A stretch of DNA of 64,000 nt from Nitrososphaerales archaeon (GTDB taxonomy: Archaea > Thermoproteota > Nitrososphaeria > Nitrososphaerales > CADDZS01): positions 1 to 64,000 of the forward strand of contig JASHNZ010000011.1 of the NCBI GenBank assembly GCA_030041355.1, given 5' to 3'. This document shows positions 1-64,000 of this stretch, in pieces; within the stretch, counting starts at the first letter, position 1, and every line of letters begins with the position of its first letter. The translations under genes were made by a program, and so were the position numbers. A model generated the notes under the pieces. It had not been told where the DNA came from and searched no databases. It was given only the letters and a program-made list of their open reading frames with translations.

Positions 1-40
1 TTCAGCTGGTGTTGACAATTTCCTTTTCTTTGGCAAAATG

Positions 41-50
41 ATTATAACAC
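41..50 (+). promoter_or_regulatory. TATA box for the FKBP gene
   Basis: An ATTATAAC element is centred about 30 bp before the ATG at 75, the archaeal TATA-to-start distance expected for a leaderless transcript. No Shine-Dalgarno sequence is seen before the ATG. Confidence 0.5.
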
Positions 51-74
51 AAACTCGAGACTTGATCTTTTGAA

Positions 75-929
75 ATGACTCTGGAAGCTGGAACACTGAT
101 ACTTGCCGATTACACTGCGAAAATCAAGGATACTGGGCAGATTATTGACACCACGAGGAAAAGCGACGCGGAAAAAGCGGGTAACGTTGATCCGACCAGA
201 ACCTATGAGCCAAGACTGATTGCGGTCGGCGAGGGATGGGTGTTGAAGGGTCTGGATGAGTCTCTTGCAAAATCAGAGCCGGGTCAGACTCTTGATGTCG
301 AGCTTACACCAGAGAAAGCTTTCGGGGTCAGAGATCCTGAAAGGGTTTCAAGGATGCCGATCAGAAAATTTGGAGAAAAGGCAAACGAGCTATCCGTTGG
401 AGCTGAGATCGAAGTCGACAATCGGGTCGGAATCGTGAGGGCAATAGAGTCAGGCCGGGTTTTCGTTGATTTTAATCACAAGTATGCGGGAAAGACGCTC
501 GAATACAACGTCGAAATAAAGGAGAAATTGGATTCTAGAGACGCGAAGGTCGAAGCTCTTATTCGCAGACGCCTCCCGATAGAAAAAGAAAAAGTCAAGT
601 TCGAATTCGAAGGAGACGACCTTGTCAAAATTACCATTCCCAGCGACTATTTCCTCGCCGAAGGTCTGCAAATTATCAAGAGAGGAATAAGCCAGGATCT
701 TTTCAAGTTCATCAAGCCGCTCGCGAAGGTTGATTTCGTAGAGGAATATGAAAATCCTGCTGTAAAGAAGGAAGAAGCAAAAACCGCAGAACTGAAAACA
801 GAGGCGCCGGAACCGGAGAAAGCCACAGAGCCTGCTCCAGCGGAAGAAAGCAAGCAGGCAGAAGCTGAAACTTCAGCGCCTACGCCGACTGCAACAAAAA
901 GAAAATCCGCAAGCTCGAGTTCAGAGTAA
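75..929 (+). CDS. FKBP-type peptidyl-prolyl cis-trans isomerase, long archaeal form
   Basis: Predicted cytosolic prolyl isomerase and chaperone. The N-terminal part (about residues 1-155) reads as an FKBP fold: DYTAKIKDTGQIIDTT opening strand, the GEGWVLKGLDE loop, and the LTPEKAFGVRDPE segment leading into an inserted chaperone flap, as in SlyD-like archaeal FKBPs. A second conserved segment (about 155-235) follows, then a Glu/Ala/Pro-rich low-complexity tail to residue 284. Archaeal long FKBPs share this order; the acidic tail is likely disordered. The ATG at 75 is favoured by the TATA box 30 bp upstream. It is convergent with egsA, 7 bp away. Confidence 0.88.
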   Translation: MTLEAGTLILADYTAKIKDTGQIIDTTRKSDAEKAGNVDPTRTYEPRLIAVGEGWVLKGLDESLAKSEPGQTLDVELTPEKAFGVRDPERVSRMPIRKFGEKANELSVGAEIEVDNRVGIVRAIESGRVFVDFNHKYAGKTLEYNVEIKEKLDSRDAKVEALIRRRLPIEKEKVKFEFEGDDLVKITIPSDYFLAEGLQIIKRGISQDLFKFIKPLAKVDFVEEYENPAVKKEEAKTAELKTEAPEPEKATEPAPAEESKQAEAETSAPTPTATKRKSASSSSE

Positions 930-936
930 AGAACTT

Positions 937-2016
937 TTAGATTACTCCAACTTCTTTTGCTAAGTTTTTTGCTGTCTCAGAGGTCAATTGCTTTTCGTTC
1001 AGAATGGTGTATCGCTCCTTGCGGATATTCTTCGCAAGAACGAGTGCCTTAATTATCTCCTCCTCAGTTGCTCCGATATCAGATGACTTTGTGGGCGCGC
1101 CCATTAAGCTGAGCGCATCTTTGATTTGCATGTAATCGAGGCCGTGTAATTTTGCCATTATAATACTACCCATTCCGCATTTTTCTCCGTGCATTCCTTT
1201 TCCTGGTGCCGTTATGTCCATAGCGTGGGAGAAAAGATGCTCTGACCCGCTGCAGGGCCTACTGCTCCCCGCGATTCCAGCCGCGACCCCTGCGCTGATC
1301 AAAGCTTCGACCACAACTCGCACCGCATCCTGACTCTTATCCGAAATTGCGGAGGCATTGTTGACAACGAGATCTGCTGAAAGCAGCGCAAGGTTTGCAG
1401 AATATCCGCCAAAGTACTCTCCGGTTCTTTCATGAGATAGCTCCCAATCTCTCACGGCGGTAAGTTTCGACACTAAATCGCCGCAACCGCTAACAAGTAA
1501 GGGAAGAGGGGCCTTTGAAATTATACTGACATCTGCAACGATTGCAATAGGTGGCTTTGCTACAACAGAGTAAGGCCGGTCTAAGCCTTTCACAGAGGCA
1601 AAGGGACTGGAGATTCCATCATGCGAAGCACTTGTGGGAACGCTAACAAAAGGAAGCTTCGAATTAAACGACGCAAGTTTCGCAATGTCGATCGATCTTC
1701 CACCACCGATTCCCACCAAAAAAGATGCGCCGACTTTCAATGTCACCTGGGAGATCCTTTCGACTTCCTGAAAGGTCGATGGACCCGCTATCTCCCAGTT
1801 TACTTCGTAGCCTTTTTCTTCTAAGGAGCCAAGAAGTGTGTCGCCGACTATCTTCTTTACGTTAGGTCCCCAGATCAAGAGAGCATTCTTCCCGAGCTCC
1901 AAATCCCCGAGAATGCTACCCATGTCGCCAAGGATTTCTTCCCCAACAACGACTTTGCGTGGCAGCTCCATCACATGCAACGGCAGCACATCTTCTCTTT
2001 TGCGATTGGAAATCAT
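937..2016 (-). CDS. egsA: sn-glycerol-1-phosphate dehydrogenase
   Basis: Makes sn-glycerol-1-phosphate from dihydroxyacetone phosphate with NAD(P)H, the step that sets archaeal lipid stereochemistry. The dinucleotide loop GIGGGRSIDIAK and the PTSASHDGISSPFAS signature are present, with metal-ligand candidates in SASHDG, HLFSHAMD and GMHGEKCG, all family landmarks. At 359 aa the length is normal. The TATA box at 2031-2040 lies only about 20 bp before the ATG at 2016, so translation may really start at the internal ATG at 1971 (MELPRKVVV), where family members usually begin. Confidence 0.95.
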   Translation of the reverse strand: MISNRKREDVLPLHVMELPRKVVVGEEILGDMGSILGDLELGKNALLIWGPNVKKIVGDTLLGSLEEKGYEVNWEIAGPSTFQEVERISQVTLKVGASFLVGIGGGRSIDIAKLASFNSKLPFVSVPTSASHDGISSPFASVKGLDRPYSVVAKPPIAIVADVSIISKAPLPLLVSGCGDLVSKLTAVRDWELSHERTGEYFGGYSANLALLSADLVVNNASAISDKSQDAVRVVVEALISAGVAAGIAGSSRPCSGSEHLFSHAMDITAPGKGMHGEKCGMGSIIMAKLHGLDYMQIKDALSLMGAPTKSSDIGATEEEIIKALVLAKNIRKERYTILNEKQLTSETAKNLAKEVGVI

Positions 2017-2030
2017 GTTCTTTCGGAAAC

Positions 2031-2040
2031 TTATTTAAAG
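2031..2040 (-). promoter_or_regulatory. TATA box for egsA
   Basis: Reading the minus strand, CTTTAAATAA lies 15-25 bp before the first ATG (2016). A transcript starting about 26 bp downstream would begin near 2010, which favours initiation at the internal ATG at 1971. Confidence 0.55.
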
Positions 2041-2189
2041 GACTTTACCCGAAGCAGAATTCAAGCCGGCGTTCTCGTAGACTGAAACTTACGCGTTGCT
2101 TTTTCTTAGTTCAGAAAAAGACGGCGGGAAACTGAAAGCGCAGTACTTTTCTTTCGCAAGGATTCCGGTCATTCTTCAAGTGATAACTG

Positions 2190-2912
2190 TTGCCACATAT
2201 CAACAATGGACTAAACGATCTAGCAGATAGCAACTTCGAGCGTGCAGAGCAAGTCAGAAAAAAGGTGGACGCTCTAAAATATCATGGCACCACAACATGC
2301 GCCCTTACTGCTATGGATGGCGTCGTTTTATGTACAGACACGAGAGTTACGGCAGGCTATCTGTACATCGCACACAGACGCGGCAAGAAAATGCACATGA
2401 TCGACAAACACGTCGGAGTAACAATTGCAGGGACCGTAGCAGATGCGCAAAACCTAATTGACACCTTGAGGTATTATGCCAATCTGTATAGACTCGAGAA
2501 CGGGGTGCCCATCCCGATCAAGTCACTTGCTAGGATTGCGGCGAATATCTTCTTTGGAAATAGAGCGTATCCTATGATCGCAGACTTTTTGATCTGCGGT
2601 TTTGATTCAGAAGAAGGTCCAACCATTTACAGCGTCGACTTCTTTGGCGCGAACACCAAGGAATCGTTTGTCTCGACTGGGAGTGGCTCTCCAGTAGCTT
2701 ACGGGATTTTGGAAGACGAATACCGCAAAGACATGAACGTCAAAGACCTCATTCCGATCGCAATCAAGGCCGTCAGTGCCGCGATTAAGAGAAATGCGGG
2801 AACGGGCGACGGCTTCGATGTCGCAGTTGTCACAAAAGACGCTGGTTATCGGGAATTAACCAGGGAAGAAAAGAGCCAATATTTGACGACGATTCCTAGT
2901 AGTAGAAGTTAA
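2190..2912 (+). CDS. psmB: 20S proteasome beta subunit
   Basis: Catalytic subunit of the archaeal proteasome core. A 33-residue propeptide ends in Gly33, and the mature protein starts at Thr34 (HG then TTT). Counting from that Thr, the triad Thr1, Asp17 (CTDTRV) and Lys33 (RRGKK) is intact, and GSGSPVAYGILE and the GTGDGFDVAVV segment match the family. This is therefore an active-type, self-processing beta subunit. The start is a TTG at 2190, since no in-frame ATG lies before the propeptide. It is followed after 2 bp by fttA, so the two are probably cotranscribed. Confidence 0.95.
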   Translation: MPHINNGLNDLADSNFERAEQVRKKVDALKYHGTTTCALTAMDGVVLCTDTRVTAGYLYIAHRRGKKMHMIDKHVGVTIAGTVADAQNLIDTLRYYANLYRLENGVPIPIKSLARIAANIFFGNRAYPMIADFLICGFDSEEGPTIYSVDFFGANTKESFVSTGSGSPVAYGILEDEYRKDMNVKDLIPIAIKAVSAAIKRNAGTGDGFDVAVVTKDAGYRELTREEKSQYLTTIPSSRS

Positions 2913-2914
2913 GT

Positions 2915-4828
2915 TTGACAGAGCGTCAAAGTGCACAAACTGTAACGGGTGTTATCCTCAATCATATTCCAGCGGAAGCTGAGATCACACGGGTTGAGTA
3001 TGAAGGACCTAGAATAGCTCTTTACTCAAAGAATCCCAAATTTCTTCAACAAAACAGCTATATTGTCTCTGACCTTGTCAATATGGTGAAGAGACGTGTA
3101 GTCGTTCGAACGGACAAGTCGATTAGAAAGGAGGAACAAGAGGCACAGGATCAAATAATGGCGAACTTGCCTCCTGAAGCAGGAGTCCAAAGCATTTTCT
3201 TTGACGCGGCCTTGGGCGAAGCTATTGTTGAAGCTTTGAAGCCGCTTCAATTGACTCCTGAAAAAGGATTCAATCCGATAGAACTTACTGACAAAACTGG
3301 ATGGAAGATTCGAATTAGAAAACATCCACATATTCCCTGTGCAACTATCCAATACATTAATCTCACATTAACGCAATCTGCAACCGAAAGATCGAGATTT
3401 TTGAAAGAGGTAGGAGAGAACATCTTCCGACCGAGACTATCAGAGGATTCCGAGATCAGTTTGATGACTCTTGGAGCTTTTGAAGAGGTGGGCAGATCTT
3501 CTATCATAGTTGCAACATCAGAGAGCAAACTCCTCCTAGATTGCGGCATTCATCCTGGCGCGAGATCGAGCTGGGATGCCTATCCGAGACTTGATTGGGC
3601 CGACATCGAACTAGACGAATTAGACGCGGTCATAATCAGTCACGCACATCTCGACCACACTGGTTTTCTTCCCGCGCTTTACAAATACGGGTACGACGGC
3701 CCGGTTTACTGCACGGAACCCACTCTTCCTCTCATGACTCTTCTACAACAGGATATGGTCAAGCTAGGGCAGTCTGAAGGAGGGAGACTGGTCTTCGACC
3801 TGCGTGACATAAAAGAAGTAATCAAACACGCAATTCTGGTACCCTTCGGTCTTGTTACTGATGTCGCACCAGACGTAAAACTCGTTTTTAATAATGCCGG
3901 GCACATTCTGGGCTCTGCCACTGTCCATCTTCATATTGGAGAAGGAGCTCATAACATAGTTTACACTGGCGATTACAAATATGGAAAAACCAGGCTTTTG
4001 GAACCTGCCTTTTGGAATTATCCACGGGTTGAAACCCTAATCACAGAATCGACCTACGGAACAAGGGACGACATAACACCTCCGCGAGATGAGGTAGAAA
4101 ACAGATTTGTCAACATGATTAATGATACTTTGCGACAGGGGGCCAAGGTCCTGATACCAATTCCCGCCGTAGGACGGGCTCAAGAGATCATACTGGTGAT
4201 CAACGAGTACATGAAACAAAAGAAACTCGTAGAAGCCCCTGTCTTCATTGAGGGGATGATCTCGGAGGCAACAGCGATTCACATCGCATATCCTGAATAT
4301 CTTTCACGCGATCTAAAGTACAAGATACTTGAGGAAGATGAAAATCCATTTTCCTCTGAATATTTCACGGTTGTAGATCATCCAAGCAACAGGGAGGAGG
4401 CCTTGCGCGAAGGTCCCGCGATCATAATGGCGACATCGGGCATGTTGGAAGGAGGCCCGGTTTTGGAGTACTTTTCCCATCTTGCGCCCAGTGAAAAAAC
4501 TCAGGTTCTCTTTGTTTCCTATCAAGTTCAGGGCACTATGGGACGCAGAGTGTTGGACGGATCGAAGCAGGTCAGCCTCCTAGGCGAAGGCGGCAAAATC
4601 AGGATTGTTGACGTCAGATGTCGAGTGGACAGAATCGAAGGTTTCTCAGGGCATAGCGATTACAACCAGATCGTGAGATATGTTCAGAAGCTTCGACCAA
4701 AACTGCAGCAGATTTTCGTGAATCACGGAGAGAAGAGAAAGACAGAACTTCTTTCGCAAGATCTTTCCCGAAGATTCAGATTGCCGGTTTCGCATCCCAG
4801 CGTTGAAGAAGCTATAAGGATACGATAG
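2915..4828 (+). CDS. fttA: aCPSF1/FttA, KH-domain beta-CASP ribonuclease and transcription termination factor
   Basis: Metallo-beta-lactamase/beta-CASP nuclease that cleaves nascent RNA and terminates archaeal transcription. About the first 190 residues form the paired N-terminal KH domains. The metal site motif SHAHLDHTG gives His243, His245, Asp247 and His248; later motifs include YTGDYKYG, TESTYG, IPIPAVGRAQE, MATSGMLEGG and the C-terminal EGFSGHSDY and VNHGE. Length 637 aa matches the archaeal family. The TTG start is 2 bp after psmB; pairing with proteasome genes fits a general RNA/protein turnover unit. Confidence 0.95.
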   Translation: MTERQSAQTVTGVILNHIPAEAEITRVEYEGPRIALYSKNPKFLQQNSYIVSDLVNMVKRRVVVRTDKSIRKEEQEAQDQIMANLPPEAGVQSIFFDAALGEAIVEALKPLQLTPEKGFNPIELTDKTGWKIRIRKHPHIPCATIQYINLTLTQSATERSRFLKEVGENIFRPRLSEDSEISLMTLGAFEEVGRSSIIVATSESKLLLDCGIHPGARSSWDAYPRLDWADIELDELDAVIISHAHLDHTGFLPALYKYGYDGPVYCTEPTLPLMTLLQQDMVKLGQSEGGRLVFDLRDIKEVIKHAILVPFGLVTDVAPDVKLVFNNAGHILGSATVHLHIGEGAHNIVYTGDYKYGKTRLLEPAFWNYPRVETLITESTYGTRDDITPPRDEVENRFVNMINDTLRQGAKVLIPIPAVGRAQEIILVINEYMKQKKLVEAPVFIEGMISEATAIHIAYPEYLSRDLKYKILEEDENPFSSEYFTVVDHPSNREEALREGPAIIMATSGMLEGGPVLEYFSHLAPSEKTQVLFVSYQVQGTMGRRVLDGSKQVSLLGEGGKIRIVDVRCRVDRIEGFSGHSDYNQIVRYVQKLRPKLQQIFVNHGEKRKTELLSQDLSRRFRLPVSHPSVEEAIRIR

Positions 4829-4842
4829 TATAATCTTTTGCC

Positions 4843-5184
4843 CTAACTCTCTCTATCAGAAGCTGAATTTCGCTCTCCACGCCAGATTCTGACGCCCGGT
4901 GGGGTAATTACAATTCTCTCTTCCCCCAAGCGTGCAATATCTCCGCCGAAGGATGTGCTAAATTCGGTGAGCTTCTCTATAGTGGTTTTCAGCTCCTCTA
5001 TATTCTTCTGAGCCAGCGGAGTAATCTTTAGGATTACTATTGTGTTGTCCTTCACATCAGCTTTTATTTGCTCTAATTCGCTCAGAGACTTTAGCGCAAG
5101 CGCTTTCAACATCACGCCCGATGGTGGGCTCGACATTGTCTCCGCCTCTAGGTTTCCTCCGCCGGAGGACCCTCCACTGGTCAA
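4843..5184 (-). CDS. sepF: SepF-like cell division protein
   Basis: Small SepF-domain (DUF552) protein that in archaea tethers FtsZ to the membrane and polymerises at the division site. The core from about residue 25 (VMLKALALKSLSELEQIKADV, with NTIVILKITPLAQKN) to GGDIARLGEERIVITPPGVRI is the classic SepF fold ending. The N-terminus is Gly/Ser-rich and does not show a clear amphipathic membrane-binding helix. It lies downstream of the PUA-protein gene on the same strand with a 56-bp gap and is convergent with fttA. No ftsZ is in the window. Confidence 0.82.
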   Translation of the reverse strand: MTSGGSSGGGNLEAETMSSPPSGVMLKALALKSLSELEQIKADVKDNTIVILKITPLAQKNIEELKTTIEKLTEFSTSFGGDIARLGEERIVITPPGVRIWRGERNSASDRES

Positions 5185-5240
5185 CAGATCTTGTTCCTCT
5201 CTAGTCCTGAGAGACTATGCGCCTAACTTAAAACTATTCA

Positions 5241-5744
5241 TCAGATTTCGAGAAACTTCAAAGCCTCCCACAATTTGTCGCCTACGTAGTGAAGGTTTTC
5301 GATAGCGGGCCCGGTTTTCATCGTTTCCGCCTCTTCTTTACTTACTAATGCCCGGCCAATCGCTATTGCTTTCGAATGAGAGACCTCTTTTATCACTAAG
5401 AGATCCCCCTTTTTGAAACTTCCAGAAAATGAAACAATTCCCGGTCTCATTACGTTTGCACCATTGCACACGAACTTGACCGCCCCCATGTCAACCGTAG
5501 CACTCGATAGTTTTGGTAGAATTTCTTCGTCTCTTAGCAATGGGAAATAAGTCTCGGTCTTGTTTTTCCCAATGTAGAGCTTGGCGTCTTTTTCAAAAGT
5601 AATCGACAGAGCAGGATCATCGAGCTCGGCTATCTTGAGATCTTTGACTTTCGGAATGTTCCTTATTTCTCCGGAAGTGGGAAGAGATCGGATAGAATTC
5701 TGAAAATCCTCAGTCGCTTTCTTTGATAGGTTATAGATCCTCAA
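5241..5744 (-). CDS. PUA-domain RNA-binding protein (MCT-1/Tma20-like)
   Basis: Archaeal protein of the MCT-1/Tma20 type: an N-terminal pre-PUA region (residues 1-80) and a C-terminal PUA domain (about 82-160) with VDMGAVKFVCNGANVMRPGI and the KAIAIGRALVS strand. Family relatives act on ribosomes or tRNA; the exact role in archaea is not settled. The gene is divergent from the Sm-protein gene, with an AT-rich element at about 5771-5785 serving as its likely TATA box. sepF follows on the same strand. Confidence 0.85.
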   Translation of the reverse strand: MRIYNLSKKATEDFQNSIRSLPTSGEIRNIPKVKDLKIAELDDPALSITFEKDAKLYIGKNKTETYFPLLRDEEILPKLSSATVDMGAVKFVCNGANVMRPGIVSFSGSFKKGDLLVIKEVSHSKAIAIGRALVSKEEAETMKTGPAIENLHYVGDKLWEALKFLEI

Positions 5745-5792
5745 GATAGTGTGATCCGCTTGAGAGAATAAGAATAAATTTTCGTCGAGAAT

Positions 5793-5803
5793 GCTTATAA
5801 GAG
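5793..5803 (+). promoter_or_regulatory. TATA box for the Sm-like protein operon
   Basis: GCTTATAAGAG in the divergent intergenic region, 60-70 bp before the TTG start at 5864, predicts a short leader containing the GGAGAG ribosome-binding site at 5851-5856. Confidence 0.5.
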
Positions 5804-5863
5804 TTCAAAGAAGGTTCAAAACCTAGAGCGAAGTAAATTCGGTTTTTTTCGGAGAGTTATTTT

Positions 5864-6100
5864 TTGTCCCAAGATATGGCCGTTAAGGTACTAGACGAGA
5901 GCGTGGGTAAGATCGTGTTGATCAAGTTGAAAGGTGGTAAGACAATTCGAGGAAATCTGCAGGGTTTTGATCAGCACATGAATCTCTTGGTCGAGCAATC
6001 CGAGGAAATTTTGGAAGAGGGCAAAACTAATTCTCTTGGAACGATTGTGGTAAGAGGAGATAACGTCGTAATTATATCTCCGCCGCGATCGGGCAGCTAG
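5864..6100 (+). CDS. Sm-like archaeal protein (SmAP/Lsm)
   Basis: RNA-binding Sm ring protein. The Sm1 motif (VGKIVLIKLKGGKTIRGNLQ, then FDQHMNLLVEQ) and Sm2 motif (LGTIVVRGDNVVIISPP) are complete in 78 aa. GGAGAG at 5851-5856 sits 7 bp before the TTG at 5864 and about 20 bp before the alternative ATG at 5876, which decides for the TTG. It is followed by rpl37e after 37 bp, an arrangement common in archaea. Confidence 0.95.
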   Translation: MSQDMAVKVLDESVGKIVLIKLKGGKTIRGNLQGFDQHMNLLVEQSEEILEEGKTNSLGTIVVRGDNVVIISPPRSGS

Positions 6101-6137
6101 AAAGATTTACGAGAGAAAATTGGGTTGAGATTGGCAA

Positions 6138-6311
6138 ATGGTTAGAGGAACTACATCAATGGGAAAAATGGGTCGAAAGAAGACCCATATCAGATGCAGG
6201 CGTTGCGGCCACCACTCATTTCATCTCAGAAAGAAGGTCTGTTCAAGCTGCGGATTTGGAGCTAGTCCGAAAATGCGGAAATACTCTTGGATGACCTACT
6301 ACCGCGGCTGA
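6138..6311 (+). CDS. rpl37e: 50S ribosomal protein L37e
   Basis: A 57-residue basic zinc-ribbon protein of the large subunit. It opens [20 protein letters not shown] and has two CxxC knuckles, CRRC (residues 20-23) and CSSC (35-38), with the typical [13 protein letters not shown] stretch after the second. It lies 37 bp after the Sm gene and 22 bp before the next gene, so it is probably in one transcript with both. Confidence 0.95.
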
Positions 6312-6333
6312 AATATGCCGAGGGAATTTCTGT

Positions 6334-7176
6334 TTGTTTTCTAGCCAGATCCTCCTTCCTATTGAGATTGCAATTTTTGTCATTGGCACGTCTTTAATCG
6401 GGTTGTTTTTCTTTGGGAGAGGCAAAAATCCCAAGCCCACTCAAAGTATGGCATCGACTGACGGCAATGACTCTCAGGCTGAGGAAACAAAAACTTCGAA
6501 AGCAAGCCAGGCAAGTAGAACTCCAAATTCTCAGAGACTAGTTTCCAAAGGTCAGCTTGAAAAAAGCAAAAGGGAGCTTCGTACACTCCTACTGGAGAAA
6601 GAATTAGTTTCCGCTGCGCTGACCCGCCTCTACGAGGCAGAAGCTGCAGGGCAAATAACGAAAGAAGAAAGAGAAACTCTTAGCGTAAAGTACCGCGACG
6701 AACTGAGATCCCTCGACTCCAAAATAGTAGGAATCGACGCTTTTGTGGAAGTCGGCGATCTCGAAACTTTGCGAGATCAACTCTTGCAACTCGTCAACGA
6801 AAAAATTGATGCGATTGATCGAAGAATAGAACGTACCAAGGTCGCGGCTTCGCCATTGATCAATGAGCTTCTGGAAAAGAAATCCCAGAAACCGCCGTCC
6901 ATAGTCCCCGAATTGCAAGCTGAGAAGAAATCAGGAGTGGTTCCGGATATAACGGACATGCTTGCATCTAAGGCCTCTGTTAACTCTCAGACATCCATTT
7001 CATCAGAAACAAGAGAAGGGCAATCGCAAATGATTGCAGAGCCTGTGGTGGCACCCCAAGCTGAGAGGCCCGTTTCTAAGCGAAGGGACATTAAATCTGA
7101 TGGACAGGTCGAGGAGTTGCAAAAGGAACTTTTAGAAGCGCTCGACCGATTGGAGAAGATGGACTTGGAAGCTTGA
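6334..7176 (+). CDS. membrane-anchored coiled-coil protein of unknown function
   Basis: 280 aa with one N-terminal membrane segment (about residues 6-28, rich in Ile/Leu/Phe), a Ser/Thr/Lys linker, then a long charged helical region (about 70-175) containing LRTLLLEKELVSAALTRLY and LYEAEAAGQITKEERETL, and a second low-complexity linker before a short C-terminal helix (EELQKELLEALDRLEKM). I do not recognise the family. GAGGGA at 6320-6325 precedes the TTG at 6334 by 8 bp, which supports this start. It sits between rpl37e and rpiA, overlapping the rpiA start by 4 bp, so it is translationally coupled. Confidence 0.75.
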   Translation: MFSSQILLPIEIAIFVIGTSLIGLFFFGRGKNPKPTQSMASTDGNDSQAEETKTSKASQASRTPNSQRLVSKGQLEKSKRELRTLLLEKELVSAALTRLYEAEAAGQITKEERETLSVKYRDELRSLDSKIVGIDAFVEVGDLETLRDQLLQLVNEKIDAIDRRIERTKVAASPLINELLEKKSQKPPSIVPELQAEKKSGVVPDITDMLASKASVNSQTSISSETREGQSQMIAEPVVAPQAERPVSKRRDIKSDGQVEELQKELLEALDRLEKMDLEA

Positions 7177-7880
7177 GCACTTCAGTCAAGACAGAAGATT
7201 CAATGATTCTTGCAGCCAAGACTGTGGCAGAGAATCATATCGAAAGCGGAATGATCGTCGGCCTTGGAAGCGGATCAGCCTCGAGCAAGTTTGCGGCCTC
7301 CCTTGGTGAATTAGTCAAAAGAGGTCAGCTGAAGGACATTGCAATAGTTCCTTCCTCAATGCAGGCGTGGCTCTTGGCCGAACATAACTCGTTAACTCTC
7401 TATTCCGACTCGGCTCATTGCCCCGACAGTCTGGACGCTGCCGTTGATGGAGCCGATCAGATTTCCCTTCGCACCCGTTCGATGATCAAAGGCGGAGGAG
7501 GGGCACTGCTGCGAGAAAAAATAATCCTTTCTGCTTCAAAGCACTCGTATATTCTAGTGGACTCATCCAAGGTTACAGAGAATTTGGACAGATCAATTCC
7601 TGTTGAAGTCGTGCAGTTTGCAGTGAACTCCGTCCACGAAAGAATCAAGAGCGAATTCAACGCAGAGCCGGTTTTGCGCGTGCTGGAAAAAGGGTATCCG
7701 TTCTTTACAGAATCGGGGAATGTTATTTTGGATTGCCGGAATTTCGATTCAATTGAAGAACCTTCGCAATTAGAACTTTCTCTAAAGTCTGTTCCCGGTG
7801 TTGTGGAAGTCGGAATTTTCAATTGCAAAGTGGACAAGTTTTACGTCGGTGGTCAAAACGGGTCCTACGAATCGCACTGA
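7173..7880 (+). CDS. rpiA: ribose-5-phosphate isomerase A
   Basis: Interconverts ribose-5-phosphate and ribulose-5-phosphate in the cytosol. The phosphate loop GLGSGSASSKF, the catalytic DGADQI motif and KGGGGALLREKI are intact in a normal-length protein (235 aa). The TTG start overlaps the TGA of the preceding gene (TTGA), so it is translationally coupled. The 3' end overlaps the convergent gene on the other strand by about 16 bp. Confidence 0.95.
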   Translation: MSTSVKTEDSMILAAKTVAENHIESGMIVGLGSGSASSKFAASLGELVKRGQLKDIAIVPSSMQAWLLAEHNSLTLYSDSAHCPDSLDAAVDGADQISLRTRSMIKGGGGALLREKIILSASKHSYILVDSSKVTENLDRSIPVEVVQFAVNSVHERIKSEFNAEPVLRVLEKGYPFFTESGNVILDCRNFDSIEEPSQLELSLKSVPGVVEVGIFNCKVDKFYVGGQNGSYESH

Positions 7881-8302
7881 AAATATGTAATCCTGTGGCG
7901 GTTGCTATAGGAGTGTAGCAAAGCGTTCGTTATCTCGCCTGCTATTCGCAACATTATCGGTTTGCTTTTTGCAAGAGTAAGAGTCGTTTTTCGAGATCTA
8001 TCAAACTCCGAACCAACTAGACCGAGATCGCTTGCCTTTATAGAATCTATGACTTTCCTCCAGGCATAGGTTTCTTTGGCACTCGCGAGATGAGACATCT
8101 CATATTTCCAAGAGAAGAGTTCTCTTTTTACGGCAATGTCTTCGTCAGAGCGCAGAAACTCAACAAGAGTTTCTATTGACTCCCAAGCCTCACTCTCAAT
8201 TTTACTTGAGATCAGTCGTGCGGACTCACTATCACATCTTATCCCAAACAGGGGATTGCTAACGGGCGGCATATTCCTGGCCCTATCGCCGTTGGCTATC
8301 AC
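7865..8302 (-). CDS. hypothetical protein
   Basis: 145 aa, mostly helical by composition, with no membrane segment and no motif I recognise. Repeated Glu/Ser-rich helices (IESEAWESIETLVEFLR, KVIDSIKASDLG) suggest a small helical-bundle protein. The start is GTG at 8302 or, as likely, the ATG at 8272. Its end overlaps rpiA on the opposite strand. The small membrane-protein gene at 8332-8766 is upstream on the same strand, 29 bp away, so the two may form a unit. Confidence 0.55.
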   Translation of the reverse strand: MIANGDRARNMPPVSNPLFGIRCDSESARLISSKIESEAWESIETLVEFLRSDEDIAVKRELFSWKYEMSHLASAKETYAWRKVIDSIKASDLGLVGSEFDRSRKTTLTLAKSKPIMLRIAGEITNALLHSYSNRHRITYFQCDS

Positions 8303-8331
8303 TCAAGAAGATCTATCGGGCTCTTAAGAAC

Positions 8332-8766
8332 TCAGTATCGCCTGTCGCGATCCTGATCTTGGTCGGGGTTCCTATCTCTTCTAGTTCTCAAAAATGAAAT
8401 CGCGATTGGAATTAGGAAAATAAGTAGAATAAAATTGTAATAAGAAAAAAAGACGCTTGCAATTATGACAGCCACTATTGCGACAATTATAATTGCGAGT
8501 ACTATGGCTCGTGTATTTGTTCTTACTCTTCTGGCATTCGCTTCTATCTCGGCGTCGCTCTTGAAGGGACGTCTGCTGGTGTCATAGGAATATTTGGACT
8601 CTGGCGGTTGTCTTCGCGGTTTGTATTGGCTATAGTCCCGGGTTCCGTAAGCGGAAGAGGATTCAGTGGCATTCCTATTCCTGTGTTGAAGTAGGAAGAA
8701 CCCCACGATAAGAAGCAAAATAAATCCTCCAAAAGATGCTCCGATTACTAGACTTATTTCGTCCAT
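8332..8766 (-). CDS. small membrane protein, unknown function
   Basis: 144 aa with an N-terminal membrane helix (about residues 5-26), a 60-residue polar Arg/Ser/Tyr-rich linker, then two close hydrophobic helices (about 84-130) and a C-terminal tail of alternating Arg and Asp (DRNPDQDQDRDRRY). I do not recognise the family. The start is ATG at 8766. It is probably cotranscribed with the downstream hypothetical gene. Confidence 0.6.
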   Translation of the reverse strand: MDEISLVIGASFGGFILLLIVGFFLLQHRNRNATESSSAYGTRDYSQYKPRRQPPESKYSYDTSRRPFKSDAEIEANARRVRTNTRAIVLAIIIVAIVAVIIASVFFSYYNFILLIFLIPIAISFLRTRRDRNPDQDQDRDRRY

Positions 8767-9057
8767 GGTGGTAGTTCTCCCCTCTTCTCGACGAAAAATC
8801 GATTCGCTCTACTGTCAGTAACAATCTATCCATAAGTTTTCCCTTCACGAAGGCTATCGAGCGACTCCGTGGCATCACAGAGCCTTGATCTTTAGCACTT
8901 GCTACAAGAGTACAAGTGAGAATTTGCGACCGACAAGAATTGCATCGCTGCTTTCACCATACAATTGAAGTTACGAAAGCAAAGACTGCGAACACTTTCA
9001 CTCTGGAAATCCTTTCGATTCCTGTCAAAAGCTTGAAATTTAGAACTCTAGGTATTC

Positions 9058-10644
9058 GTGGCAGGCCTTGTGATGCAACGTAAATCGCCTGACGCTTCCA
9101 AGAATGCATTATTTTCTCGAAGCTCTACTGGGCTCGTAAAAAGCGTCTCCTTCTTCGATAGCATTTCCATTAACATGATTTACATGTCCATTGGAGCTGG
9201 GCTAGCTGGAATCGGATTCACCACAATTCTCCTACCAAGCATGTCTGGGGTAAATCTTGTTTATGCCTCTTTGATAGCTGCTCTAATCACAATCCCGCAG
9301 GCGGTCGTCTACTCTATGATGACGCAGCGGATGCCGAGAACGGGTGCGGATTATGTGTGGGTATCGAGATCCTTGGGAGGATGGTTCGGAAGCGCGATCA
9401 CCTTCACAGGAATAACTATGGAAACCATGCCCTATGTCGCGCTCATTGCGATTTCCTTTGTTTTTGCCATTGGCTCTGTCGGCCTTTTTTTTGAACCGAG
9501 CAGCAAGATTTTCTCGGGTCTCTCGATTCCAAACGTCTCAGGAACCGTTGGGGCCGCCCCGACCACACAGTTCGAAATCGCAGCTCTGGCAGTCCTGGTG
9601 CTTGTTCTGCTTAACATATTCTTACCGAGAATTGGAATTAAACTAGTTACTGCCTGCTTTGTCATAGGAATAATTGCTCTGGTGCTTTCGATTGGCTTCT
9701 TGCTTAGGGCAGGTTCAAACGGGATTGCCTCTTACATCACTTCATTGAAAATTTCTGGTACCACCTATGGCTCGATTGCAGCCTCGTATTCCGGCCCTTC
9801 GTTTAGCTTTGTGCCCACGCTGCTAATGATTCCCTTCTTCTACATCTTCACCTATCCTTGGTTCAACGGCCTGGTCGCGGTGGGCTCGGAACTGCGGGGA
9901 AAAGACACGCGAAAGTGGAACGCGCCAATTTCTTTGATTCTAGCCACGATAATTACGACGGTTCCTTTTGCCGTGATGTACTACGTCGCCGGGCTACCCT
10001 TCATTAATGGTGCTCTTGCAAATAGAAACCTAGTTGAAAACTACGCCTTCAACTTCTGGACTCTTGGCATGGGGGTCGCCCCAAACAAGGCTTTCGCATT
10101 CGTGGTGGGTCTCGGCTGGATCATTTGGGAAGTCGGAATCATGGCCTATGGCATAATCTTGATTTCAAGGTACTTGTTTGCACAATCATTCGATAGATTC
10201 CTTCCTGACAAGCTCGCAACCGTAAGTGAGAGATTTGGCTCGCCAATTTACGCTCACATTGTTGATCTCATTATCACCGTGATCGTGATTGGATTAGGGA
10301 TTGGGTTCTACGGTACCGCCGCAAACCTCTACGGGAATGTAGCGGCTTCCATGATCTTTTTTGCGTTTGTCGGAGTCGCTGTGTCCGTTTATGCGATCAG
10401 ACGAGAGAGGGGAAAATCAAGGACTGGTCTTGCGCTAGCTGGAATCTCGCAGGCGATAGTGTTCGCCTTCGTTACATACTTGTTCTTCGCATACGCGGGG
10501 ATTTGGGGAGGTAACTATCTCTCATACGGTTACATAGTAACCTCTTTCGTTGGAGGTCTGATCATATATTTGGTCGCTAGGAACTATCACATGCGAAAAG
10601 GTCTCAATATAGATCTGGTCTTCAAAGAAATCCCTCCGGAATAA
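9058..10644 (+). CDS. APC-superfamily amino acid permease
   Basis: Multi-pass secondary transporter in the cell membrane, 528 aa with about 12 hydrophobic helices. The first helix region carries the SIGAGLAGIGF-type glycine motif, and RMPRTGADYVWVSRSLGG is the well-known APC signature after helix 2. The substrate cannot be told from sequence; amino acids or amines are usual. The GTG at 9058 is used here, but GTG at 9070 and ATG at 9073 are possible. An AT-rich element lies at about 9030-9045. It stands alone as a monocistronic gene. Confidence 0.88.
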   Translation: MAGLVMQRKSPDASKNALFSRSSTGLVKSVSFFDSISINMIYMSIGAGLAGIGFTTILLPSMSGVNLVYASLIAALITIPQAVVYSMMTQRMPRTGADYVWVSRSLGGWFGSAITFTGITMETMPYVALIAISFVFAIGSVGLFFEPSSKIFSGLSIPNVSGTVGAAPTTQFEIAALAVLVLVLLNIFLPRIGIKLVTACFVIGIIALVLSIGFLLRAGSNGIASYITSLKISGTTYGSIAASYSGPSFSFVPTLLMIPFFYIFTYPWFNGLVAVGSELRGKDTRKWNAPISLILATIITTVPFAVMYYVAGLPFINGALANRNLVENYAFNFWTLGMGVAPNKAFAFVVGLGWIIWEVGIMAYGIILISRYLFAQSFDRFLPDKLATVSERFGSPIYAHIVDLIITVIVIGLGIGFYGTAANLYGNVAASMIFFAFVGVAVSVYAIRRERGKSRTGLALAGISQAIVFAFVTYLFFAYAGIWGGNYLSYGYIVTSFVGGLIIYLVARNYHMRKGLNIDLVFKEIPPE

Positions 10645-10753
10645 GAGAATCTTGGCCAGAGAGATTTCGATAGTCCGGGTAACCTTACAGATGTTGTTAG
10701 TGGACTAGTCGATTTTTCTTGGCTCTTGAAGGCCGGGCGAGAGCTATTGAATT

Positions 10754-11116
10754 TTACATACTGCGAGGCAAGCGGTCGGTTTTCGCCGCCATGATGAAGT
10801 CGTTTCTGTGCAATCCCTTGATTTTGTGAGTCCACCAGGTAACAGTGACCCTGCCCCACTCCGTCAGTATCGCTGGATGGTGCCCTTCCTCTTCAGCGAT
10901 CTTCCCGATCTTGTTTGTAAACGAAAGAGCTTCCTCGAAATTCTTGAACTTGAAGCTGCGTTCGAGGTGCCTGATACCATCTCTTTCGACGATCGCCCAA
11001 TCGGGGATCTGAGGATGCAGTTCGAGGATTTCATTATCTGTTACAGTCGGCTCACCCACATGGCAGGCAGTGCACCTCGCATTATCTAGCTGGGTTTGCT
11101 TTTGCTCTTCACTCAC
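10754..11116 (-). CDS. pterin-4a-carbinolamine dehydratase
   Basis: Dehydrates 4a-hydroxytetrahydropterin, recycling a tetrahydropterin cofactor. The catalytic motif [19 protein letters not shown] and the [19 protein letters not shown] ending are typical of the PCD/DCoH family. The N-terminal extension carries a CTACHVGEP stretch (CxxC), also seen in other microbial members. At 120 aa the length is normal. It fits with the GTP cyclohydrolase and PTPS genes at 40-41 kb. The nicotinamidase-like gene lies 38 bp upstream on the same strand. Confidence 0.9.
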
Positions 11117-11154
11117 TTCCCTAAACCTCCTTCCTTAGCATACAGGCCGCGATT

Positions 11155-11871
11155 TCACTTTCTCGCAATCTGGTTGATGACTTCGTCTGATGACTTTATC
11201 TCTGCGGCGTACCAAAAGTTTTCGTAGGTCAAAGCCCTTTCATGCGGCATGCCCATCTTTGTTCCATCGGGATCGTCGTACGCGGCCACGCAATCGGATA
11301 CCATGACAGGAACGTACCCTCTGAAAAAGGCATCCGCTGCGGTGTGCTTATCGCAGCAGTTTGTGTGAAGACCCGTGATGTAGAGCTTATTTCCGGGCTT
11401 CAGTTGCAATTTCTTCAATAGGGCATCCATCGCGGTCGGCTTCCCGCCGTTGTCTGAGAACCCGCTATAGGTTCCCTTCTCAACTTCGAACAGCAGCTCT
11501 CCTTTCTTACTCCTGTTGATCCTTGAAACATCAGCAGCCTTCCAGTTCCTTTCGAGCACGAGAATTTTCTTCTTTTCTGGAACAAGCCCGTCGATTATCT
11601 CGGAACCCTTGGTTCCCTTCATAGAATGCGGCCCCCACTTTTTGAGTTCGAAATCCGTTCTCAAATGTCTATCAGTGGCAAATATCACTGGAAGACCATT
11701 GGAAAGGAAAGCGTCTTCGAGCGTCCTAATTCTCGGGACTAGATCTAGTCCCCTCTCTAGAGCCAAACTTTCATTGTAACTCTTCAAGAGAAAATCCTTT
11801 GTCATGTCAACGATAAGCAGTGCAGATTTAGGAGGAGAATTTCTAATGTCTCTAGGTGGCATAGCTCTCAT
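11155..11871 (-). CDS. isochorismatase-family hydrolase, nicotinamidase-like
   Basis: Cysteine hydrolase of 238 aa. The family triad is visible: Asp in LLIVDMTKDF, Lys in the LVLERNWKAADVS/EKGTYSGF region, and Cys in the LHTNCCDKHTAADAFFRGY helix. The segment WGPHSMKGTKGSEI resembles the nicotinamidase P-H-C-x-x-G-T metal-site region, so nicotinamide deamidation in NAD salvage is a reasonable guess. Other amidases of this family are possible. The start is ATG at 11871. Confidence 0.78.
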   Translation of the reverse strand: MRAMPPRDIRNSPPKSALLIVDMTKDFLLKSYNESLALERGLDLVPRIRTLEDAFLSNGLPVIFATDRHLRTDFELKKWGPHSMKGTKGSEIIDGLVPEKKKILVLERNWKAADVSRINRSKKGELLFEVEKGTYSGFSDNGGKPTAMDALLKKLQLKPGNKLYITGLHTNCCDKHTAADAFFRGYVPVMVSDCVAAYDDPDGTKMGMPHERALTYENFWYAAEIKSSDEVINQIARK

Positions 11872-12031
11872 ATGGCACCGTCTTTAGTTTTCCTTCGTCC
11901 CAATGAATCCTTCATTTTTGGTAACTTTAGGCCTCCACTACTGCCGTAGTTGAGTTGTACTAAGCTTGCACATCGATTTTCACAAGGATCGGACAACTTC
12001 CCCAATTTATGATTGTAAATCTAGAATCGGA

Positions 12032-13003
12032 CTAGTAATAGAGGCTAACGCTGGTAGAGTTGATCACGCTAACTTTTTCCCCACAACCGTCGTTCTGTAG
12101 AATTTTGGGTTTCCACGATGGCGTCGTGTGCCCTAAATTCAAGCGAAGATTAAAGAATCCGGTCGGACTGCTTGCAGGATAATCTGAACAGCTGCCCACA
12201 GAGTACACTTCAAGCGTCACGTAAACGTGGTGCTGTGGTGGGTCGAGTCCGAGCAAGTGCTTGAGGTTCAAGGTCGTTGATTTTCCTGTCGTCTGATCCA
12301 ACGAAACTATGACCCAGTCACATCCCTTCGATGAACAATTACTCGAAGTCATATTACCAAGGATCTTGTCTCCCACATTAACGCGCAGAAGCGGACTCGC
12401 GAAAGCTTCACCCGTATTCGGATTCACGTACCATGAAGCGACAGCCCAGTAGTTGCCTCCGCCGTCCGCGCTTTCGCCCCATTGCAATACAGGCTGAATT
12501 ACGTTAAAGCCATAGTGATTTTGCCACGTTCCTTGCTGGGAGCCGATCCAGAGAAAGATAGTTTGGCCGTCGTCCGAAGTTGGAGCTTTCGGAACGATCC
12601 AGTTTCCGCTCAACTCCTTGGTTAGAACAGAAGAGGTAGCATATTCTACCCAGCTGTTCGTGGAAAATAACGGAGAGTCAGAGGAACCGCCGGAGCATTC
12701 GGAAGCCGAAATACCAACTGAATTCACTCCCGTTGCGAAACACGTTGAAGGCGCGCACCCTTCCGGAGTCAATCCATATCCAGTGCCGCAGGCATAACTA
12801 ACGTTAGTAGTTTGATTCGAAGCTGTTGCATATGCCTGTGCCGGTGCACTAATTGACAATGCCACAAAAGACAAGACGAGGAATAACATTAATCCTACAA
12901 CTGAAATAGGCAAAGGCCTTAGGGCCAGTTTTTTTCGCGGATCCTTTTGTGGAAATAATTTCAAGGTCAGGAATTCCTTGTTCGAAGCGAGACATTCGTT
13001 CAT
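12032..13003 (-). CDS. secreted beta-sandwich protein, possibly G1/A4-peptidase-like
   Basis: 323 aa with a signal/anchor helix near residues 34-57 followed by SAPAQA, a good signal-peptidase site. The mature part has a Cys-rich segment, then a domain with GNWIVPKAP, FLWIGSQQG, IQPVLQWG and GGGNYWAVASWYV. Proteins with this QPVLQWG/NYWAVASWY pattern are exported and resemble the fold of glutamic (G1) peptidases; whether a catalytic Gln/Glu pair exists is not established here. The N-terminal 33 residues may be untranslated, since family signal peptides are shorter. It lies in a block of exported proteins and decayed exported genes. Confidence 0.65.
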   Translation of the reverse strand: MNECLASNKEFLTLKLFPQKDPRKKLALRPLPISVVGLMLFLVLSFVALSISAPAQAYATASNQTTNVSYACGTGYGLTPEGCAPSTCFATGVNSVGISASECSGGSSDSPLFSTNSWVEYATSSVLTKELSGNWIVPKAPTSDDGQTIFLWIGSQQGTWQNHYGFNVIQPVLQWGESADGGGNYWAVASWYVNPNTGEAFASPLLRVNVGDKILGNMTSSNCSSKGCDWVIVSLDQTTGKSTTLNLKHLLGLDPPQHHVYVTLEVYSVGSCSDYPASSPTGFFNLRLNLGHTTPSWKPKILQNDGCGEKVSVINSTSVSLYY

Positions 13004-13089
13004 ATTTATGGAATGCTCTATTTTGTAGCCTTAAGGAGTGTAGGAAGAGGAATAAGCAACCTTTAGAATATCGTAAGTTCCTTGTGCAA

Positions 13090-13345
13090 TAAAGCGAAGT
13101 GTAACTATTAGCTGGATTAAAGATCACAGCAATTGGCTCCACTCCCACATGGATTGTCGCCACGACCTTGTTCTTTGTCGTGTTGATCACGGAAACCGTG
13201 GAAGCCTGCACGCACTCTGAGCAGTAGTTCGCCACGTAGATCTCGTCGTTGTGAGAATCAAACTCAGCAGCAATTGGCTGTCTTCCTACCCTGATGGCCT
13301 CCACGACTTTGTCCGTCGTCGTGTTTATGACGCGATTTTCTCGAA
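13090..13345 (-). pseudogene. YVTN-type beta-propeller gene fragment
   Basis: On the minus strand a frame reads VINTTTDKVVEAIRVGRQP, EFDSHNDEIYVANYCSE, then STVSVINTTKNKVVATIHVG. These are about one and a half blades of a YVTN/surface-layer beta-propeller, cut off on both sides. No start codon context, signal peptide or remaining blades are found nearby. It is the remnant of a larger surface protein, next to two intact exported proteins. Confidence 0.7.
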
Positions 13346-13461
13346 TCGTGAATATGGGAAAACAGATTCGCTTATCGGTATATCGACTAGTCTTGTTCGT
13401 CCTTTGAGACGATCAAAATTCCTCTCAACAAACTGGAGCAAGGGTTTTGTGAAGGCAAGCT

Positions 13462-14727
13462 CTAAACGCCATAAAACATGTATGCATGACCTGCTTCCCC
13501 GTCTCCCTGGACTGTCTCAGTTGGAGCTCCGACCGTGACGACTTTGCCGGTCATGGAGACGGACAAACCAAAGTCTCCTAAAGCTTGAGCATTCGGACTG
13601 GTAAGAATACTCACCAGTCTGCCTGTTGCTAAATTGTACACGTAGGCGTGGCCTGCATAGGAATATCCATTAGCCGTCTCACCTGCAGCACCGACTGCGA
13701 CGAGCTTGCCGGTCATGGAGACGGACAAACCAAACTCTCCGTAAGCTTGAGCATTTGGACTTGCAAGAGTCCTAACAAGCTTACCTGTTGCTGAATTGAA
13801 CACATAAGCGTGCCCTGCCCATGCATATCCATCGGCCGTTTCCAGTGGAGCTCCGACTGCGACAAGCTTCCCCGTCAAGGAGACGGACCAACCAAAGTAT
13901 CCCTCCGATTGAGCTTTCGGGCTCGTGAGACTTGCGATAACCTTGCCTGATGCCGAATTGAATATGTACGCATGTCCTGCTTCTGAGTATCCTTTAGCTG
14001 TCTCAAGTACAGCACCGACTGCGACGAGCTTGCTAGTCATGGAGAGAGACCAACCAAAGTTTCCTCCTGTTTGAGCATTAGGACTGGTAAGTGTTTGAAT
14101 CAGAGCTCCAGATATTGCGTTGAACACGTAGGCGTGACCTGCTTGCGAGTATCCGCTAGCATTCTCATCCGGAGCACCGACTGTCAGGAGCTTGTTGCTT
14201 ATGGAGACTGACCAACCAAATTCCCCATACTCTTGAGCGTTCGGACTCGTGAAACTAGTGATAAGCTTGCCCGTTGCAGAATTGAATACATAAGCGTGAC
14301 CTGCGCCTGCGTATCCATCTGCTGTCTCATAATAAGCACCGACTGCGACAAGCTTGCCGCTCATCGAGACCGAATAACCAAAACCTCCGGTGTCTTGAAC
14401 ATTCGGACTGGTCAGCGTTTCAATCAATCTTCCAGACGTTGCGTTGAACACGTAGGCCTGACCTGCTTCGAAGTATCCTTCGACGGTCTCATCAGGGGAA
14501 CCGACCGCCACAAGCCCGCCGCTCATGGAGACAGACCAACCAAACCAGGCCTCGTCTTGGACATTCGGACTGGTTAGTGTACGATTCCTAATCACTAACG
14601 GATTAGGAGCGAGCGTAGCCGGCAAAGATGTGTGACCAGGTGAAGAGAGCGCATAAGAAGAAGAGACAATTGGAGTTACGGAAAATAAGAGCATTGCAAG
14701 AACGAAGGCAATTACGAATAGTTTCAT
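13462..14727 (-). CDS. secreted seven-bladed FG-GAP-like beta-propeller
   Basis: 421 aa: a signal peptide (about residues 1-26, ending SSYA), a short linker, then seven tandem repeats of about 54 residues each. Every repeat carries SPNxQ, FGxSVS, KLVAVGA, ET..GY, AGHAYVFN and a T/SG(K/R)L turn, the pattern of FG-GAP/integrin-type blades, and seven of them would close a ring. The blades are similar at DNA level too. The role is unknown; such propellers usually bind partners or glycans at the cell surface. The TATA box at 14749-14759 predicts a leaderless transcript from the ATG. Confidence 0.82.
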   Translation of the reverse strand: MKLFVIAFVLAMLLFSVTPIVSSSYALSSPGHTSLPATLAPNPLVIRNRTLTSPNVQDEAWFGWSVSMSGGLVAVGSPDETVEGYFEAGQAYVFNATSGRLIETLTSPNVQDTGGFGYSVSMSGKLVAVGAYYETADGYAGAGHAYVFNSATGKLITSFTSPNAQEYGEFGWSVSISNKLLTVGAPDENASGYSQAGHAYVFNAISGALIQTLTSPNAQTGGNFGWSLSMTSKLVAVGAVLETAKGYSEAGHAYIFNSASGKVIASLTSPKAQSEGYFGWSVSLTGKLVAVGAPLETADGYAWAGHAYVFNSATGKLVRTLASPNAQAYGEFGLSVSMTGKLVAVGAAGETANGYSYAGHAYVYNLATGRLVSILTSPNAQALGDFGLSVSMTGKVVTVGAPTETVQGDGEAGHAYMFYGV

Positions 14728-14748
14728 GAGACGAGGGAAATGTTAGAA

Positions 14749-14759
14749 CTTATTTCAAG
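14749..14759 (-). promoter_or_regulatory. TATA box for the FG-GAP propeller gene
   Basis: On the minus strand a CTTGAAATAAG element is centred about 27 bp before the ATG at 14727, the leaderless spacing. Confidence 0.5.
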
Positions 14760-15220
14760 GTTGTGTAATTCTTACTAAATCTCCGCTTGGTTTCTTCCAT
14801 GAAGGGCAAATCTCTTTACTCTATCTTTCGACATCTCTCTCTTATCTGAAAATGCGGGGAGTATTATGAGGGCATGATCGCTCAACGTTGCTGACGTAAT
14901 CTTATTCCTCCGCCCTAACCTAGTGCTTGCGAGATCTGGTTATTTCCTTTCCGGAGAGATGGAAAGGAAATACTAGATTTCTTCGATGGAACGAATGCAG
15001 AGGTAGTCATAGAGTCAGGACTGAATCACCAACAAGCACGCCGCAATTCGGCCATTTGGCGGCATCAATAGTTTTTCATGCTTTACTTATTGAGAGCAAA
15101 TGAGAGAGCAATAGCGCGAATGGGAACCGGAACAACTTTCTCATCGATCTGCCGACAACCGGGTCCATGGAATCGAAACCGCATGGACCAAGACCTTCGA
15201 GACCACACTTTTTGGAGAGA
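14760..15220. other. intergenic stretch with a perfect hairpin
   Basis: No convincing gene. It contains a perfect 12-bp inverted repeat with an 8-nt loop at 14941-14972, listed separately. Just after it, an open frame of about 32 codons (EILDFFDGTNAEVVIESGLN and on) ends at TAG near 15070. It might be a relic, but I cannot assign it. Confidence 0.5.
14941..14972. repeat. perfect inverted repeat (12-bp arms, 8-nt loop)
   Basis: TATTTCCTTTCC at 14941-14952 is followed by an 8-nt loop and its exact complement GGAAAGGAAATA at 14961-14972. It lies between two divergently read genes and far from their ends, so it is not an obvious terminator. Confidence 0.75.
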
Positions 15221-15228
15221 CTTATATC
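15221..15228 (+). promoter_or_regulatory. TATA box for the PPOX-family gene
   Basis: CTTATATC is centred about 28 bp before the ATG at 15253, the distance for a leaderless archaeal transcript. Confidence 0.55.
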
Positions 15229-15252
15229 CGTGTAGCACCTTCGGAAAACGTT

Positions 15253-15639
15253 ATGCAAGCTGACGAGCCAAAAGGCTCGAGCATTCCTCTCGGGGGAAAT
15301 TATACGATGTGTCTTGAAACGTACAGAAAAACAAGTCAACCTGTTCGGACGCCCGTGTGGTACATTATTGAAAACGAGCTTGTGTACTTCAAAACGGGTC
15401 CCAAAGCCGGGAAAGTTAAGAGACTCAAAAGAAACCCAGCCGTTCGTATTGCGCCATGCACTTTTGGCGGAAAAATTCTGGGGGAATGGGTGTCTGGCAC
15501 GGCAAGCTTCCTACCGCCAAGTGCTGAGAGTAAGAGAATCGACAAAACCATCAATACAAAACATGGCATCGCGGGCTGGTTGGCAGGCTTGTTTGAAAAG
15601 GAAAGAGTTGTCTATTCGGTAAAGCTGGATTCCAAGTAG
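15253..15639 (+). CDS. PPOX-class (pyridoxamine-phosphate oxidase-like) flavin/F420-binding protein
   Basis: 128 aa split-barrel protein. RKTSQPVRTPVWYIIENELVYF followed by KAGKVKRLKRNPAVRIAPCTF and KILGEWVSGTASFL is the usual pattern of small PPOX-class, often F420H2-dependent, reductases. The substrate is unknown. A TATA box 28 bp upstream and no ribosome-binding site fit leaderless initiation at the ATG at 15253. A decayed gene starts right after its stop. Confidence 0.8.
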   Translation: MQADEPKGSSIPLGGNYTMCLETYRKTSQPVRTPVWYIIENELVYFKTGPKAGKVKRLKRNPAVRIAPCTFGGKILGEWVSGTASFLPPSAESKRIDKTINTKHGIAGWLAGLFEKERVVYSVKLDSK

Positions 15640-15640
15640 T

Positions 15641-16115
15641 CGCTGCGGTTCGATTTGGAGAAGGTAATCTGCCAGAGAATCTGAAAACTGTTAGCGAACT
15701 ACGCGCCTATCTTAAGAAGACAAACGCAAGATGATGGGTCGATCCGAGACTAAAAGATTCTACCCCTATACCGAGATATCCGACGGGCGGTCACAGGTGC
15801 CGAGAGCTATAAGGAGTTTGTAACATGGCCAACTGATCCCGAGGGATTTAGCGCTCCAAGTTTCCGCCTAACCGCGGAGGCTCGATCAGAAGAACTTGGG
15901 AGCAATGCAACACAACTTAAGATCGAAGAGGAAATATCGAGGACATGTTGTGGCTGCTCTTTCTAGATGCCTATGCAGACACAGCTACAACGGCAGGGAA
16001 CCATTGCGGTGCTCTTGGGCCTTCGGCGCCGGGCAAGAAAAATGCTTCCTTTTGGGGGGCGATTTGGTACCACGCCTTTGCAGAAAAAAGCCATCTTTTG
16101 AAGCCTGATGTTTGA
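15641..16115 (+). pseudogene. decayed gene of unrecognised family
   Basis: Three successive reading frames look like one broken protein. The first reads FGEGNLPENLKTVSELRAYL, hits an in-frame TGA near 15734, and goes on WVDPRLKDSTPIPRYP. The second (from about 15802) reads ESYKEFVTWPTDPEGFSAP and EEEISR. The third reads GNIEDMLWLLFLDAYADT, AGNHCGALGPSAPGKK and FWGAIWYHAFAEKSHLLKPD, and stops at 16113-16115. At least one nonsense change and two frameshifts are needed. I do not recognise the family. The end overlaps the start of the cyclase gene. Confidence 0.5.
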
Positions 16116-18861
16116 AAGTGACCAAAAGAAAAAGCTTCAATACGGTCTTACTCGTTCGCTTGTGTCGGCACGCTTGCCCGACACTGTCTATGTTCCTTTT
16201 CTTGAGGAACTAGCCCCTAATGGTTTTTTCTACGGAGGGCAATACATTGTAGAATTCGATCCCAATTCGCTCTGGTACGAGACTTCACTGACCATGGTGG
16301 CGCTTGCTTTGAGACAAGGAATCAAGACCGAATATCACGTGTTCCAGCATTTTCCTGATGAAGCCCGCGAAGCTCTATCTAAGCTTCGAATTGATGTCGT
16401 TACTTGCGAGAAACAAGGGCTCTTGAAAATAGTGGATAGTTTCACAGCTACATTAGATTATGAGAAAAAGAAAAAGAAGGGTGAAAAGTCCGATCCTTTC
16501 GCGACTCCCGGCAGGCCCCTTGATGTGGTTCGGGGAGTGAAAAATTGGGTTAACGCTGCAAAAGCGGGTTATTCCGACTTGGATAAACGTTGGCTCCACA
16601 TCGATGACAACACATCGATCTTTCTACAGTACAACGACGAAGAGACCCTGGTGGATTCTTGGCGAATCGGGCTTTTGCCTTTTGGAGTCCGTGCAAGGGA
16701 AACCCCCCATTTTCTTTCTTGGGTCAAGGGGACCGCTTCGGCGGCCTTCTATACAAAGTTCGAAGCGATGTGCGATGGCGTCATTGATTTGGAAACAAGA
16801 GAAGAGGGCGGAAAGATCAACAACTATCTTCGGCTCCGGATGCTTCGTGGCAGAAACTTTGATTCGCGTTGGCACCGGATTGAACTTTCAAGTACTGGTG
16901 AAGTGAAGCTCCTTGGCGCTTCTTCCGAAACTGAACAAAGGAAGCTCGCAGCCATTATGTTTACTGACATCGTTGGTTATACTGCTATTTCTCAAAGAGA
17001 CGAATCTCTTGCCTTACGTTTACTTGATAGGCATCGGGAAATTGTCCGCCCAATCTTTTCGAAGTTCAATGGCTCCGAAGTCAAAACAATCGGAGATGCC
17101 TTTCTTGTCGAGTTCGCCAGTGCCTTGGAGGCTGCAAAATGTGCCATAGAAATTCAGAAAGAGTTGAGCGAAGCAAATCGAATCGCGAAACACGTTGAGA
17201 AGATAGAGCTTCGAATTGGAGTACATCTCGGAGATGTGATCCACAGGGGAAACGACGTCTATGGAGACGCAGTGAATATCGCGTCTAGAATAGAGCCTTT
17301 AGCCGAACCAGGCGGTATTTGCGTTTCGCAGCAAGTCTACGATCATATCCTCAATAAATTCGAGTTTCCTTTGAAAACTATGGGTCCACGTGATCTGAAG
17401 AATGTGGAGTTTCCCATCGAGGTTTACAGGGTAATTTTACCTTGGAGGCAAGAAGCTCGAGAGGCAAGTGATGCGAAAGTCGAAATGGACAAGCTTAGAG
17501 TTGCGGTTCTTCCTCTTTCAAGCCTGAGTCCCGATCCTAACGATGAGTATTTCGCAGATGGAATGACCGAGGAACTGATTTCCACAATTTCGAACATCCA
17601 CGGTTTAGGCGTAGTCTCCAGAACCTCTGTGATGCAATACAAGAATGTCTCTCGAAAAATGCTCACAATAGGTCAAGAGCTAAACGCCGGGAGCGTTCTC
17701 GAAGGTAGTGTGCGAAAGGCAGGCAACCGCGTTCGCATCGCCGTTCAGCTAATCGATGTGGAAAACGACCGACATCTTTGGGCGGAAAACTACGATCGAG
17801 AACTCGAGGATGTATTCGCGATCCAGAGTGACATTTCTCGAAAAGTTGCAGATTCTCTTGAAATCAGATTGCTCGGGAACGACAAGGAAAGAATCGAGAA
17901 GCCAAAGACCGCAAGCGCTGAAGCCCACACCTTGTACTTGAAAGGCCGCTATTATTGGAACGAACGGAACGAAGAGTCCCTGAGAAAGGCGCTGGATTAT
18001 TTTCGTCTCGCCACCGAAAAAGACCCCAACTACGCTCTTGCATATTCTGGAATGGCAGATTGCTACACCGTTCTGGCGGACTTTGGACTCCTCTCGGCGA
18101 ACGAAGCTTTTTCCAAAGCTTCAGAGGCTTCCTTGAAGGCTCTTCGTACCGATCCCGATCTTGCCGAAGCGCACGCCTCGTATGGAAATTCGTTAGAAGG
18201 TCTGTGGGAGTTCAAGGCAGCAGAGCGAGAATTCAAGTCCGCGATTGCGCTTAACCCAAATTACGCGACCGCTCACCAGTGGTATGCCTTGCATCTAGAG
18301 CGCATGTGTAGATTTGACGAAGCGATCTCGGAGATAGAGAAAGCTAGAGAGCTTGATCCGCTCTCACCGCAGATAAGATCTAACACAGCACTCGCCTATA
18401 TTTCGAAAGGAGACTATGACGAAGCGATCTCTCGACTAAAGGCCTTGCTTGCAATTGAACCAAACTTTGGCCCTGCACAAGTCTGGTTGATTACAGCTTA
18501 TTCAGCAAAAGGCATGAACAGAGAAGCTCTAGAAGAAATAAGAAGCGGAGCGATTTCTAATCAATCGGCGGTGCGATGGTCGATGTTCGCGACAGCCTAC
18601 GCAAAAGCTGGGATGCAGAAAGAAGCTGAAGAGATTATTTTACGACTACAGGAGCGCTCTAAGAAAGAGTATGTGGACCCGGTGCTCTTCGCAAGTATCT
18701 ACTCGTCCTTGGGTATGAAAGATGAAGCTTTTGACTGGCTGGAAAGGGCCTACGAAAAGCGCTCGCAATTTCTCATGTATTTGCAGATTTATCCATGGTT
18801 TGAAGGCGTGAGATCCGATAAGAGATATCTTGATTTGATAAAGAGAATCGGATTCCCATGA
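16108..18861 (+). CDS. KaiC-like / class III adenylate cyclase / TolB-like / TPR signalling protein
   Basis: 917 aa in four parts. Residues 1-275 resemble an archaeal KaiC/MEDS-type RecA-like domain (YTKFEAMCDGVIDLETREE near its end), but the P-loop position (about 48-60) has no GxGKT, so ATP hydrolysis is unlikely. Residues about 276-450 are a class III nucleotidyl cyclase: metal Asp287 (FTDIVGYT) and Asp330 (TIGDAF), adenine-selecting Lys326, and GDAVNIASR, so an active adenylate cyclase is predicted. Residues about 462-600 match the TolB-like domain found in bacterial cyclase-TPR proteins (VAVLPL, YFADGMTEELI, VLEGSVRKAG). The rest is TPR repeats. No membrane segment is seen. The cyclase-TolB-TPR order is common in soil bacteria, suggesting transfer. 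Confidence 0.88.
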   Translation: MFESDQKKKLQYGLTRSLVSARLPDTVYVPFLEELAPNGFFYGGQYIVEFDPNSLWYETSLTMVALALRQGIKTEYHVFQHFPDEAREALSKLRIDVVTCEKQGLLKIVDSFTATLDYEKKKKKGEKSDPFATPGRPLDVVRGVKNWVNAAKAGYSDLDKRWLHIDDNTSIFLQYNDEETLVDSWRIGLLPFGVRARETPHFLSWVKGTASAAFYTKFEAMCDGVIDLETREEGGKINNYLRLRMLRGRNFDSRWHRIELSSTGEVKLLGASSETEQRKLAAIMFTDIVGYTAISQRDESLALRLLDRHREIVRPIFSKFNGSEVKTIGDAFLVEFASALEAAKCAIEIQKELSEANRIAKHVEKIELRIGVHLGDVIHRGNDVYGDAVNIASRIEPLAEPGGICVSQQVYDHILNKFEFPLKTMGPRDLKNVEFPIEVYRVILPWRQEAREASDAKVEMDKLRVAVLPLSSLSPDPNDEYFADGMTEELISTISNIHGLGVVSRTSVMQYKNVSRKMLTIGQELNAGSVLEGSVRKAGNRVRIAVQLIDVENDRHLWAENYDRELEDVFAIQSDISRKVADSLEIRLLGNDKERIEKPKTASAEAHTLYLKGRYYWNERNEESLRKALDYFRLATEKDPNYALAYSGMADCYTVLADFGLLSANEAFSKASEASLKALRTDPDLAEAHASYGNSLEGLWEFKAAEREFKSAIALNPNYATAHQWYALHLERMCRFDEAISEIEKARELDPLSPQIRSNTALAYISKGDYDEAISRLKALLAIEPNFGPAQVWLITAYSAKGMNREALEEIRSGAISNQSAVRWSMFATAYAKAGMQKEAEEIILRLQERSKKEYVDPVLFASIYSSLGMKDEAFDWLERAYEKRSQFLMYLQIYPWFEGVRSDKRYLDLIKRIGFP

Positions 18862-19500
18862 TTTGTACCTAGGAGTCAATGAATTCGATATCAAAGCTTC
18901 TGGGAAAGTGATATGACCCTGACCCATAGCGAAGAGTTCTCAAAAGCTCAATTCAAGTGCCCGTACTTCAAATGACACCTTCTTTGCGGCGAATCTTTGC
19001 GAAGTGTAAAGAAATCCTCTTGCTTCAAGGCATAAGAGTTTCTCATGTTACCATACTGAATTGGATTTGGAAGTACATCTCAAGTCTATGTTGAGAGTGC
19101 ACAATGATCAAGTGACCAGAGAGTGCACATCACTGATCGTGTTTTCTGGGCCCGAGACTCGATAAGTCTCCAAAGCATCATCTCAAAACAAGCCTTTTTA
19201 CAGGTTTTTTGAAGCTGCAAAAAAGCTAGCAGCTAGCTGAAATTTTTGAAAGACCTGCCAATCCGCCAAAAATCCCTATTCGCTGGAGCGAGGAATCAGA
19301 GAGATGGAAGGGTGCAAAATTCATCTCTTGGACCACCAAGCCTGGCCGAGCATCGCGGTGGGAAGGGTCGAAGGGTTAAGGATCAGTTTCTCTTTTTCAT
19401 TCGGGGTTGGCAATCTGAAGCACGCTCCGACCCTCATCACGTTCATATCTGCCTTCAGACCCTTGAAATGGTCTGCCTGTCTATCTGATCTGTGAATCAG
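18862..19500. other. gene-poor DNA with short repeats
   Basis: No convincing gene. Short repeats are visible: an 11-bp direct repeat GAGAGTGCACA at about 19093 and 19119, and a tandem AGCTAGC pair at 19224-19237. Short open frames near 19246-19495 on the plus strand lack protein-like features. Confidence 0.5.
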
Positions 19501-19603
19501 AGTCTGATTTCAGATGAATTTTCATCTGTGCTGCAACTTTGATCTTAGATCAAGAGTCTGTCTGAAAAATCAGACCCCAAAAGTATCTGATTTCAGATGC
19601 AAG
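19500..19603. repeat. cluster of short palindromes and direct repeats
   Basis: Within about 100 bp: the 14-mer TCTGATTTCAGATG twice (19503-19516 and 19586-19599); CAGATGAA-TT-TTCATCTG at 19511-19528; and TTGATCT-T-AGATCAA at 19539-19553. The density of inverted sequence is unlike the rest of the window. Confidence 0.7.
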
Positions 19604-19643
19604 GATAGACAGACAGATAGACAGACAGATAGACAGACAGATA
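19604..19643. repeat. 12-bp tandem repeat
   Basis: Three perfect copies of GATAGACAGACA at 19604-19639, followed by a partial copy. It is directly next to the palindrome cluster. Confidence 0.9.
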
Positions 19644-19659
19644 TATCAAAAAAGGGGAC

Positions 19660-20090
19660 ATAGAGAAAACAAGCACAAGTCAGAGAGACGAATTCTTCTC
19701 CCTTTTTTGCGCGATCTGCGTCTCTCTGTTGGTCTGAGCACGTTTCGGGGTCCTCGCGGCATCTGAATCAGACCCTTTTCGCATCTGATCTTCGGACCAG
19801 ATTACCCTTTGCTCTGTGCTCCGGGGCTTACAGACCCCTTAAGCATAAGCTTGATTTGCGCTCGAAGCCTCGAAATCGAATTAGGGGCAAAATAACCCTC
19901 GCCCACTTCTTCGAAGACACTAAAAGAGGGAGGTATCTAGTTCATATGTTGGTCACTCGGCAATTTCCTCTTCCCGAACAAATCCGTGCTTGTACCACAA
20001 AGGATATGCGGTGGTCAAGTCATGGAAGGATCCCGGGCGAGCTGTAAGGAAGGACAGCGAAGAAGCCGCTGAAGCCCATACAGTCTTGAG
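19660..20090. other. gene-poor DNA; possible acetyltransferase relic on the minus strand
   Basis: No intact gene. On the minus strand, below the integrase relic, a frame of about 45 codons ends AYPLWYKHGFVREEEIAE and stop near 19955. Its LWYKHGFV piece resembles the last strand of GNAT acetyltransferases. This is weak evidence. Confidence 0.25.
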
Positions 20091-20276
20091 CTATCTGGGA
20101 TCCTTTGCCTCAGCCCACTGTTCCTGTATGTGGTCAATCAGTCGCTTAAGGTTACCCTCACCAATGCCAATGTGCTTCAGAAACATGTCAAAACGGTGCC
20201 CGTATCTATCCTTAGTCAAAGGGCTTCGAATCGCGTCGAAGAACTCAGTCAAAGGATCGAGCTCGATGATTTCCAT
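20091..20276 (-). pseudogene. truncated tyrosine recombinase/integrase, N-terminal domain only
   Basis: About 61 codons from the ATG at 20276: MEIIELDPLTEFFDAIRSPL, TKDRYGHRFDMFLKHIG, then NLKRLIDHIQEQWAEAKD and a stop. This matches the SAM-like, core-binding N-terminal domain of archaeal phage-type integrases (xxFLDAIRSPxTKxxYxxxLxxF). The catalytic domain with its Arg, His and Tyr residues is absent, and the reading frame stops where the next helix should begin. It is the remnant of an integrated element and cannot be active by itself. Confidence 0.7.
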
Positions 20277-20303
20277 CAGGCTTGTCGTATAAAAGAAATC
20301 CAA

Positions 20304-20744
20304 TTTTAATTGTCGTTTCTCGATGTTCTTTGCGCTAAGAAAACTAGATTTCGTGCTCAGATTCTCAAATTAGTTTTCACTGAAATATCAAATTATACTC
20401 TTTTTTTCTGAAAGTTGCTTGCACTGGATTTCGTTCCAATTCCCAAAGTATCTTGCACTAGCTTGGGCCAGCTTCATTATGAAGAATCTTCATGATTTTT
20501 ACCCGAAGATCATGGAACCGTTTTTTCAGCCAAAAAATGAGTGGGAATGTAGCCCAGATTATCTCAATGCTCAAGAGCAAGCGTGTTTCCCTATCAACCT
20601 AACTCTTTCAAATTTGGAACCTCATCCAGAACATCAGCTCCAACGACTGACATATTCCTCGAACAGCGCTTGATTGCTCCCAATCATTTTTAATCAAGAA
20701 TGCTAGCTTAAACCAAAACAAGGAAAAGAAGAAGCTAGAAGATT
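20304..20744. other. AT-rich intergenic region
   Basis: No supported gene. An open frame of 84 codons on the plus strand from 20419 has no recognisable feature, and its composition does not look like a folded protein. Confidence 0.4.
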
Positions 20745-21017
20745 TTGCGTGACGATAATATAATCGGAATAGTGTTTACAGTTTTTGGAGTCATCCTCAT
20801 GATAGCTGTTTTCCTAGATGGATTGATGTGTCATTGTGCTATGGAAACCGCCGGTCAACCAAACAATTTTGGTATTTATTGTTGCCAAGCTGAACCTTCA
20901 CTCATTTACTTTTTGCCTTTCCTTATTGGAATCGTACCAACCGTACTAGGTCTTACAATGTTGGTGCGTGTGGCTCTAATACATCCATCAACCGAAAATA
21001 TTCAAAGGAAAAATTAG
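20745..21017 (+). CDS. small two-helix membrane protein
   Basis: 90 aa with hydrophobic helices at about residues 6-24 and 55-77. The loop between them is Cys-rich (CHCAMETAG and YCCQAEPS). The start is a TTG at 20745, after a purine-rich AAGAAGAAGC stretch. I do not recognise the family. The next small gene has the same layout, a Cys-containing loop between two helices, so the two may be related. Confidence 0.45.
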   Translation: MRDDNIIGIVFTVFGVILMIAVFLDGLMCHCAMETAGQPNNFGIYCCQAEPSLIYFLPFLIGIVPTVLGLTMLVRVALIHPSTENIQRKN

Positions 21018-21092
21018 AATGCTCTCCGGAGCATTAACCAAAGAGTGTCAAACCAGCTGCGGAACGTAAAGCACGCGTGCTAGGTCTATAAA

Positions 21093-21383
21093 ATGAGGTA
21101 CAAACTCATTTATGCAATTATTGCTATCGTTTACTTTTTGTTGGCTTTAGATTTAACAGCAGTGCGCGTTTGTCACTACGCTCAATGCTCACCCGACCCG
21201 ACAACGAACATCCTGACGGTCTTGGTCGGTGGAGAAGTTTTGATATTCTTGGCATACGCTTATCTTTCGAGGAAAATTCAGACTGGATCGCTGGCGAGCA
21301 GAGTTGCAATTCTGGCAGATTTTTTCTCACGGAGATCAGCTCTAAGGGCAACGAATTTTGAGAACTGGTGCAAGTTTATTTGA
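21093..21383 (+). CDS. small two-helix membrane protein
   Basis: 96 aa, ATG start. Hydrophobic helices at about residues 5-25 and 40-59 flank a loop with CHYAQCSPDP. The C-terminal 35 residues are basic. A CTATAAA sequence touches the ATG, too close to act as the TATA box for this start. I do not recognise the family. Confidence 0.4.
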   Translation: MRYKLIYAIIAIVYFLLALDLTAVRVCHYAQCSPDPTTNILTVLVGGEVLIFLAYAYLSRKIQTGSLASRVAILADFFSRRSALRATNFENWCKFI

Positions 21384-21434
21384 GGCAAATGCAGACAACT
21401 TTGAGAAGCGACAGTAAGAGATAGAAAACCGAGA

Positions 21435-21565
21435 TGGGCCGGACCGGATTTGAACCGGCGACCTCGTGATTTCCGCTTCAGGCATATCAGTCACGCGCTC
21501 TAAGTACACCCTCGCTACTCACGGAGAAACTCCAAGCAAGGAGGTCCATGCTGAGCTACCGGCCC
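21435..21565 (-). tRNA. tRNA-Ile (GAU) with two introns
   Basis: On the minus strand the exons give acceptor GGGCCGG/CCGGCCC with discriminator A, D-stem GCTC/GAGC, anticodon stem CGTGA/TCACG with loop CTGATAA (anticodon GAT), variable AGGTC, and T-arm GCCGG-TTCAAAT-CCGGT. Joining the exons needs removal of about 42 nt inside the D-loop (about 21504-21545) and about 14 nt after anticodon position 37 (about 21471-21484). The mature length would be 75 nt. The D-loop intron site is non-canonical; its ends can pair (CCTC with GAGG) as in a bulge-helix-bulge. Confidence 0.85.
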
Positions 21566-21733
21566 ATAAGTTTAGAGAATTGAATCAGCACACGAAATCA
21601 TTTTAGCTTTTTTTAACCTTGTGTTTTTTTGGATTATTTTCTTTTCCACAATCCGATCTGGTAATGACCTGTACGAATCTAAAAAGCAACACTCATTAGT
21701 TTAATCAGAGCATTACGTTTTTGGTCGCATAAC

Positions 21734-21806
21734 GGGCTGGTAGTTCAGTGGTAGTAACGCTCGCCTCGCACGCGAGAGGTCAGGGGTTCAAATCCCCTCC
21801 AGTCCA
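21734..21806 (+). tRNA. tRNA-Ala (CGC)
   Basis: 73-nt intronless cloverleaf: acceptor GGGCTGG/CCAGTCC with the G3:U70 wobble that marks tRNA-Ala, D-arm starting GTTCAGTGG, anticodon stem CTCGC... closing on GCGAG with loop CTCGCAC (anticodon CGC), T-arm AGGGG-TTCAAAT-CCCCT, and discriminator A. Confidence 0.93.
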
Positions 21807-21882
21807 TGCTTTCACTGCACTAAGCGGTCGACTCCCGGTAATATCGTAAAACGAAAAAGAAGATAGAGAAGGCTCAACTCAA

Positions 21883-23547
21883 ATGAACGACAAGCCTGTC
21901 AGAGATGTCTACGCGCACCTATCCAATTCTTATGGCAGAAATCACTACGAGATTGACCGGCCTCTTCATCAGCTTCTTACTTATTTTTCAGGAGCCGTAC
22001 CTAAATTGTCTGAGCTTGGAGATTTCGTTGGGAAGGAGCTTTATGAAATTTCTGACTACGTAGACAAAATAGGAAATCCAAAGATCATTACTTGGGGAAT
22101 AAACGGCGAACGAGTAGACGAGGCATGGCTCGATCCTGCTGAAAGATGGGCCCTTGAGAGACTCGTCAAAGAGTTCGGAATCAACAAGTGGGCCTATCGC
22201 GGGGGAAACTGGTTTGACCATTATACCTTCATCTATCTCATAGCCGACCCCGGCTTGGCTTGTATACTCACTCTAACCAATCAAACAGCCTACGCCCTGT
22301 TCAAGTACGGTAGCAGTTCTCAGAAGAAAGTCATACCCTCTCTGATTGGCGAAGAAGAGGACCTGAAATTTGGGGCAACTTGGTTCACTGAGATTCAAGG
22401 TGGAAGTGACTTAGGATCGAATGTGGTCCGGGCGAATAAAGATAAAGGCGACAAGTGGACCATAAATGGAGACACCAAGTATTTCGCAAGCGACGCGGGT
22501 CTTGCGGATTATGCACTTGTGACCGCTCGACCATCGAAAGGAGCGCGGGGAGCAAAAGGATTGGCATTGTTCTTGGTTCCTCGACTCACTTCGCTCTCCG
22601 ACAAAAATTTCCGAATCACTCGACTGAAAGACAAGAGTGCCACCAGAAACGTCCCGACCGGAGAAGTGGAGTTTAGAGATTCAGAAGCAGAAGTGATAGG
22701 AGAGCCCGGTAAGGGAATCTATTACGTGATGGAGAACCTGACCGTTTCGCGGATTGCGAATTCGATGGGTGCACTTGGTCTTGCGAGAAAGGCGTATCTC
22801 GAAGCGTATTATTATGCTCAGAAGAGATCGTCGTTTGGGAAACCACTTATCGAGCATCCTCTGATCCAAAGAGACCTTCTCGATATGGAAGTTTGGATCG
22901 AAGGGGCCTTGGCTCTTGCGCTCAAAACAATATACCAATTTCAGAAATCCTGGAAAGAGTCAATAGCGAAGTCTTCTTTGTATGATTACACAAGAATTCT
23001 AACTCATATCTCGAAGAACCTTTCAAGCGAGATGAGTTCCGAGGTTACAAAGATGGCGATGGAGCTCCATGGCGGGATCGGTTTTCTCTTGGAATTTCCG
23101 ATTGAAAGACTGCATAGGGAAGCTCTCGTTACTCCAATTTGGGAGGGAGGTAGCAATATTCAAGCTCTGGACATGCTTGAAGCAATTGGCAAAGGGGCAG
23201 CTGTAACTCTTTTGGAAGACCTAAGATCAATTTCAGCGACGGTAGATACAGACCGAGACTTGGCTCAATCCTGTCTTGATAACATTGGTTCGACGCTTTC
23301 CTTACTTGATTCAGAAGAAGCTCAGAAGCCCCGGCAAGACGAGTTCACTGAATTCATCGCCAAGGATATACTCAATAGCTTAGGCCACAACATTGCAACT
23401 ATTCTTCTACTGGCTGCGGGAAGCTCGCTTAAGGAACCCAGGTTTACATTTGCTGGGAAATACTATTTCTCGCGCTTCATAAAGCATGAGATTCCCACAA
23501 AAATGAATATTTCACGGGTAAGAAATTTCATTGCGATAGACCGTTGA
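21883..23547 (+). CDS. acyl-CoA dehydrogenase, AidB-like
   Basis: FAD-dependent acyl-CoA dehydrogenase of 554 aa, longer than the usual 380-400 aa, as in the AidB group. GATWFTEIQGGSDLGSN is the FAD/substrate signature, followed by WTINGDTKYFASDAGLADYALVTARP; SRIANSMGALGLARKAYLEA and YAQKRSSFGKPL mark the C-terminal helical domain, and MELHGGIGFLLEFPIERLHR with TPIWEGGSNIQALDML is typical of AidB relatives. It likely acts in fatty or branched acyl-CoA metabolism, but the substrate is unknown. The C-terminal 100 residues extend beyond the core. The ATG start lies 76 bp after tRNA-Ala. Confidence 0.9.
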   Translation: MNDKPVRDVYAHLSNSYGRNHYEIDRPLHQLLTYFSGAVPKLSELGDFVGKELYEISDYVDKIGNPKIITWGINGERVDEAWLDPAERWALERLVKEFGINKWAYRGGNWFDHYTFIYLIADPGLACILTLTNQTAYALFKYGSSSQKKVIPSLIGEEEDLKFGATWFTEIQGGSDLGSNVVRANKDKGDKWTINGDTKYFASDAGLADYALVTARPSKGARGAKGLALFLVPRLTSLSDKNFRITRLKDKSATRNVPTGEVEFRDSEAEVIGEPGKGIYYVMENLTVSRIANSMGALGLARKAYLEAYYYAQKRSSFGKPLIEHPLIQRDLLDMEVWIEGALALALKTIYQFQKSWKESIAKSSLYDYTRILTHISKNLSSEMSSEVTKMAMELHGGIGFLLEFPIERLHREALVTPIWEGGSNIQALDMLEAIGKGAAVTLLEDLRSISATVDTDRDLAQSCLDNIGSTLSLLDSEEAQKPRQDEFTEFIAKDILNSLGHNIATILLLAAGSSLKEPRFTFAGKYYFSRFIKHEIPTKMNISRVRNFIAIDR

Positions 23548-23552
23548 TCGGA

Positions 23553-24719
23553 TTAGGATCGAGCAGCCCTCAATGCTCTTACGAGCCGGCTCACTTCCTC
23601 CTCGTCATTGTAAAAATGCGGAGAGATCCGCAGGATTTTCTTTGATCCCACCTCCCTTTCCGCGACTGTGATACGTTCTTTTGATAATTTTTGAACAATG
23701 TCTATTGGCTTAATATCAAGTGTTTCAAAGGGCGTTATACTCGTGCGCTGCCCTTTTCTGCTTGAACCAATCATTCGATAAGATTTGTCAAGTGAAAGTT
23801 CTTCAATGATGGCGTCCGCAAGTCGCAGATTTTTTTCTCGCACGCTGGGAACGCCAAGTGAAGTTACAAGATCAATTGCGGCGGAAAACCCGTAACAGTA
23901 GGCCCAGTTTCGGAAGCCTTCCTGAAGTTTCGCCGCAGTCTCGAGAACACTGAACTCGCCGTCAGGAGTATAGGTACAAGCGTTTGGTCCAAAATTCAAG
24001 GGCTCAAGAGAATCGAGCGCTTCTTTCTTGCAATAAAAGAACCCTAAGCCTAGAGGACCGCAGAGCCACTTCGCTGCCGTGCCTGCGCAGAAATCACAAT
24101 CAATAGCCTCAAGATCAGTAGGTATGCTTCCAACAGACTGCGAAGCGTCTAGAAAAAATCGTGCTCCATGTTCATGGGAGATCTTTGAGGCTTCAGCTAC
24201 CGGCATAATCGTGCCCAAGTTGTAAATTACATGACTCATGACAACAAGTTTCGCTTTTGTTTCCCCTAGGGCGCTATCTAACATGGCAAGATCAGGCACA
24301 CCATAGCTATCGGTCTTGAGATCTAAAATTCTCGCTTTCTTAGTGTCTGCGTAATATTTCCATGGCAGGAAATTGGAAGGATGCTCCGTGGCGCCACCGC
24401 GGGATATCATGTAGTCCCCAGGTGAGAGTTTAAACCCGTTTGCAACCATATTAATGCTCTGAGTTGCACTTTCCGTAAATACGATCCCCTCTTTTGGAAC
24501 ATTCAGTAGCTTCGATAGCTTCTCTCGGGCAAGATTTCCACCCTCTTTTAGCTTGAGATAGAACTCATCACTGGGCCCGAATTTCGAATAAGAGGTTACG
24601 GCTTGTGAAATTGCATTTGTGGCAGATTTGCTCATAGGTGTATACGAAGCATTGTTGAAGTAGACTGTAGTACTCTTAATCGGAAACTCTTCGTTAAGAT
24701 TATCGGGAAGTTGTAACAT
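23553..24719 (-). CDS. class V aminotransferase / cysteine desulfurase-like PLP enzyme
   Basis: 388 aa PLP enzyme. TESATQSINMVANGF, the PLP Asp in FFLDASQSVGSIPTDL, and the Schiff-base Lys in AGTAAKWLCGPLGLGFFYCKK are in family order. The C-terminal half (ITPFETLDIKPIDIVQKL, VAEREVGSKKILRISPHFYN) resembles SufS/CsdA- and IscS-related enzymes, but a clear catalytic Cys loop is not evident, so desulfurase activity is unproven. The TATA box at 24743-24751 predicts a leaderless transcript. It is convergent with the acyl-CoA dehydrogenase, 5 bp apart. Confidence 0.85.
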   Translation of the reverse strand: MLQLPDNLNEEFPIKSTTVYFNNASYTPMSKSATNAISQAVTSYSKFGPSDEFYLKLKEGGNLAREKLSKLLNVPKEGIVFTESATQSINMVANGFKLSPGDYMISRGGATEHPSNFLPWKYYADTKKARILDLKTDSYGVPDLAMLDSALGETKAKLVVMSHVIYNLGTIMPVAEASKISHEHGARFFLDASQSVGSIPTDLEAIDCDFCAGTAAKWLCGPLGLGFFYCKKEALDSLEPLNFGPNACTYTPDGEFSVLETAAKLQEGFRNWAYCYGFSAAIDLVTSLGVPSVREKNLRLADAIIEELSLDKSYRMIGSSRKGQRTSITPFETLDIKPIDIVQKLSKERITVAEREVGSKKILRISPHFYNDEEEVSRLVRALRAARS

Positions 24720-24742
24720 GTCACTAAGCTGGAATCAAGAAA

Positions 24743-24751
24743 GCATTTAAA
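24743..24751 (-). promoter_or_regulatory. TATA box for the class V aminotransferase
   Basis: Minus-strand GTTTAAATG is centred about 29 bp before the ATG at 24719. Confidence 0.55.
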
Positions 24752-24798
24752 CGAAGTTGGAACGATGGGTTTCGCTGAAATTTCCTTTCCTCCATTTT

Positions 24799-24896
24799 GG
24801 GCTCGTCGTCTAGCTTGGTTAGGACACCGCTCTGACTGTGAGTTCGAGCTTGCAAGAAAACGGCGGGGGTCGTGGGTTCAAGTCCCTCCGAGCCCA
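24799..24896 (+). tRNA. tRNA-Val (GAC) with one intron
   Basis: Exons fold into acceptor GGGCTCG/CGAGCCC with discriminator A, D-stem GTCT/GGAC, anticodon stem CCGCT/GGCGG, loop CTGACAC (anticodon GAC) after removing about 23 nt (24837-24859), and variable GGGTC. The T-arm GTGGG-TTCAAGT-CCCTC has a U50:U64 mismatch. The intron junction is next to the anticodon, at or one base from the canonical 37/38 site. The last 15 bases, with the odd U64, recur exactly at 35134-35148 and with one change at 27956-27970. Confidence 0.85.
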
Positions 24897-24948
24897 CTTG
24901 TAATTATCCTTGAATTCGGGACTCGAACCCAGAACACACTAGAAGCGA

Positions 24949-25236
24949 TTGCAGGTCAACCGCTGGTACTACGTGAGAGAGCCGATCTACCCTGAAACGG
25001 ATAGCGCGGGCAATCACTTCAAGCGGAGAAAAATCTACGACGAAATTTTGAAAGTTGTAAAGGAGAACCCCGGTCTCACCGCGTCGGAGATCGCCCTAAG
25101 AATCGACCGTCCCTACAAAAACTTGAGCTCGTTCATTTACAATTTGCAAAAGTACTGCGAAACGATCGAGGGAAGGAAGGACCCTTTCTTTAGGACGCCT
25201 GGACTAGTCTCCCAAAGCGATGAAAGAGTTCACTAG
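24949..25236 (+). CDS. winged-helix DNA-binding protein
   Basis: 95 aa. Residues 26-85 read as a helix-turn-helix domain: KIYDEILKVVKENPGLTAS, EIALRIDRPYKNLSSFIYN, LQKYCETIEG. No ligand domain follows, so it is probably a simple repressor or a replicon-type regulator. The start is a TTG soon after tRNA-Val. Its last 33 bases overlap the end of the convergent hydrolase-AAA+ gene. I do not know its target. Confidence 0.55.
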   Translation: MQVNRWYYVREPIYPETDSAGNHFKRRKIYDEILKVVKENPGLTASEIALRIDRPYKNLSSFIYNLQKYCETIEGRKDPFFRTPGLVSQSDERVH

Positions 25237-27003
25237 CTGATCCGCTACTACATGAGTTTTCATCCAGAAGGCCTTATTCTCGGGATTGCCGGGATCGAAC
25301 AGGTTATCGTATTTGATTCTGTCATCGCTCGGCTGCATTCGCTCCACGCACCGCACTGCAAACTCGCTTAGCTGACGGGCACTAGAAAGCTTGGGGTTGA
25401 GAGTGATATAGAGCAGGGCCATCTTCTCTACCTCGGTAACATCTCGACCTATTCCCTTTGAGGTCTGAATGAATTGGCTCAAGGTCACAAGAATGCGATC
25501 CCCAAAACTCATCGGCGGGACCGAGTACTCATTCCCCCACGGAATACGACTGAGAAGGTCTGCGCCCTTGGGGCGAGAAGCGATTCCCTTCTTCATCTCC
25601 GACAGGCTGGAGCCAGAGCTTCCGGCGGTGATAAAGACGCAGCGCCCCCCACGCGAAGCGGCAGCGTCCATGTAAGGAAGCATCACTTCGTATGGCCACG
25701 ACTCGCCTAGTTTTGCATCTATTTCATCAATCAGACAAAGAAATGGCTGCTCTGATTTCCGAATTTCTTCCAGCGTCAGCCGCAAGCCTGCTTCTTCTGT
25801 CTGCGCTAGGTTGAGCTCTCGGTATCCAATGTTATCTTTTTTGAGAGAAGAAGCGACTTGCTGAACGAAGAATGTCTTGCCACTGCCCGGAGGTGCCCAT
25901 AGGAGATAGTTTTCGCGCTTCAAAGCCGAACTTTCGAACGCTGCCAATATTTTCTGTCTGACGTCTTTTAGACCGTTGCGTACATCTTCTTCGAACCGAA
26001 AGTAGTTACCGACAATTCTGTATCGTGAAAGGGATACAACGCTCATAGCCTCCAGTAAAGAGACTGCTTCTTGCAACTCGGAGGTATTAACAACCTTGCC
26101 GAGCTTTGCAATTTCAGGCGCCGTCGCTGTGCTCTTTCCGGAAACGGATGAGCTTATTGTCTCGGGAATCCCGCAGAAGTTTCGGATCTCATAAAAAGAT
26201 CTGGACCACGATGCCTCTCTCTCTAGAATAATGTGATTTCTGCTTTCCAACGTGACTAGGCGTGCCTTCGGAATAGTAGCGGCTAGGACGCGACCTTCCT
26301 CATAAGGAATGAGTGAATCCCCTCTAGCATGCAATACGAGCGTAGGAACCGAAATCTCAGGCAACCTCTTAGTAATGTCTATGTTTCCCGCCTCGATCAT
26401 GTATCGGACAGCACTCTCTCCTGACATTGACTTCCTTTGCAACTCGTTGAACCAGCGCAATTGTTCTTTGTTTGCGTCAGGGATGAACAGGTTAGTGAGT
26501 ATCGATCGATACGCAGGGCTGTTTCTCCCCCAGCCTTCTCTTGTAAGTGTTAGCAGAGCATTTCTTTCTTCCTCAGAGACTTGTCCCCGTTTGATCCAGC
26601 CCACCGAAAACGCATCCCAAAGAATGAGCTGTTTCACTTTGTCTGGGTGATACAGCGAGTATTCAATTCCAATAGGGCCTCCTTGCGATAACCCAAGCAA
26701 CACAAATCTATCCAAGCGGACAGCATTCACCACTTCTTCCAGATCTCGGACCCAAGCACTGAATGAAATCTCTTTTGTGTTCCAATCAGAGAGACCGCAG
26801 CCTCGCGGATCATATCTCACTAGGAAGAAGTTCCTTCCGAGTTCGTTGAGCCATGGACGCCATATCGGACTTTCGAAGTCGAATTCCAAGTGCGTTAACC
26901 AAGTCGCTACCCGAACGAGCGGGAAGTTGGAGCGGTCACCCAAGGTAGCGTACGCTATCCGAGTCCCGTCAAAAGATGTACAGTAGCGTATCTCCTGCTC
27001 CAA
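25204..27003 (-). CDS. alpha/beta-hydrolase fused to an AAA+ ATPase
   Basis: 599 aa joining two enzymes. Residues 1-275: alpha/beta-hydrolase with RYDPRGCGLSDW, nucleophile Ser106 in GLSQGG, Asp in HARGDSLIP and His in SRNHIILERE, so the triad is complete; this type is often fused to cyclases or LuxR domains in bacteria. Residues about 320-590: AAA+ ATPase with Walker A APPGSGKT (Lys376), Walker B LCLIDEID (Glu427), a sensor-like FITAGSSG and a C-terminal helical lid region, resembling ORC/STAND-like ATPases. No membrane segment. The substrate is unknown. The TTG start at 27003 is supported by a TATA box 32 bp upstream. Confidence 0.85.
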   Translation of the reverse strand: MEQEIRYCTSFDGTRIAYATLGDRSNFPLVRVATWLTHLEFDFESPIWRPWLNELGRNFFLVRYDPRGCGLSDWNTKEISFSAWVRDLEEVVNAVRLDRFVLLGLSQGGPIGIEYSLYHPDKVKQLILWDAFSVGWIKRGQVSEEERNALLTLTREGWGRNSPAYRSILTNLFIPDANKEQLRWFNELQRKSMSGESAVRYMIEAGNIDITKRLPEISVPTLVLHARGDSLIPYEEGRVLAATIPKARLVTLESRNHIILEREASWSRSFYEIRNFCGIPETISSSVSGKSTATAPEIAKLGKVVNTSELQEAVSLLEAMSVVSLSRYRIVGNYFRFEEDVRNGLKDVRQKILAAFESSALKRENYLLWAPPGSGKTFFVQQVASSLKKDNIGYRELNLAQTEEAGLRLTLEEIRKSEQPFLCLIDEIDAKLGESWPYEVMLPYMDAAASRGGRCVFITAGSSGSSLSEMKKGIASRPKGADLLSRIPWGNEYSVPPMSFGDRILVTLSQFIQTSKGIGRDVTEVEKMALLYITLNPKLSSARQLSEFAVRCVERMQPSDDRIKYDNLFDPGNPENKAFWMKTHVVADQLVNSFIALGD

Positions 27004-27029
27004 ATGAGTCCTACATGTCTACGCACAAA

Positions 27030-27040
27030 CTGATTTAAGT
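27030..27040 (-). promoter_or_regulatory. TATA box for the hydrolase-AAA+ gene
   Basis: Minus-strand ACTTAAATCA is centred about 32 bp before the TTG at 27003. Confidence 0.45.
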
Positions 27041-27311
27041 GAATCACTGAAATCCTAGATGTTTCTGAGCCAAGAAGGGCCTTAGAATACAGATTAGAGA
27101 AAGTTTTGTGATCACAGCAACATTATGGCTACTATTTTCCCGGAAACGGATTCATGCCTCAAATTTCGCGAACGAGAACAACCATTCACGGTGCAAAACA
27201 AGTCGAAGCGTAGAGAGGTTCACCGTCTTAGTACTTTTTCCGATACTCTCGAAAAGGTGAAAGAAATGATGAAAAAGCACTCGCTAATCGATTCGTTGTT
27301 GAGAAGAAAAT

Positions 27312-27737
27312 ATGGCCGTGGTTTCAGAGCGAGATGACACAGAGAGATCTGCAGTAACCGGAGACATGCTGAAGATCTTCCTCGAAGCATTCAACAGACA
27401 TGACCTTGACGCCATCATGACTTTTTTCACTGCTGACTGCTCTTTTGATTTTCCAAGAGGGCCTCATCCGTATGGACAGAGATTTGTCGGAAAAGAAGCT
27501 GTGAGACGTGGACTTGCTAGTCGTTTCCAGGGAATACCCGATGTACATTACGGAGATGATAGACACTTTGTATCAGCTTCTAGCGAACGCGGAGTTTCCG
27601 AGTGGTTACTTACTGGTAATTCCACAAACGGTGAAAAGATTGAGGTAAGGGGGTGCGACCTCTTCGAGTTCAGCACGAAGGATGGTAAAATAAAACGAAA
27701 AGATTCATACTGGAAGATTATACAACAGGTTAAGTGA
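27312..27737 (+). CDS. SnoaL-like / NTF2-fold protein
   Basis: 141 aa cone-shaped NTF2-like fold. FLEAFNRHDLDAIMTFFTADCSFDF opens the SnoaL-like domain; GKEAVRRGLASRFQGIPDVHY and SEWLLTGNSTNGEKIEVRGCDLFEF, ending IKRKDSYWKI, complete it. Such proteins can be small enzymes (isomerases, cyclases, hydratases) or ligand binders; nothing fixes the substrate. ATG start at 27312. It is a single gene between the hydrolase-AAA+ protein and the first 89-bp repeat. Confidence 0.8.
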   Translation: MAVVSERDDTERSAVTGDMLKIFLEAFNRHDLDAIMTFFTADCSFDFPRGPHPYGQRFVGKEAVRRGLASRFQGIPDVHYGDDRHFVSASSERGVSEWLLTGNSTNGEKIEVRGCDLFEFSTKDGKIKRKDSYWKIIQQVK

Positions 27738-28050
27738 CGAAATGTACGAACGAAGAAAGGTGCGCAGTTTTTTGCTGTGAAAATGAAGCTAGGCCTGGGC
27801 GCCCATCCCCACGAAACTAGGGCCTTCTTTCACCGTCATGAGTTTCGACACCTCTAGACAGGTGTTTGGGCAGGAGTATTTCGGGACACGAACCCACGAC
27901 CCACGAAGAAAGTGTGCTCAAGGCAAGTCTAAAATCATCCGAAAAATTGAGCTACGTCCCTCCGAACCCATTTTATTGGCTCACTAAAACTGAGCCTGTT
28001 TGAATAAAACCTCTGCGAGCCTCCTCCCCGGAACCCGATGAGCACGATCA
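27738..28050. other. intergenic region holding the first 89-bp repeat
   Basis: No gene. The first copy of a tRNA-like direct repeat occupies 27882-27970, listed separately; otherwise nothing is recognised. Confidence 0.5.
27882..27970. repeat. tRNA-like 89-bp direct repeat, copy 1
   Basis: 82 of 89 positions match copy 2 at 35060-35148, in the same orientation. Its minus strand carries tRNA-like pieces: GTAGCTCAAT (D-arm), TTGAGC, and GGTCGTGGGTTCG (T-arm). The plus-strand right end GTCCCTCCGAACCCA matches 14 of the last 15 bases of tRNA-Val. No full cloverleaf forms, so it is a tRNA-derived relic or an attachment-like sequence rather than a working tRNA. Confidence 0.7.
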
Positions 28051-28056
28051 AAGATC

Positions 28057-28967
28057 AGCTACAATCAGACGAAAATATTAGGCGTTGGCTTTGCACTCTC
28101 ACCGGCAATGACAGATCTCACGACTCCCGAGATTCTTTTGAAAACCAAATCCTTGGGCGCATCCTCGATCTCGATAAGTCCTGACAGCGCTTCAAGTCGG
28201 CCGGATGATTCAATCAGGGGAAAGGCCGGTACCTTTCAAAAGGCTATCGAAATAATTCAGACAGCAGTAAGAACGAATCTGAATCCTCCGGTGAACACGG
28301 CCATAATGAAAAGAAACTTTCGCGAGCTTCCAGATATTTCACCTGATCAGAAGCCTCGGGATCAACACATGGGAGCTTTTCTTTCTGATCAGGATCGGAA
28401 GTGGAACAGATGTTGAAGACCTTCACCAAAGGAATACGAAAGTGTGTGCAACTTTTTTTACGACGGCGTTTTACGCTGTCAGGATCCGCTGCGTTGAGGC
28501 TCCTTTTGTCAGGAGGATTGCATCGGAGCGGAGAGAAAAAAGGGCCTTACTGGGATCATTCAGAGTACAAAGAATTACGAGAGCCGCTCATGGAACTTGA
28601 AGGACATCAAACGACGACCCAGTCCACCATTCGACCGAGGGGTACTTTGGACGGGAACGGCGTTGTCTTCGTTGCTTATGATGGCACAATCCAACCCGGA
28701 GGCCTCCTTCCTCTCAAGCTGGACAATATAAAAAATGGTGACCTGGCTGAAATATACAGAGACAGTGAACTTCCCAAGAGAATAAGACAAAGGGATTTCA
28801 AAGGCTACTGCGGTGCATGCGAATTCAAAGAAATGTGCGGCGGAAGCAGAGCGAGGGCATTTTCTTACGGCGACGCTCCTTTGTCCTCGGATCCAGCCTG
28901 TCTACGGGCTCGTAGCACCTCCGCACAATCCATTACTATCCACGTTTCGAAATCCAAGAAGAACTAG
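28057..28967 (+). pseudogene. broken radical SAM/SPASM protein, heme-biosynthesis type (AhbC/AhbD/NirJ-like)
   Basis: Two frames hold one protein. The first (about 28057-28416) has GVGFALSPAMTDLTTPEIL, LGASSISISPDSAS and QKAIEIIQTAVRTN, the second half of a radical SAM barrel. The second (about 28401-28967) has the C-terminal SPASM region: VFVAYDGTIQPGGLLPLKL, IRQRDFKGYCGACEFKEMCGGSRARAFSYG, SSDPACL. The CxxxCxxC SAM-cluster domain is missing, a frameshift separates the parts, and the usual Cys in the IQPCG position is Gly. It is dead, next to two genes of membrane heme-protein type. Confidence 0.75.
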
Positions 28968-29462
28968 ATGTTACTGTTCAACATAGCAATACTCTGGGTA
29001 CATCTGTTTTGTGCTGTGCTGTTCGTTGGCGGATCTTTCTTCATGTGGCTCGTCGTCATGCCCGCGTCGCACCGCCTGGCGAAGGATGAATCCGAGAGGA
29101 CTCTGATAGTCGGTAAGATCGCGAAGGATTTTGGCAGAATAACCAATCCAATATTGATCATACTGGTGCTGACCGGAATCTACAATGCCACATGGTATCT
29201 TCCATCATTTGATTATCTCTTCACATTCCAAAGTTATGGCGCTATAGTCCTGTTCGTCAAGGTTGTCCTGGTCAGCGTTCTGATCGTGTTAATCTATGTT
29301 CACGGCGCATACTACGGGCGAAAAATAGTAAGGCTTGCGCGAGAAAAAGATGTCGAAGGATTAAAGGCAGTAAGAAGAAAGAGCCGAATCATATCCTTTG
29401 CAAATCTTGCTCTGATGATGGCAATACTCATCCTTGCCGTAATGCTTCAATTGCCGCCGTGA
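28968..29462 (+). CDS. CopD-like / DUF2269-type membrane protein
   Basis: 164 aa with four membrane helices (about residues 5-30, 60-80, 90-115 and 138-160). The first helix carries WVHLFCAVLFVGGSFF, the His-containing signature of the CopD/HemJ-like membrane group; a second His sits in YVHGAYYGRK. Such proteins take part in copper handling or heme metabolism, with His residues as possible heme or metal ligands. The ATG follows directly on the stop of the broken SPASM gene. It is convergent with the cytochrome b operon. Confidence 0.65.
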   Translation: MLLFNIAILWVHLFCAVLFVGGSFFMWLVVMPASHRLAKDESERTLIVGKIAKDFGRITNPILIILVLTGIYNATWYLPSFDYLFTFQSYGAIVLFVKVVLVSVLIVLIYVHGAYYGRKIVRLAREKDVEGLKAVRRKSRIISFANLALMMAILILAVMLQLPP

Positions 29463-29516
29463 GTGCCTATTCAATTTTCGAGAAATGCGATAGTTAGGTT
29501 ACTTTTTTCTCTCGCA

Positions 29517-29789
29517 CTACGCGCTCCCCAGCTGGACGGCGACTACTAAGAAAGAGGCCGCAACTAGACAGCCTACAAGTAGCCAGTTGCTGCTTTCTGC
29601 AGTTATGCTCGGTTTATAGTATATGTAAACAATCATCGCGAAAATTACTAACTCCGAGCCAAGCATTGCCCCAAAGACTCGCTGAAGAGAAACAATATTC
29701 AAGATCCACAAATATGCGGCAATTGAAGCGGCCGCCGTGGCCAAGAGCGTGATTACGGAATACCTCACAATATCTTCGTCCGGTTTCAC
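29517..29789 (-). CDS. small three-helix membrane protein, last gene of the bc operon
   Basis: 90 aa with three hydrophobic helices (about residues 11-32, 38-57 and 67-87). Its ATG overlaps the cytochrome b stop by 4 bp (29786-29789), so it is translationally coupled and likely a small subunit or assembly factor of the complex. No cofactor motif is seen. I do not recognise the family. Confidence 0.65.
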   Translation of the reverse strand: MKPDEDIVRYSVITLLATAAASIAAYLWILNIVSLQRVFGAMLGSELVIFAMIVYIYYKPSITAESSNWLLVGCLVAASFLVVAVQLGSA

Positions 29790-31207
29790 GCTTGTCTATC
29801 ACGCCCTAGAGTAAGGCTTCTCATCATCCGGGCCATCGCAAAAAACGATCCGAACAGCACTGCGAAATTGATTATCGCAAGAATTAGATTTACTGGAACT
29901 GTCGTGAGAGATCCTACAAGGTTAGCAAAGGAAACTGATCCCGCAATCAGTGGAATCATAAATAGCATTGTTATCGTTCGGTTTCGGTTTCTGAACGGGA
30001 GCATCATCGCACTTAGAGAGGACTTTATTGGTATCTTGAGAATTTTTGTTCGGACTAGGTTACTTCTGAAAACGAACAAAGAAACCACGGCAACGCCGAT
30101 TGCAACTCCTCCGATGACTATTACTGCTTGAGCATTGGAGATGACCTGTCCCGGGGTAAGATGCCCCCAGATTGTTAGCGTCAAGAGTTCCGCGATCATG
30201 ATCAGACCGATGGTTGTGTATATTGGTCTCGACTTTGGATTCCTCTGAGTCCCGCGATCTATGAAGGGCAAAAGCGCTAGTCCGATTACCAAGAGCGTCA
30301 CCGCGCCCAGAGCAAAGTAGATCCCCGGACCCTCAAAAGCCTGTACCTTCAGAACCTGGTACATCCAAAGGAAATACCAATCAGGTTGAGCTACAAAATT
30401 TGCGGCGGCTTGAGGAGTGTATTCTGCAGGGAGAGTAAGTGGGAACATTGCAGCCGCTACGAAGACTATAGCTACAAAGATGGCCCCAATCATTGCGAAA
30501 TAGAGATATACTCTTGGGAACCAGGGGATTTCCTTTGAATTTTTTTTTGCGCCACCAACAGGTTCAGCCGCCCCATGGGCTTCAAACATATACATCTTCA
30601 GGGCAAGGAGCGAAAGGAGACCCGCGGGCAGGACAATTATATGAAGGTCGAAGAATCTTGTAAGCTCGGCAGCTCCGCTTCCTGACCCGGCAATCAAGTA
30701 GGTCAAGATCGGGCCTATTTGCGCAGGCAAGAAACTTAGCATTCCTATTGAGACATCCGTTGCGGACTTAGACACGACAGTCCATGGAAGCAGGTATCCA
30801 GTCAAACCCAATCCCATCACAGTCAATCCCATCAGCATTCCTGTGACCCACATCATTTCACGCGGTTTCTTTTGTACGCTGGCGAAATATCCACGGAATA
30901 AGTGAAGAAAAGTAAGCAAAATCATCGCATAGGCTCCATAAAGATGCACCGTCTCTAGTAGCCAACCGAGCGGCACCTGCTGAATGATAAAGACGGTAGA
31001 AGTGTAAGCCTGATCAGTTGTCGGCACGTAGTAGATCAGCATGAGCAGACCGGTCAACACCTGCAGACCAAATGCAATCACGGTGAGTGCGCCGAGCCAG
31101 TATAACGGGTTCATGCTGTACTCGGGAACCGGCCGAAGAACGGTCGTCTTCAGTCCAAACCTGTTCTTGAACCACTCAACAAATTTTCTTCCGGGGTTTT
31201 CGGTCAT
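29786..31207 (-). CDS. cytochrome b of a Rieske/cytochrome b complex, with an altered heme ligand
   Basis: 473 aa membrane subunit oxidising a quinol. Helix B has His88 and His102 (14 apart) and helix D has His189, but the partner expected at +15 is Lys204 (LLALKMYMFEAHG); the next His is 211. The quinol-site motif is PDWY (AQPDWYFLW), the variant seen with menaquinone-type systems. After the b6-like core come more helices to the C-terminus, as in fused b6-subunit IV proteins. The Rieske gene is 14 bp upstream, and a 90-aa membrane protein is coupled downstream. The intact ligand set in the second cytochrome b (55158-56537) makes the change stand out. Confidence 0.93.
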   Translation of the reverse strand: MTENPGRKFVEWFKNRFGLKTTVLRPVPEYSMNPLYWLGALTVIAFGLQVLTGLLMLIYYVPTTDQAYTSTVFIIQQVPLGWLLETVHLYGAYAMILLTFLHLFRGYFASVQKKPREMMWVTGMLMGLTVMGLGLTGYLLPWTVVSKSATDVSIGMLSFLPAQIGPILTYLIAGSGSGAAELTRFFDLHIIVLPAGLLSLLALKMYMFEAHGAAEPVGGAKKNSKEIPWFPRVYLYFAMIGAIFVAIVFVAAAMFPLTLPAEYTPQAAANFVAQPDWYFLWMYQVLKVQAFEGPGIYFALGAVTLLVIGLALLPFIDRGTQRNPKSRPIYTTIGLIMIAELLTLTIWGHLTPGQVISNAQAVIVIGGVAIGVAVVSLFVFRSNLVRTKILKIPIKSSLSAMMLPFRNRNRTITMLFMIPLIAGSVSFANLVGSLTTVPVNLILAIINFAVLFGSFFAMARMMRSLTLGRDRQA

Positions 31208-31221
31208 CTTCTTGCCCTCCT

Positions 31222-31935
31222 TTATGTGGAACTTGAAACTGTCGTGCTCGTCGTTGTAGTCGTAGTCGTCGTAGTTATGCCAGCCACAACAGTTCCGCCC
31301 GTGAGGTCATCTTGTAGAACGCTGGCAGGATTGCTCGTGCCGGGAGGACCATGCCCGAAGATCGTTGGCGCTGTCATTCCTGTCGCATAGATATTGCCCG
31401 TCGAAGCATCAAAGCTCAGAATAACCTGGGGCACCGGCCTCGGCGCCGGTCCTCCGACCACCTTAGCCCCGTTGGCAAGATCGTAGATGCTTCCATGGCA
31501 ACAGCAGTATCCAACTGGCCCTGATGCTCTGTAAGAACTGTTACAATCGGGTGATGAACCGGATCCCACAAATGCATAGACGCAACCCAAGTGCTGGCAT
31601 ATTTCGCTGAACGCAACGATATCGTTGTCGGGACCAACTCCTCCTTTCGCCGGTTGTCCTAGTTTTACAAGAATATTCGGCGTCTCTTCGAGGGGATAGT
31701 TGAACGGGACCGGCTTACCCGCTTGGAGGTCACTCAAGTTTGCTATCAATACTACTGGCCATACCAAAGGAGTTGTTGAGCCTGCATTCGGTGAGGGAAC
31801 GAAACTTAAAATTCTGAACATGCTTGCCACGGAACCGAGGGTTGCCAATCCTCCCAGCGTTAGAACGAGCTTTAGGAAGTTCCTTTTACTCCCGTCGATT
31901 TCAGGATTCTCTATTTCTTTATCAGTTGATCCCAT
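31222..31935 (-). CDS. Rieske iron-sulfur protein
   Basis: 237 aa. A KRNFLK-type leader and an N-terminal membrane anchor (about residues 20-46) precede the Rieske domain. Box I is CQHLGC and box II is CCCHGS (the usual CPCHGS with Pro replaced by Cys), giving two Cys and two His ligands for the 2Fe-2S cluster and the disulfide pair. A Thr/Ser-rich C-terminal tail follows GGTVVAGI. It transfers electrons from quinol via cytochrome b to a periplasmic-side acceptor. It sits 14 bp before cytochrome b in the operon. Confidence 0.93.
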   Translation of the reverse strand: MGSTDKEIENPEIDGSKRNFLKLVLTLGGLATLGSVASMFRILSFVPSPNAGSTTPLVWPVVLIANLSDLQAGKPVPFNYPLEETPNILVKLGQPAKGGVGPDNDIVAFSEICQHLGCVYAFVGSGSSPDCNSSYRASGPVGYCCCHGSIYDLANGAKVVGGPAPRPVPQVILSFDASTGNIYATGMTAPTIFGHGPPGTSNPASVLQDDLTGGTVVAGITTTTTTTTTSTTVSSST

Positions 31936-31944
31936 CTTTCTTCA

Positions 31945-32295
31945 TCACATTGCTGAATGATCAGAGTGGCTCAACCTCATCATCAACAGCAGTCCCGCGG
32001 CTAGACCGAGCAGAACTAATACAAAAGTCGCTACAGCTGCTGTTGGGAGATCAAAGGCGATGCTTATAGTAGCTGTAGTAACGGTGGAAGAAGTTTGCGT
32101 AGCATTACCGCTTGTTGAAGCGCCATAAGATACGTGGCCGGCTGCCATTCCAAAAAGAATAGTTAGAGCAAGTGCAAGCATCAGAGCTGAAATCGACTTA
32201 TGCAATGGCATAGAATTGCGAAAATTAGGCGTTGTTCGCAACGATCGCGGAGGATATTCTCTCGCTGACTTTTTGATCAAGTTCAGCCCGTTCAT
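31945..32295 (-). CDS. small secreted or membrane-anchored protein of the bc operon
   Basis: Up to 116 aa. A signal-type helix (about residues 34-58) with a GHVSYGAS end, a Thr/Ser-rich stretch, then one C-terminal membrane helix (about 84-108). The ATG at 32295 overlaps the previous stop by 4 bp. A second ATG at residue 29 (MPLHKSISALM) would give a normal signal peptide and may be the true start. The family is unknown. It lies between the 8-helix protein and the Rieske gene. Confidence 0.6.
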   Translation of the reverse strand: MNGLNLIKKSAREYPPRSLRTTPNFRNSMPLHKSISALMLALALTILFGMAAGHVSYGASTSGNATQTSSTVTTATISIAFDLPTAAVATFVLVLLGLAAGLLLMMRLSHSDHSAM

Positions 32296-33197
32296 TCCTG
32301 TTGTTTAGGAGTACTCTTGGGTGCTGCACGCCTAAAAAATGCAAGATTCAGATGTAATGGTGCTTCAATTGATAGAAGCAAGAATGAATATACCAAGACT
32401 GTCAACTCCGCCATGACCACAACATAAGATACTCCGCCAATCGTGACTGTGATTACCCCATCACCACCTGCAATGGATATTGCTGCGAGTCCTAGAAGCG
32501 AATAAACAACCCTTTGAGGAACCCACGATCGCACTCCTGATTTATTCATGGTCGATCCTTCAAGAATTGAAAGCAGAACGATTCCGAGAACCAATGATAC
32601 AGTGAGAGCTGCGAGTCCAACGTGCAAGACGACCGCGAAGGCATACAGAGAAATCGACTCGACAGCTGCGCCTGCTATTACGGTGAGAGACAGCGCTACG
32701 AGCGCGAAATACGTCATAAGTGAAGATGGCGACCTGTGTTCATCCGATCTCAAACCGCGCGCTGAACTTGATATCTTCGCCAGTGAGTACCCAGTGATGG
32801 GCATCGCGATTCCGACTGTGGACATCATCGCTAGATTCGTGATCAGGATTTGATTTGCGCTTGAATTGTTGCTCAAGAATGCAAACCCCGAGGCACCTGC
32901 AACTAACGTAACAAAGAAAAGCGCAAGATTGGATATGGCCACTCGCTTCTGATTCTCAAGGGCGGCAAGGAACCCAACGACTGCTGACAATAATCCAAAT
33001 CCAGACGCAAGAATGCCATGGACAATAAACTCAGGCGTAGTAAGGGAGGCCCCATGAATCTCTGTTACGAGCCACACTCCAACAATGAACGTGAGGACCA
33101 AAAAGAGGGCTTGAATATATATGAAGTAAAGAATCTGTGTTGCTCGTTGCTTATCGTTCTTTCGGCTCAAATTCTCGAGGGGAGATAGAACCGTCAT
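32292..33197 (-). CDS. eight-helix membrane protein of the bc operon
   Basis: 301 aa with eight hydrophobic helices that split into two halves of four. His60 (FIVHGILASGFGLL) and His192 (VVLHVGLAALTVSL) sit at equivalent places in the second helix of each half, so the protein looks like a duplicated four-helix unit. The two next genes upstream encode single four-helix units with His68 and His69 in matching positions. The plan recalls heme A synthase (CtaA/COX15), where two four-helix halves bind heme, but sequence proof is lacking. It is separated from the previous gene by 1 bp. Confidence 0.7.
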   Translation of the reverse strand: MTVLSPLENLSRKNDKQRATQILYFIYIQALFLVLTFIVGVWLVTEIHGASLTTPEFIVHGILASGFGLLSAVVGFLAALENQKRVAISNLALFFVTLVAGASGFAFLSNNSSANQILITNLAMMSTVGIAMPITGYSLAKISSSARGLRSDEHRSPSSLMTYFALVALSLTVIAGAAVESISLYAFAVVLHVGLAALTVSLVLGIVLLSILEGSTMNKSGVRSWVPQRVVYSLLGLAAISIAGGDGVITVTIGGVSYVVVMAELTVLVYSFLLLSIEAPLHLNLAFFRRAAPKSTPKQQE

Positions 33198-33198
33198 G

Positions 33199-33708
33199 TC
33201 ATTCTTTGCTCTGCCGCATGTTCAGTTCAGTGATCCGGATAGCTCTCATGATCTTGAGAGCGGCATAATATGAAAGAAACAAGGCGAGCATGAAGAGAAA
33301 CGACATTATCCATCCCCCTATCAATGTGGTACTTCCTGAATATCTCCCACCGCCGGTAGCAACGAAAAGCATTCCTGCTGCACTCGCAATCACTAAGGAA
33401 ATAACAGCTCCCAGACTAAATAGGGCAACCTTCCTCATTCCGTAAAGAAAACCAACCATCATGATGACGAAAGTAAATGCAAAATTTACAATTGCCAAAA
33501 TCATATGCACAATGTTAGAAATATTGCCAATGCCAATCGTAATGACGCCTGACGTGATGAATATGTTGATGTACATGCCCGTCACGTAAAGCAAGAGATA
33601 TACCACAAAATTCGCGTAACATAGCCTCAGAGTTAGGCGCAGACCACTAAGACCAAGATCTCCAATCTCCTCACCCTTCATTGACCTATCTATTTGTTGA
33701 ACTTGCAA
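33199..33708 (-). CDS. four-helix membrane protein of the bc operon (paralog A)
   Basis: 169 aa with four helices (about residues 28-52, 62-88, 94-118 and 128-152). His68 lies in SNIVHMILAIVNFAF at the start of helix 2, and the loop-helix YGMRKVALFSLGAV matches VGLRQVVLLHSGAI in the next gene, so the two are paralogs. The topology fits a single half of a CtaA-like four-helix unit; the role is unknown. It is 3 bp downstream of paralog B. Confidence 0.7.
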   Translation of the reverse strand: MQVQQIDRSMKGEEIGDLGLSGLRLTLRLCYANFVVYLLLYVTGMYINIFITSGVITIGIGNISNIVHMILAIVNFAFTFVIMMVGFLYGMRKVALFSLGAVISLVIASAAGMLFVATGGGRYSGSTTLIGGWIMSFLFMLALFLSYYAALKIMRAIRITELNMRQSKE

Positions 33709-33711
33709 CGT

Positions 33712-34239
33712 CTATCTTCCCACCAGTGGCGTCTGGATTGGCGTGGCGAACTTTATTCGGACGTCTTCCCTAACAATGAATATTCTGCTCAAGAATGTCA
33801 AGATGACTGCGATAAGAAAAACTGAAGCCATGACAAAAGTGGAAATGCTTGCAGAAAATGCGTTGCTTATCGACGAGGTTGAGTAATATATGAAAAGAGG
33901 GCCCGCCACGAAACCTACCAGCCTCGAGCTTATTGCTCCAGAGTGCAATAAAACAACCTGACGTAGTCCAACTCTTCTCGCCAACACAATCAAAGGGATG
34001 CTCATACTCGTACTGAGGACGGCGAAGGTGACGTGGGCGAAAAGCGATGGTGCCGCGAAAATCTGCAAGAAGATACTCGAGAAATTCGCCTGTACTGTGC
34101 TCGGGACTGCATAGTAATAATTCACAAACATACCTGCTGCAATCGTCGCCCAGTAAAACGCAAACTGCAAATACAAGAAGAGAAAAATTCGGCGCAGAGT
34201 CTTCGCAACATTTTCGTTCTCGGAGAAACTCTTTGTCAA
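33712..34239 (-). CDS. four-helix membrane protein of the bc operon (paralog B)
   Basis: 176 aa from the TTG at 34239, with four helices and His69 in SLFAHVTFAVLSTSM. The frame is open to 34413, but a TATA box at 34306-34318 places the transcript start near 34285, so the TTG start is preferred. From there the protein matches paralog A (33199-33708) in length and helix order. It is the first gene of the seven-gene operon. Confidence 0.65.
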   Translation of the reverse strand: MTKSFSENENVAKTLRRIFLFLYLQFAFYWATIAAGMFVNYYYAVPSTVQANFSSIFLQIFAAPSLFAHVTFAVLSTSMSIPLIVLARRVGLRQVVLLHSGAISSRLVGFVAGPLFIYYSTSSISNAFSASISTFVMASVFLIAVILTFLSRIFIVREDVRIKFATPIQTPLVGR

Positions 34240-34305
34240 GAATTCATCAATCTGCGAAAAGTCCCAAATTTCTGTTTGTTGGTTTAGAACAACGTGTAAG
34301 GACTC

Positions 34306-34318
34306 TAATATATAAATT
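34306..34318 (-). promoter_or_regulatory. TATA box of the seven-gene bc operon
   Basis: Minus-strand AATTTATATATTA, the strongest AT-only element near the operon. It predicts a start near 34285 and a leader of about 45 nt before the TTG at 34239. Confidence 0.6.
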
Positions 34319-34413
34319 GAAGGAAAGAAAGGCTTTGTAGAAACCCTATGATAAAAGAATAAGCGAGATTCGCAACGAACTGTCAACTTATAGTTGTGGA
34401 CAATCATCCCCAA

Positions 34414-35372
34414 CTGCCATGCACGAATACCAGATTGTATTACAGCCGAAATGCGAAGAAACCACCCTACGGATTCATCGACAATGAGACTTCTTAACTA
34501 TCTCCTATAAAGGCGCAATAGCTTTCTTTTACCTACCTTTCCAGTTCGATTTCCTTCCTGAGCTCTGAAACGTATCTAGTATCTTGGACCAAATTTTGTC
34601 ACCTATCTCCAACGTCTTCCAGAGAATATTTCACTGATTCCGAGAACACTCTCATCGATAATCAAAATATCATCTAAAAGAAAGAGATGTGCAAAACACA
34701 AAGGAATGACCGTTTCCTTCGCTACGACCGAGTAAAAGAACGAAGTAAGTGTCCTGTCTGCCTCAAGGATGAAAAGATCTCGGAACTCGAGCTCTCTGAA
34801 AAATTTCTCACCCTTTACTTTTATTTCGAAGTGGATTGGGTGATAGTGACTTTATCACGGATTAGATTGCGCAGAGAGGCAAAGAACTATCGAAAGAGCT
34901 TTTTCAGACATCTCGAGTCCGGGGATCGACCTGAAACGAACCGTTGAAATACTTGCAGAGTACTACAAGACTAGGAAGAACTATTCCTGGTCAGATTAGG
35001 GCCTTTTCCTTCCAACAGTCCGATTTGTTCGCTTTCCTCTGGGTTGAAAGCGAGTGCACCGGGACACAAAGCCACGACCCATGAAGAAAGTGTGCTCAAG
35101 GCAAGTCCAAAATCATCCGAAAAATTAGGCTACGTCCCTCCGAGCCCATCTTTAATCCCCGTTTCTTAGTTCACCTGCACTTTCCTATCTCCACACTATA
35201 TGGAGTCCTGCGGTAGGATGGGCTTTTCTTGTCGGACTGAATGGATTTGTTCGGGCAATTGTCAATTTACCTTTTGGAAAAACTTTCAAAAAGAATATTA
35301 GAAAGTAATGTTGCTGTCCGTCTCAATTGAGGCGATCGAACCATAGGGCAGATACCAAACAATCTTCTCCAA
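34414..35372. other. gene-poor intergenic region with the second 89-bp repeat
   Basis: No convincing gene. A plus-strand open frame at 34687-34947 (86 codons) has a CPVC pair, but its composition is not protein-like. The second copy of the tRNA-like repeat is at 35060-35148. Confidence 0.5.
35060..35148. repeat. tRNA-like 89-bp direct repeat, copy 2
   Basis: Same orientation as copy 1 at 27882-27970, with seven differences over 89 bp. The right-end GTCCCTCCGAGCCCA (35134-35148) is identical to the last 15 bases of tRNA-Val at 24882-24896, including its unusual T at position 64. No complete cloverleaf. Confidence 0.75.
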
Positions 35373-36707
35373 TTGTCCCTGACAACCTCTACTACATCTT
35401 CTTCCCAGACAGGATTTTTACTGGATCTTGCTATCCTTGCGGTTTTTGCTCTTGTTTTTAGCCTGATTTTTGCTAGGCTCAGACTTTCGATTGTAGCAGG
35501 GCAAATTCTCGCCGGTGTATTGGTCGGGCCTTACGTTCTAGGATGGGTGAAGGATCCACTTGTTCTAAACCAACTTTCGCAAATTGGAGTCGTCCTTCTA
35601 CTCTTCATAATTGGACTAGAACTCGACCCAGGTGACTTGAGGAGAATGTCGTGGGGAATAATCTCTCTTACTGCTTTAGAAGTTGGGATCGCTTTCTCCT
35701 TCGGGTTTCTGGCATCTTTCGTGCTTGGTTTCAACTTTCTGGATTCAGTTATTTTTTCGTTCAGTGCAAGTTTTACGAGCACCGCAATTGTTGCAAAGAT
35801 TTTACTTTCTCGAGGGATGCTTAAGAGTCCAGAGTCTGGCTTTTTGATCGGGGTGCTCGTCGTCGAAGATATGTCTGCCGTTGTTTTCCTCATTGCACTC
35901 TCCGCCCTTACATCTTCCAACATTGGAACCTTTCCTTATTATGCCATAGGAAGCACCGCTTCTTCAAGAGGACTTTTAGCGGGAGTCGAAGCGATTGCGG
36001 GTGGTCTAGCACTTGTTGCCACGGGTTATTTCGTCGCTCATTATATTGCTCCGAGAATAATCAATTTTCTGAGTTATTTCGATGCAGAGTTTGAGGAGAT
36101 TCCATTTCTTTTTGGTCTAGGTCTTGCATTAGTTTTCGCAGTATTTGCCGCAGAACTTGGCTATTCCGCAGGGACGGGTGCGTTCATAGTTGGTCTTGCT
36201 ATTCGTGGAAAGCATTCGAAATTTCTTTCTCGAAGAATCGTTCCGATAAAGGATCTGTTCTTGGTTCTGTTTTTTGTCTCTATGGGCGGACTGATTGACC
36301 CAACGCCTGCTTTTGGAATCGGATTCGGACTAGTACTCGCTCTTGTATTGATTATTCTAGGTAAATTCGCAGGCGGATATTCGGTTGGAAGGATTTTGAA
36401 TTTCGCAAGCAAAAGATTCAGAGTGCGTGTTGAAGAAGACGCAATACAAGGGACAGTAACACTCGACGGAAAACTTGCTTCGCCTGCTAAGCTTGGAGCA
36501 TGGTTCATTCCAAGAGGGGAATTCTCGCTAATTATCGGCCAATTTGCTTTGAGCCTAGGTTTGATAGATCAGTCTTTCTTCTCTGTAATCGGAATCTCAG
36601 TTCTCGTGACTACACTTGTCGCATCTATTTTTTGGAGACTGACAGAACCGAAGCGAGCAGAAGCAGTTTACGCATTCAAAGGGCATCAGGACCCTGATAC
36701 CATATAG
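35373..36707 (+). CDS. CPA2-family cation/proton antiporter (KefB/NapA-like)
   Basis: 444 aa with about 12 helices. LRLSIVAGQILAGVLVGPYVLGW, VGVVLLLFIIGLELDP-type helix 3 (here IGVVLLLFIIGLELDP) and FSASFTSTAIVAKIL match the CPA2 core; GVLVVEDMSAVVFLIALS is the helix with the ion-binding Asp. There is no C-terminal TrkA domain. It exchanges Na+ or K+ for protons across the membrane. The start is a TTG at 35373, just before a Ser/Thr-rich leader. Confidence 0.9.
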   Translation: MSLTTSTTSSSQTGFLLDLAILAVFALVFSLIFARLRLSIVAGQILAGVLVGPYVLGWVKDPLVLNQLSQIGVVLLLFIIGLELDPGDLRRMSWGIISLTALEVGIAFSFGFLASFVLGFNFLDSVIFSFSASFTSTAIVAKILLSRGMLKSPESGFLIGVLVVEDMSAVVFLIALSALTSSNIGTFPYYAIGSTASSRGLLAGVEAIAGGLALVATGYFVAHYIAPRIINFLSYFDAEFEEIPFLFGLGLALVFAVFAAELGYSAGTGAFIVGLAIRGKHSKFLSRRIVPIKDLFLVLFFVSMGGLIDPTPAFGIGFGLVLALVLIILGKFAGGYSVGRILNFASKRFRVRVEEDAIQGTVTLDGKLASPAKLGAWFIPRGEFSLIIGQFALSLGLIDQSFFSVIGISVLVTTLVASIFWRLTEPKRAEAVYAFKGHQDPDTI

Positions 36708-36912
36708 TGAAGTCATACTTAGTCGACCCGGCAAGCGGGACGCATTGAGGTGTCTGAGGTGGAAAGAGCGTGCCCTCTGTGGCTATGACATCGCAGAGAC
36801 AAAGTACGATCGATAAGTCCTAAATGATTTTGCTCTCGTCGGCTCGGCTGACGACGAGGATGTCTATGTCGACTTTTGCTGGGACATGGCAGGCAAGTTA
36901 GAACATGTGAGT

Positions 36913-37030
36913 TCAGTGTTCATAAATCATTTCCCAGAGGTTTCCTTCGGGGTCTTCGAAGTGTGCCGACGGAAGCTCAACAGGTGAATTGTGGCCGCGA
37001 CTTTCAAATACGTAAGAGTTCCATAGTTCC
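36913..37030 (-). pseudogene. C-terminal fragment of a glyoxalase/VOC-type gene
   Basis: A minus-strand frame ends RGHNSPVELPSAHFEDPEG and NLWEMIYEH then stop, the usual last two strands of the VOC fold (FxDPxGNxWE). Nothing upstream continues the fold, because msrA starts at 37057 on the other strand. It is probably the remnant of a gene cut when msrA arrived. Confidence 0.45.
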
Positions 37031-37056
37031 TTATTCTTAGGCGACCAAGCACTATT

Positions 37057-37590
37057 TTGACGGAAATTGCGACATTTGCTGGAGGGTGCTTTTGGTGCAC
37101 AGAAGCCATATTCTCGGAATTGAAGGGCGTTCAAAGTGTGCAACCCGGATATTCTGGAGGAAATCTCCCGAATCCTAGCTACGAACAGGTATGCACGGAT
37201 ACAACGGGTCATGCCGAGGCGGTCCAGGTAACTTTTGAGCCGAACCTCATTTCCTACGAAGACTTGCTCAATCTTTTCTTCTCAACCCACGATCCTACCA
37301 CACTCAACCGGCAGGGGAATGATATTGGAACGCAGTATAGATCAGCGATCTTCTATCATGATCAAAATCAGAAAGAAATCGCGGAGAAAGTTATGAGGGA
37401 AGTCACGAATAAGAAAATCTGGGGGAAACCTCTCGTGACCGAGCTGGTTCCTTTCAAAGAGTTTTATCCGGCGGAGGATTATCACAAGGATTATTTCAGA
37501 AGGAATCCAAATCAGGGATATTGTCAGGTCGTGATAGCTCCGAAAGTTGCAAAGTTCAGAAAACACTATTTGGATATGCTCAAGAAGTAA
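37057..37590 (+). CDS. msrA: peptide methionine sulfoxide reductase A
   Basis: Reduces methionine-S-sulfoxide in proteins. Catalytic Cys11 lies in [53 protein letters not shown] and [16 protein letters not shown] are all family landmarks. 177 aa is the normal size. The start is a TTG at 37057 with no clear ribosome-binding site. Confidence 0.96.
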
Positions 37591-37611
37591 GCCAGCCTCT
37601 TGACTGGAGAC

Positions 37612-38424
37612 TTAGGGCATCAGGGGAGCCCATAGAATGTCACGCTCAAATTCCGTCGTATATCCTAGCTTCTTATACATAGGTGCCACCTGATCCGAAG
37701 TGAGAGTTTGCAGTGTAAGCAAGCTCAACCCTCTTTTCTTTGCAATTTCCTCGGTGAACAATAACATCGCTCGAGCTATGCCTCGCCCTCTCTGTTCTGG
37801 TACGGTGCCAACGCAGTATATTCCAAGACAATCTCGCGGCTCGTTAAAGGTAAAAAGACAGCCGGCATAGCCCTCGGAATCTTCGGCTAAGACAAATTTT
37901 GCGTTCTCCACATGAAGGATCTCTTTCTCGCGTCGCAAGAGCTCCTCCTTCCAAGATTGTGGAATTTGATATGAAGCCATGAAAACATTTGTCCAAACCT
38001 CTACGTCTTCAGTCGTTGATACCTGAAACTTTGTGTCTTCGTTTCGCGCAGAAACGATATCTAGGCGTTTCGTTAAAATCTCCATTTTATCTGTGACTCT
38101 GTAGCCCTGATCAATAGCAAGCTTTTCAATTTGAGAAGCTCTCGGCCAAAAATTCTCGATGAAAATGCTTGTGCTCAGATGCAGCTCTTCCGCAGCAGAT
38201 CTCAGCTGCCTAATGAACGGGTTTGCCTGCTCTGAATTAATTGGGGCAGATTGTTGAAGTAGCACATCATTTATTATGAAATGATTGAAGATAGGATCAT
38301 CGGCAAATACCTTGTTGTAATATAAGGAGAAATATTCAGAACGCTTTTCCTCGCAGAACAGTAGATGAAAGCTTCTCTCGTTTTTCAGCAGCTTGCCAAA
38401 GAAAACTTCGTTTCTATGGATCAT
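37612..38424 (-). CDS. GNAT-family N-acetyltransferase
   Basis: 270 aa. The acetyl-CoA site is in the C-terminal part: YAGCLFTFNEPRDCLGIYCVGTVPEQRGRGIARAML (RGRGIA is the pyrophosphate-binding motif), then LLTLQTLTSDQVAPMYKKLGYTTEFERDI. The N-terminal 130 residues are less typical and may form a second, inactive GNAT-like half. The substrate is unknown. It lies 8 bp after cysS on the same strand, so the two are probably cotranscribed. Confidence 0.85.
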   Translation of the reverse strand: MIHRNEVFFGKLLKNERSFHLLFCEEKRSEYFSLYYNKVFADDPIFNHFIINDVLLQQSAPINSEQANPFIRQLRSAAEELHLSTSIFIENFWPRASQIEKLAIDQGYRVTDKMEILTKRLDIVSARNEDTKFQVSTTEDVEVWTNVFMASYQIPQSWKEELLRREKEILHVENAKFVLAEDSEGYAGCLFTFNEPRDCLGIYCVGTVPEQRGRGIARAMLLFTEEIAKKRGLSLLTLQTLTSDQVAPMYKKLGYTTEFERDILWAPLMP

Positions 38425-38432
38425 CTATTGCA

Positions 38433-39644
38433 TCAGAAGAACCTGAAACCAAGGCTCTCAGCCATTTCCCAAAAAACCGGGCCAAGATCACCCAATTCAC
38501 TTCGATTCGTAGAGCTTGTTACTTCCTCGGATAATTTCGCAAGGATCTGAAGAGCCTTCGGGGTGTTCAGGTCATCGTTCATGGCTTGAGCAAAGCGAAG
38601 GAAAGTATCGTTTTCGTCATCCCCCGTTTTGGAGTGAGATTCGGAACGAGATTTTCTCGAAATTGCAGATGCAGATGATGCTTTTCGAATGGGCTCAAAT
38701 TCATCTTTTGCTCTTGAGAGCGAATCGGCGTCGTAATCATAACTGTCCCGGTAGTGCTTCTTTAGGAAGTAGAACCTGATTTGGTCAGCGCTGGAAGTCT
38801 TCAAGACATCTTGTATTTTGACATCATTTCCCAAGCTTTTGCTCATCTTCTCTCCATGATTCAACAAAAGTCCGGTATGCATCCAATGTGAGACGAACGG
38901 GATTTGACCTGAGAGAGCCTCATCTTGGGCAAGCTCTGCCTCGTGATGTGGGAAGATCAGCTCTGTAGCTCCACCGTGGAGATCATAAGGTCCTCCAAAT
39001 TGCGAGAAGGCGATCGCACTGTCCTCGATATGCCAACCAGGCCTTCCTGTCCCAAGCGACTGCGAATCCCAGATCCCGTCAGTTTGATCTGGTACATTTC
39101 TCCAAAGTAAAAAATCAACAGAATTTCTTTTTCCCGGAGCAGCATCTATCTGTTTCATCAGAAGCTGGTACTCGGACTGGTGAGAAAGTTTTCCAAAATG
39201 GTCAGCTTTCGAAATATCAAAGTAAGTATTGCCGTCCAATTTGTACGCTTTTTGTTTGTCCAACAAATCTTCGACAAGGCTGATTGCTTCGCGTACAAAA
39301 TTCGAGACCCGCTCGATTTTACTGACTGTGACTATATTGAGAGATTCAATGTCTGTCAGGAATTCTCCGAAGAATCTATCAGCGATTTTCATGTAAGGAA
39401 CATTTTCTCTTTTTGCTCTATCGAAGATTTTGTCATCGATATCGGTTATATTGATCAAGAACTGGACCTTGAAGCCTCTTTTCAATAGCCACCTCGCAAG
39501 GACATCGAATGCGAGGTAAGTCTTGGCATGGCCCATGTGAACGTTGTCTTGAACCGTAGGTCCACAAGCAAACATCCGAAATGTGGTTCCATCGCGCGGG
39601 CGAAGCTCTTCCTTTTTCTCACTTAGGGTGTTGAAGAGTTGCAA
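38433..39644 (-). CDS. cysS: cysteinyl-tRNA synthetase
   Basis: Charges tRNA-Cys. HMGH at residues 36-39 is the HIGH motif, Cys27 starts the zinc site (FACGPTVQD), GRPGWHIEDSAIA and GGATELIFPHHEAELAQDEA are the other zinc ligands, and KMSKSLGN is the second ATP motif. At 403 aa it is shorter than the usual 460 or so, mainly at the C-terminal anticodon region. TTG start at 39644. A GNAT gene follows. Confidence 0.95.
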   Translation of the reverse strand: MQLFNTLSEKKEELRPRDGTTFRMFACGPTVQDNVHMGHAKTYLAFDVLARWLLKRGFKVQFLINITDIDDKIFDRAKRENVPYMKIADRFFGEFLTDIESLNIVTVSKIERVSNFVREAISLVEDLLDKQKAYKLDGNTYFDISKADHFGKLSHQSEYQLLMKQIDAAPGKRNSVDFLLWRNVPDQTDGIWDSQSLGTGRPGWHIEDSAIAFSQFGGPYDLHGGATELIFPHHEAELAQDEALSGQIPFVSHWMHTGLLLNHGEKMSKSLGNDVKIQDVLKTSSADQIRFYFLKKHYRDSYDYDADSLSRAKDEFEPIRKASSASAISRKSRSESHSKTGDDENDTFLRFAQAMNDDLNTPKALQILAKLSEEVTSSTNRSELGDLGPVFWEMAESLGFRFF

Positions 39645-39843
39645 GACTTGAAGCTTCCAGTTTTGTGGGTCAATTTAAGTCCGGACTTATTCTTGGTGAC
39701 CGAGAAGCTTTCAGCACAACTTCAGAGATTTAGCATGCTATTCGAAGATTGCGAAGAAAGCATCTCGAAATGAGCATGGAAATACGCAAAGCAATTATTA
39801 GCGTTTCTTTGACAACAGAGGTAGAAAAGAACCGGTCTCAGTC

Positions 39844-40188
39844 ATGAATCAAAGCGAGTCCAATCAACCCAGACGCACCAAGCATGGTTACTTCGAGAGA
39901 AAAATTACTTCCCTTGATGAGCTCAAGACTTTATTGTGGGGTCTTGATCTTGACGAGGGAATAAGATTTACCGCAGAGGTTCCCGGACGCACAGGAAAAA
40001 GCTTTGTCTTCGTTACTAAATGTGACGAGAAAATCTGCATCTCCACTAAAGATAGAATTTTCGATAAAGGTCTGAACAAGTATGTTCCCGGAGGTAAAGA
40101 GGAATGGAAATATTTTGATGAGATCGACGAGGCCTGGCGTTTCGTAACTGGACTATTAAAAGCTCCCATCGAGGCCTATTATTACTGA
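39844..40188 (+). CDS. hypothetical protein
   Basis: 114 aa, soluble. Basic start (NQPRRTKHGYFER), then KITSLDELKTLLWGLDLDEG, FTAEVPGRTGKSFVFVTKCDEKICIST and a C-terminal WKYFDEIDEAWRFV helix. It looks like a compact alpha/beta protein, but I do not recognise the family. ATG start at 39844. It precedes the pterin genes by about 100 bp. Confidence 0.6.
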   Translation: MNQSESNQPRRTKHGYFERKITSLDELKTLLWGLDLDEGIRFTAEVPGRTGKSFVFVTKCDEKICISTKDRIFDKGLNKYVPGGKEEWKYFDEIDEAWRFVTGLLKAPIEAYYY

Positions 40189-40289
40189 GTAAATTCTCAA
40201 ATCACTTTCGAGTTAATTTCCTTATTGTGTTCCTCTCACGGATTTATTTTTATGGCGAGAATTCCGTCTTTGTTTCTGGGAACAGACTC

Positions 40290-41141
40290 TTGAGCGACTT
40301 AAGCCCATTAAAATCAGACCAGCATCAACAACAGCGCCAAAGGGAGACGCAGGATCTCGCTCCTAAGGTCAAGGAAACAATAGACAAGGTGGGAGTGTCA
40401 GGCCTCAAGGCCGCCCTAAAGCTACGAACGAGCAGTAAAGGTCGAGAGGAGCATTTCTTAGCTGACATTGACCTCTTTATCGATCTAGACACAGAGAAAA
40501 AAGGAATACACATGTCTCGCCTCGTTGAGTCAATCAATGAGGTGATTTCAAAACGCTCGGAAGAAACGAAAGAGAGTTTTGAGGGAATTGGGAAGGATAT
40601 TCTAAGCGAGCTTCAAGAGAGGCATCATTACCAGAAAGGCGAGATAACCATGCGCACGACGATTCTGCTGCGTCGGCATACCCCTGTGACAGGAAAGCCG
40701 ACGGATGAGCCGTACGACATCGGGGTAAGGGTCATGCTTGATGGCAAGAAATTTACAAAGAATCTGCAGGTTAAAGCCATAGGAAATACGCTGTGCCCTC
40801 ACAGTCTTGAGACGACTCATGGCAAGGCTCATGTCCAGAGAGCAGAAATCGAGCTATCCATTGAGACCGCAGCCGAGGAAAAGATCATGTTGGAAGAACT
40901 AATCGGTATATGCGAGAATAGCTTTAGCTCCCCCACTTACACAGTCTTGAAGACAGTGGACGAGGCTGCTTTGGTCGAGGAGATGTTCAGGAATCCAAAG
41001 TTTGTCGAAGATGTCGCGAGAGACTGCTTTAAGCAAACTAGGAATTTGAATTTCAAGGGAAAGGTGAAGATTCGAGTTGTGTCTCTCGAGTCTATTCACA
41101 AGCACAATGCAGTATCTGAGATAGAGAGGGTCTTGAATTGA
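40290..41141 (+). CDS. mptA: GTP cyclohydrolase, MptA/FolE2 type
   Basis: Opens the GTP ring to start pterin synthesis (7,8-dihydroneopterin cyclic phosphate in archaea). KGIHMSRLVESINEV, GNTLCPHS and the ESIHKHNAVSE ending are the metal-site and family motifs. The TTG at 40290 is preferred (284 aa): a TATA-like GATTTATTTTTA at 40239-40251 would start the transcript near 40271, whereas the frame opens earlier at 40227. The next gene begins at the stop codon (TTGA overlap), coupling it to PTPS. Confidence 0.92.
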   Translation: MSDLSPLKSDQHQQQRQRETQDLAPKVKETIDKVGVSGLKAALKLRTSSKGREEHFLADIDLFIDLDTEKKGIHMSRLVESINEVISKRSEETKESFEGIGKDILSELQERHHYQKGEITMRTTILLRRHTPVTGKPTDEPYDIGVRVMLDGKKFTKNLQVKAIGNTLCPHSLETTHGKAHVQRAEIELSIETAAEEKIMLEELIGICENSFSSPTYTVLKTVDEAALVEEMFRNPKFVEDVARDCFKQTRNLNFKGKVKIRVVSLESIHKHNAVSEIERVLN

Positions 41142-41476
41142 AGACCGGACTAGGAATGGAATTCTACGTCGATTACAGTCATCTTCTCCCCGGCCATCCG
41201 AAATGTGGCGTGAGACACGGCCATACAGCTAAGGTGATCGTAGAGCTTTTCGGCGATGTCGGCCCGGACGGCATGATTATGGATTTTAAGGAAATGGAAC
41301 AGGCCTGCTGGAACGTTCTTCAAAACATCGATCACAAAGATCTCAATGAAAGATTCCCCCGGCCCACCTCTGAGAACATTGCAAATTGGGTGTTTCAAGA
41401 GTTAAGAAAGAGCATCCCTGTGACCAGAATTCAATTTTTTGAAGGCCAGGGCAAATGGTGTGCGGTGGAAGCCTAA
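41138..41476 (+). CDS. 6-pyruvoyl-tetrahydropterin synthase/QueD family protein
   Basis: 112 aa. Zinc His residues and the catalytic Cys appear in FYVDYSHLLPGHPKCGVRHGHTAKVIVEL; MIMDFKEMEQACWNVL and NIDHKDLNERF fit the PTPS/QueD fold, and PTSENIANWVFQEL is conserved. It could convert dihydroneopterin phosphate to a tetrahydropterin or to the carboxy form used for archaeosine/queuosine-type bases. It is coupled to mptA by a TTGA overlap. Confidence 0.9.
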   Translation: MKTGLGMEFYVDYSHLLPGHPKCGVRHGHTAKVIVELFGDVGPDGMIMDFKEMEQACWNVLQNIDHKDLNERFPRPTSENIANWVFQELRKSIPVTRIQFFEGQGKWCAVEA

Positions 41477-41567
41477 ACCATCTCAACATCCAATAACTAA
41501 TCTTGCACTACTTGTCAACGAAGCTTTACCCGTCTATTCTATAGGAAAATGTGGGGCCTCGCCGGCC

Positions 41568-41795
41568 ATGACAGCACAAATGGGTCGCGGATCCGTCATA
41601 TTCGGATTCTGGCTTGTTGGCTACGCCTTGGGATTCGTCGCATATTTCGTTGCAATCCCTCTCATTGAGGGTCTGGGAATTCTTAGTCGCTCAATGAGCG
41701 GTGAGATCGTCGGCGGATTGGTGTCCGGGCTAGCTGGTTCCTTCATTTCGCTCGGGATCCTCTACATTTGGAGCCACTCCGGTTCCCGAAGTTAA
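41568..41795 (+). CDS. small two-helix membrane protein
   Basis: 75 aa from the ATG at 41568, with two hydrophobic helices (about residues 8-32 and 47-69). The frame is open from 41439, but a TATA-like CTATTCTATAG about 25-30 bp upstream supports the later start. I do not recognise the family. Confidence 0.45.
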   Translation: MTAQMGRGSVIFGFWLVGYALGFVAYFVAIPLIEGLGILSRSMSGEIVGGLVSGLAGSFISLGILYIWSHSGSRS

Positions 41796-41799
41796 AGTC

Positions 41800-42340
41800 A
41801 GATCCGAATCCCTAAGCTAGTATGGTGTGCAGAGAGAATCTGCCCCATCTAGGTTTTTAATCATATTTTGAATTCTGTAGATCAGCCCTATTTAGGGCGT
41901 GCTCGAAATTAATCTTTAACCTTTGACTCGCTTCCATCCCTGTCTTCCAATCGCTCAGACGTCAAGAACGACGCATACAAGTAGGACAGTGACTCCCATT
42001 CCTACGTATTCGTACAAAGTGATCGGTGGATTCTGTGAGTTTTGTGGGCTCGAAGAATATGTTGAAGCAATCAAACTAACACTCACAAACGAAGCTACAG
42101 CGTCGAATCAAGTTTCAGAACATTATGAAAGATACCTTGTCGATGCTAAATAGTCCGGATGTATCTACTGCGCACTTTCACTATATTGACAAGACGTAGA
42201 GGAGTCCTCAACTTCATTTCGAAGTAAATATCTCTGAATGAGCACTTAATGATCCATAAAGAATTGGATAGGGCTTTTGCAGCGTCCCATAACGAACATG
42301 GCGGGGCCTTCCAAAAGTGCTGCGCTATCCGGTCCATGTA
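41800..42340. other. intergenic region
   Basis: No supported gene. A plus-strand open frame at 41923-42153 (KVIGGFCEFCGLEEYVEAIK) could be a relic, but I cannot assign it. Confidence 0.4.
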
Positions 42341-42783
42341 CTTTGATAACAGAGCCGAAAGATACCTTTGGCATTTCATTGCCGGTGGAGTGACACGCAG
42401 CCTCGCCCACTGGAAAGTTATTGTACTAGATCCCCAGTATGTGTTATACAACTCAATGTAGCTATTTGTAATTGGTATTTCTCGATCTGTCGCTTTAGCG
42501 CTAGTTGCATAATTTACTAGCATTTTCTCTGAACCTGTGTGAAGCCATAATGCAGAGTAGATGCCGCCAGTTTCATATTTCCCATTGTATAAGACTGTAA
42601 ACTGGCCTTTGACATCGACCACGATCCTTGTTGACTCTCCATTTTAAGGAGCTGCTGGAATCCAGAACTGATACCGATATATTCTTGGTTAGTAATTGTA
42701 ATAGGAATATAGGCGGTAACATTGCTCGGAACAGAATTTCCTACATTAGCGCCTCCGACATTAGAATAGGAGGAAGCTCTCAT
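42340..42783 (-). pseudogene. frameshifted DUF2341-type surface protein fragment
   Basis: Two minus-strand frames make one protein. The first (from 42783) has VTAYIPITITNQEYIGISS and GFQQLLKMES, the opening of the DUF2341 domain in archaeal exported proteins. The second has GQFTVLYNG, YSALWLHTGSEKMLVNYATS and STITFQWARLRVTPPA, the end of the same domain. The frameshift is near 42600. It has no signal peptide, so it is broken at the 5' end too. Confidence 0.6.
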
Positions 42784-43021
42784 TGATCCCGAATGACCAA
42801 AAAGAGGCGAGCATTAGCAGACTCAAAACAAATAGTGCAGAAGTGCGGAAGGCTCGCAGTTTCACAGCAATTGGCTCTCTCTCCAAAACTAAACATCACG
42901 GAAGCGGGTTGGCGCGTTTCTCATAAAGATAATCTTTGTAAGAAAGATAAGGGAGTTAAGAATTCCAACCGAGTATCAATCGTGTCTCTAAAGCGGCCAA
43001 GGCAGTTTCCATTGCTGCGAT

Positions 43022-43759
43022 TTATACGGACGAAGATGTAGTTAGCTTCATCAAATTTTTCATTTTTCTGAGTCTGACAAATGCAGAGGGCGCCTTTTTC
43101 ATTATGAATTTGCGTAAGGGATACATCGAATCGTAGGCGACTGTTGGGATGATAGATGATGGACTTTCTCCTAAACTTCGTCTGAAGAAATAACTGCCTC
43201 GACTTCTCAAAATAATGGATCTTGAGTTTTGGTTCATATTTTTAAGATGTACAGCCGTAGCATCTGATATAACGCACCTAAATCCATTCTTCCAAGCTTT
43301 CATACAGTATTCGGCGTCCTCAGATCCGTACCGATACATCTCATTCATTAGACCAATTTTCGAAATGACTTCTCTTTTGATTAGGACGAGAGCAAATGCA
43401 ATACTTTCTATGTCTCCATTAGGCGCAGCTTTTTCGATACCATATTGCAAGACGCCATCAGGGCCGGAAAGTCTTGCCCCTACTAGACCGATCTTAGGAT
43501 CTTCTTCTGCTTTCTTCACCATTCTTTCCAGCCATTGAGGTTGAACAAAACAATCATCATTCATAAGAACAATGTACTCCCCTTCGGAAATTTTCATCAA
43601 CCTGTTGTTGTCTTTGCTGAAACCAAAGGATCCTTTGTCATCTCGCAGGACAAATAGTTCGTACGGCAGCGTAGTGTTTGCTTCAATTGCCGCAAGACAC
43701 TTTTTCGTGTATTGATTTGAGAAACTAGTAGTCAGGACAATTATTGAGGCGGTTTTCAT
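43022..43759 (-). CDS. glycosyltransferase family 2
   Basis: 245 aa, GT-A fold. ASIIVLTTSFSNQYTKKCLAAIE opens the nucleotide-binding half, and VLMNDDCFVQPQWLERM contains the metal-binding DD motif. YRYGSEDAEYCMKAWKNGF carries the likely catalytic acidic residue. The sugar is not determined. It is the first gene of the polysaccharide locus and reads away from the next glycosyltransferase. Confidence 0.85.
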   Translation of the reverse strand: MKTASIIVLTTSFSNQYTKKCLAAIEANTTLPYELFVLRDDKGSFGFSKDNNRLMKISEGEYIVLMNDDCFVQPQWLERMVKKAEEDPKIGLVGARLSGPDGVLQYGIEKAAPNGDIESIAFALVLIKREVISKIGLMNEMYRYGSEDAEYCMKAWKNGFRCVISDATAVHLKNMNQNSRSIILRSRGSYFFRRSLGESPSSIIPTVAYDSMYPLRKFIMKKAPSAFVRLRKMKNLMKLTTSSSV

Positions 43760-43964
43760 TTTGCTTTCACTGTCTTAGGCTATTCTGATCGTTTATTTTA
43801 GTTAAACAACTGTGTGAGCAATTCGAAAGGGGTAAATAAAAAAGTTCATCGTGGATAGTGGCAGACTACTGCGCTCTGCGTTATTTTGAAAGGACGGGTC
43901 GGGTGTGCCTGGCGTTCTCTGGACTAACTGTTAAGAGATAAAGAAATCCACTGCGAACCATCAA

Positions 43965-45038
43965 TTGGTTCAGCTAGGGATACAGCCAGAAAAGACAGCC
44001 CGAAAAGGGCCTCTCGTAACATTGATTACAATTAACTACAATTCGATGTCAAAGCTAGAGATTATTCTCACATGTTTGAAATCTGTGCTCGAGCTTCAGT
44101 GGCGGCCCCTCCAACTGGTTTACATTGACAATGGCTCGACTGATCAGAGTTTTTCGAAAATTCAAGAATTTGCAAAGCAAAACGCTCCAGAGGATATTGA
44201 TCTCATATTCCTTCCGCTGCGAGCTAACCTAGGATTCGCCAAAGGAAACAATGAAGGCCTCAGAGCTTCTGATCCGTCTTCCAAATATATCGTCATTCTC
44301 AATAACGATTTAGCTCCAAAACCATATTCCCTTAATAGATTGGTAGAATTTTTGGAATCACACTCAGACTTTGCTGGCGTTCAGCCGGTAGTTATGTGCT
44401 GGGATGATGCGGAGATTGATTCAGCTGGTGGCGTTTTCACCTTTTGGGGCGCATCTGGGATTGCCAAGGGCCTTCCAAAATGGTACGCCAAGGAGCCCTT
44501 CCTAGTGAGCCATGTGTATGGAGCTTACTCAGTATATCGAAAGTCAGCAATAGAAAGAGCAGGAGGTTTGTTTCTTCCAGACTTTTTCATGTATGGTGAT
44601 GATTACGAGCTTGGAGTGAGACTTTGGTCTAATGGATACAAGTTGGCGGCATTACCTGTAGATGGTGGGCGGCATTATGTGTCAGCGACTACGGGTTTGT
44701 CCGGAACAAGCGCCTACTTCAGCATGAGAAACGAGACTTCTGTTCTAGTCATGTATTCGGGAACCTTTTCGTTCCTAGTTATTTCGCGGTCTATTGGCGT
44801 AGTGGGTTATAGCTTTGCAAAAAGACGTCGCGGTGCGGCAAGAGCTTTTATTGACGGGTTGGTTTTTGGAAGAGAAATGCGCAAGAATATGCCCAGAAAA
44901 ATGAAGAATGCAATGAAGTACGTCCCTAGGCCGAATTTCTCTTTCACTGATTTTGTGTTTATGCACTCGCGCCTGCGTTCGAGCACTCAATTTCAGAAAA
45001 ATCTATCTGATAGAATCACCAATAGCTATAATCTTTGA
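43965..45038 (+). CDS. glycosyltransferase family 2, rhamnosyltransferase-like
   Basis: 357 aa. GPLVTLITINYNSMSKLEIIL and LVYIDNGSTDQSF open the GT-A fold; YIVILNNDLAPKPYSL holds the DxD-like metal site, and FLPDFFMYGDDYELGVRLWSNGYKLA is the acceptor-side ED motif region of rhamnosyl/GlcNAc transferases. It likely adds a sugar in the polysaccharide made by the following dTDP-sugar genes. TTG start at 43965. Confidence 0.88.
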   Translation: MVQLGIQPEKTARKGPLVTLITINYNSMSKLEIILTCLKSVLELQWRPLQLVYIDNGSTDQSFSKIQEFAKQNAPEDIDLIFLPLRANLGFAKGNNEGLRASDPSSKYIVILNNDLAPKPYSLNRLVEFLESHSDFAGVQPVVMCWDDAEIDSAGGVFTFWGASGIAKGLPKWYAKEPFLVSHVYGAYSVYRKSAIERAGGLFLPDFFMYGDDYELGVRLWSNGYKLAALPVDGGRHYVSATTGLSGTSAYFSMRNETSVLVMYSGTFSFLVISRSIGVVGYSFAKRRRGAARAFIDGLVFGREMRKNMPRKMKNAMKYVPRPNFSFTDFVFMHSRLRSSTQFQKNLSDRITNSYNL

Positions 45039-45173
45039 GCTAGGATTCTATCTGTAATATCGGGAACAACTTGGCTATCAACTACGAGCTTTGGAGATAT
45101 TAAGAGAATAATGAGCATTTACTGCCTCCACGAATTTTAATATAGGTTAACAAGAGGTCAGACAGGAAGAGAA

Positions 45174-46196
45174 TTGCGAATTTTTGTTACGGGCGGAGGA
45201 GGCTATATTGGCACAACTCTGGTTCCGTACCTTCTCGATCGGGGTCATCAAGTAACAGTTCTTGACAGATTCTACTTTGGAAAGGATATTCTAGAATCTC
45301 AAGTCAAGTCTCAAGAAAATCTTCAATTGATCCAAGATGATACACGTTACTTTGATGGGAGAACACTAATCGGTAATGATGCCGTCGTCGATATGGCGGC
45401 TCTCTCGAACGACCCTGCAGGAGAGCTAGATCCTTGGAAGACTTTTGACATAAACTATCTTGGCAGGTCGAGAGTAGCTAGGCTTGCGAAGGAGGCTAAT
45501 GTCAAGAGATACCTCCTGATTTCATCTTGCTCGATTTACGGTTTCCAAGAGGGAATACTTACGGAAGACTCGAAAACAAACCCTCTCACAACATATGCCA
45601 AGGCAAACATGCTAGCGGAAAATGACAATTTGCCTTTAGGAGATTCGGAGTTCACAAGCACCACTGTGCGATTTGCCACAATCTACGGTTTGTCTGGTAG
45701 AATGAGATTTGATATTGCCATAAACGGGATGGTGCTTGGAGCTTTTAAGAATGGGAAGATTCCAATAATGCGAGACGGGACGCAGTGGCGCCCATTCTTA
45801 CATGTAAAGGACGCGGCGCGTGCTGTTCTTGCTATTCTAGAATGTGAAGCAGGTAAAGTAAATCATCAACTATTCAATGTCGGCTCAAATTTGCAAAATT
45901 ACCAGATCAAGGATTTGGCTGAGATTGTAGCCCGTTCCATGACTAAAAGACCTTCCATCGAATGGTACGGAGACCCTGACAAGCGTTCGTATCGTGTGAG
46001 TTTTGATAAGGCTCGCAGGATCTTGGGCTATGAAACGAAGTTTACTCCTGCAGATGCCGTTCGGGAAATAGAGTCTGCGCTTGCCAATGGAAAGGTATCT
46101 GACACAGTCAAGACAAGGACAGTCGAGTGGTACAAACATCTTTTAGCCGATAAGCAAGCTTCAAAAGAAGTCGAGCTGAGAGGTAGCGTACTTTAG
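45174..46196 (+). CDS. NAD-dependent epimerase/dehydratase (extended SDR)
   Basis: 340 aa. GGGGYIGTTLVPYLL is the Rossmann glycine motif and ISSCSIYG the catalytic Ser/Thr strand. The YxxxK motif reads TYAKANML, so the catalytic Lys position holds Asn. FATIYGLSGRMRFDIAINGM and DGTQWRPFLHVKDAA are typical of nucleotide-sugar SDRs. TTG start at 45174. It stands 5 bp before the 3,5-epimerase gene and probably acts on the same sugar nucleotide, but activity is uncertain without the Lys. Confidence 0.88.
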   Translation: MRIFVTGGGGYIGTTLVPYLLDRGHQVTVLDRFYFGKDILESQVKSQENLQLIQDDTRYFDGRTLIGNDAVVDMAALSNDPAGELDPWKTFDINYLGRSRVARLAKEANVKRYLLISSCSIYGFQEGILTEDSKTNPLTTYAKANMLAENDNLPLGDSEFTSTTVRFATIYGLSGRMRFDIAINGMVLGAFKNGKIPIMRDGTQWRPFLHVKDAARAVLAILECEAGKVNHQLFNVGSNLQNYQIKDLAEIVARSMTKRPSIEWYGDPDKRSYRVSFDKARRILGYETKFTPADAVREIESALANGKVSDTVKTRTVEWYKHLLADKQASKEVELRGSVL

Positions 46197-46201
46197 TAAA
46201 T

Positions 46202-46705
46202 GTGAAAGTAGACATGCTTCCAGGAAACAATGTTTACGACATTAAGAAACTTCCTGACGAAAGAGGTTTCTTTGCCGAAATTCTAAGAGAGGACTGGAGT
46301 GATTTTACTCAAGGAGATAAGATTGTTCAGGCAAATCTATCATACAGTTATCCAGGAATGATAAGGGCTTGGCACAGACATCTCAGAGGCCAGGTTGACT
46401 ACTTTATCGTCCTAAAAGGAGCGATGAAAATATGTGCGTATGATGATGACCCCTCTTCGGCAACAAACGGTAAACTAGATGAGATTGTTGCCAGTTCGGA
46501 AAGACTTCAGGTCGTAAGAATCGTGGGCAAGAATTGGCATGGCACTAAGACTATCTCAAGCGAGCCTTCTCTGACAGTGTACGCAACAACAAGGCTATAT
46601 GATTACAAAAATCCTGATGAAGAGAGAAGAAACTGGAACGATCCAAAGATCGTCGATCCAAAAACAAAACAATCATTTGACTGGAACAAGCCTCCGCACA
46701 AGTAG
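46202..46705 (+). CDS. dTDP-4-dehydrorhamnose 3,5-epimerase-like cupin
   Basis: 167 aa RmlC-type cupin. KLPDERGFFAEILREDWSDF is the family opening, AWHRHLRGQVDYFIVLKGAMKI carries the catalytic His, and the Tyr-rich LTVYATTRLYDYKNPDEERRNW ending is typical. It epimerises C3/C5 of a keto-deoxysugar nucleotide. The GTG start is 5 bp after the SDR gene. Confidence 0.88.
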   Translation: MKVDMLPGNNVYDIKKLPDERGFFAEILREDWSDFTQGDKIVQANLSYSYPGMIRAWHRHLRGQVDYFIVLKGAMKICAYDDDPSSATNGKLDEIVASSERLQVVRIVGKNWHGTKTISSEPSLTVYATTRLYDYKNPDEERRNWNDPKIVDPKTKQSFDWNKPPHK

Positions 46706-46771
46706 GCAAAATTCGGGCAAGAGACTGTCACATTTCCTCATTAATTCATATCCAATCCGAGAGAAATGTAA

Positions 46772-47725
46772 TTGCATTCCTTACAATTACTCATTATTGG
46801 TGCTGGGGGTCAAGTCGGAGAGAAATTAGGGCGGGCTGCCCAGCGAAGAGGACATGAAGTGATCGCGGCCTATAAGTCTAAGGCACCAGACGCTAACTTC
46901 TCTGAAGCCATAGTCCTTGATAAGACCCGTGAATCCGATGTCGACAGAATAGTTTCAAATTTTCAACCGAATGTCATTGTGGACACCGCCGCACTTCATA
47001 ATGTAGACTACTGCGAAACTCATCAGGATGAAGCTATGACCGTAAATCGCGATGGGACAGCGAATGTTGCCCGCGCCGCCTCGCGCATAAAAGCAAAATT
47101 CATTTTTATTTCAACTGATTTTGTCTTTGATGGAGCAGGTGCTCCCTACAAAGAGGAATCAACGCCAAATCCTCTGAGCGTTTACGCCAAGAGCAAACTT
47201 GGAGGGGAGACAGCAGCTCTGACGATAAGTGAGAACTCCGCAGTATGCAGGCCTGCCGTAATATACAGCTGGAAACAGTCTGCAAAGTTGTATACCGCGA
47301 ACTCCTCATCTGGAAAGCCTCTCAATTTTGGTGCTTGGCTAGTCTCCCAACTAAAAGGTGAGAAAGAGGTAAAGATCGTAACGGATCAGATTACTTCTCC
47401 GACGCTTGCCGACGATCTTGCAGGCGCGATCCTAGCAATTGCCGAAAATCCTTTAGCAAGAGGTATTTTCCACACGGCGGGAACGACTGCTCTTAGCCGG
47501 TATGATTTCTCCACCCAACTGGCAAGGAAATTAGGCTTGGATGAGAATTTGATTCGCCCGATAGAATCTTCCGTGCTTAAGCAAGTGGCGAAGAGACCGA
47601 TCAACAGCAGCCTTTTGTCCGATCGAATAAGGCGGGAGCTCGGTTATACCATGATGAGCATCGATCAGGCTTTAGAGAACTTCGCAGCAGCGGTTCATGG
47701 AGAAGTTCTTGCCCCTGAAGCTTAG
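46772..47725 (+). CDS. rfbD: dTDP-4-dehydrorhamnose reductase
   Basis: 317 aa, RmlD-type SDR. LLIIGAGGQVGEKLGRAAQRRG is the NADPH loop, VDTAALHNVDYCE and FISTDFVFDG are signature strands, and LSVYAKSKLGGE gives the complete YxxxK active site. It makes the final reduction to a dTDP-6-deoxyhexose such as rhamnose. TTG start at 46772. It is the third of four sugar-nucleotide genes on this strand. Confidence 0.92.
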   Translation: MHSLQLLIIGAGGQVGEKLGRAAQRRGHEVIAAYKSKAPDANFSEAIVLDKTRESDVDRIVSNFQPNVIVDTAALHNVDYCETHQDEAMTVNRDGTANVARAASRIKAKFIFISTDFVFDGAGAPYKEESTPNPLSVYAKSKLGGETAALTISENSAVCRPAVIYSWKQSAKLYTANSSSGKPLNFGAWLVSQLKGEKEVKIVTDQITSPTLADDLAGAILAIAENPLARGIFHTAGTTALSRYDFSTQLARKLGLDENLIRPIESSVLKQVAKRPINSSLLSDRIRRELGYTMMSIDQALENFAAAVHGEVLAPEA

Positions 47726-47751
47726 GAAATCTGAGAGTTGCGATAGTATCA

Positions 47752-48825
47752 ATGAAGGGATTGCTCCTTGCAGGTGGTCATGGAACTAGACTAAGGCCGC
47801 TTACGTACACAGGAAACAAGCACATGCTGCCAATTGCGAACAAACCTATGCTGCTCTACGGCCTTGAACATTTGAAAAATGCAGGGATCAACGAAGTCGG
47901 AATCATTCTTGGTCCCATCAAAGAGGGGGTTGTTGAAACTATTGGCGACGGTTCAAAATTCGATTTGAAGGTCACATACATAGATCAGCCTGATCCCTTG
48001 GGATTAGCGCACGCCGTCAAGGTTTCCAGAGACTTCATTCTTGACGAGCCCTTTGTCATGTATCTAGGAGACAATCTTCTAAAACAAGGTGTGGCCGATT
48101 TTGTCGAGATCTTCACAAAGAACAAACTTGACTGCGTCATAGGAGTATCGCCAGTAAAAGATCCATCCAGATTTGGTATAGCTGAGCTTGATGAAAAGAC
48201 AGGAGGAATTATTCGACTTGTTGAGAAACCGAGAGAACCTAAGAGTAATCTTGCATTAATAGGCGTGTACACATTTAATTCTTCGATCTTCGACGCGGTG
48301 AACCGGATTAAGCCCAGTTGGAGAAACGAGCTCGAAATAACGGACGCCATTCAAATCCTCGTGAACGATGGACGAAAGGTCGAGGTGGAGAGAGTCTCCG
48401 GTTGGTGGAAGGACACTGGCAAGCCGGAAGACCTTCTAGAAGCCAATCAGCTTGTTCTTTCTGACCTTAAGGGTTCAATCAACGGAGAAATATCCGAAAA
48501 AGCGACTGTCACAGGCAATCTAGGTCTGGGACTTGGTTCCAGAATCAAAGAAGGAGTCAACATTCGGGGGCCTGCCATAATTGGAGATAATTGTCAGATA
48601 GGTCCAAACGTCTACATTGGCCCGTATACTTCGATCGGAGAAGACTGTATTGTCAAAGACGTGGAAATTGAAAATAGCATTGTCATGAAAGGTTCTAGAA
48701 TCGAGAACAACAAGAGAATTGTGGACAGTTTGATAGGTGCTTATAGTACGATTTTAAGTGCTGAATCAATCAGACCCCGAGGATACAAGCTTGTGATCGG
48801 GGAAAGATCATTCGCTCAGATTTAG
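47752..48825 (+). CDS. rfbA: glucose-1-phosphate thymidylyltransferase, long form
   Basis: 357 aa. LLLAGGHGTRLRPLTYTGNKHMLPI is the nucleotidyltransferase motif; YLGDNLL carries the metal Asp, and EKPREPKSN and SGWWKDTGKPEDLLEA are conserved. A left-handed beta-helix with hexapeptide repeats (ATVTGNLGLGLGSRIKEG to IGPYTSIGEDC) fills residues 240-340, as in long archaeal RmlA proteins. It supplies dTDP-glucose for the deoxysugar pathway. No dTDP-glucose 4,6-dehydratase (rfbB) is seen in the window. Confidence 0.93.
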   Translation: MKGLLLAGGHGTRLRPLTYTGNKHMLPIANKPMLLYGLEHLKNAGINEVGIILGPIKEGVVETIGDGSKFDLKVTYIDQPDPLGLAHAVKVSRDFILDEPFVMYLGDNLLKQGVADFVEIFTKNKLDCVIGVSPVKDPSRFGIAELDEKTGGIIRLVEKPREPKSNLALIGVYTFNSSIFDAVNRIKPSWRNELEITDAIQILVNDGRKVEVERVSGWWKDTGKPEDLLEANQLVLSDLKGSINGEISEKATVTGNLGLGLGSRIKEGVNIRGPAIIGDNCQIGPNVYIGPYTSIGEDCIVKDVEIENSIVMKGSRIENNKRIVDSLIGAYSTILSAESIRPRGYKLVIGERSFAQI

Positions 48826-48892
48826 GCGCAAACTGAGTGTCGCCCTAATTTCCTTCTCTAAGGGGGATCAGAGAAGCACAGAGACGGCCATT

Positions 48893-50443
48893 CTAGCGTC
48901 TATTCGGTAGCGCCCAGAGGTTTTGAATAATTGCCTTAACCAGGCTTCTAACAGTTTTACTGAGGGCATACACGATCGCGACATATACCGCCAAACCTAA
49001 AAGACCCACACCGATTATGTTGAGGGCCTGAAGGACCTCGCCGTTTTGAAGCGGAAAGGGGTAATACCTGCCAAAAGCGTACATTAAGATTCCAAAAACT
49101 GCAGAGCCAACCAGAAGAGCCCTGATCATCTCGAAATCCAGAGTAATCGGAGCAATCTTGTGAGAGAAATAAACCTTCAACACTAGTGCTATGAAGGAAA
49201 TTCCCGCGTAAATGCTGGCCCAGATGATACCGACATGCAACAGAAGACTGGTGGAACTTGGATTTGCAAGGATCTCTGGACCGAAAAAGACTCCCACCAC
49301 AGCGAGCGATCCCAGATACGCACCAGCAAGTGAAAGATTTATCCTAGAAAGAATGAAGAGCTTACTGTGGCGATAGTTGCTGAGGTTCACAGCCTCATCT
49401 CTGTCAGTGGTATCTGAGGCACTGATGGTATACTCAAATAGACTCTGAGCAGCATCAAAGCCACTTCCGATTACAAGGACTAGGAGAACACCCGAAGCCA
49501 CGGCATAAACGTGGTTCAAAAGATTCAGCAACTGCATACGGAGAAAAATTCCTCCTAAAATCATAGGGAAGAGAAACAGCAGCTGAAGCTCCAGGACCTC
49601 TTTTGTGGCCCTCTTGGGATCGGCCCCAGCTAGGACACTCGGGTATAGACCCTGACCAAGATAAGCAGAATAGCCAGTTATAGTGGAAATCACAACCGCG
49701 GCCGCAAAATAAGCTAGTAAATTTGCGGAGCCGGTAAGCGCTGCTATGACGAGAAAGTCAAAACTCCTTATCAAATTATGAAGATTGTTGAGGATGGCAA
49801 GCCAACCAGTTTTCACCATCCTTGAAATTGTCTGCAAAGAGACCTTGTCTTTGTATTCAGTTCGAGTGAGGAATATTGTCAATACAAATTGGAATGCCTG
49901 AGCAAACACGACCGTCAAGATGGCGCCTGTTAGCGTTAGCTTGAGAACGTCTAGCATGTAAAATCCAATAACCACTTTCGCGATTTCAAAAGAGGCAAAG
50001 CCTACGCTGTTTCTTTCAGGACTAGTAGCCCAAAGAAGCGCTTCGAATGAAGCTGCGAATGTATAGAGGGCTATTTGAGGGGAGGAAAGAATGAAGAAAA
50101 ATAGATTTGATGAACTCGTTACTTGACCATGGATTGTACTAGCAATAGGGATAGATATTGCAAGAAAGACTAGAGAAAGAACCACGGAGAAAATCGCTGA
50201 GCCTACAACGATAGTTTTTCCAAGAAACACTCCTCTAGCTCTATATCGCGTCGTCCAGAACGCAAGTATCGAAGTGGGGAGCAACGTGTATCCGAGTGTC
50301 TTCCCTATGAGCGACCAAAGGCCGAATTCGGATGTAGAAAGATGGGTGGTGACAAGCACGGTGAAGACTAAACCAGTCAGCAGGCTCCCAAGTTTCACAG
50401 CGAATGAAACTAAACCAGATCTTCTGACACGTACCCTACTCAA
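48893..50443 (-). CDS. polysaccharide flippase (Wzx/MATE-like)
   Basis: 516 aa with about 14 hydrophobic helices, and an Arg-rich N-terminus followed by SGLVSFAVKLGSLLTGLVFTVL, the usual first helix of Wzx-type exporters; FGLWSLIGKTLGYTLLPTSILAFW matches the family. It should flip a lipid-linked sugar unit across the membrane, fitting the surrounding glycan genes. TTG start at 50443. It is convergent with rfbA. Confidence 0.88.
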   Translation of the reverse strand: MSRVRVRRSGLVSFAVKLGSLLTGLVFTVLVTTHLSTSEFGLWSLIGKTLGYTLLPTSILAFWTTRYRARGVFLGKTIVVGSAIFSVVLSLVFLAISIPIASTIHGQVTSSSNLFFFILSSPQIALYTFAASFEALLWATSPERNSVGFASFEIAKVVIGFYMLDVLKLTLTGAILTVVFAQAFQFVLTIFLTRTEYKDKVSLQTISRMVKTGWLAILNNLHNLIRSFDFLVIAALTGSANLLAYFAAAVVISTITGYSAYLGQGLYPSVLAGADPKRATKEVLELQLLFLFPMILGGIFLRMQLLNLLNHVYAVASGVLLVLVIGSGFDAAQSLFEYTISASDTTDRDEAVNLSNYRHSKLFILSRINLSLAGAYLGSLAVVGVFFGPEILANPSSTSLLLHVGIIWASIYAGISFIALVLKVYFSHKIAPITLDFEMIRALLVGSAVFGILMYAFGRYYPFPLQNGEVLQALNIIGVGLLGLAVYVAIVYALSKTVRSLVKAIIQNLWALPNRR

Positions 50444-50611
50444 AGTTGATCAATTTCCAATAAGCCAAAGTCTCTTTTGCTAGCCAAGGGAGTTTTGCAT
50501 GCAATAATAAAATTATGACAACATCTTCACTTTACATAGCGAGAGAAGTCATGATGTAGTTTAACGCACCCCTTGCAAAACGGGTCTTCAGATCAATACG
50601 CATAATATGGA

Positions 50612-51682
50612 TTGAAGAGGCGAGCTTATCTGAAAATGTCGGATGAAGGAAAGAAAACTCGCAGAGTGCTCTGCATAGTCTGGGCTCCTTTCAGCGCCAG
50701 GATGAACGAGCTTGCTGCAGAAATTGGTGGGAAGAAGGCAATCTTCACTTTCCTTTACGGCCGTATGTACTTTGCCCCGCTCAGATACACTATCTTGTTC
50801 TTGAGGACAATGCTTCTAATTGCTAGGGAGAGACCAGACGTGATTTACTCCCAAAACCCCTCTGTGTTTTGTCCCATGTCGTGTCTCCCCTATTGCATGA
50901 TCTGGCGAAAAAAGCTAGTTATTGATCATCACGCCGTATGGAGCATGAAAACTTTTTCCACGGGTTTTCTCAGCAGGACAATCAGAAGCCTCGAAAAATT
51001 TGTAGTCTCTAGATCATACGCGAATACAGCTCCTCATCCATTGTGGGCAAGAGAGCTTGAGAAAATGGGCGGTAGAAATGTCCTGACTATATTTGATTAC
51101 GTGGGAAATAATGAAGAAAAAAGAGATGAGCGAGTCCGCGAAAAATATTCGCAAGGGAGGAAATTCATTGCTCTCGCACCTCATGGAGGCCATCCTTTAG
51201 AAAGAATAGAGAGCGAAATCGAAGGCGCGCGTTCCATCGACTCTCTTACTCTGCTCCTTTCGGGGCCACCAAGCAAGCTAAAAGTGCGATTGAGTCAAAT
51301 TGAACTAGGTTCTAATGCTCGCTACATCGGATTCCTAGAAAGAGAGGACTATGAGAAGCTTAAGGCATCGGTGGATCTCGGTCTGAGCATCACAGATGAG
51401 CCTTATACCATCTCCCATTCTTTACTAGAATTTGCGGCGAGCTCGATCCCTGCGATATCATCAGAGCAGGAAGCCGTTCGATTGTTGTTTGGGGATTCTC
51501 TCCTGTACGTAAATTCATCTAAGAAGGAAGACGTTCGAACTGCCATAGAATCAATGATCGATGATCCTAAACTCCTAAGCGACTTCAAAGAGAGAATTAG
51601 GCAATGTCAATACAAATTACAGACTAGGAGGGAACAAGAAATTGAAGTTCTGAGAAAACTTCTGAACCTGCCAGAAAGCTAA
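50612..51682 (+). CDS. glycosyltransferase, GT4-like
   Basis: 356 aa GT-B-type. RERPDVIYSQNPSVFCPMSC and KKLVIDHHAVWSMKTFSTG mark the N-terminal half; LTLLLSGPPSKLKVRL, YIGFLEREDYEKLKASVDLGLSI and HSLLEFAASSIPAISSEQEAVR resemble the C-terminal donor half with its acidic motif. The TTG at 50612 is used; the ATG at 50636 is possible. It is probably part of the same glycan pathway. Confidence 0.8.
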   Translation: MKRRAYLKMSDEGKKTRRVLCIVWAPFSARMNELAAEIGGKKAIFTFLYGRMYFAPLRYTILFLRTMLLIARERPDVIYSQNPSVFCPMSCLPYCMIWRKKLVIDHHAVWSMKTFSTGFLSRTIRSLEKFVVSRSYANTAPHPLWARELEKMGGRNVLTIFDYVGNNEEKRDERVREKYSQGRKFIALAPHGGHPLERIESEIEGARSIDSLTLLLSGPPSKLKVRLSQIELGSNARYIGFLEREDYEKLKASVDLGLSITDEPYTISHSLLEFAASSIPAISSEQEAVRLLFGDSLLYVNSSKKEDVRTAIESMIDDPKLLSDFKERIRQCQYKLQTRREQEIEVLRKLLNLPES

Positions 51683-51748
51683 TTTGTTGCTATACCCGCA
51701 TAATACTTATTTCTCATTATCAGATGCGGCCTTTCAACGCTGGAATAA

Positions 51749-52537
51749 ATGCACATCTTCATAAGCCACGATGTCGACTGGCCACGATCTGGTCCAGGCA
51801 TTGAACATATCCTCGCGAGAAGCGATAGATTTGATGAAGCGACCCTTCAGCGAGTCAGAAATGAGCACTTTAATCCCTACCACGGGATACCCTTTGTTCT
51901 AGATATCGAGAAGGAATTCCAACTCAGATCAACCTTCTTTTTCCGACCGACTTATGATGATTCTCAAAGAGTCGACGTCTACGAAGATGAAATCAAAGAT
52001 TTAAGGAAGAATGGTTGGGAGGTGGGTCTCCATATTAATGATGCGGAATCCCTAGACTCAATAACTCGCGAGAAAGAAACACTTGAAGCGGTCGCCGGTT
52101 CAAAAGTCCTTGGAACGCGGGTGCACTATCTGAGAATTGCACAGGAGAGACTGCCCCTATTGCATAAAGCTGGATTTCTCTACGACTCTTCATTGACGTA
52201 CTCGAGAGATAGATTTGATTTGCGAAATACTGGTTATCTCATTGAGAAGGACGGCCTCGTCATCTTTCCGATCACTTTCATGGATGCATATCTGTTCAGC
52301 TACTCTCACCTGAACGAGGAGAACGTGATTCGATTTATGGTCTCAAACCTCGTGGATGCACAAAAATCAGGAGCCAAATTTGCCACGATACTCTGGCATG
52401 ACAATGCCATACTCATGCGTGGCGGAAGGGTCTACAGAGAATTGCTCGAAAAGCTGGTTGACATGGATCAGGTTGCTTTGGTGAGAGGAATTGATGCATT
52501 TCACTTGGCAACCTCAAATCCCCCGGGCGCGAATTGA
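51749..52537 (+). CDS. polysaccharide deacetylase (NodB-like)
   Basis: 262 aa. FISHDVDWP supplies the catalytic and metal Asp residues, GWEVGLHINDAESLD the second metal/His strand, and ATILWHDNAILM the last catalytic His region. No signal peptide is seen, so it acts on an intracellular sugar intermediate or precursor. ATG start at 51749. It is followed by the ATP-grasp and HAD genes. Confidence 0.82.
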   Translation: MHIFISHDVDWPRSGPGIEHILARSDRFDEATLQRVRNEHFNPYHGIPFVLDIEKEFQLRSTFFFRPTYDDSQRVDVYEDEIKDLRKNGWEVGLHINDAESLDSITREKETLEAVAGSKVLGTRVHYLRIAQERLPLLHKAGFLYDSSLTYSRDRFDLRNTGYLIEKDGLVIFPITFMDAYLFSYSHLNEENVIRFMVSNLVDAQKSGAKFATILWHDNAILMRGGRVYRELLEKLVDMDQVALVRGIDAFHLATSNPPGAN

Positions 52538-52553
52538 TGGGAGATCGAACGCT

Positions 52554-53648
52554 TTGCAATTTCGAGTCCTCATAACAGGATGCGGTGGCATAGGGGGAGT
52601 CAATTTTGTCCGGGCGCTCAATTTCGGTGCGGAAAAAAGCAAGTCAAAACTCTTTTTGGTAGGCACTGAATTCGACGATTATTACATTCGATTCCCCAAG
52701 CTCAACGCAGCCATCAAGAGTCCGAGACACTCTGACCCCTCTTTCTTACCTCTGTTAAAAGATCTAATAGCAAAGTACAGACTTGAATTTCTTCACCCGA
52801 ATCCCAGTTCTGAGGCAAGAGTTATCGCGGAACATCTTGCGGAGTTTGGGACAAAGACATTCCTACCTAAATGTGAAAGCATCTCGCCGGACAAGGAAAC
52901 GATCTGGAAAAAAATGAAGGCAAATAACGTTGCTGTTCCAGACACATTCCCTATCGATTCATTCGAAGCAATTCAGGACGCATTTCGGAAAATTGGTTCG
53001 CCGCTTTGGCTCCGAGCAAAACAAGGCGCTGGAGCCAGGCTTGCCCTAAAGGTGAATTCCCCTGAGGAGGCTATGACATGGATCCAGCTCAACCTCAGTC
53101 AAGGAAGATCGAACTCGATTCGAGAGTATTTGCTGCAGGAATTCATGGCCGGGCGTGACATCGCCTTCGACTCGTTATGGTACAAGGGAAAACTTATTGC
53201 GTCAAGTGCAAGAGAGCGACTAGAGTATCCTCTAAAACACATCAGCCTGACAGGATTGACGGGGACTCCAAGCGTCGCAAGGATAATTCACGATACGAAG
53301 ATTACTGGTCTCGGCCTCGCTTCAGTCAAGGCACTGGACTCGAGACCGCATGGCTTTTTCTCTACTGATATCAAAGAGGATGATAAAGGTGCCCCTGTTG
53401 TCACGGAAGTGGACGGCAAGTGGCATACCACCGCGCCTCTTTGGGGTTATGCGGTAGCTAAAGCGAAACGAGATAATACCTTCAATATCGCTTTCACTTA
53501 TCTTCTACTCGGATCTGGCAAAAAATCTGTTTCAGAAGTTGGCGTTTCCAAAGACCTCTATCCCGAAGGTCTTACGTTGATCCGCCAGATGGATAGCGGT
53601 GTGATCCTTCACGACGAAAAAAACGACAAGACTCGGCGGATACTTTGA
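52554..53648 (+). CDS. ATP-grasp enzyme
   Basis: 365 aa from the TTG at 52554 (MQFRVLITGCGGIGGVNFV). GGGAG at 52539-52543 lies about 10 bp before it, and it avoids the long overlap with the deacetylase gene that the earlier open frame would cause. FRKIGSPLWLRAKQGAGARLAL is the ATP-binding region, and EVDGKWHTTAPLWG is near the ATP-grasp metal site. It would ligate a carboxylate to an amine or similar group; the substrate is unknown. The next gene overlaps by 4 bp. Confidence 0.75.
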   Translation: MQFRVLITGCGGIGGVNFVRALNFGAEKSKSKLFLVGTEFDDYYIRFPKLNAAIKSPRHSDPSFLPLLKDLIAKYRLEFLHPNPSSEARVIAEHLAEFGTKTFLPKCESISPDKETIWKKMKANNVAVPDTFPIDSFEAIQDAFRKIGSPLWLRAKQGAGARLALKVNSPEEAMTWIQLNLSQGRSNSIREYLLQEFMAGRDIAFDSLWYKGKLIASSARERLEYPLKHISLTGLTGTPSVARIIHDTKITGLGLASVKALDSRPHGFFSTDIKEDDKGAPVVTEVDGKWHTTAPLWGYAVAKAKRDNTFNIAFTYLLLGSGKKSVSEVGVSKDLYPEGLTLIRQMDSGVILHDEKNDKTRRIL

Positions 53649-54247
53649 GCCAGGCAAAACCTGTCCTCGTTCTGGATTTCGACGGCGTTATTTTGTCCCT
53701 AGACATAGACTGGCCCGGTTTAAGACAGGAAATCTCAGCGGCCCTGGAGATCAAGATAGACACTTTTGCAAGTTTCTTTGAAGAAAATTTCGGAAAAAGT
53801 GATTTTGAAAGGGTAAGCGAACTGGCAAAAAAGGTGGAATTTTCAGCAGCAGAGAAGGCAGCCCCTTACCCAGATGTGCAGCCCGCTTTAGAATTGCTCC
53901 GCACCCGCGAGATTAAAACTTACATCGCGTCAATGCAGTCGATAGACGTTCTCAATTTTTTTCTTCAAAAACAGGGAATTAGTTCTTATTTTGTCCAAGT
54001 TTGGGGAAGGGAGTCAGGCGGGAGCAAGCGATTCCAATTAGAGCAAATTAAAAAAATTGAGCAGCAAGATAGTCATGGTCTAGAGCCCAAATTTGTCTTA
54101 ATAGATGACGCCAAGAGAAACACTGTTTTAGCGAGTGAGCTGGGCTATGCGCCGATTCTATTCAAGAGAGACTCTAACGGCATCAGTCTCGTCAATGTCG
54201 TAAAGTCAGTGATAGAGAAAAGCGATAGTTACGCTCAGGGCCAATAA
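53645..54247 (+). CDS. HAD-superfamily hydrolase
   Basis: 200 aa. VLVLDFDGVIL is motif I with the nucleophile Asp, IKTYIASMQS motif II and FVLIDDAKRN motif IV. It is a small phosphatase of the sugar-phosphate type, possibly acting on the ATP-grasp product or a sugar phosphate. The TTG start overlaps the ATP-grasp stop by 4 bp, so it is translationally coupled. Confidence 0.88.
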   Translation: MSQAKPVLVLDFDGVILSLDIDWPGLRQEISAALEIKIDTFASFFEENFGKSDFERVSELAKKVEFSAAEKAAPYPDVQPALELLRTREIKTYIASMQSIDVLNFFLQKQGISSYFVQVWGRESGGSKRFQLEQIKKIEQQDSHGLEPKFVLIDDAKRNTVLASELGYAPILFKRDSNGISLVNVVKSVIEKSDSYAQGQ

Positions 54248-54294
54248 AACAACATAAAGGGCACTCTGGATTCCTTGCTGCGTGGGCGCAACCA

Positions 54295-55116
54295 ATGAAG
54301 AAGGCCGGTTTTATTTCACTCGCAGTCCTTTGGGCTACTCTTTTTGTCGGAGAATATCTCCTCATGTCGCCAGGTACTGTTCCAATTGGTATCGCGTCTC
54401 CTACACCGGATTTCTGGCTCGAGGTAGATGTAGGGGTGGCTCTGTTTTCAATTTATGTTGTATTTATGGGACCGATTAGGAATCTCTTCAACAAGAAACT
54501 ACCAAAAATCACTAATTTCTTCCAACGAAAGGTGAGGATTCCAACAGCTCTTCGCATCGCAAGCCTTGTTGTCGGTATAGTCGGGATCTTCGTTTTTGGT
54601 TTTTGGATGATCGCTGATGTTTTGGGCGGCCTGAATGGCTACGGATACAGCCTCAGCACCCATCCGTATCTGACGACGATCTACAATACATTCGGCTTAA
54701 ATTACATTAGCAGCTTCATGAAGAATGATATTCACCAATCCTCTGTGGGAGCTGAATCGACATTATTCTTTTCTCTTGCTCTCATTTTTTTAATTGTCTT
54801 CCAACTGAATAGAGGAATCGGTACAGCCCTAAAAGATACAATCACACTTTTCGCGGCTCCCTGTCTTATCGCATTTGAACTTGCCCTTTGGTATTTTGCC
54901 ACGCCGGATATGACTTGGCACGTGGCTACTTTCTTATCCGTAGGAGGAGTTTACGACTACGGATATAGAGCACTTTCAGGTGGTCAGTATCTCGTCAGTA
55001 ACTGGTTTGTTCTGCTCGTCGCAATTATCCTTGCAGCTACGAGACTTCCCGGTCTTGGATGGCCGTCAAAGATCCTTTGGAATCGCCAAGGTAAACATGT
55101 TAGTTCCCCATTCTGA
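54295..55116 (+). CDS. multi-pass membrane protein, unknown function
   Basis: 273 aa with about six hydrophobic helices, including EYLLMSPGTVPIGIASPTP and LVVGIVGIFVFGFWMI. A conserved-looking loop YGYSLSTHPYLTTIYNTFGLNY follows helix 3. I do not recognise the family. ATG start at 54295. It is convergent with the second cytochrome b gene, 41 bp apart. Confidence 0.6.
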   Translation: MKKAGFISLAVLWATLFVGEYLLMSPGTVPIGIASPTPDFWLEVDVGVALFSIYVVFMGPIRNLFNKKLPKITNFFQRKVRIPTALRIASLVVGIVGIFVFGFWMIADVLGGLNGYGYSLSTHPYLTTIYNTFGLNYISSFMKNDIHQSSVGAESTLFFSLALIFLIVFQLNRGIGTALKDTITLFAAPCLIAFELALWYFATPDMTWHVATFLSVGGVYDYGYRALSGGQYLVSNWFVLLVAIILAATRLPGLGWPSKILWNRQGKHVSSPF

Positions 55117-55157
55117 GCGTTCTTGTGCCGCTAGTCTTTGACTTCTAGGTGGTGTGA

Positions 55158-56537
55158 TCACAGAGGTCTAGAATATCTGTAGAGGTGGAACATTACCGCA
55201 AAGAGCATCGCGACGGCTCCAAGATCAAACATTACGAGGTTCGGAAAGTGCTCATTTGCTGCAAGTATGGCATTCGCGTTCAAGAATACTTGGAAGCCGA
55301 GCATTATTGCGAGAAGGGCAAAAATCCACTTTGAACTTAGGAAGTTCACATTTTGAGGTCGCCTTCCTCTTGCGGCCTTGCCCGCTACTCCTTTGGTAGC
55401 CAGTCTTCTGAGGTAGGCATAGGTTCCTACGTAGCATAAGGCGGCGACCAAAATCATAGCTCCAAAAATTTCAACCGGGTTGATGAAAAGGGCCTCTGTG
55501 GCGCTCGGAGCCGTTTCATTGATGTAGAAGCCCCAGTAACTCGTGAGCAAAATCTGGCCGATGCTAGCTATTCCTAGCGCAGTGAAGAAAGGTCGATCCT
55601 TCCAGGAGAACTTTTTGCTCTTATCTACGAACGGGATGACCAAAAACATGAGTATGAAAAGAGTCGGGATTAATATTCCCGCGATAAACTTCGGCATGAA
55701 GGTCCTCAGAAACGCATAGAGGCTCGTGAGATACCATTCGGGTAGAGTGAAACCAACATTGACTGAAGGAGTATATTGCACGCCCAGCGAGATCGGGTAG
55801 AGACCCCCGACAAGCAAGATCGCCCCAAAAACTGCCGTGATTATTGGAATGTCAAAAGTTAGAATTCGGGGAAAGTGAAGGAGAGCCAAAACGATCATGA
55901 TGACTGGAATAATGAAAATGTGGAGATCATAAAATCTCAAAATAAAATCCGGAAAGCCCGACCCGAAGATAGTGTGAACGAGCTGAGGCCCGATTAATGG
56001 AGATGAATAAGTTAGAGAGACACCAATGCTTACCGCCAAGACTGATCTTGTATTGAGGATAATGTCATAACCAGTAAAGGCCTCCAGAACCGTGACGGTT
56101 CCAAATATTATCCCCGTGACCCAGATAATTTCATTTCTTATCTTGAATCTTCCTGAGAAATAATTGTAGTACATGTGGGCGAGGGCAAGAAAGACCATGG
56201 CGTTGGAAGCGTGGTAATGGATGTTTCTGATTATTTCGCCGTAAGGAATGGTGTTGTTAATCGTTTGAACACTGGTCCATGCACCAGTGAGAGAAGGAGT
56301 ATAGAACAGCATCAGCAGCGCTCCCGTCACTCCCAGGATTAGGAAACATATGAAAGTCAGAAAGCCAAGAAAAGGAAGCGGACTGACAAATCTCTTGGGA
56401 ACGGTGAACTTGTAAGCCAGCCAACCAGTCCGATCCAACCTGTCGATGATCCAGTCGTATAACTTCCTTAGTAGATAACGGAGAGTGATTCGTTCTTTCT
56501 CAGGAGGAGCTGTGGAGGCTTGTGCTTGAGTTGCCAT
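55158..56537 (-). CDS. cytochrome b of the second Rieske complex
   Basis: 459 aa. Heme ligands are complete: His107 and His121 in helix B, His206 and His221 in helix D (14 and 15 apart, the b6-type spacing). The quinol motif is PEWY (LPEWYLTSLY). The C-terminal part adds more helices, as in fused archaeal b6-IV proteins. It oxidises a quinol and passes electrons to the Rieske protein encoded 28 bp upstream. ATG start at 56537. Confidence 0.93.
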   Translation of the reverse strand: MATQAQASTAPPEKERITLRYLLRKLYDWIIDRLDRTGWLAYKFTVPKRFVSPLPFLGFLTFICFLILGVTGALLMLFYTPSLTGAWTSVQTINNTIPYGEIIRNIHYHASNAMVFLALAHMYYNYFSGRFKIRNEIIWVTGIIFGTVTVLEAFTGYDIILNTRSVLAVSIGVSLTYSSPLIGPQLVHTIFGSGFPDFILRFYDLHIFIIPVIMIVLALLHFPRILTFDIPIITAVFGAILLVGGLYPISLGVQYTPSVNVGFTLPEWYLTSLYAFLRTFMPKFIAGILIPTLFILMFLVIPFVDKSKKFSWKDRPFFTALGIASIGQILLTSYWGFYINETAPSATEALFINPVEIFGAMILVAALCYVGTYAYLRRLATKGVAGKAARGRRPQNVNFLSSKWIFALLAIMLGFQVFLNANAILAANEHFPNLVMFDLGAVAMLFAVMFHLYRYSRPL

Positions 56538-56565
56538 TCTGTCTGACTCTTCTATGCTCTAACAT

Positions 56566-57585
56566 CTAGCATTGCTGACAGTAACCCACGTCACCCACGC
56601 GCCCGTAGGCATGGAACGAGCCGTCGCTCGCGATCCTTATTTTAATGATTGGTAGCTGGTTGTTCGGAAACGGTTGCAACGAAGCCGGGCCTGCGACGGC
56701 CTGCCCTGGAACCTGATTTTGTGCAGCAGGGTATTTTGGATAAACACTGCTTCCTCCAGTCCCCGGCACATAAGTGCTGCCATGGCAGGGGCAGGGTCCT
56801 AAAACCGGCCCGCCGACCTGTGTGTCGCTCATGTCTATGCCAGTTCCCCAAAGGCACCACAGATGCACACAGACTCTGCTAAACGCAATGTAGACGTTTC
56901 CGCTCGAGTCCGTTGCCGTATACTGATCATAACTAGAGGGTAATGTGAGATCCGACGGCAATTTAATCAGGACACACTGAACAAATGTATCGGAATCGAT
57001 GTTTGCATTGCCAGTGTATGGATAAGCGAAGGTAATCCCCGCGCCAACCGCGCTAGGTGTAATTGGGGTTAAGGGACTGACATCTGGATCAATCACCAAC
57101 TGTTGATCTGTCAATTTCTGGACTCCCACGGACCCCTGCAAGTACGGGAAAAGGGGGATATAGGAAGCCACGAATGCCAACCCGCCCAAAATTGCGAGGC
57201 CTCTTATGAAATTGCGGCGCGAAACTTCAACTTTCGATTCCTCCGGCTTTGCAGCTGGCAGTTTGGGGGGCAAAGGTCCAGAAGGCGCAACTGGTGCAGC
57301 TACGCCCGGCTTGACAGGTGCAGTTCCAACTGTCGGTCGTGGCGCTCCGACCGGAGTGCCGACCGCAGTACCGATGGGTTTTGCAATTGGCGTCGACGTA
57401 GGTCTAGGAGCAACGGGAGTTCCGACTGGCGTGGATGTGGGCCGTGGCGTTCCAACCATTGGAGCTGCCTTTGGTTTCGACTTCGGTTCTTGAGAAGTTG
57501 AATCAGTACTTGTTGTGGAAGCTTTCGCCTGCTCTTCTTGGGAGAGCTGATCTTTTTTCTGCTCGCTCTCAGAATTTTCCGACAA
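56566..57585 (-). CDS. Rieske iron-sulfur protein with a long Pro/Thr-rich N-terminus
   Basis: 339 aa. Residues 1-120 are a repetitive Pro/Thr/Ala/Gly tail (VGTPVGAPRPT and the like), followed by a Tat-like SRRNFIRG (Arg123-Arg124) and a membrane anchor. The Rieske domain has box I CVHLWC and box II CPCHGS with both Cys and His pairs. The tail before the anchor would stay in the cytoplasm, which is unusual. The cytochrome b gene follows 28 bp downstream, and the upstream neighbour is a divergent cupredoxin gene. Confidence 0.92.
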   Translation of the reverse strand: MSENSESEQKKDQLSQEEQAKASTTSTDSTSQEPKSKPKAAPMVGTPRPTSTPVGTPVAPRPTSTPIAKPIGTAVGTPVGAPRPTVGTAPVKPGVAAPVAPSGPLPPKLPAAKPEESKVEVSRRNFIRGLAILGGLAFVASYIPLFPYLQGSVGVQKLTDQQLVIDPDVSPLTPITPSAVGAGITFAYPYTGNANIDSDTFVQCVLIKLPSDLTLPSSYDQYTATDSSGNVYIAFSRVCVHLWCLWGTGIDMSDTQVGGPVLGPCPCHGSTYVPGTGGSSVYPKYPAAQNQVPGQAVAGPASLQPFPNNQLPIIKIRIASDGSFHAYGRVGDVGYCQQC

Positions 57586-57671
57586 GGTGGCAGGAGCCTA
57601 CTAGGAAAAATCAACATCGAATATTTGTATTTAAGGCTTGAGAAAGAATCTCTAGCTCGACAGATCAGAAA

Positions 57672-57681
57672 ATACTTAAAT
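57672..57681 (+). promoter_or_regulatory. TATA box for the cupredoxin gene
   Basis: ATACTTAAAT is centred about 41 bp before the TTG at 57718; GGAG at 57706-57709 lies 8 bp before that TTG. This decides the start against an upstream open frame from 57538 that overlaps the Rieske gene on the other strand. Confidence 0.55.
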
Positions 57682-57717
57682 CGAGAATTCAGTTTGGCTT
57701 CTGTCGGAGTGTGTTTT

Positions 57718-58473
57718 TTGAGCTCTCCGACTGCGCCACCACCCAAACCGGTTCGAGCGCTTGGACCTGCCATTGTCGTTGTTCTAATTATCATTGCTGC
57801 AGGTCTTGGATACTATCAGATTATTGTCTATCCTCCTAATCATACGAGCACTACGACAGCGTACATTCCATATGATCCTAAGAATGTAACTGTGACAATT
57901 GTGCCAGGGGCCCTCAATCCTTGCGGAACTGCGCTTAGCCCGCCTCAAGCACAATCAGAGTGCAATGGCAAGACTTTTGTCCCTGATACGATCACAGTTG
58001 TTGTCGGCTACAATGCAACGGTATTTTGGAGGAATAACGACACTACTGTGCATACCGTAACTGCGAATCTCAACGACAGTACTCTTGATCCTCGTTTTAC
58101 GATCTTTGGTCCAACTGCCCAGCCATGGAACAACATCCCACAAGGACAGTCAGTGAACTTTACTTTCATCAAACCTGGGACTTATACCTACTATTGTTCG
58201 TATCATGCTTGGATGCAAGGCTCAGTCATCGTCGAGGCCGGTTCTAACAGCACCAGTTCTTCTACCGTTTCTTCATCAGCCACTTCGAGCTCAAGCGCCA
58301 TCCTGAGCCCCTACGCTTTGTCTTGGTTCACGATTGCAGAAAATCAGACGGCATTCCTCTGGATGGCTTTGGCTTTCCTTGCGTCCACACTCGTGATTTC
58401 GAACAAGAACCTAAGGAAGACGCTGTCTTCCGTTATTCCGGGATGTACTGCCTTCGGTGCAAGAATAGTTTAA
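57718..58473 (+). CDS. membrane-anchored cupredoxin (blue copper protein)
   Basis: 251 aa from the TTG at 57718. An N-terminal membrane helix (about residues 17-36) anchors the protein. The copper site is His112 (DTTVHTVTANL) and Cys160-x2-His163-x2-Met166 (YYCSYHAWMQG), the type 1 ligand set. A Ser-rich linker and a second C-terminal helix follow. It is a likely electron acceptor for the divergent Rieske/cytochrome b pair, which shares its intergenic region. Confidence 0.88.
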   Translation: MSSPTAPPPKPVRALGPAIVVVLIIIAAGLGYYQIIVYPPNHTSTTTAYIPYDPKNVTVTIVPGALNPCGTALSPPQAQSECNGKTFVPDTITVVVGYNATVFWRNNDTTVHTVTANLNDSTLDPRFTIFGPTAQPWNNIPQGQSVNFTFIKPGTYTYYCSYHAWMQGSVIVEAGSNSTSSSTVSSSATSSSSAILSPYALSWFTIAENQTAFLWMALAFLASTLVISNKNLRKTLSSVIPGCTAFGARIV

Positions 58474-58545
58474 CTGCCTCGATATTAAGTCATAGAATGT
58501 CTATCACAAACCCGATTGAAATTATTCAGCGGGCGCAGTTGCATA

Positions 58546-59994
58546 ATGAAGCGATCCACATTCCTCGTAGTTATCGTGATCGCGGTAATCATTTTCGCCT
58601 CTCTGTCTGTGTATTTGTACGTTCACCATTCTGAAGGAGATCCTTGCTCTACATCTGCTCCAAGTCCTTACATCACCGAGTATTGTGCCATCAACAGTCT
58701 GTCTTCTCCAAATGCAATTGCGGTGGATTCACAAGGCAACGCTTGGTTCATTATTCAGAAAGAGGGCGACCTAGGCGTCGTTTATTCATCCAGCTCAATA
58801 GTTCACACTTTTCATGTTCCGGCGGGAAAACTGGGTGTCGAAAGCTGGGGCGTAGCGATTGACAACTCAAGAAATCTAGTCTGGTTCACGGATTATGCAG
58901 ATAATGGAATCTGGAGCTTTAACATAACGACGCAGCAATTCACTTACTACAATGTCACTTATTCTGCGTCTGCCTATCCCTATCAACTGGTCGTCGATTC
59001 AAAGGGGAATGTTTGGTTCACTGAATCATTCGCGAACGCGATAGGAGAACTAAAAACCAATGGAGAACAAATAAGCTATCCGCTCCCATCCCAGCTGACA
59101 AGTGTTTCATTGTCGGGACCTTTTGGACTGACCGAAGATAACGGCATTCTATGGTTCACAGATCCAATTGCGAGTTCGATCGGGTCATTATCAGTTAGTG
59201 CGACTAACAACAGCTACACATTTCACATATACAATATGACCGATATGGTAAGCAGTCCAGTAGGAATAGCTGTAGATGCCCAAGGCAACATCTGGATGAC
59301 GGAACACGGCCCCAGTCTAGTCGCAGAGTATAATCCCCTAACAGGTTACTTCAGGGCGATTACGTCTCAAGTTCCAGTTTATTTCGGTACTTCGCTCCCC
59401 TACTTCGTGTACGTTGATTCAAGTGGGAACGTATGGTTCAACGAACACACTGGCAACGCAATCGGCAGGTTTTCCCCTTCAAACAATTCACTAGTAGAGT
59501 ATTTGATACCGACAAAGGTAGTCGCGGATGGGAATATATCTGGAGCCTTGACAATGGCCCTGTCACCCGCCGGGACACCATGGTTCACTGAATTATTCGC
59601 AGGAAAAATAGGAAGGGTGAATTTGCAACAGCCCATAAACTTGGGGGTTTCAATTCAGAATTCGACGAATGAATCCGGCTTTTCCCTAACGCCCGGAGAG
59701 AATCTTTCGCTGGAGCTAAGAATATCTTCCCCAGCCAATTTAACAGTTCAGCTCGCGCCGTATTTATCTACGTATAACTCTTCGGCTCCATTTCTTTTCC
59801 CAAGCCCCCAAGATCTAAACAAGACAGAACCTTCTTTCCTCTACAGTTTTACTAACTCGCAGGCGAGTGGAGATTTCACTTCTCGACTTACAATTCGAGA
59901 TCGGAATCTTGCCAATGGAACATACTACCTCACTCTCAGCGAAATCTCCAGCGACATCAGAGTATCGAGAGTTATTCAGATTGATGTGAGTTAG
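58546..59994 (+). CDS. secreted Vgb-like (virginiamycin B lyase-type) beta-propeller
   Basis: 482 aa from the ATG at 58546, with a signal/anchor helix at about residues 5-25. Repeated GNxWFTE/GNVWFTE blades with AVDSQGNAWF, AIDNSRNLVWFTDYAD and VWFTESFANAIGEL match the Vgb/NHL-type propeller, and the C-terminal 120 residues form a beta-rich domain. It may be a surface lyase or binding protein; catalytic residues cannot be confirmed. A TATA-like element GATATTAAGT at 58481-58490 supports the ATG. Confidence 0.75.
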   Translation: MKRSTFLVVIVIAVIIFASLSVYLYVHHSEGDPCSTSAPSPYITEYCAINSLSSPNAIAVDSQGNAWFIIQKEGDLGVVYSSSSIVHTFHVPAGKLGVESWGVAIDNSRNLVWFTDYADNGIWSFNITTQQFTYYNVTYSASAYPYQLVVDSKGNVWFTESFANAIGELKTNGEQISYPLPSQLTSVSLSGPFGLTEDNGILWFTDPIASSIGSLSVSATNNSYTFHIYNMTDMVSSPVGIAVDAQGNIWMTEHGPSLVAEYNPLTGYFRAITSQVPVYFGTSLPYFVYVDSSGNVWFNEHTGNAIGRFSPSNNSLVEYLIPTKVVADGNISGALTMALSPAGTPWFTELFAGKIGRVNLQQPINLGVSIQNSTNESGFSLTPGENLSLELRISSPANLTVQLAPYLSTYNSSAPFLFPSPQDLNKTEPSFLYSFTNSQASGDFTSRLTIRDRNLANGTYYLTLSEISSDIRVSRVIQIDVS

Positions 59995-60599
59995 GGCAGA
60001 TACTCAGTATGGTTCTCGACGGTTTTCGAGAATAATGAAACTGCTTTTGCAAGCATCCTTGCAACTCTAATGGGCTCCGGGATCGCGCCTTGAAGAGTGA
60101 ATTTGTCAACGATCTTGTTTGCCTCGGCGTTGGTAATCCCAGCAGCCCTTACAAAAACCGGATAACCAGTCTTTAGTTTCAATTGTTTGGGAGTTCCTAG
60201 TTTCTCAAGCAGACGAATCTTCGCTCTCCCCTTTACCGGATCAAACTTCGTGCTAATATTTCTAGCAAGATCCGACTTGGCTTTCTTGAACGTCAAAGCA
60301 ACCACGGGCTTACGGGTCTTTTCTGATAGCAAATCAACATCCACTATATTGTACAGACTCAGCACGCTTCCTGAAAGGAGAATTAGGTTAATGTCGTTTC
60401 TCTTCAGCTTGCCAAACAAAGTAAGAATCGATTCTGTTGCATCTGATCCTGAAACTTCAAGCTGCCCTATTCCAAAGCCGTCCACTACAAGATCACTTCG
60501 CATCACGACCCCCACGAGAGTTGAGAATCTGTCATTGATAGCAAAACTCTCGGCGATCCCAAGGGCTCTAATAGCCTTCTTTTCGAAGTGAACGGGCAA
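59991..60599 (-). CDS. DUF99 family protein (endonuclease dU-like)
   Basis: 202 aa. IRALGIAESFAINDRFSTLVGVVMRSD, VVDGFGIGQLEVSGSDAT and ILLSGSVLSLYNIVDVD are DUF99 landmarks; the archaeal family is related to endonuclease V and has been linked to nicking of deaminated DNA. TTG start at 60599. It overlaps the end of the Vgb gene on the other strand by 4 bp. Confidence 0.85.
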   Translation of the reverse strand: MPVHFEKKAIRALGIAESFAINDRFSTLVGVVMRSDLVVDGFGIGQLEVSGSDATESILTLFGKLKRNDINLILLSGSVLSLYNIVDVDLLSEKTRKPVVALTFKKAKSDLARNISTKFDPVKGRAKIRLLEKLGTPKQLKLKTGYPVFVRAAGITNAEANKIVDKFTLQGAIPEPIRVARMLAKAVSLFSKTVENHTEYLP

Positions 60600-60835
60600 A
60601 GCGATTCTCTATCCCACCTTAGAGCAATTTGAGAAATGAACTTTGTTGGCCCAAATATTTTTCCGCAAACAGCTATAACTTTCTCGAGTCTCGGTGAGAG
60701 AAGAACTCTTGCTCAAAGCGGCTTTTCGACAAGTATATCCAATTCAAGCTCGTGTCACTTTCGCAACTGTGGTCCTCCTTTTGCAAATGAAATATTCAAT
60801 CTAACTACTGAACCAGCAATTGTTACAAATAGCCG

Positions 60836-61159
60836 GTGGAGAAGTTCCTCAGTTTAGCTTTCCTTCGAAGTGTTGCAAATTTGACAATCAGACTCAATCT
60901 TGGCGAAGTCGTAAATCCATACATGACAGGCCGGATGTATGTCCGGTTCCTAAAATCGAGCAAAGCCATTCTGATTCCAAAGGATTTCAAAGGAGAGACT
61001 GTTCTCATCCTTGATTCTCCGGATTCCATAAGCCTCTCAAAGCAGGTCAAAAAAATAAAAATCGACCTAAAGTACGAAGTGCTTGCTCAATCCTTTGAGG
61101 AAATTCTCAGGCAAACAGACAAGGCAATCAAAGACAAGAAGGCCTTCGTGATAGAGTAA
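60836..61159 (+). CDS. hypothetical protein
   Basis: 107 aa from the GTG at 60836. LAFLRSVANLTIRLNLGEVV and MYVRFLKSSKAILIPKDFKGETVLIL then a charged helix EVLAQSFEEILRQTDKAIK suggest a small alpha/beta protein. No motif is recognised. It is convergent with the gene at 61166, 6 bp apart. Confidence 0.45.
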   Translation: MEKFLSLAFLRSVANLTIRLNLGEVVNPYMTGRMYVRFLKSSKAILIPKDFKGETVLILDSPDSISLSKQVKKIKIDLKYEVLAQSFEEILRQTDKAIKDKKAFVIE

Positions 61160-61165
61160 TGATAC

Positions 61166-61699
61166 TCAAAATTTGATCTGGTCTCCCTGTATGGTTTGGA
61201 GGAGCCACTTTGCGAAAGTAACAGCCCAGCTTGCCTGCTGCAAATCAATAGCTTGATTCTGGGCTGCTTTGAGCCTCAGATTGCTTAGTTGATAGGCAGG
61301 ATCAGCGATCTGAGGAGCAGATTTTGCTCTCGTTTGTACAAGGTATGCTAGGTCGCTTAGGCCCAATCCTGGGGCGACTGGTCCAGATTGCTTATCAATT
61401 AATCCGGTCAAGCACAGGCTGACAGCTTCTGCGCTACTTTCAACTGCTTCGTTGAGATTGTTATTTTTCAGAGCCACTTCCGCTCTTACTAGCAACGGAT
61501 TAGGATCAAGCGCGTGCTGAGTAGCTTCGGGCGAAGCTTCTAACTTCGAAACCGTCAAACCTTCGGGTGGCGGCGATTTGTTGAGGACGTATACATACAG
61601 AAGCGTGATCACAACTACGAGAATAGCTGACGCCACGAACCATTCTACGAGCGCAATAGGATCGTTTGGAAATTGAAAGAAGCTTATAGGAAGAAACAA
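61166..61699 (-). CDS. membrane-anchored helical protein, unknown function
   Basis: 177 aa: one N-terminal membrane helix (about residues 17-41), a linker, then helices from about 65 with LLVRAEVALKNNNLNEAVESSAEAVSLC, which resembles a TPR/HEPN-like helical hairpin. TTG start at 61699. A 54-codon membrane gene lies 11 bp upstream on the same strand, so the two likely form one operon. Confidence 0.6.
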   Translation of the reverse strand: MFLPISFFQFPNDPIALVEWFVASAILVVVITLLYVYVLNKSPPPEGLTVSKLEASPEATQHALDPNPLLVRAEVALKNNNLNEAVESSAEAVSLCLTGLIDKQSGPVAPGLGLSDLAYLVQTRAKSAPQIADPAYQLSNLRLKAAQNQAIDLQQASWAVTFAKWLLQTIQGDQIKF

Positions 61700-61710
61700 T
61701 GCAGTTAATT

Positions 61711-61875
61711 CTATCCTTGCAATGCCGATGTCTCTTGCTTGTTATCGTCTGGCTGCTGACTTGACCTTTCCGTATCTTCGTTGGGCAGTTCATGAAAAGC
61801 AACGTAAGCAGTTACGAAAGAGATGATGAGAATTCCTAAAAGGATGGCTAGCTCACCGGCGAGTGACAGTGCCAT
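61711..61875 (-). CDS. small single-helix membrane protein (54 aa)
   Basis: 54 aa: MALSLAGELAILLGILIISF opens one long membrane helix, then FHELPNEDTERSSQQPDDN forms a polar tail. It is too short for usual gene calls, but it has a clean ATG, a TATA box at 61908-61917 about 33-42 bp upstream, and the next gene 11 bp downstream. Confidence 0.55.
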   Translation of the reverse strand: MALSLAGELAILLGILIISFVTAYVAFHELPNEDTERSSQQPDDNKQETSALQG

Positions 61876-61907
61876 TTTGAAACTTCGCTAGAAATACGCC
61901 AATTAGT

Positions 61908-61917
61908 CTTAAAAAAG
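61908..61917 (-). promoter_or_regulatory. TATA box for the 54-aa membrane gene operon
   Basis: Minus-strand CTTTTTTAAG, 33-42 bp before the ATG at 61875. Confidence 0.45.
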
Positions 61918-62007
61918 AATCGATTTATCACCTTCAAAAGATCGATATTCAGGAGGAGTGGGATCGTCCCTTTAATTGAGAGGTTCGGGCTGACCCAAGC
62001 CACAATT

Positions 62008-63324
62008 TTGACGGTACTTTTGAAAGGCTCTATTTTCCTAGTTGGCATAGCAATTATTGGAGTCCTTGAGCCTAGAACGATTATTCCCGCTTGTGGATCG
62101 AATCTCCCAGCGAACCTTCAAATCTATCAGTTTCCATTATGGCCGCACATCGAGGCTTACACAGATTATCGAGACCTCTATCTGCCCTGCTTGATTTCTC
62201 CATTTCTAGGCGGGCATGGGGCTTATACTCTCGGCACCATCGTGTACAATTATCCCCCTCTCTTCCTTTACCTAGTCTCTGGTTTTGCAGCCATCGCAAA
62301 TGTCGTGTGGTTGCCAGCCTTTCCACTGGTACTTTTTGACATTCTTACAGCTATTCCACTGTACTTGATTGCAAAGGAATTTGTGTTTCGGGGTAGCTCA
62401 AAGCTCGCTTTTGTGGTTGCAATGTTTTGGGCTGCAAACCCGATAAATCTGTTCTACAACGACTTGATGTGGCTCAATACTGCCCCAACTACTTTCTTTT
62501 TGGTACTTGCACTATATCTCTTCTTGAAGCAACGCTGGGTTTATTCATCGCTGGCACTTGCTATCTCCACGGGCTTCAAACAGATTTCAGTGATAATATT
62601 TCCGATCTTACTGATATTTCTGTGGAAGGCCACGGGTTTCTCTAGGAAACTGATAATTTATGCTGGCGCGTACGTTGCTTCCCTGCTTGTGATTTCCTCT
62701 CCATACGTCTTTACTGAAACGCAGAATTACTTCTGGTCTCTGAACTTTCCCATATTTGGGATTCCAAAGAATGCCCCAAATACTCAACCTGTTTTCAGTG
62801 CTTCTCTCTCGCAACCCGTGAGGATCACAACATTTTTTGGATATCTTTCTGGCGGTATGGCTAATTTTGTAACTAAAAGTTATCAGTACTTGGATTACGT
62901 ATTGGCCTTCGCTTTCGGGATCCTGTTAATTTACTTGGTGATTGAATCAGTGTCTTGGCCCAGCGTGCGCAGAGACAAGGCTAGTGTAATTCCGTCACAA
63001 GGGGATTCGAAAAGAAGCGGGTCAATGATTTCCAGAATCCGAACCTTTCTACTCAATTCAAAAGTAAAAAGATCTTTTCAACCCAACGAAATTTTAGTGT
63101 TTTGCTTAACGGCTTTGCTTATTTTTCTCGCTCTGTTTGGAAGAGGTGTGTACAAGTATTACTTCGCGTCAATTACTCCTCTCGGACTTCCGCTGTTTCG
63201 GTACAAGTTTGGGGCTGCGATTTTCGAAGTTTTCTCGATAGTTCTTCTTTTGGTACCAAGAGAAGCCAGTCCTTGGATGGCTATTCTTTTAGTAACATTT
63301 CTTCCAAGAATGTTGGAGCCTTGA
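62008..63324 (+). CDS. GT-C-like multi-pass glycosyltransferase (mannosyltransferase-like)
   Basis: 438 aa with about 11 hydrophobic helices. The first loop has YTDYRDLYLPCL (possible acidic site of GT-C enzymes) and IVYNYPPLFLYLVSG follows; STGFKQISVIIFPILLIFLW and GVYKYYFASITPLGLPL are also typical. It probably uses a lipid-phosphate sugar at the outer membrane face. The TTG at 62008 is used. The frame is open upstream with a strong AGGAGGAG at 61951-61958 but no standard in-frame start codon near it. Confidence 0.72.
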   Translation: MTVLLKGSIFLVGIAIIGVLEPRTIIPACGSNLPANLQIYQFPLWPHIEAYTDYRDLYLPCLISPFLGGHGAYTLGTIVYNYPPLFLYLVSGFAAIANVVWLPAFPLVLFDILTAIPLYLIAKEFVFRGSSKLAFVVAMFWAANPINLFYNDLMWLNTAPTTFFLVLALYLFLKQRWVYSSLALAISTGFKQISVIIFPILLIFLWKATGFSRKLIIYAGAYVASLLVISSPYVFTETQNYFWSLNFPIFGIPKNAPNTQPVFSASLSQPVRITTFFGYLSGGMANFVTKSYQYLDYVLAFAFGILLIYLVIESVSWPSVRRDKASVIPSQGDSKRSGSMISRIRTFLLNSKVKRSFQPNEILVFCLTALLIFLALFGRGVYKYYFASITPLGLPLFRYKFGAAIFEVFSIVLLLVPREASPWMAILLVTFLPRMLEP

Positions 63325-63520
63325 ATTTCAAAAATCAAATGAAACGCTAGAGAACTCTCTTTTGGAGCGCCATATTCTTTTGATTAGATATAATTGGTAA
63401 CAAAGGTTTTGTATCACAAGAAGAATGCTTTTACCCCTATTTCGTGGTGAAATAAGCAGATTTTCTCATTGCCAGTTTTGTCATGTTACTCCTGAAAAGA
63501 TCGAGTTTCAAGATTCGCAA
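63325..63520. other. intergenic region
   Basis: AT-rich, with no gene or repeat seen apart from the promoter elements listed at 63521-63528. Confidence 0.5.
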
Positions 63521-63528
63521 GGTTTAAA
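63521..63528 (+). promoter_or_regulatory. TATA box for the winged-helix regulator
   Basis: GGTTTAAA is centred about 31 bp before the ATG at 63556, so that ATG (not the GTG at 63541) is the likely leaderless start. Confidence 0.5.
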
Positions 63529-63555
63529 GCATAATCGTTAGTGTGTACAAAACGA

Positions 63556-63834
63556 ATGTCCGAGCAAGTCTTCGATTTTGTAGTTGCCAGCGACACGAGA
63601 TTGAAGATACTTTCTTGGCTGTCTCAAGATGTTAGTACTCCCACCGAGCTCGCAAAGAGAATAGAAAAACATCTTTCGCATGTCAGCCGGGCGTTGCGCG
63701 AGTTACAAGACCGGGAACTGGTTTCCTGCGTTAATCCCGCAAACACCAAGCCGAGAGTTTACGCCCTGACTCCTCAGGGTGTCAACATAATGGCTGAAGT
63801 TAACCGCGCCAATCTGAGAGCCCATCTAATGTAG
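63556..63834 (+). CDS. winged-helix transcriptional regulator
   Basis: 92 aa. ASDTRLKILSWLSQDVSTPTELAKRIEKHLSHVSRALRELQDR is a complete wHTH with recognition helix HLSHVSRALREL, and VYALTPQGVNIMAEV is the wing. It is of ArsR/MarR-like type with no ligand domain. Start at the ATG at 63556. Targets are unknown. Confidence 0.82.
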   Translation: MSEQVFDFVVASDTRLKILSWLSQDVSTPTELAKRIEKHLSHVSRALRELQDRELVSCVNPANTKPRVYALTPQGVNIMAEVNRANLRAHLM

Positions 63835-64000
63835 ATCGGCCGCCTTTTTTCAAGGAACGTATTCACGCCAAATCCTCGTTTGATGAAATACGCATAAAGG
63901 TGAATTCTTACTGCCCCTTAACAAACGTGCCTTTCATTGGGATCTGTCGTTGATGTTGAGGCCTTCAGTGGTTCACTCGACTGGAAACAGTTCGAGGGAT

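Follow-up and report, generated by a model that had tools for sequence, protein, structure and literature searches.

A cytochrome b gene residing at positions 29786 to 31207 on the minus strand of the DNA examined here (a 64,000-nucleotide stretch of a Nitrososphaerales genome, hereafter called the window) codes for a lysine where the fourth heme-ligating histidine is otherwise found. Judging from sequence comparisons and from analogy with a bacterial mutant, this residue (Lys204) probably takes the fourth ligand place, such that heme bH of this Rieske/cytochrome b complex would be a natural case of His-Lys ligation. The ligation of both b hemes by pairs of histidines has been treated as a constant of complex III, and the archaeal Lys type would be the natural counterpart of an arrangement previously known only from a mutant.

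The open reading frame (P0001) is intact and encodes a full-length cytochrome b of 473 amino acids, in which both the N- and C-terminal Pfam domains of the family are present (PF00033, 126 bits; PF13631, 112.6 bits; PF00032, 43.6 bits). In a phmmer search against chains of solved structure, the top match is cytochrome b6 (E = 1.8e-38), followed by bc1 cytochrome b. A Foldseek search with the AlphaFold model of the protein (pLDDT 70.5, medium confidence) recovers cytochrome b chains of bc1 complexes (E about 1e-9), and a single helix of this model spanning residues 178 to 211 bears both His189 and Lys204. Alignments agree with the original prediction that the first three ligand positions are normal. 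On the minus strand, these are His88 (helix B; 30944-30946) and His189 (helix D; 30641-30643) for heme bL, and His102 (helix B; 30902-30904) as the remaining ligand for heme bH. With three histidines plus Lys204 in place of the four histidines that hold two b hemes, the protein is thus a variant rather than a textbook member of the family.

The same prediction had located a lysine where another cytochrome b carries histidine, and both the codon (AAG; 30596-30598, minus strand) and the alignments bear this out. Lys204 lies 15 residues past His189 and falls under the second helix D histidine of solved cytochrome b6 chains. It also shares a column with the helix D histidine of a Tistrella cytochrome b, which in turn aligns with the histidine of Paracoccus bc1. 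By alignment, therefore, column 204 is the ligand place of heme bH/bn. The Qo-site motif at residues 275-278 (30374-30385, minus strand) reads PDWY, a variant of PEWY. Its departure from PEWY had likewise been pointed out, yet we reject it as an oddity because both residues are common in the group: Asp is present in 22 and Glu in 11 of the 33 core Lys proteins, and PEWY is carried by the nearest orthologues.

Our survey of column 204 comprises 134 well-covered archaeal cytochrome b rows, among which are 33 core Lys proteins and six divergent Lys proteins from family f26. Histidine is present in 95 rows and lysine in 39, and no other residue occurs. His88 and His189 are invariant in all 134 rows, and His102 is retained in 39/39 Lys rows and in 94/94 His rows that have a letter there (one frame-damaged row is gapped). 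Thus, in its pattern of conservation, column 204 behaves like the three histidine ligands, whereas a bystander position would drift. Pairwise identity among the Lys rows has a median of 43% and a minimum of 22%, and Lys204 is one of just 28 invariant positions among the 316 examined in these rows. For this residue, 26 of the Lys-type genes use AAG and 12 use AAA. This codon variation, combined with the invariance of the lysine down to 22% identity, points to selection on the residue, and the His/Lys pattern over 134 sequences excludes chance. In a bacterial sample of four plasmid-borne genes and a few solved chains, every sequence carries histidine and none carries lysine at this column.

Alignment with relatives, which had been proposed as a check, thus reveals the lysine to be a feature of a wide archaeal set. 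It had also been noted that the lysine might prove to be a sequencing error absent from close relatives, but near orthologues from independent genomes (81, 78, 75 and 67% identity) carry the same residue. The window's genome is a draft assembly with a broken third copy of the gene on another contig, and yet a sequencing or assembly error, or a gene in decay, is refuted as the source of the lysine, because numerous independent genomes carry it, its codon varies synonymously among them, and the reading frame here is intact.

The original prediction had considered three outcomes, wherein heme bH is bound by Lys204, is bound by His211 (30575-30577, minus strand), or is lost. Only the first of these has held up, given the 39 lysines among 134 sequences and the mutant precedent described below. 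A shift of helix D that allows His211 to take over the ligand role is highly improbable. Although His211 is present in 32 of the 33 core Lys rows, it is also found in 30 of the 95 proteins with the normal histidine, and it is Lys204 rather than His211 that aligns with the usual ligand. At position 211, the other intact Lys-type protein of this genome (L002) carries Gln, and each of the six Lys proteins from f26 carries Gly. Furthermore, His211 is located seven residues past Lys204, or about 10 Å and two turns along the helix, and so we rejected it as a substitute ligand.

Loss of heme bH to leave a one-heme cytochrome b would be in keeping with the replacement of a histidine at one of its two ligand positions. 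However, all 39 Lys rows retain the opposite bH ligand, His102, as well as Trp120 on the bH side, and this outcome is therefore quite improbable. In addition, bH is needed for a Q cycle, and many genomes have the Lys type as their only cytochrome b.

Rhodobacter capsulatus H212K, obtained as a spontaneous functional revertant, carries this His-to-Lys exchange at the corresponding ligand (PMC4807273). This mutant is photosynthetically competent and has a low-spin His-Lys heme bH (gz 3.22/3.15) with an Em7 of 130 mV versus 80 mV, and its turnover is 121 s-1 versus 149 s-1 (PMC4807273). Pintscher et al. (2016) knew of no natural Lys case but expected natural examples to be discovered (PMC4807273). 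We likewise found no literature report of a natural lysine in cytochrome b, nor any spectrum, EPR record or structure of a Lys-type protein, although an earlier remark in phylogeny reviews of archaeal Rieske/cytochrome b proteins is possible. In both the mutant and the archaeal protein the lysine replaces the helix D ligand of bH, and in the mutant the arrangement is functional. However, H212K is a laboratory mutant of a distant bacterial enzyme, whereas the archaeal lysine is natural and fixed. The assignment of Lys204 as a ligand is therefore supported both by its invariance in a broad archaeal set and by the fact that the same substitution works in R. capsulatus.

It is conceivable, but unlikely, that Lys204 points away from the heme, in which case bH would be high spin and five-coordinate through His102 alone, and its open side might be occupied by water or quinone. 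The position of the Lys204 side chain is fixed by no structure, and heme cn of b6f, which sits beside a quinone site, has a variable or water second ligand; the effects of such a ligand are discussed in PMC12954380. On the other hand, the strict alternation of His and Lys in 134 sequences fits a ligand better than a bystander, and bH stays low spin in R. capsulatus H212K.

Taken together, these comparisons make it very likely that the gene belongs to an archaeal complex III with a six-coordinate, low-spin His-Fe-Lys heme bH of raised potential. The gene product would serve as the cytochrome b of a Rieske/cytochrome b complex, with heme bL held as usual by His88 and His189, and with heme bH held by His102 and the amine of Lys204. 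Quinol would be oxidized at the Qo site formed by the PDWY loop, from which one electron would pass to the Rieske cluster and the second via bL and bH to quinone at the Qi site. Relative to bis-His ligation, lysine is predicted to raise the midpoint potential of bH by approximately 50 mV if the R. capsulatus mutant is a guide, and hence the electron would be held more strongly on bH and the balance between bH and quinone would be shifted. We infer the lysine-iron bond, the low-spin state, the potential shift and its physiological use by analogy. One might speculate that bH is fitted to the quinone of these organisms or to low pH. Many of the named Lys carriers come from acid habitats, although Pyrobaculum would not fit.

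A second signature residue is evident on the bH side of helix C, where Met119 adjoins Trp120. This methionine is fixed in 33/33 core Lys-type proteins, is present in 6% of His types, and is replaced by Leu in f26. Its specificity to the core Lys types shows that the pocket differs in further ways, which we counted against the explanation given above.

The protein has in common with bc1 cytochrome b (R. capsulatus, mitochondria) the fold, the helix B and D ligands, the Qo motif and a Rieske partner. However, the fourth ligand of the bc1 protein is a histidine and the helix D spacing is 14, compared to lysine and a spacing of 15 here, and the operon in the window lacks a gene for cytochrome c1. 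Cytochrome b6 of the b6f complex is the best sequence match among solved structures and has the same spacing of 15, but its ligand is His202 where the window protein has Lys204. Moreover, Cys35 of b6, which holds heme cn covalently, corresponds to Trp37 in the window protein and this tryptophan is invariant in 39 Lys rows, so in this respect the protein is not of the b6f type. Also unlike b6f, the counterparts of b6 and subunit IV are fused. The best NCBIfam relative is the SoxC/SoxN type of Sulfolobales (NF041076), yet the score of 200.8 bits lies below the cut-off of 740 and does not place the protein in SoxC. All sampled sequences from Sulfolobales have histidine at column 204 and a spacing of 14, and we consequently rejected a horizontal link to Sulfolobales SoxN, an idea based on gene order, as the source of the lysine. 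The window contains another cytochrome b of the same superfamily (55158-56537) with an adjoining Rieske-like gene. This type is widespread in Nitrososphaerales, but it has all four histidine ligands, including one at column 204, and belongs to a different subfamily.

Directly upstream of the cytochrome b gene is a gene for a Rieske [2Fe-2S] subunit (31222-31935, minus strand; PF00355, 28.1 bits; TIGR03171, 73), in which the cluster ligands C113, H115, C144 and H147 are kept. This protein scores 103.1 against the arsenite oxidase small subunit model TIGR02694, above the cut-off of 95.65, and would be misnamed by that model; the neighboring open reading frames include no apparent large subunit of arsenite oxidase. 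Wherever we read the flanking sequence of a Lys locus, a Rieske gene precedes cytochrome b, with the exception of L039, where the contig ends inside the gene. All Rieske partners at Lys loci, those of family f25 included, retain the four cluster ligands. The f25 partner at L166:3606-4307 is missed by Pfam and has one usual disulfide cysteine replaced. In f26 genomes the cytochrome b/Rieske pair adjoins a heme-copper oxidase; of the two such genomes examined, one has a cytochrome c there as well.

The remaining genes of the run, all on the minus strand, code for membrane proteins. One of 90 amino acids (29517-29789) overlaps the 3′ end of the cytochrome b gene, has homologues beside many Lys-type genes, and is likely to be a small subunit. 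It carries no histidine, conserved or otherwise, and we therefore rejected the possibility that a partner subunit donates a histidine to the heme. Four others span positions 31945 to 34413: a protein of 116 amino acids (31945-32295) that is kept in close orthologous loci only, a multi-helix protein of 301 amino acids (32292-33197) found only in G000, G001, G004, G005 and G055, and two that locus comparison reveals to be paralogues, one of 169 amino acids (33199-33708) and one at 33712-34413 whose true start is probably inside the open reading frame. None of the four matches a Pfam or NCBIfam family. The 301-residue protein also has no PDB match, and its structure model is poor (pLDDT 47.8). 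In the loci and genomes searched, these four proteins accompany only close orthologues of the window cytochrome b, whereas the lysine is far more widely distributed, and they were likewise rejected as histidine donors.

Lys carriers span seven family codes along with named soil and thermoacidophile lineages. Among them are Candidatus Gagatemarchaeum, other soil thaumarchaeota, Caldisphaera, an Acidilobaceae genome and one Thermoplasmata MAG, as well as family groups f18, f25 (one genus) and f61 and the divergent f26. Several carriers are organisms that we take to be Pyrobaculum aerophilum, P. calidifontis, P. oguniense, Caldisphaera lagunensis and Thermoproteus uzoniensis. Histidine is found in the sampled sequences from Sulfolobales, Aeropyrum-like organisms, the Nitrososphaerales type-2 group and nearly all Thermoplasmatota (some of these order and genus names are our own reading). 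When 17 genomes, including 16 that bear the lysine, were searched with PF00033, the Lys type was the sole member in 15/16 and occurred alongside a His type in one. Because it is the sole such protein in these carriers, the Lys type most likely forms their working complex. The window's genome holds two intact Lys types, one His type and a broken third Lys-type copy. The second intact copy is located at L165:1075-2643, and the broken one, with stops and frameshifts, is at L165:11024-12232 (contig C65), approximately 9 kb away.

In a tree built without column 204, the Lys label takes three changes compared to 27.8 when labels are shuffled, and the test does not reject a single clade uniting the Lys rows, without establishing one (p-AU 0.18, quick tree). 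Families f25, f26 and f28 each include both Lys and His types in different genera or genes, implying losses or gene replacement. We lean toward a broader proposal in which the Lys proteins form an old and widespread branch of archaeal complex III, with probably one or a few origins and a natural His-Lys bH of raised potential, that is the only complex III in several lineages. Such a heme would be the first natural lysine-ligated heme in a membrane helix bundle. The natural Lys set and matched His relatives would permit the weight of the bH potential in the Q cycle to be tested, and the same comparison could address whether a change of quinone or an acidic habitat lies behind a retuning of bH. 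If the identities that we assume are correct, carriers include cultivated Pyrobaculum and Caldisphaera, and these tests could be conducted in cultivated organisms.

The Lys-type gene of the single Thermoplasmata MAG (L038, G441) falls within the Nitrososphaerales clade, a placement that suggests either transfer or misbinning.
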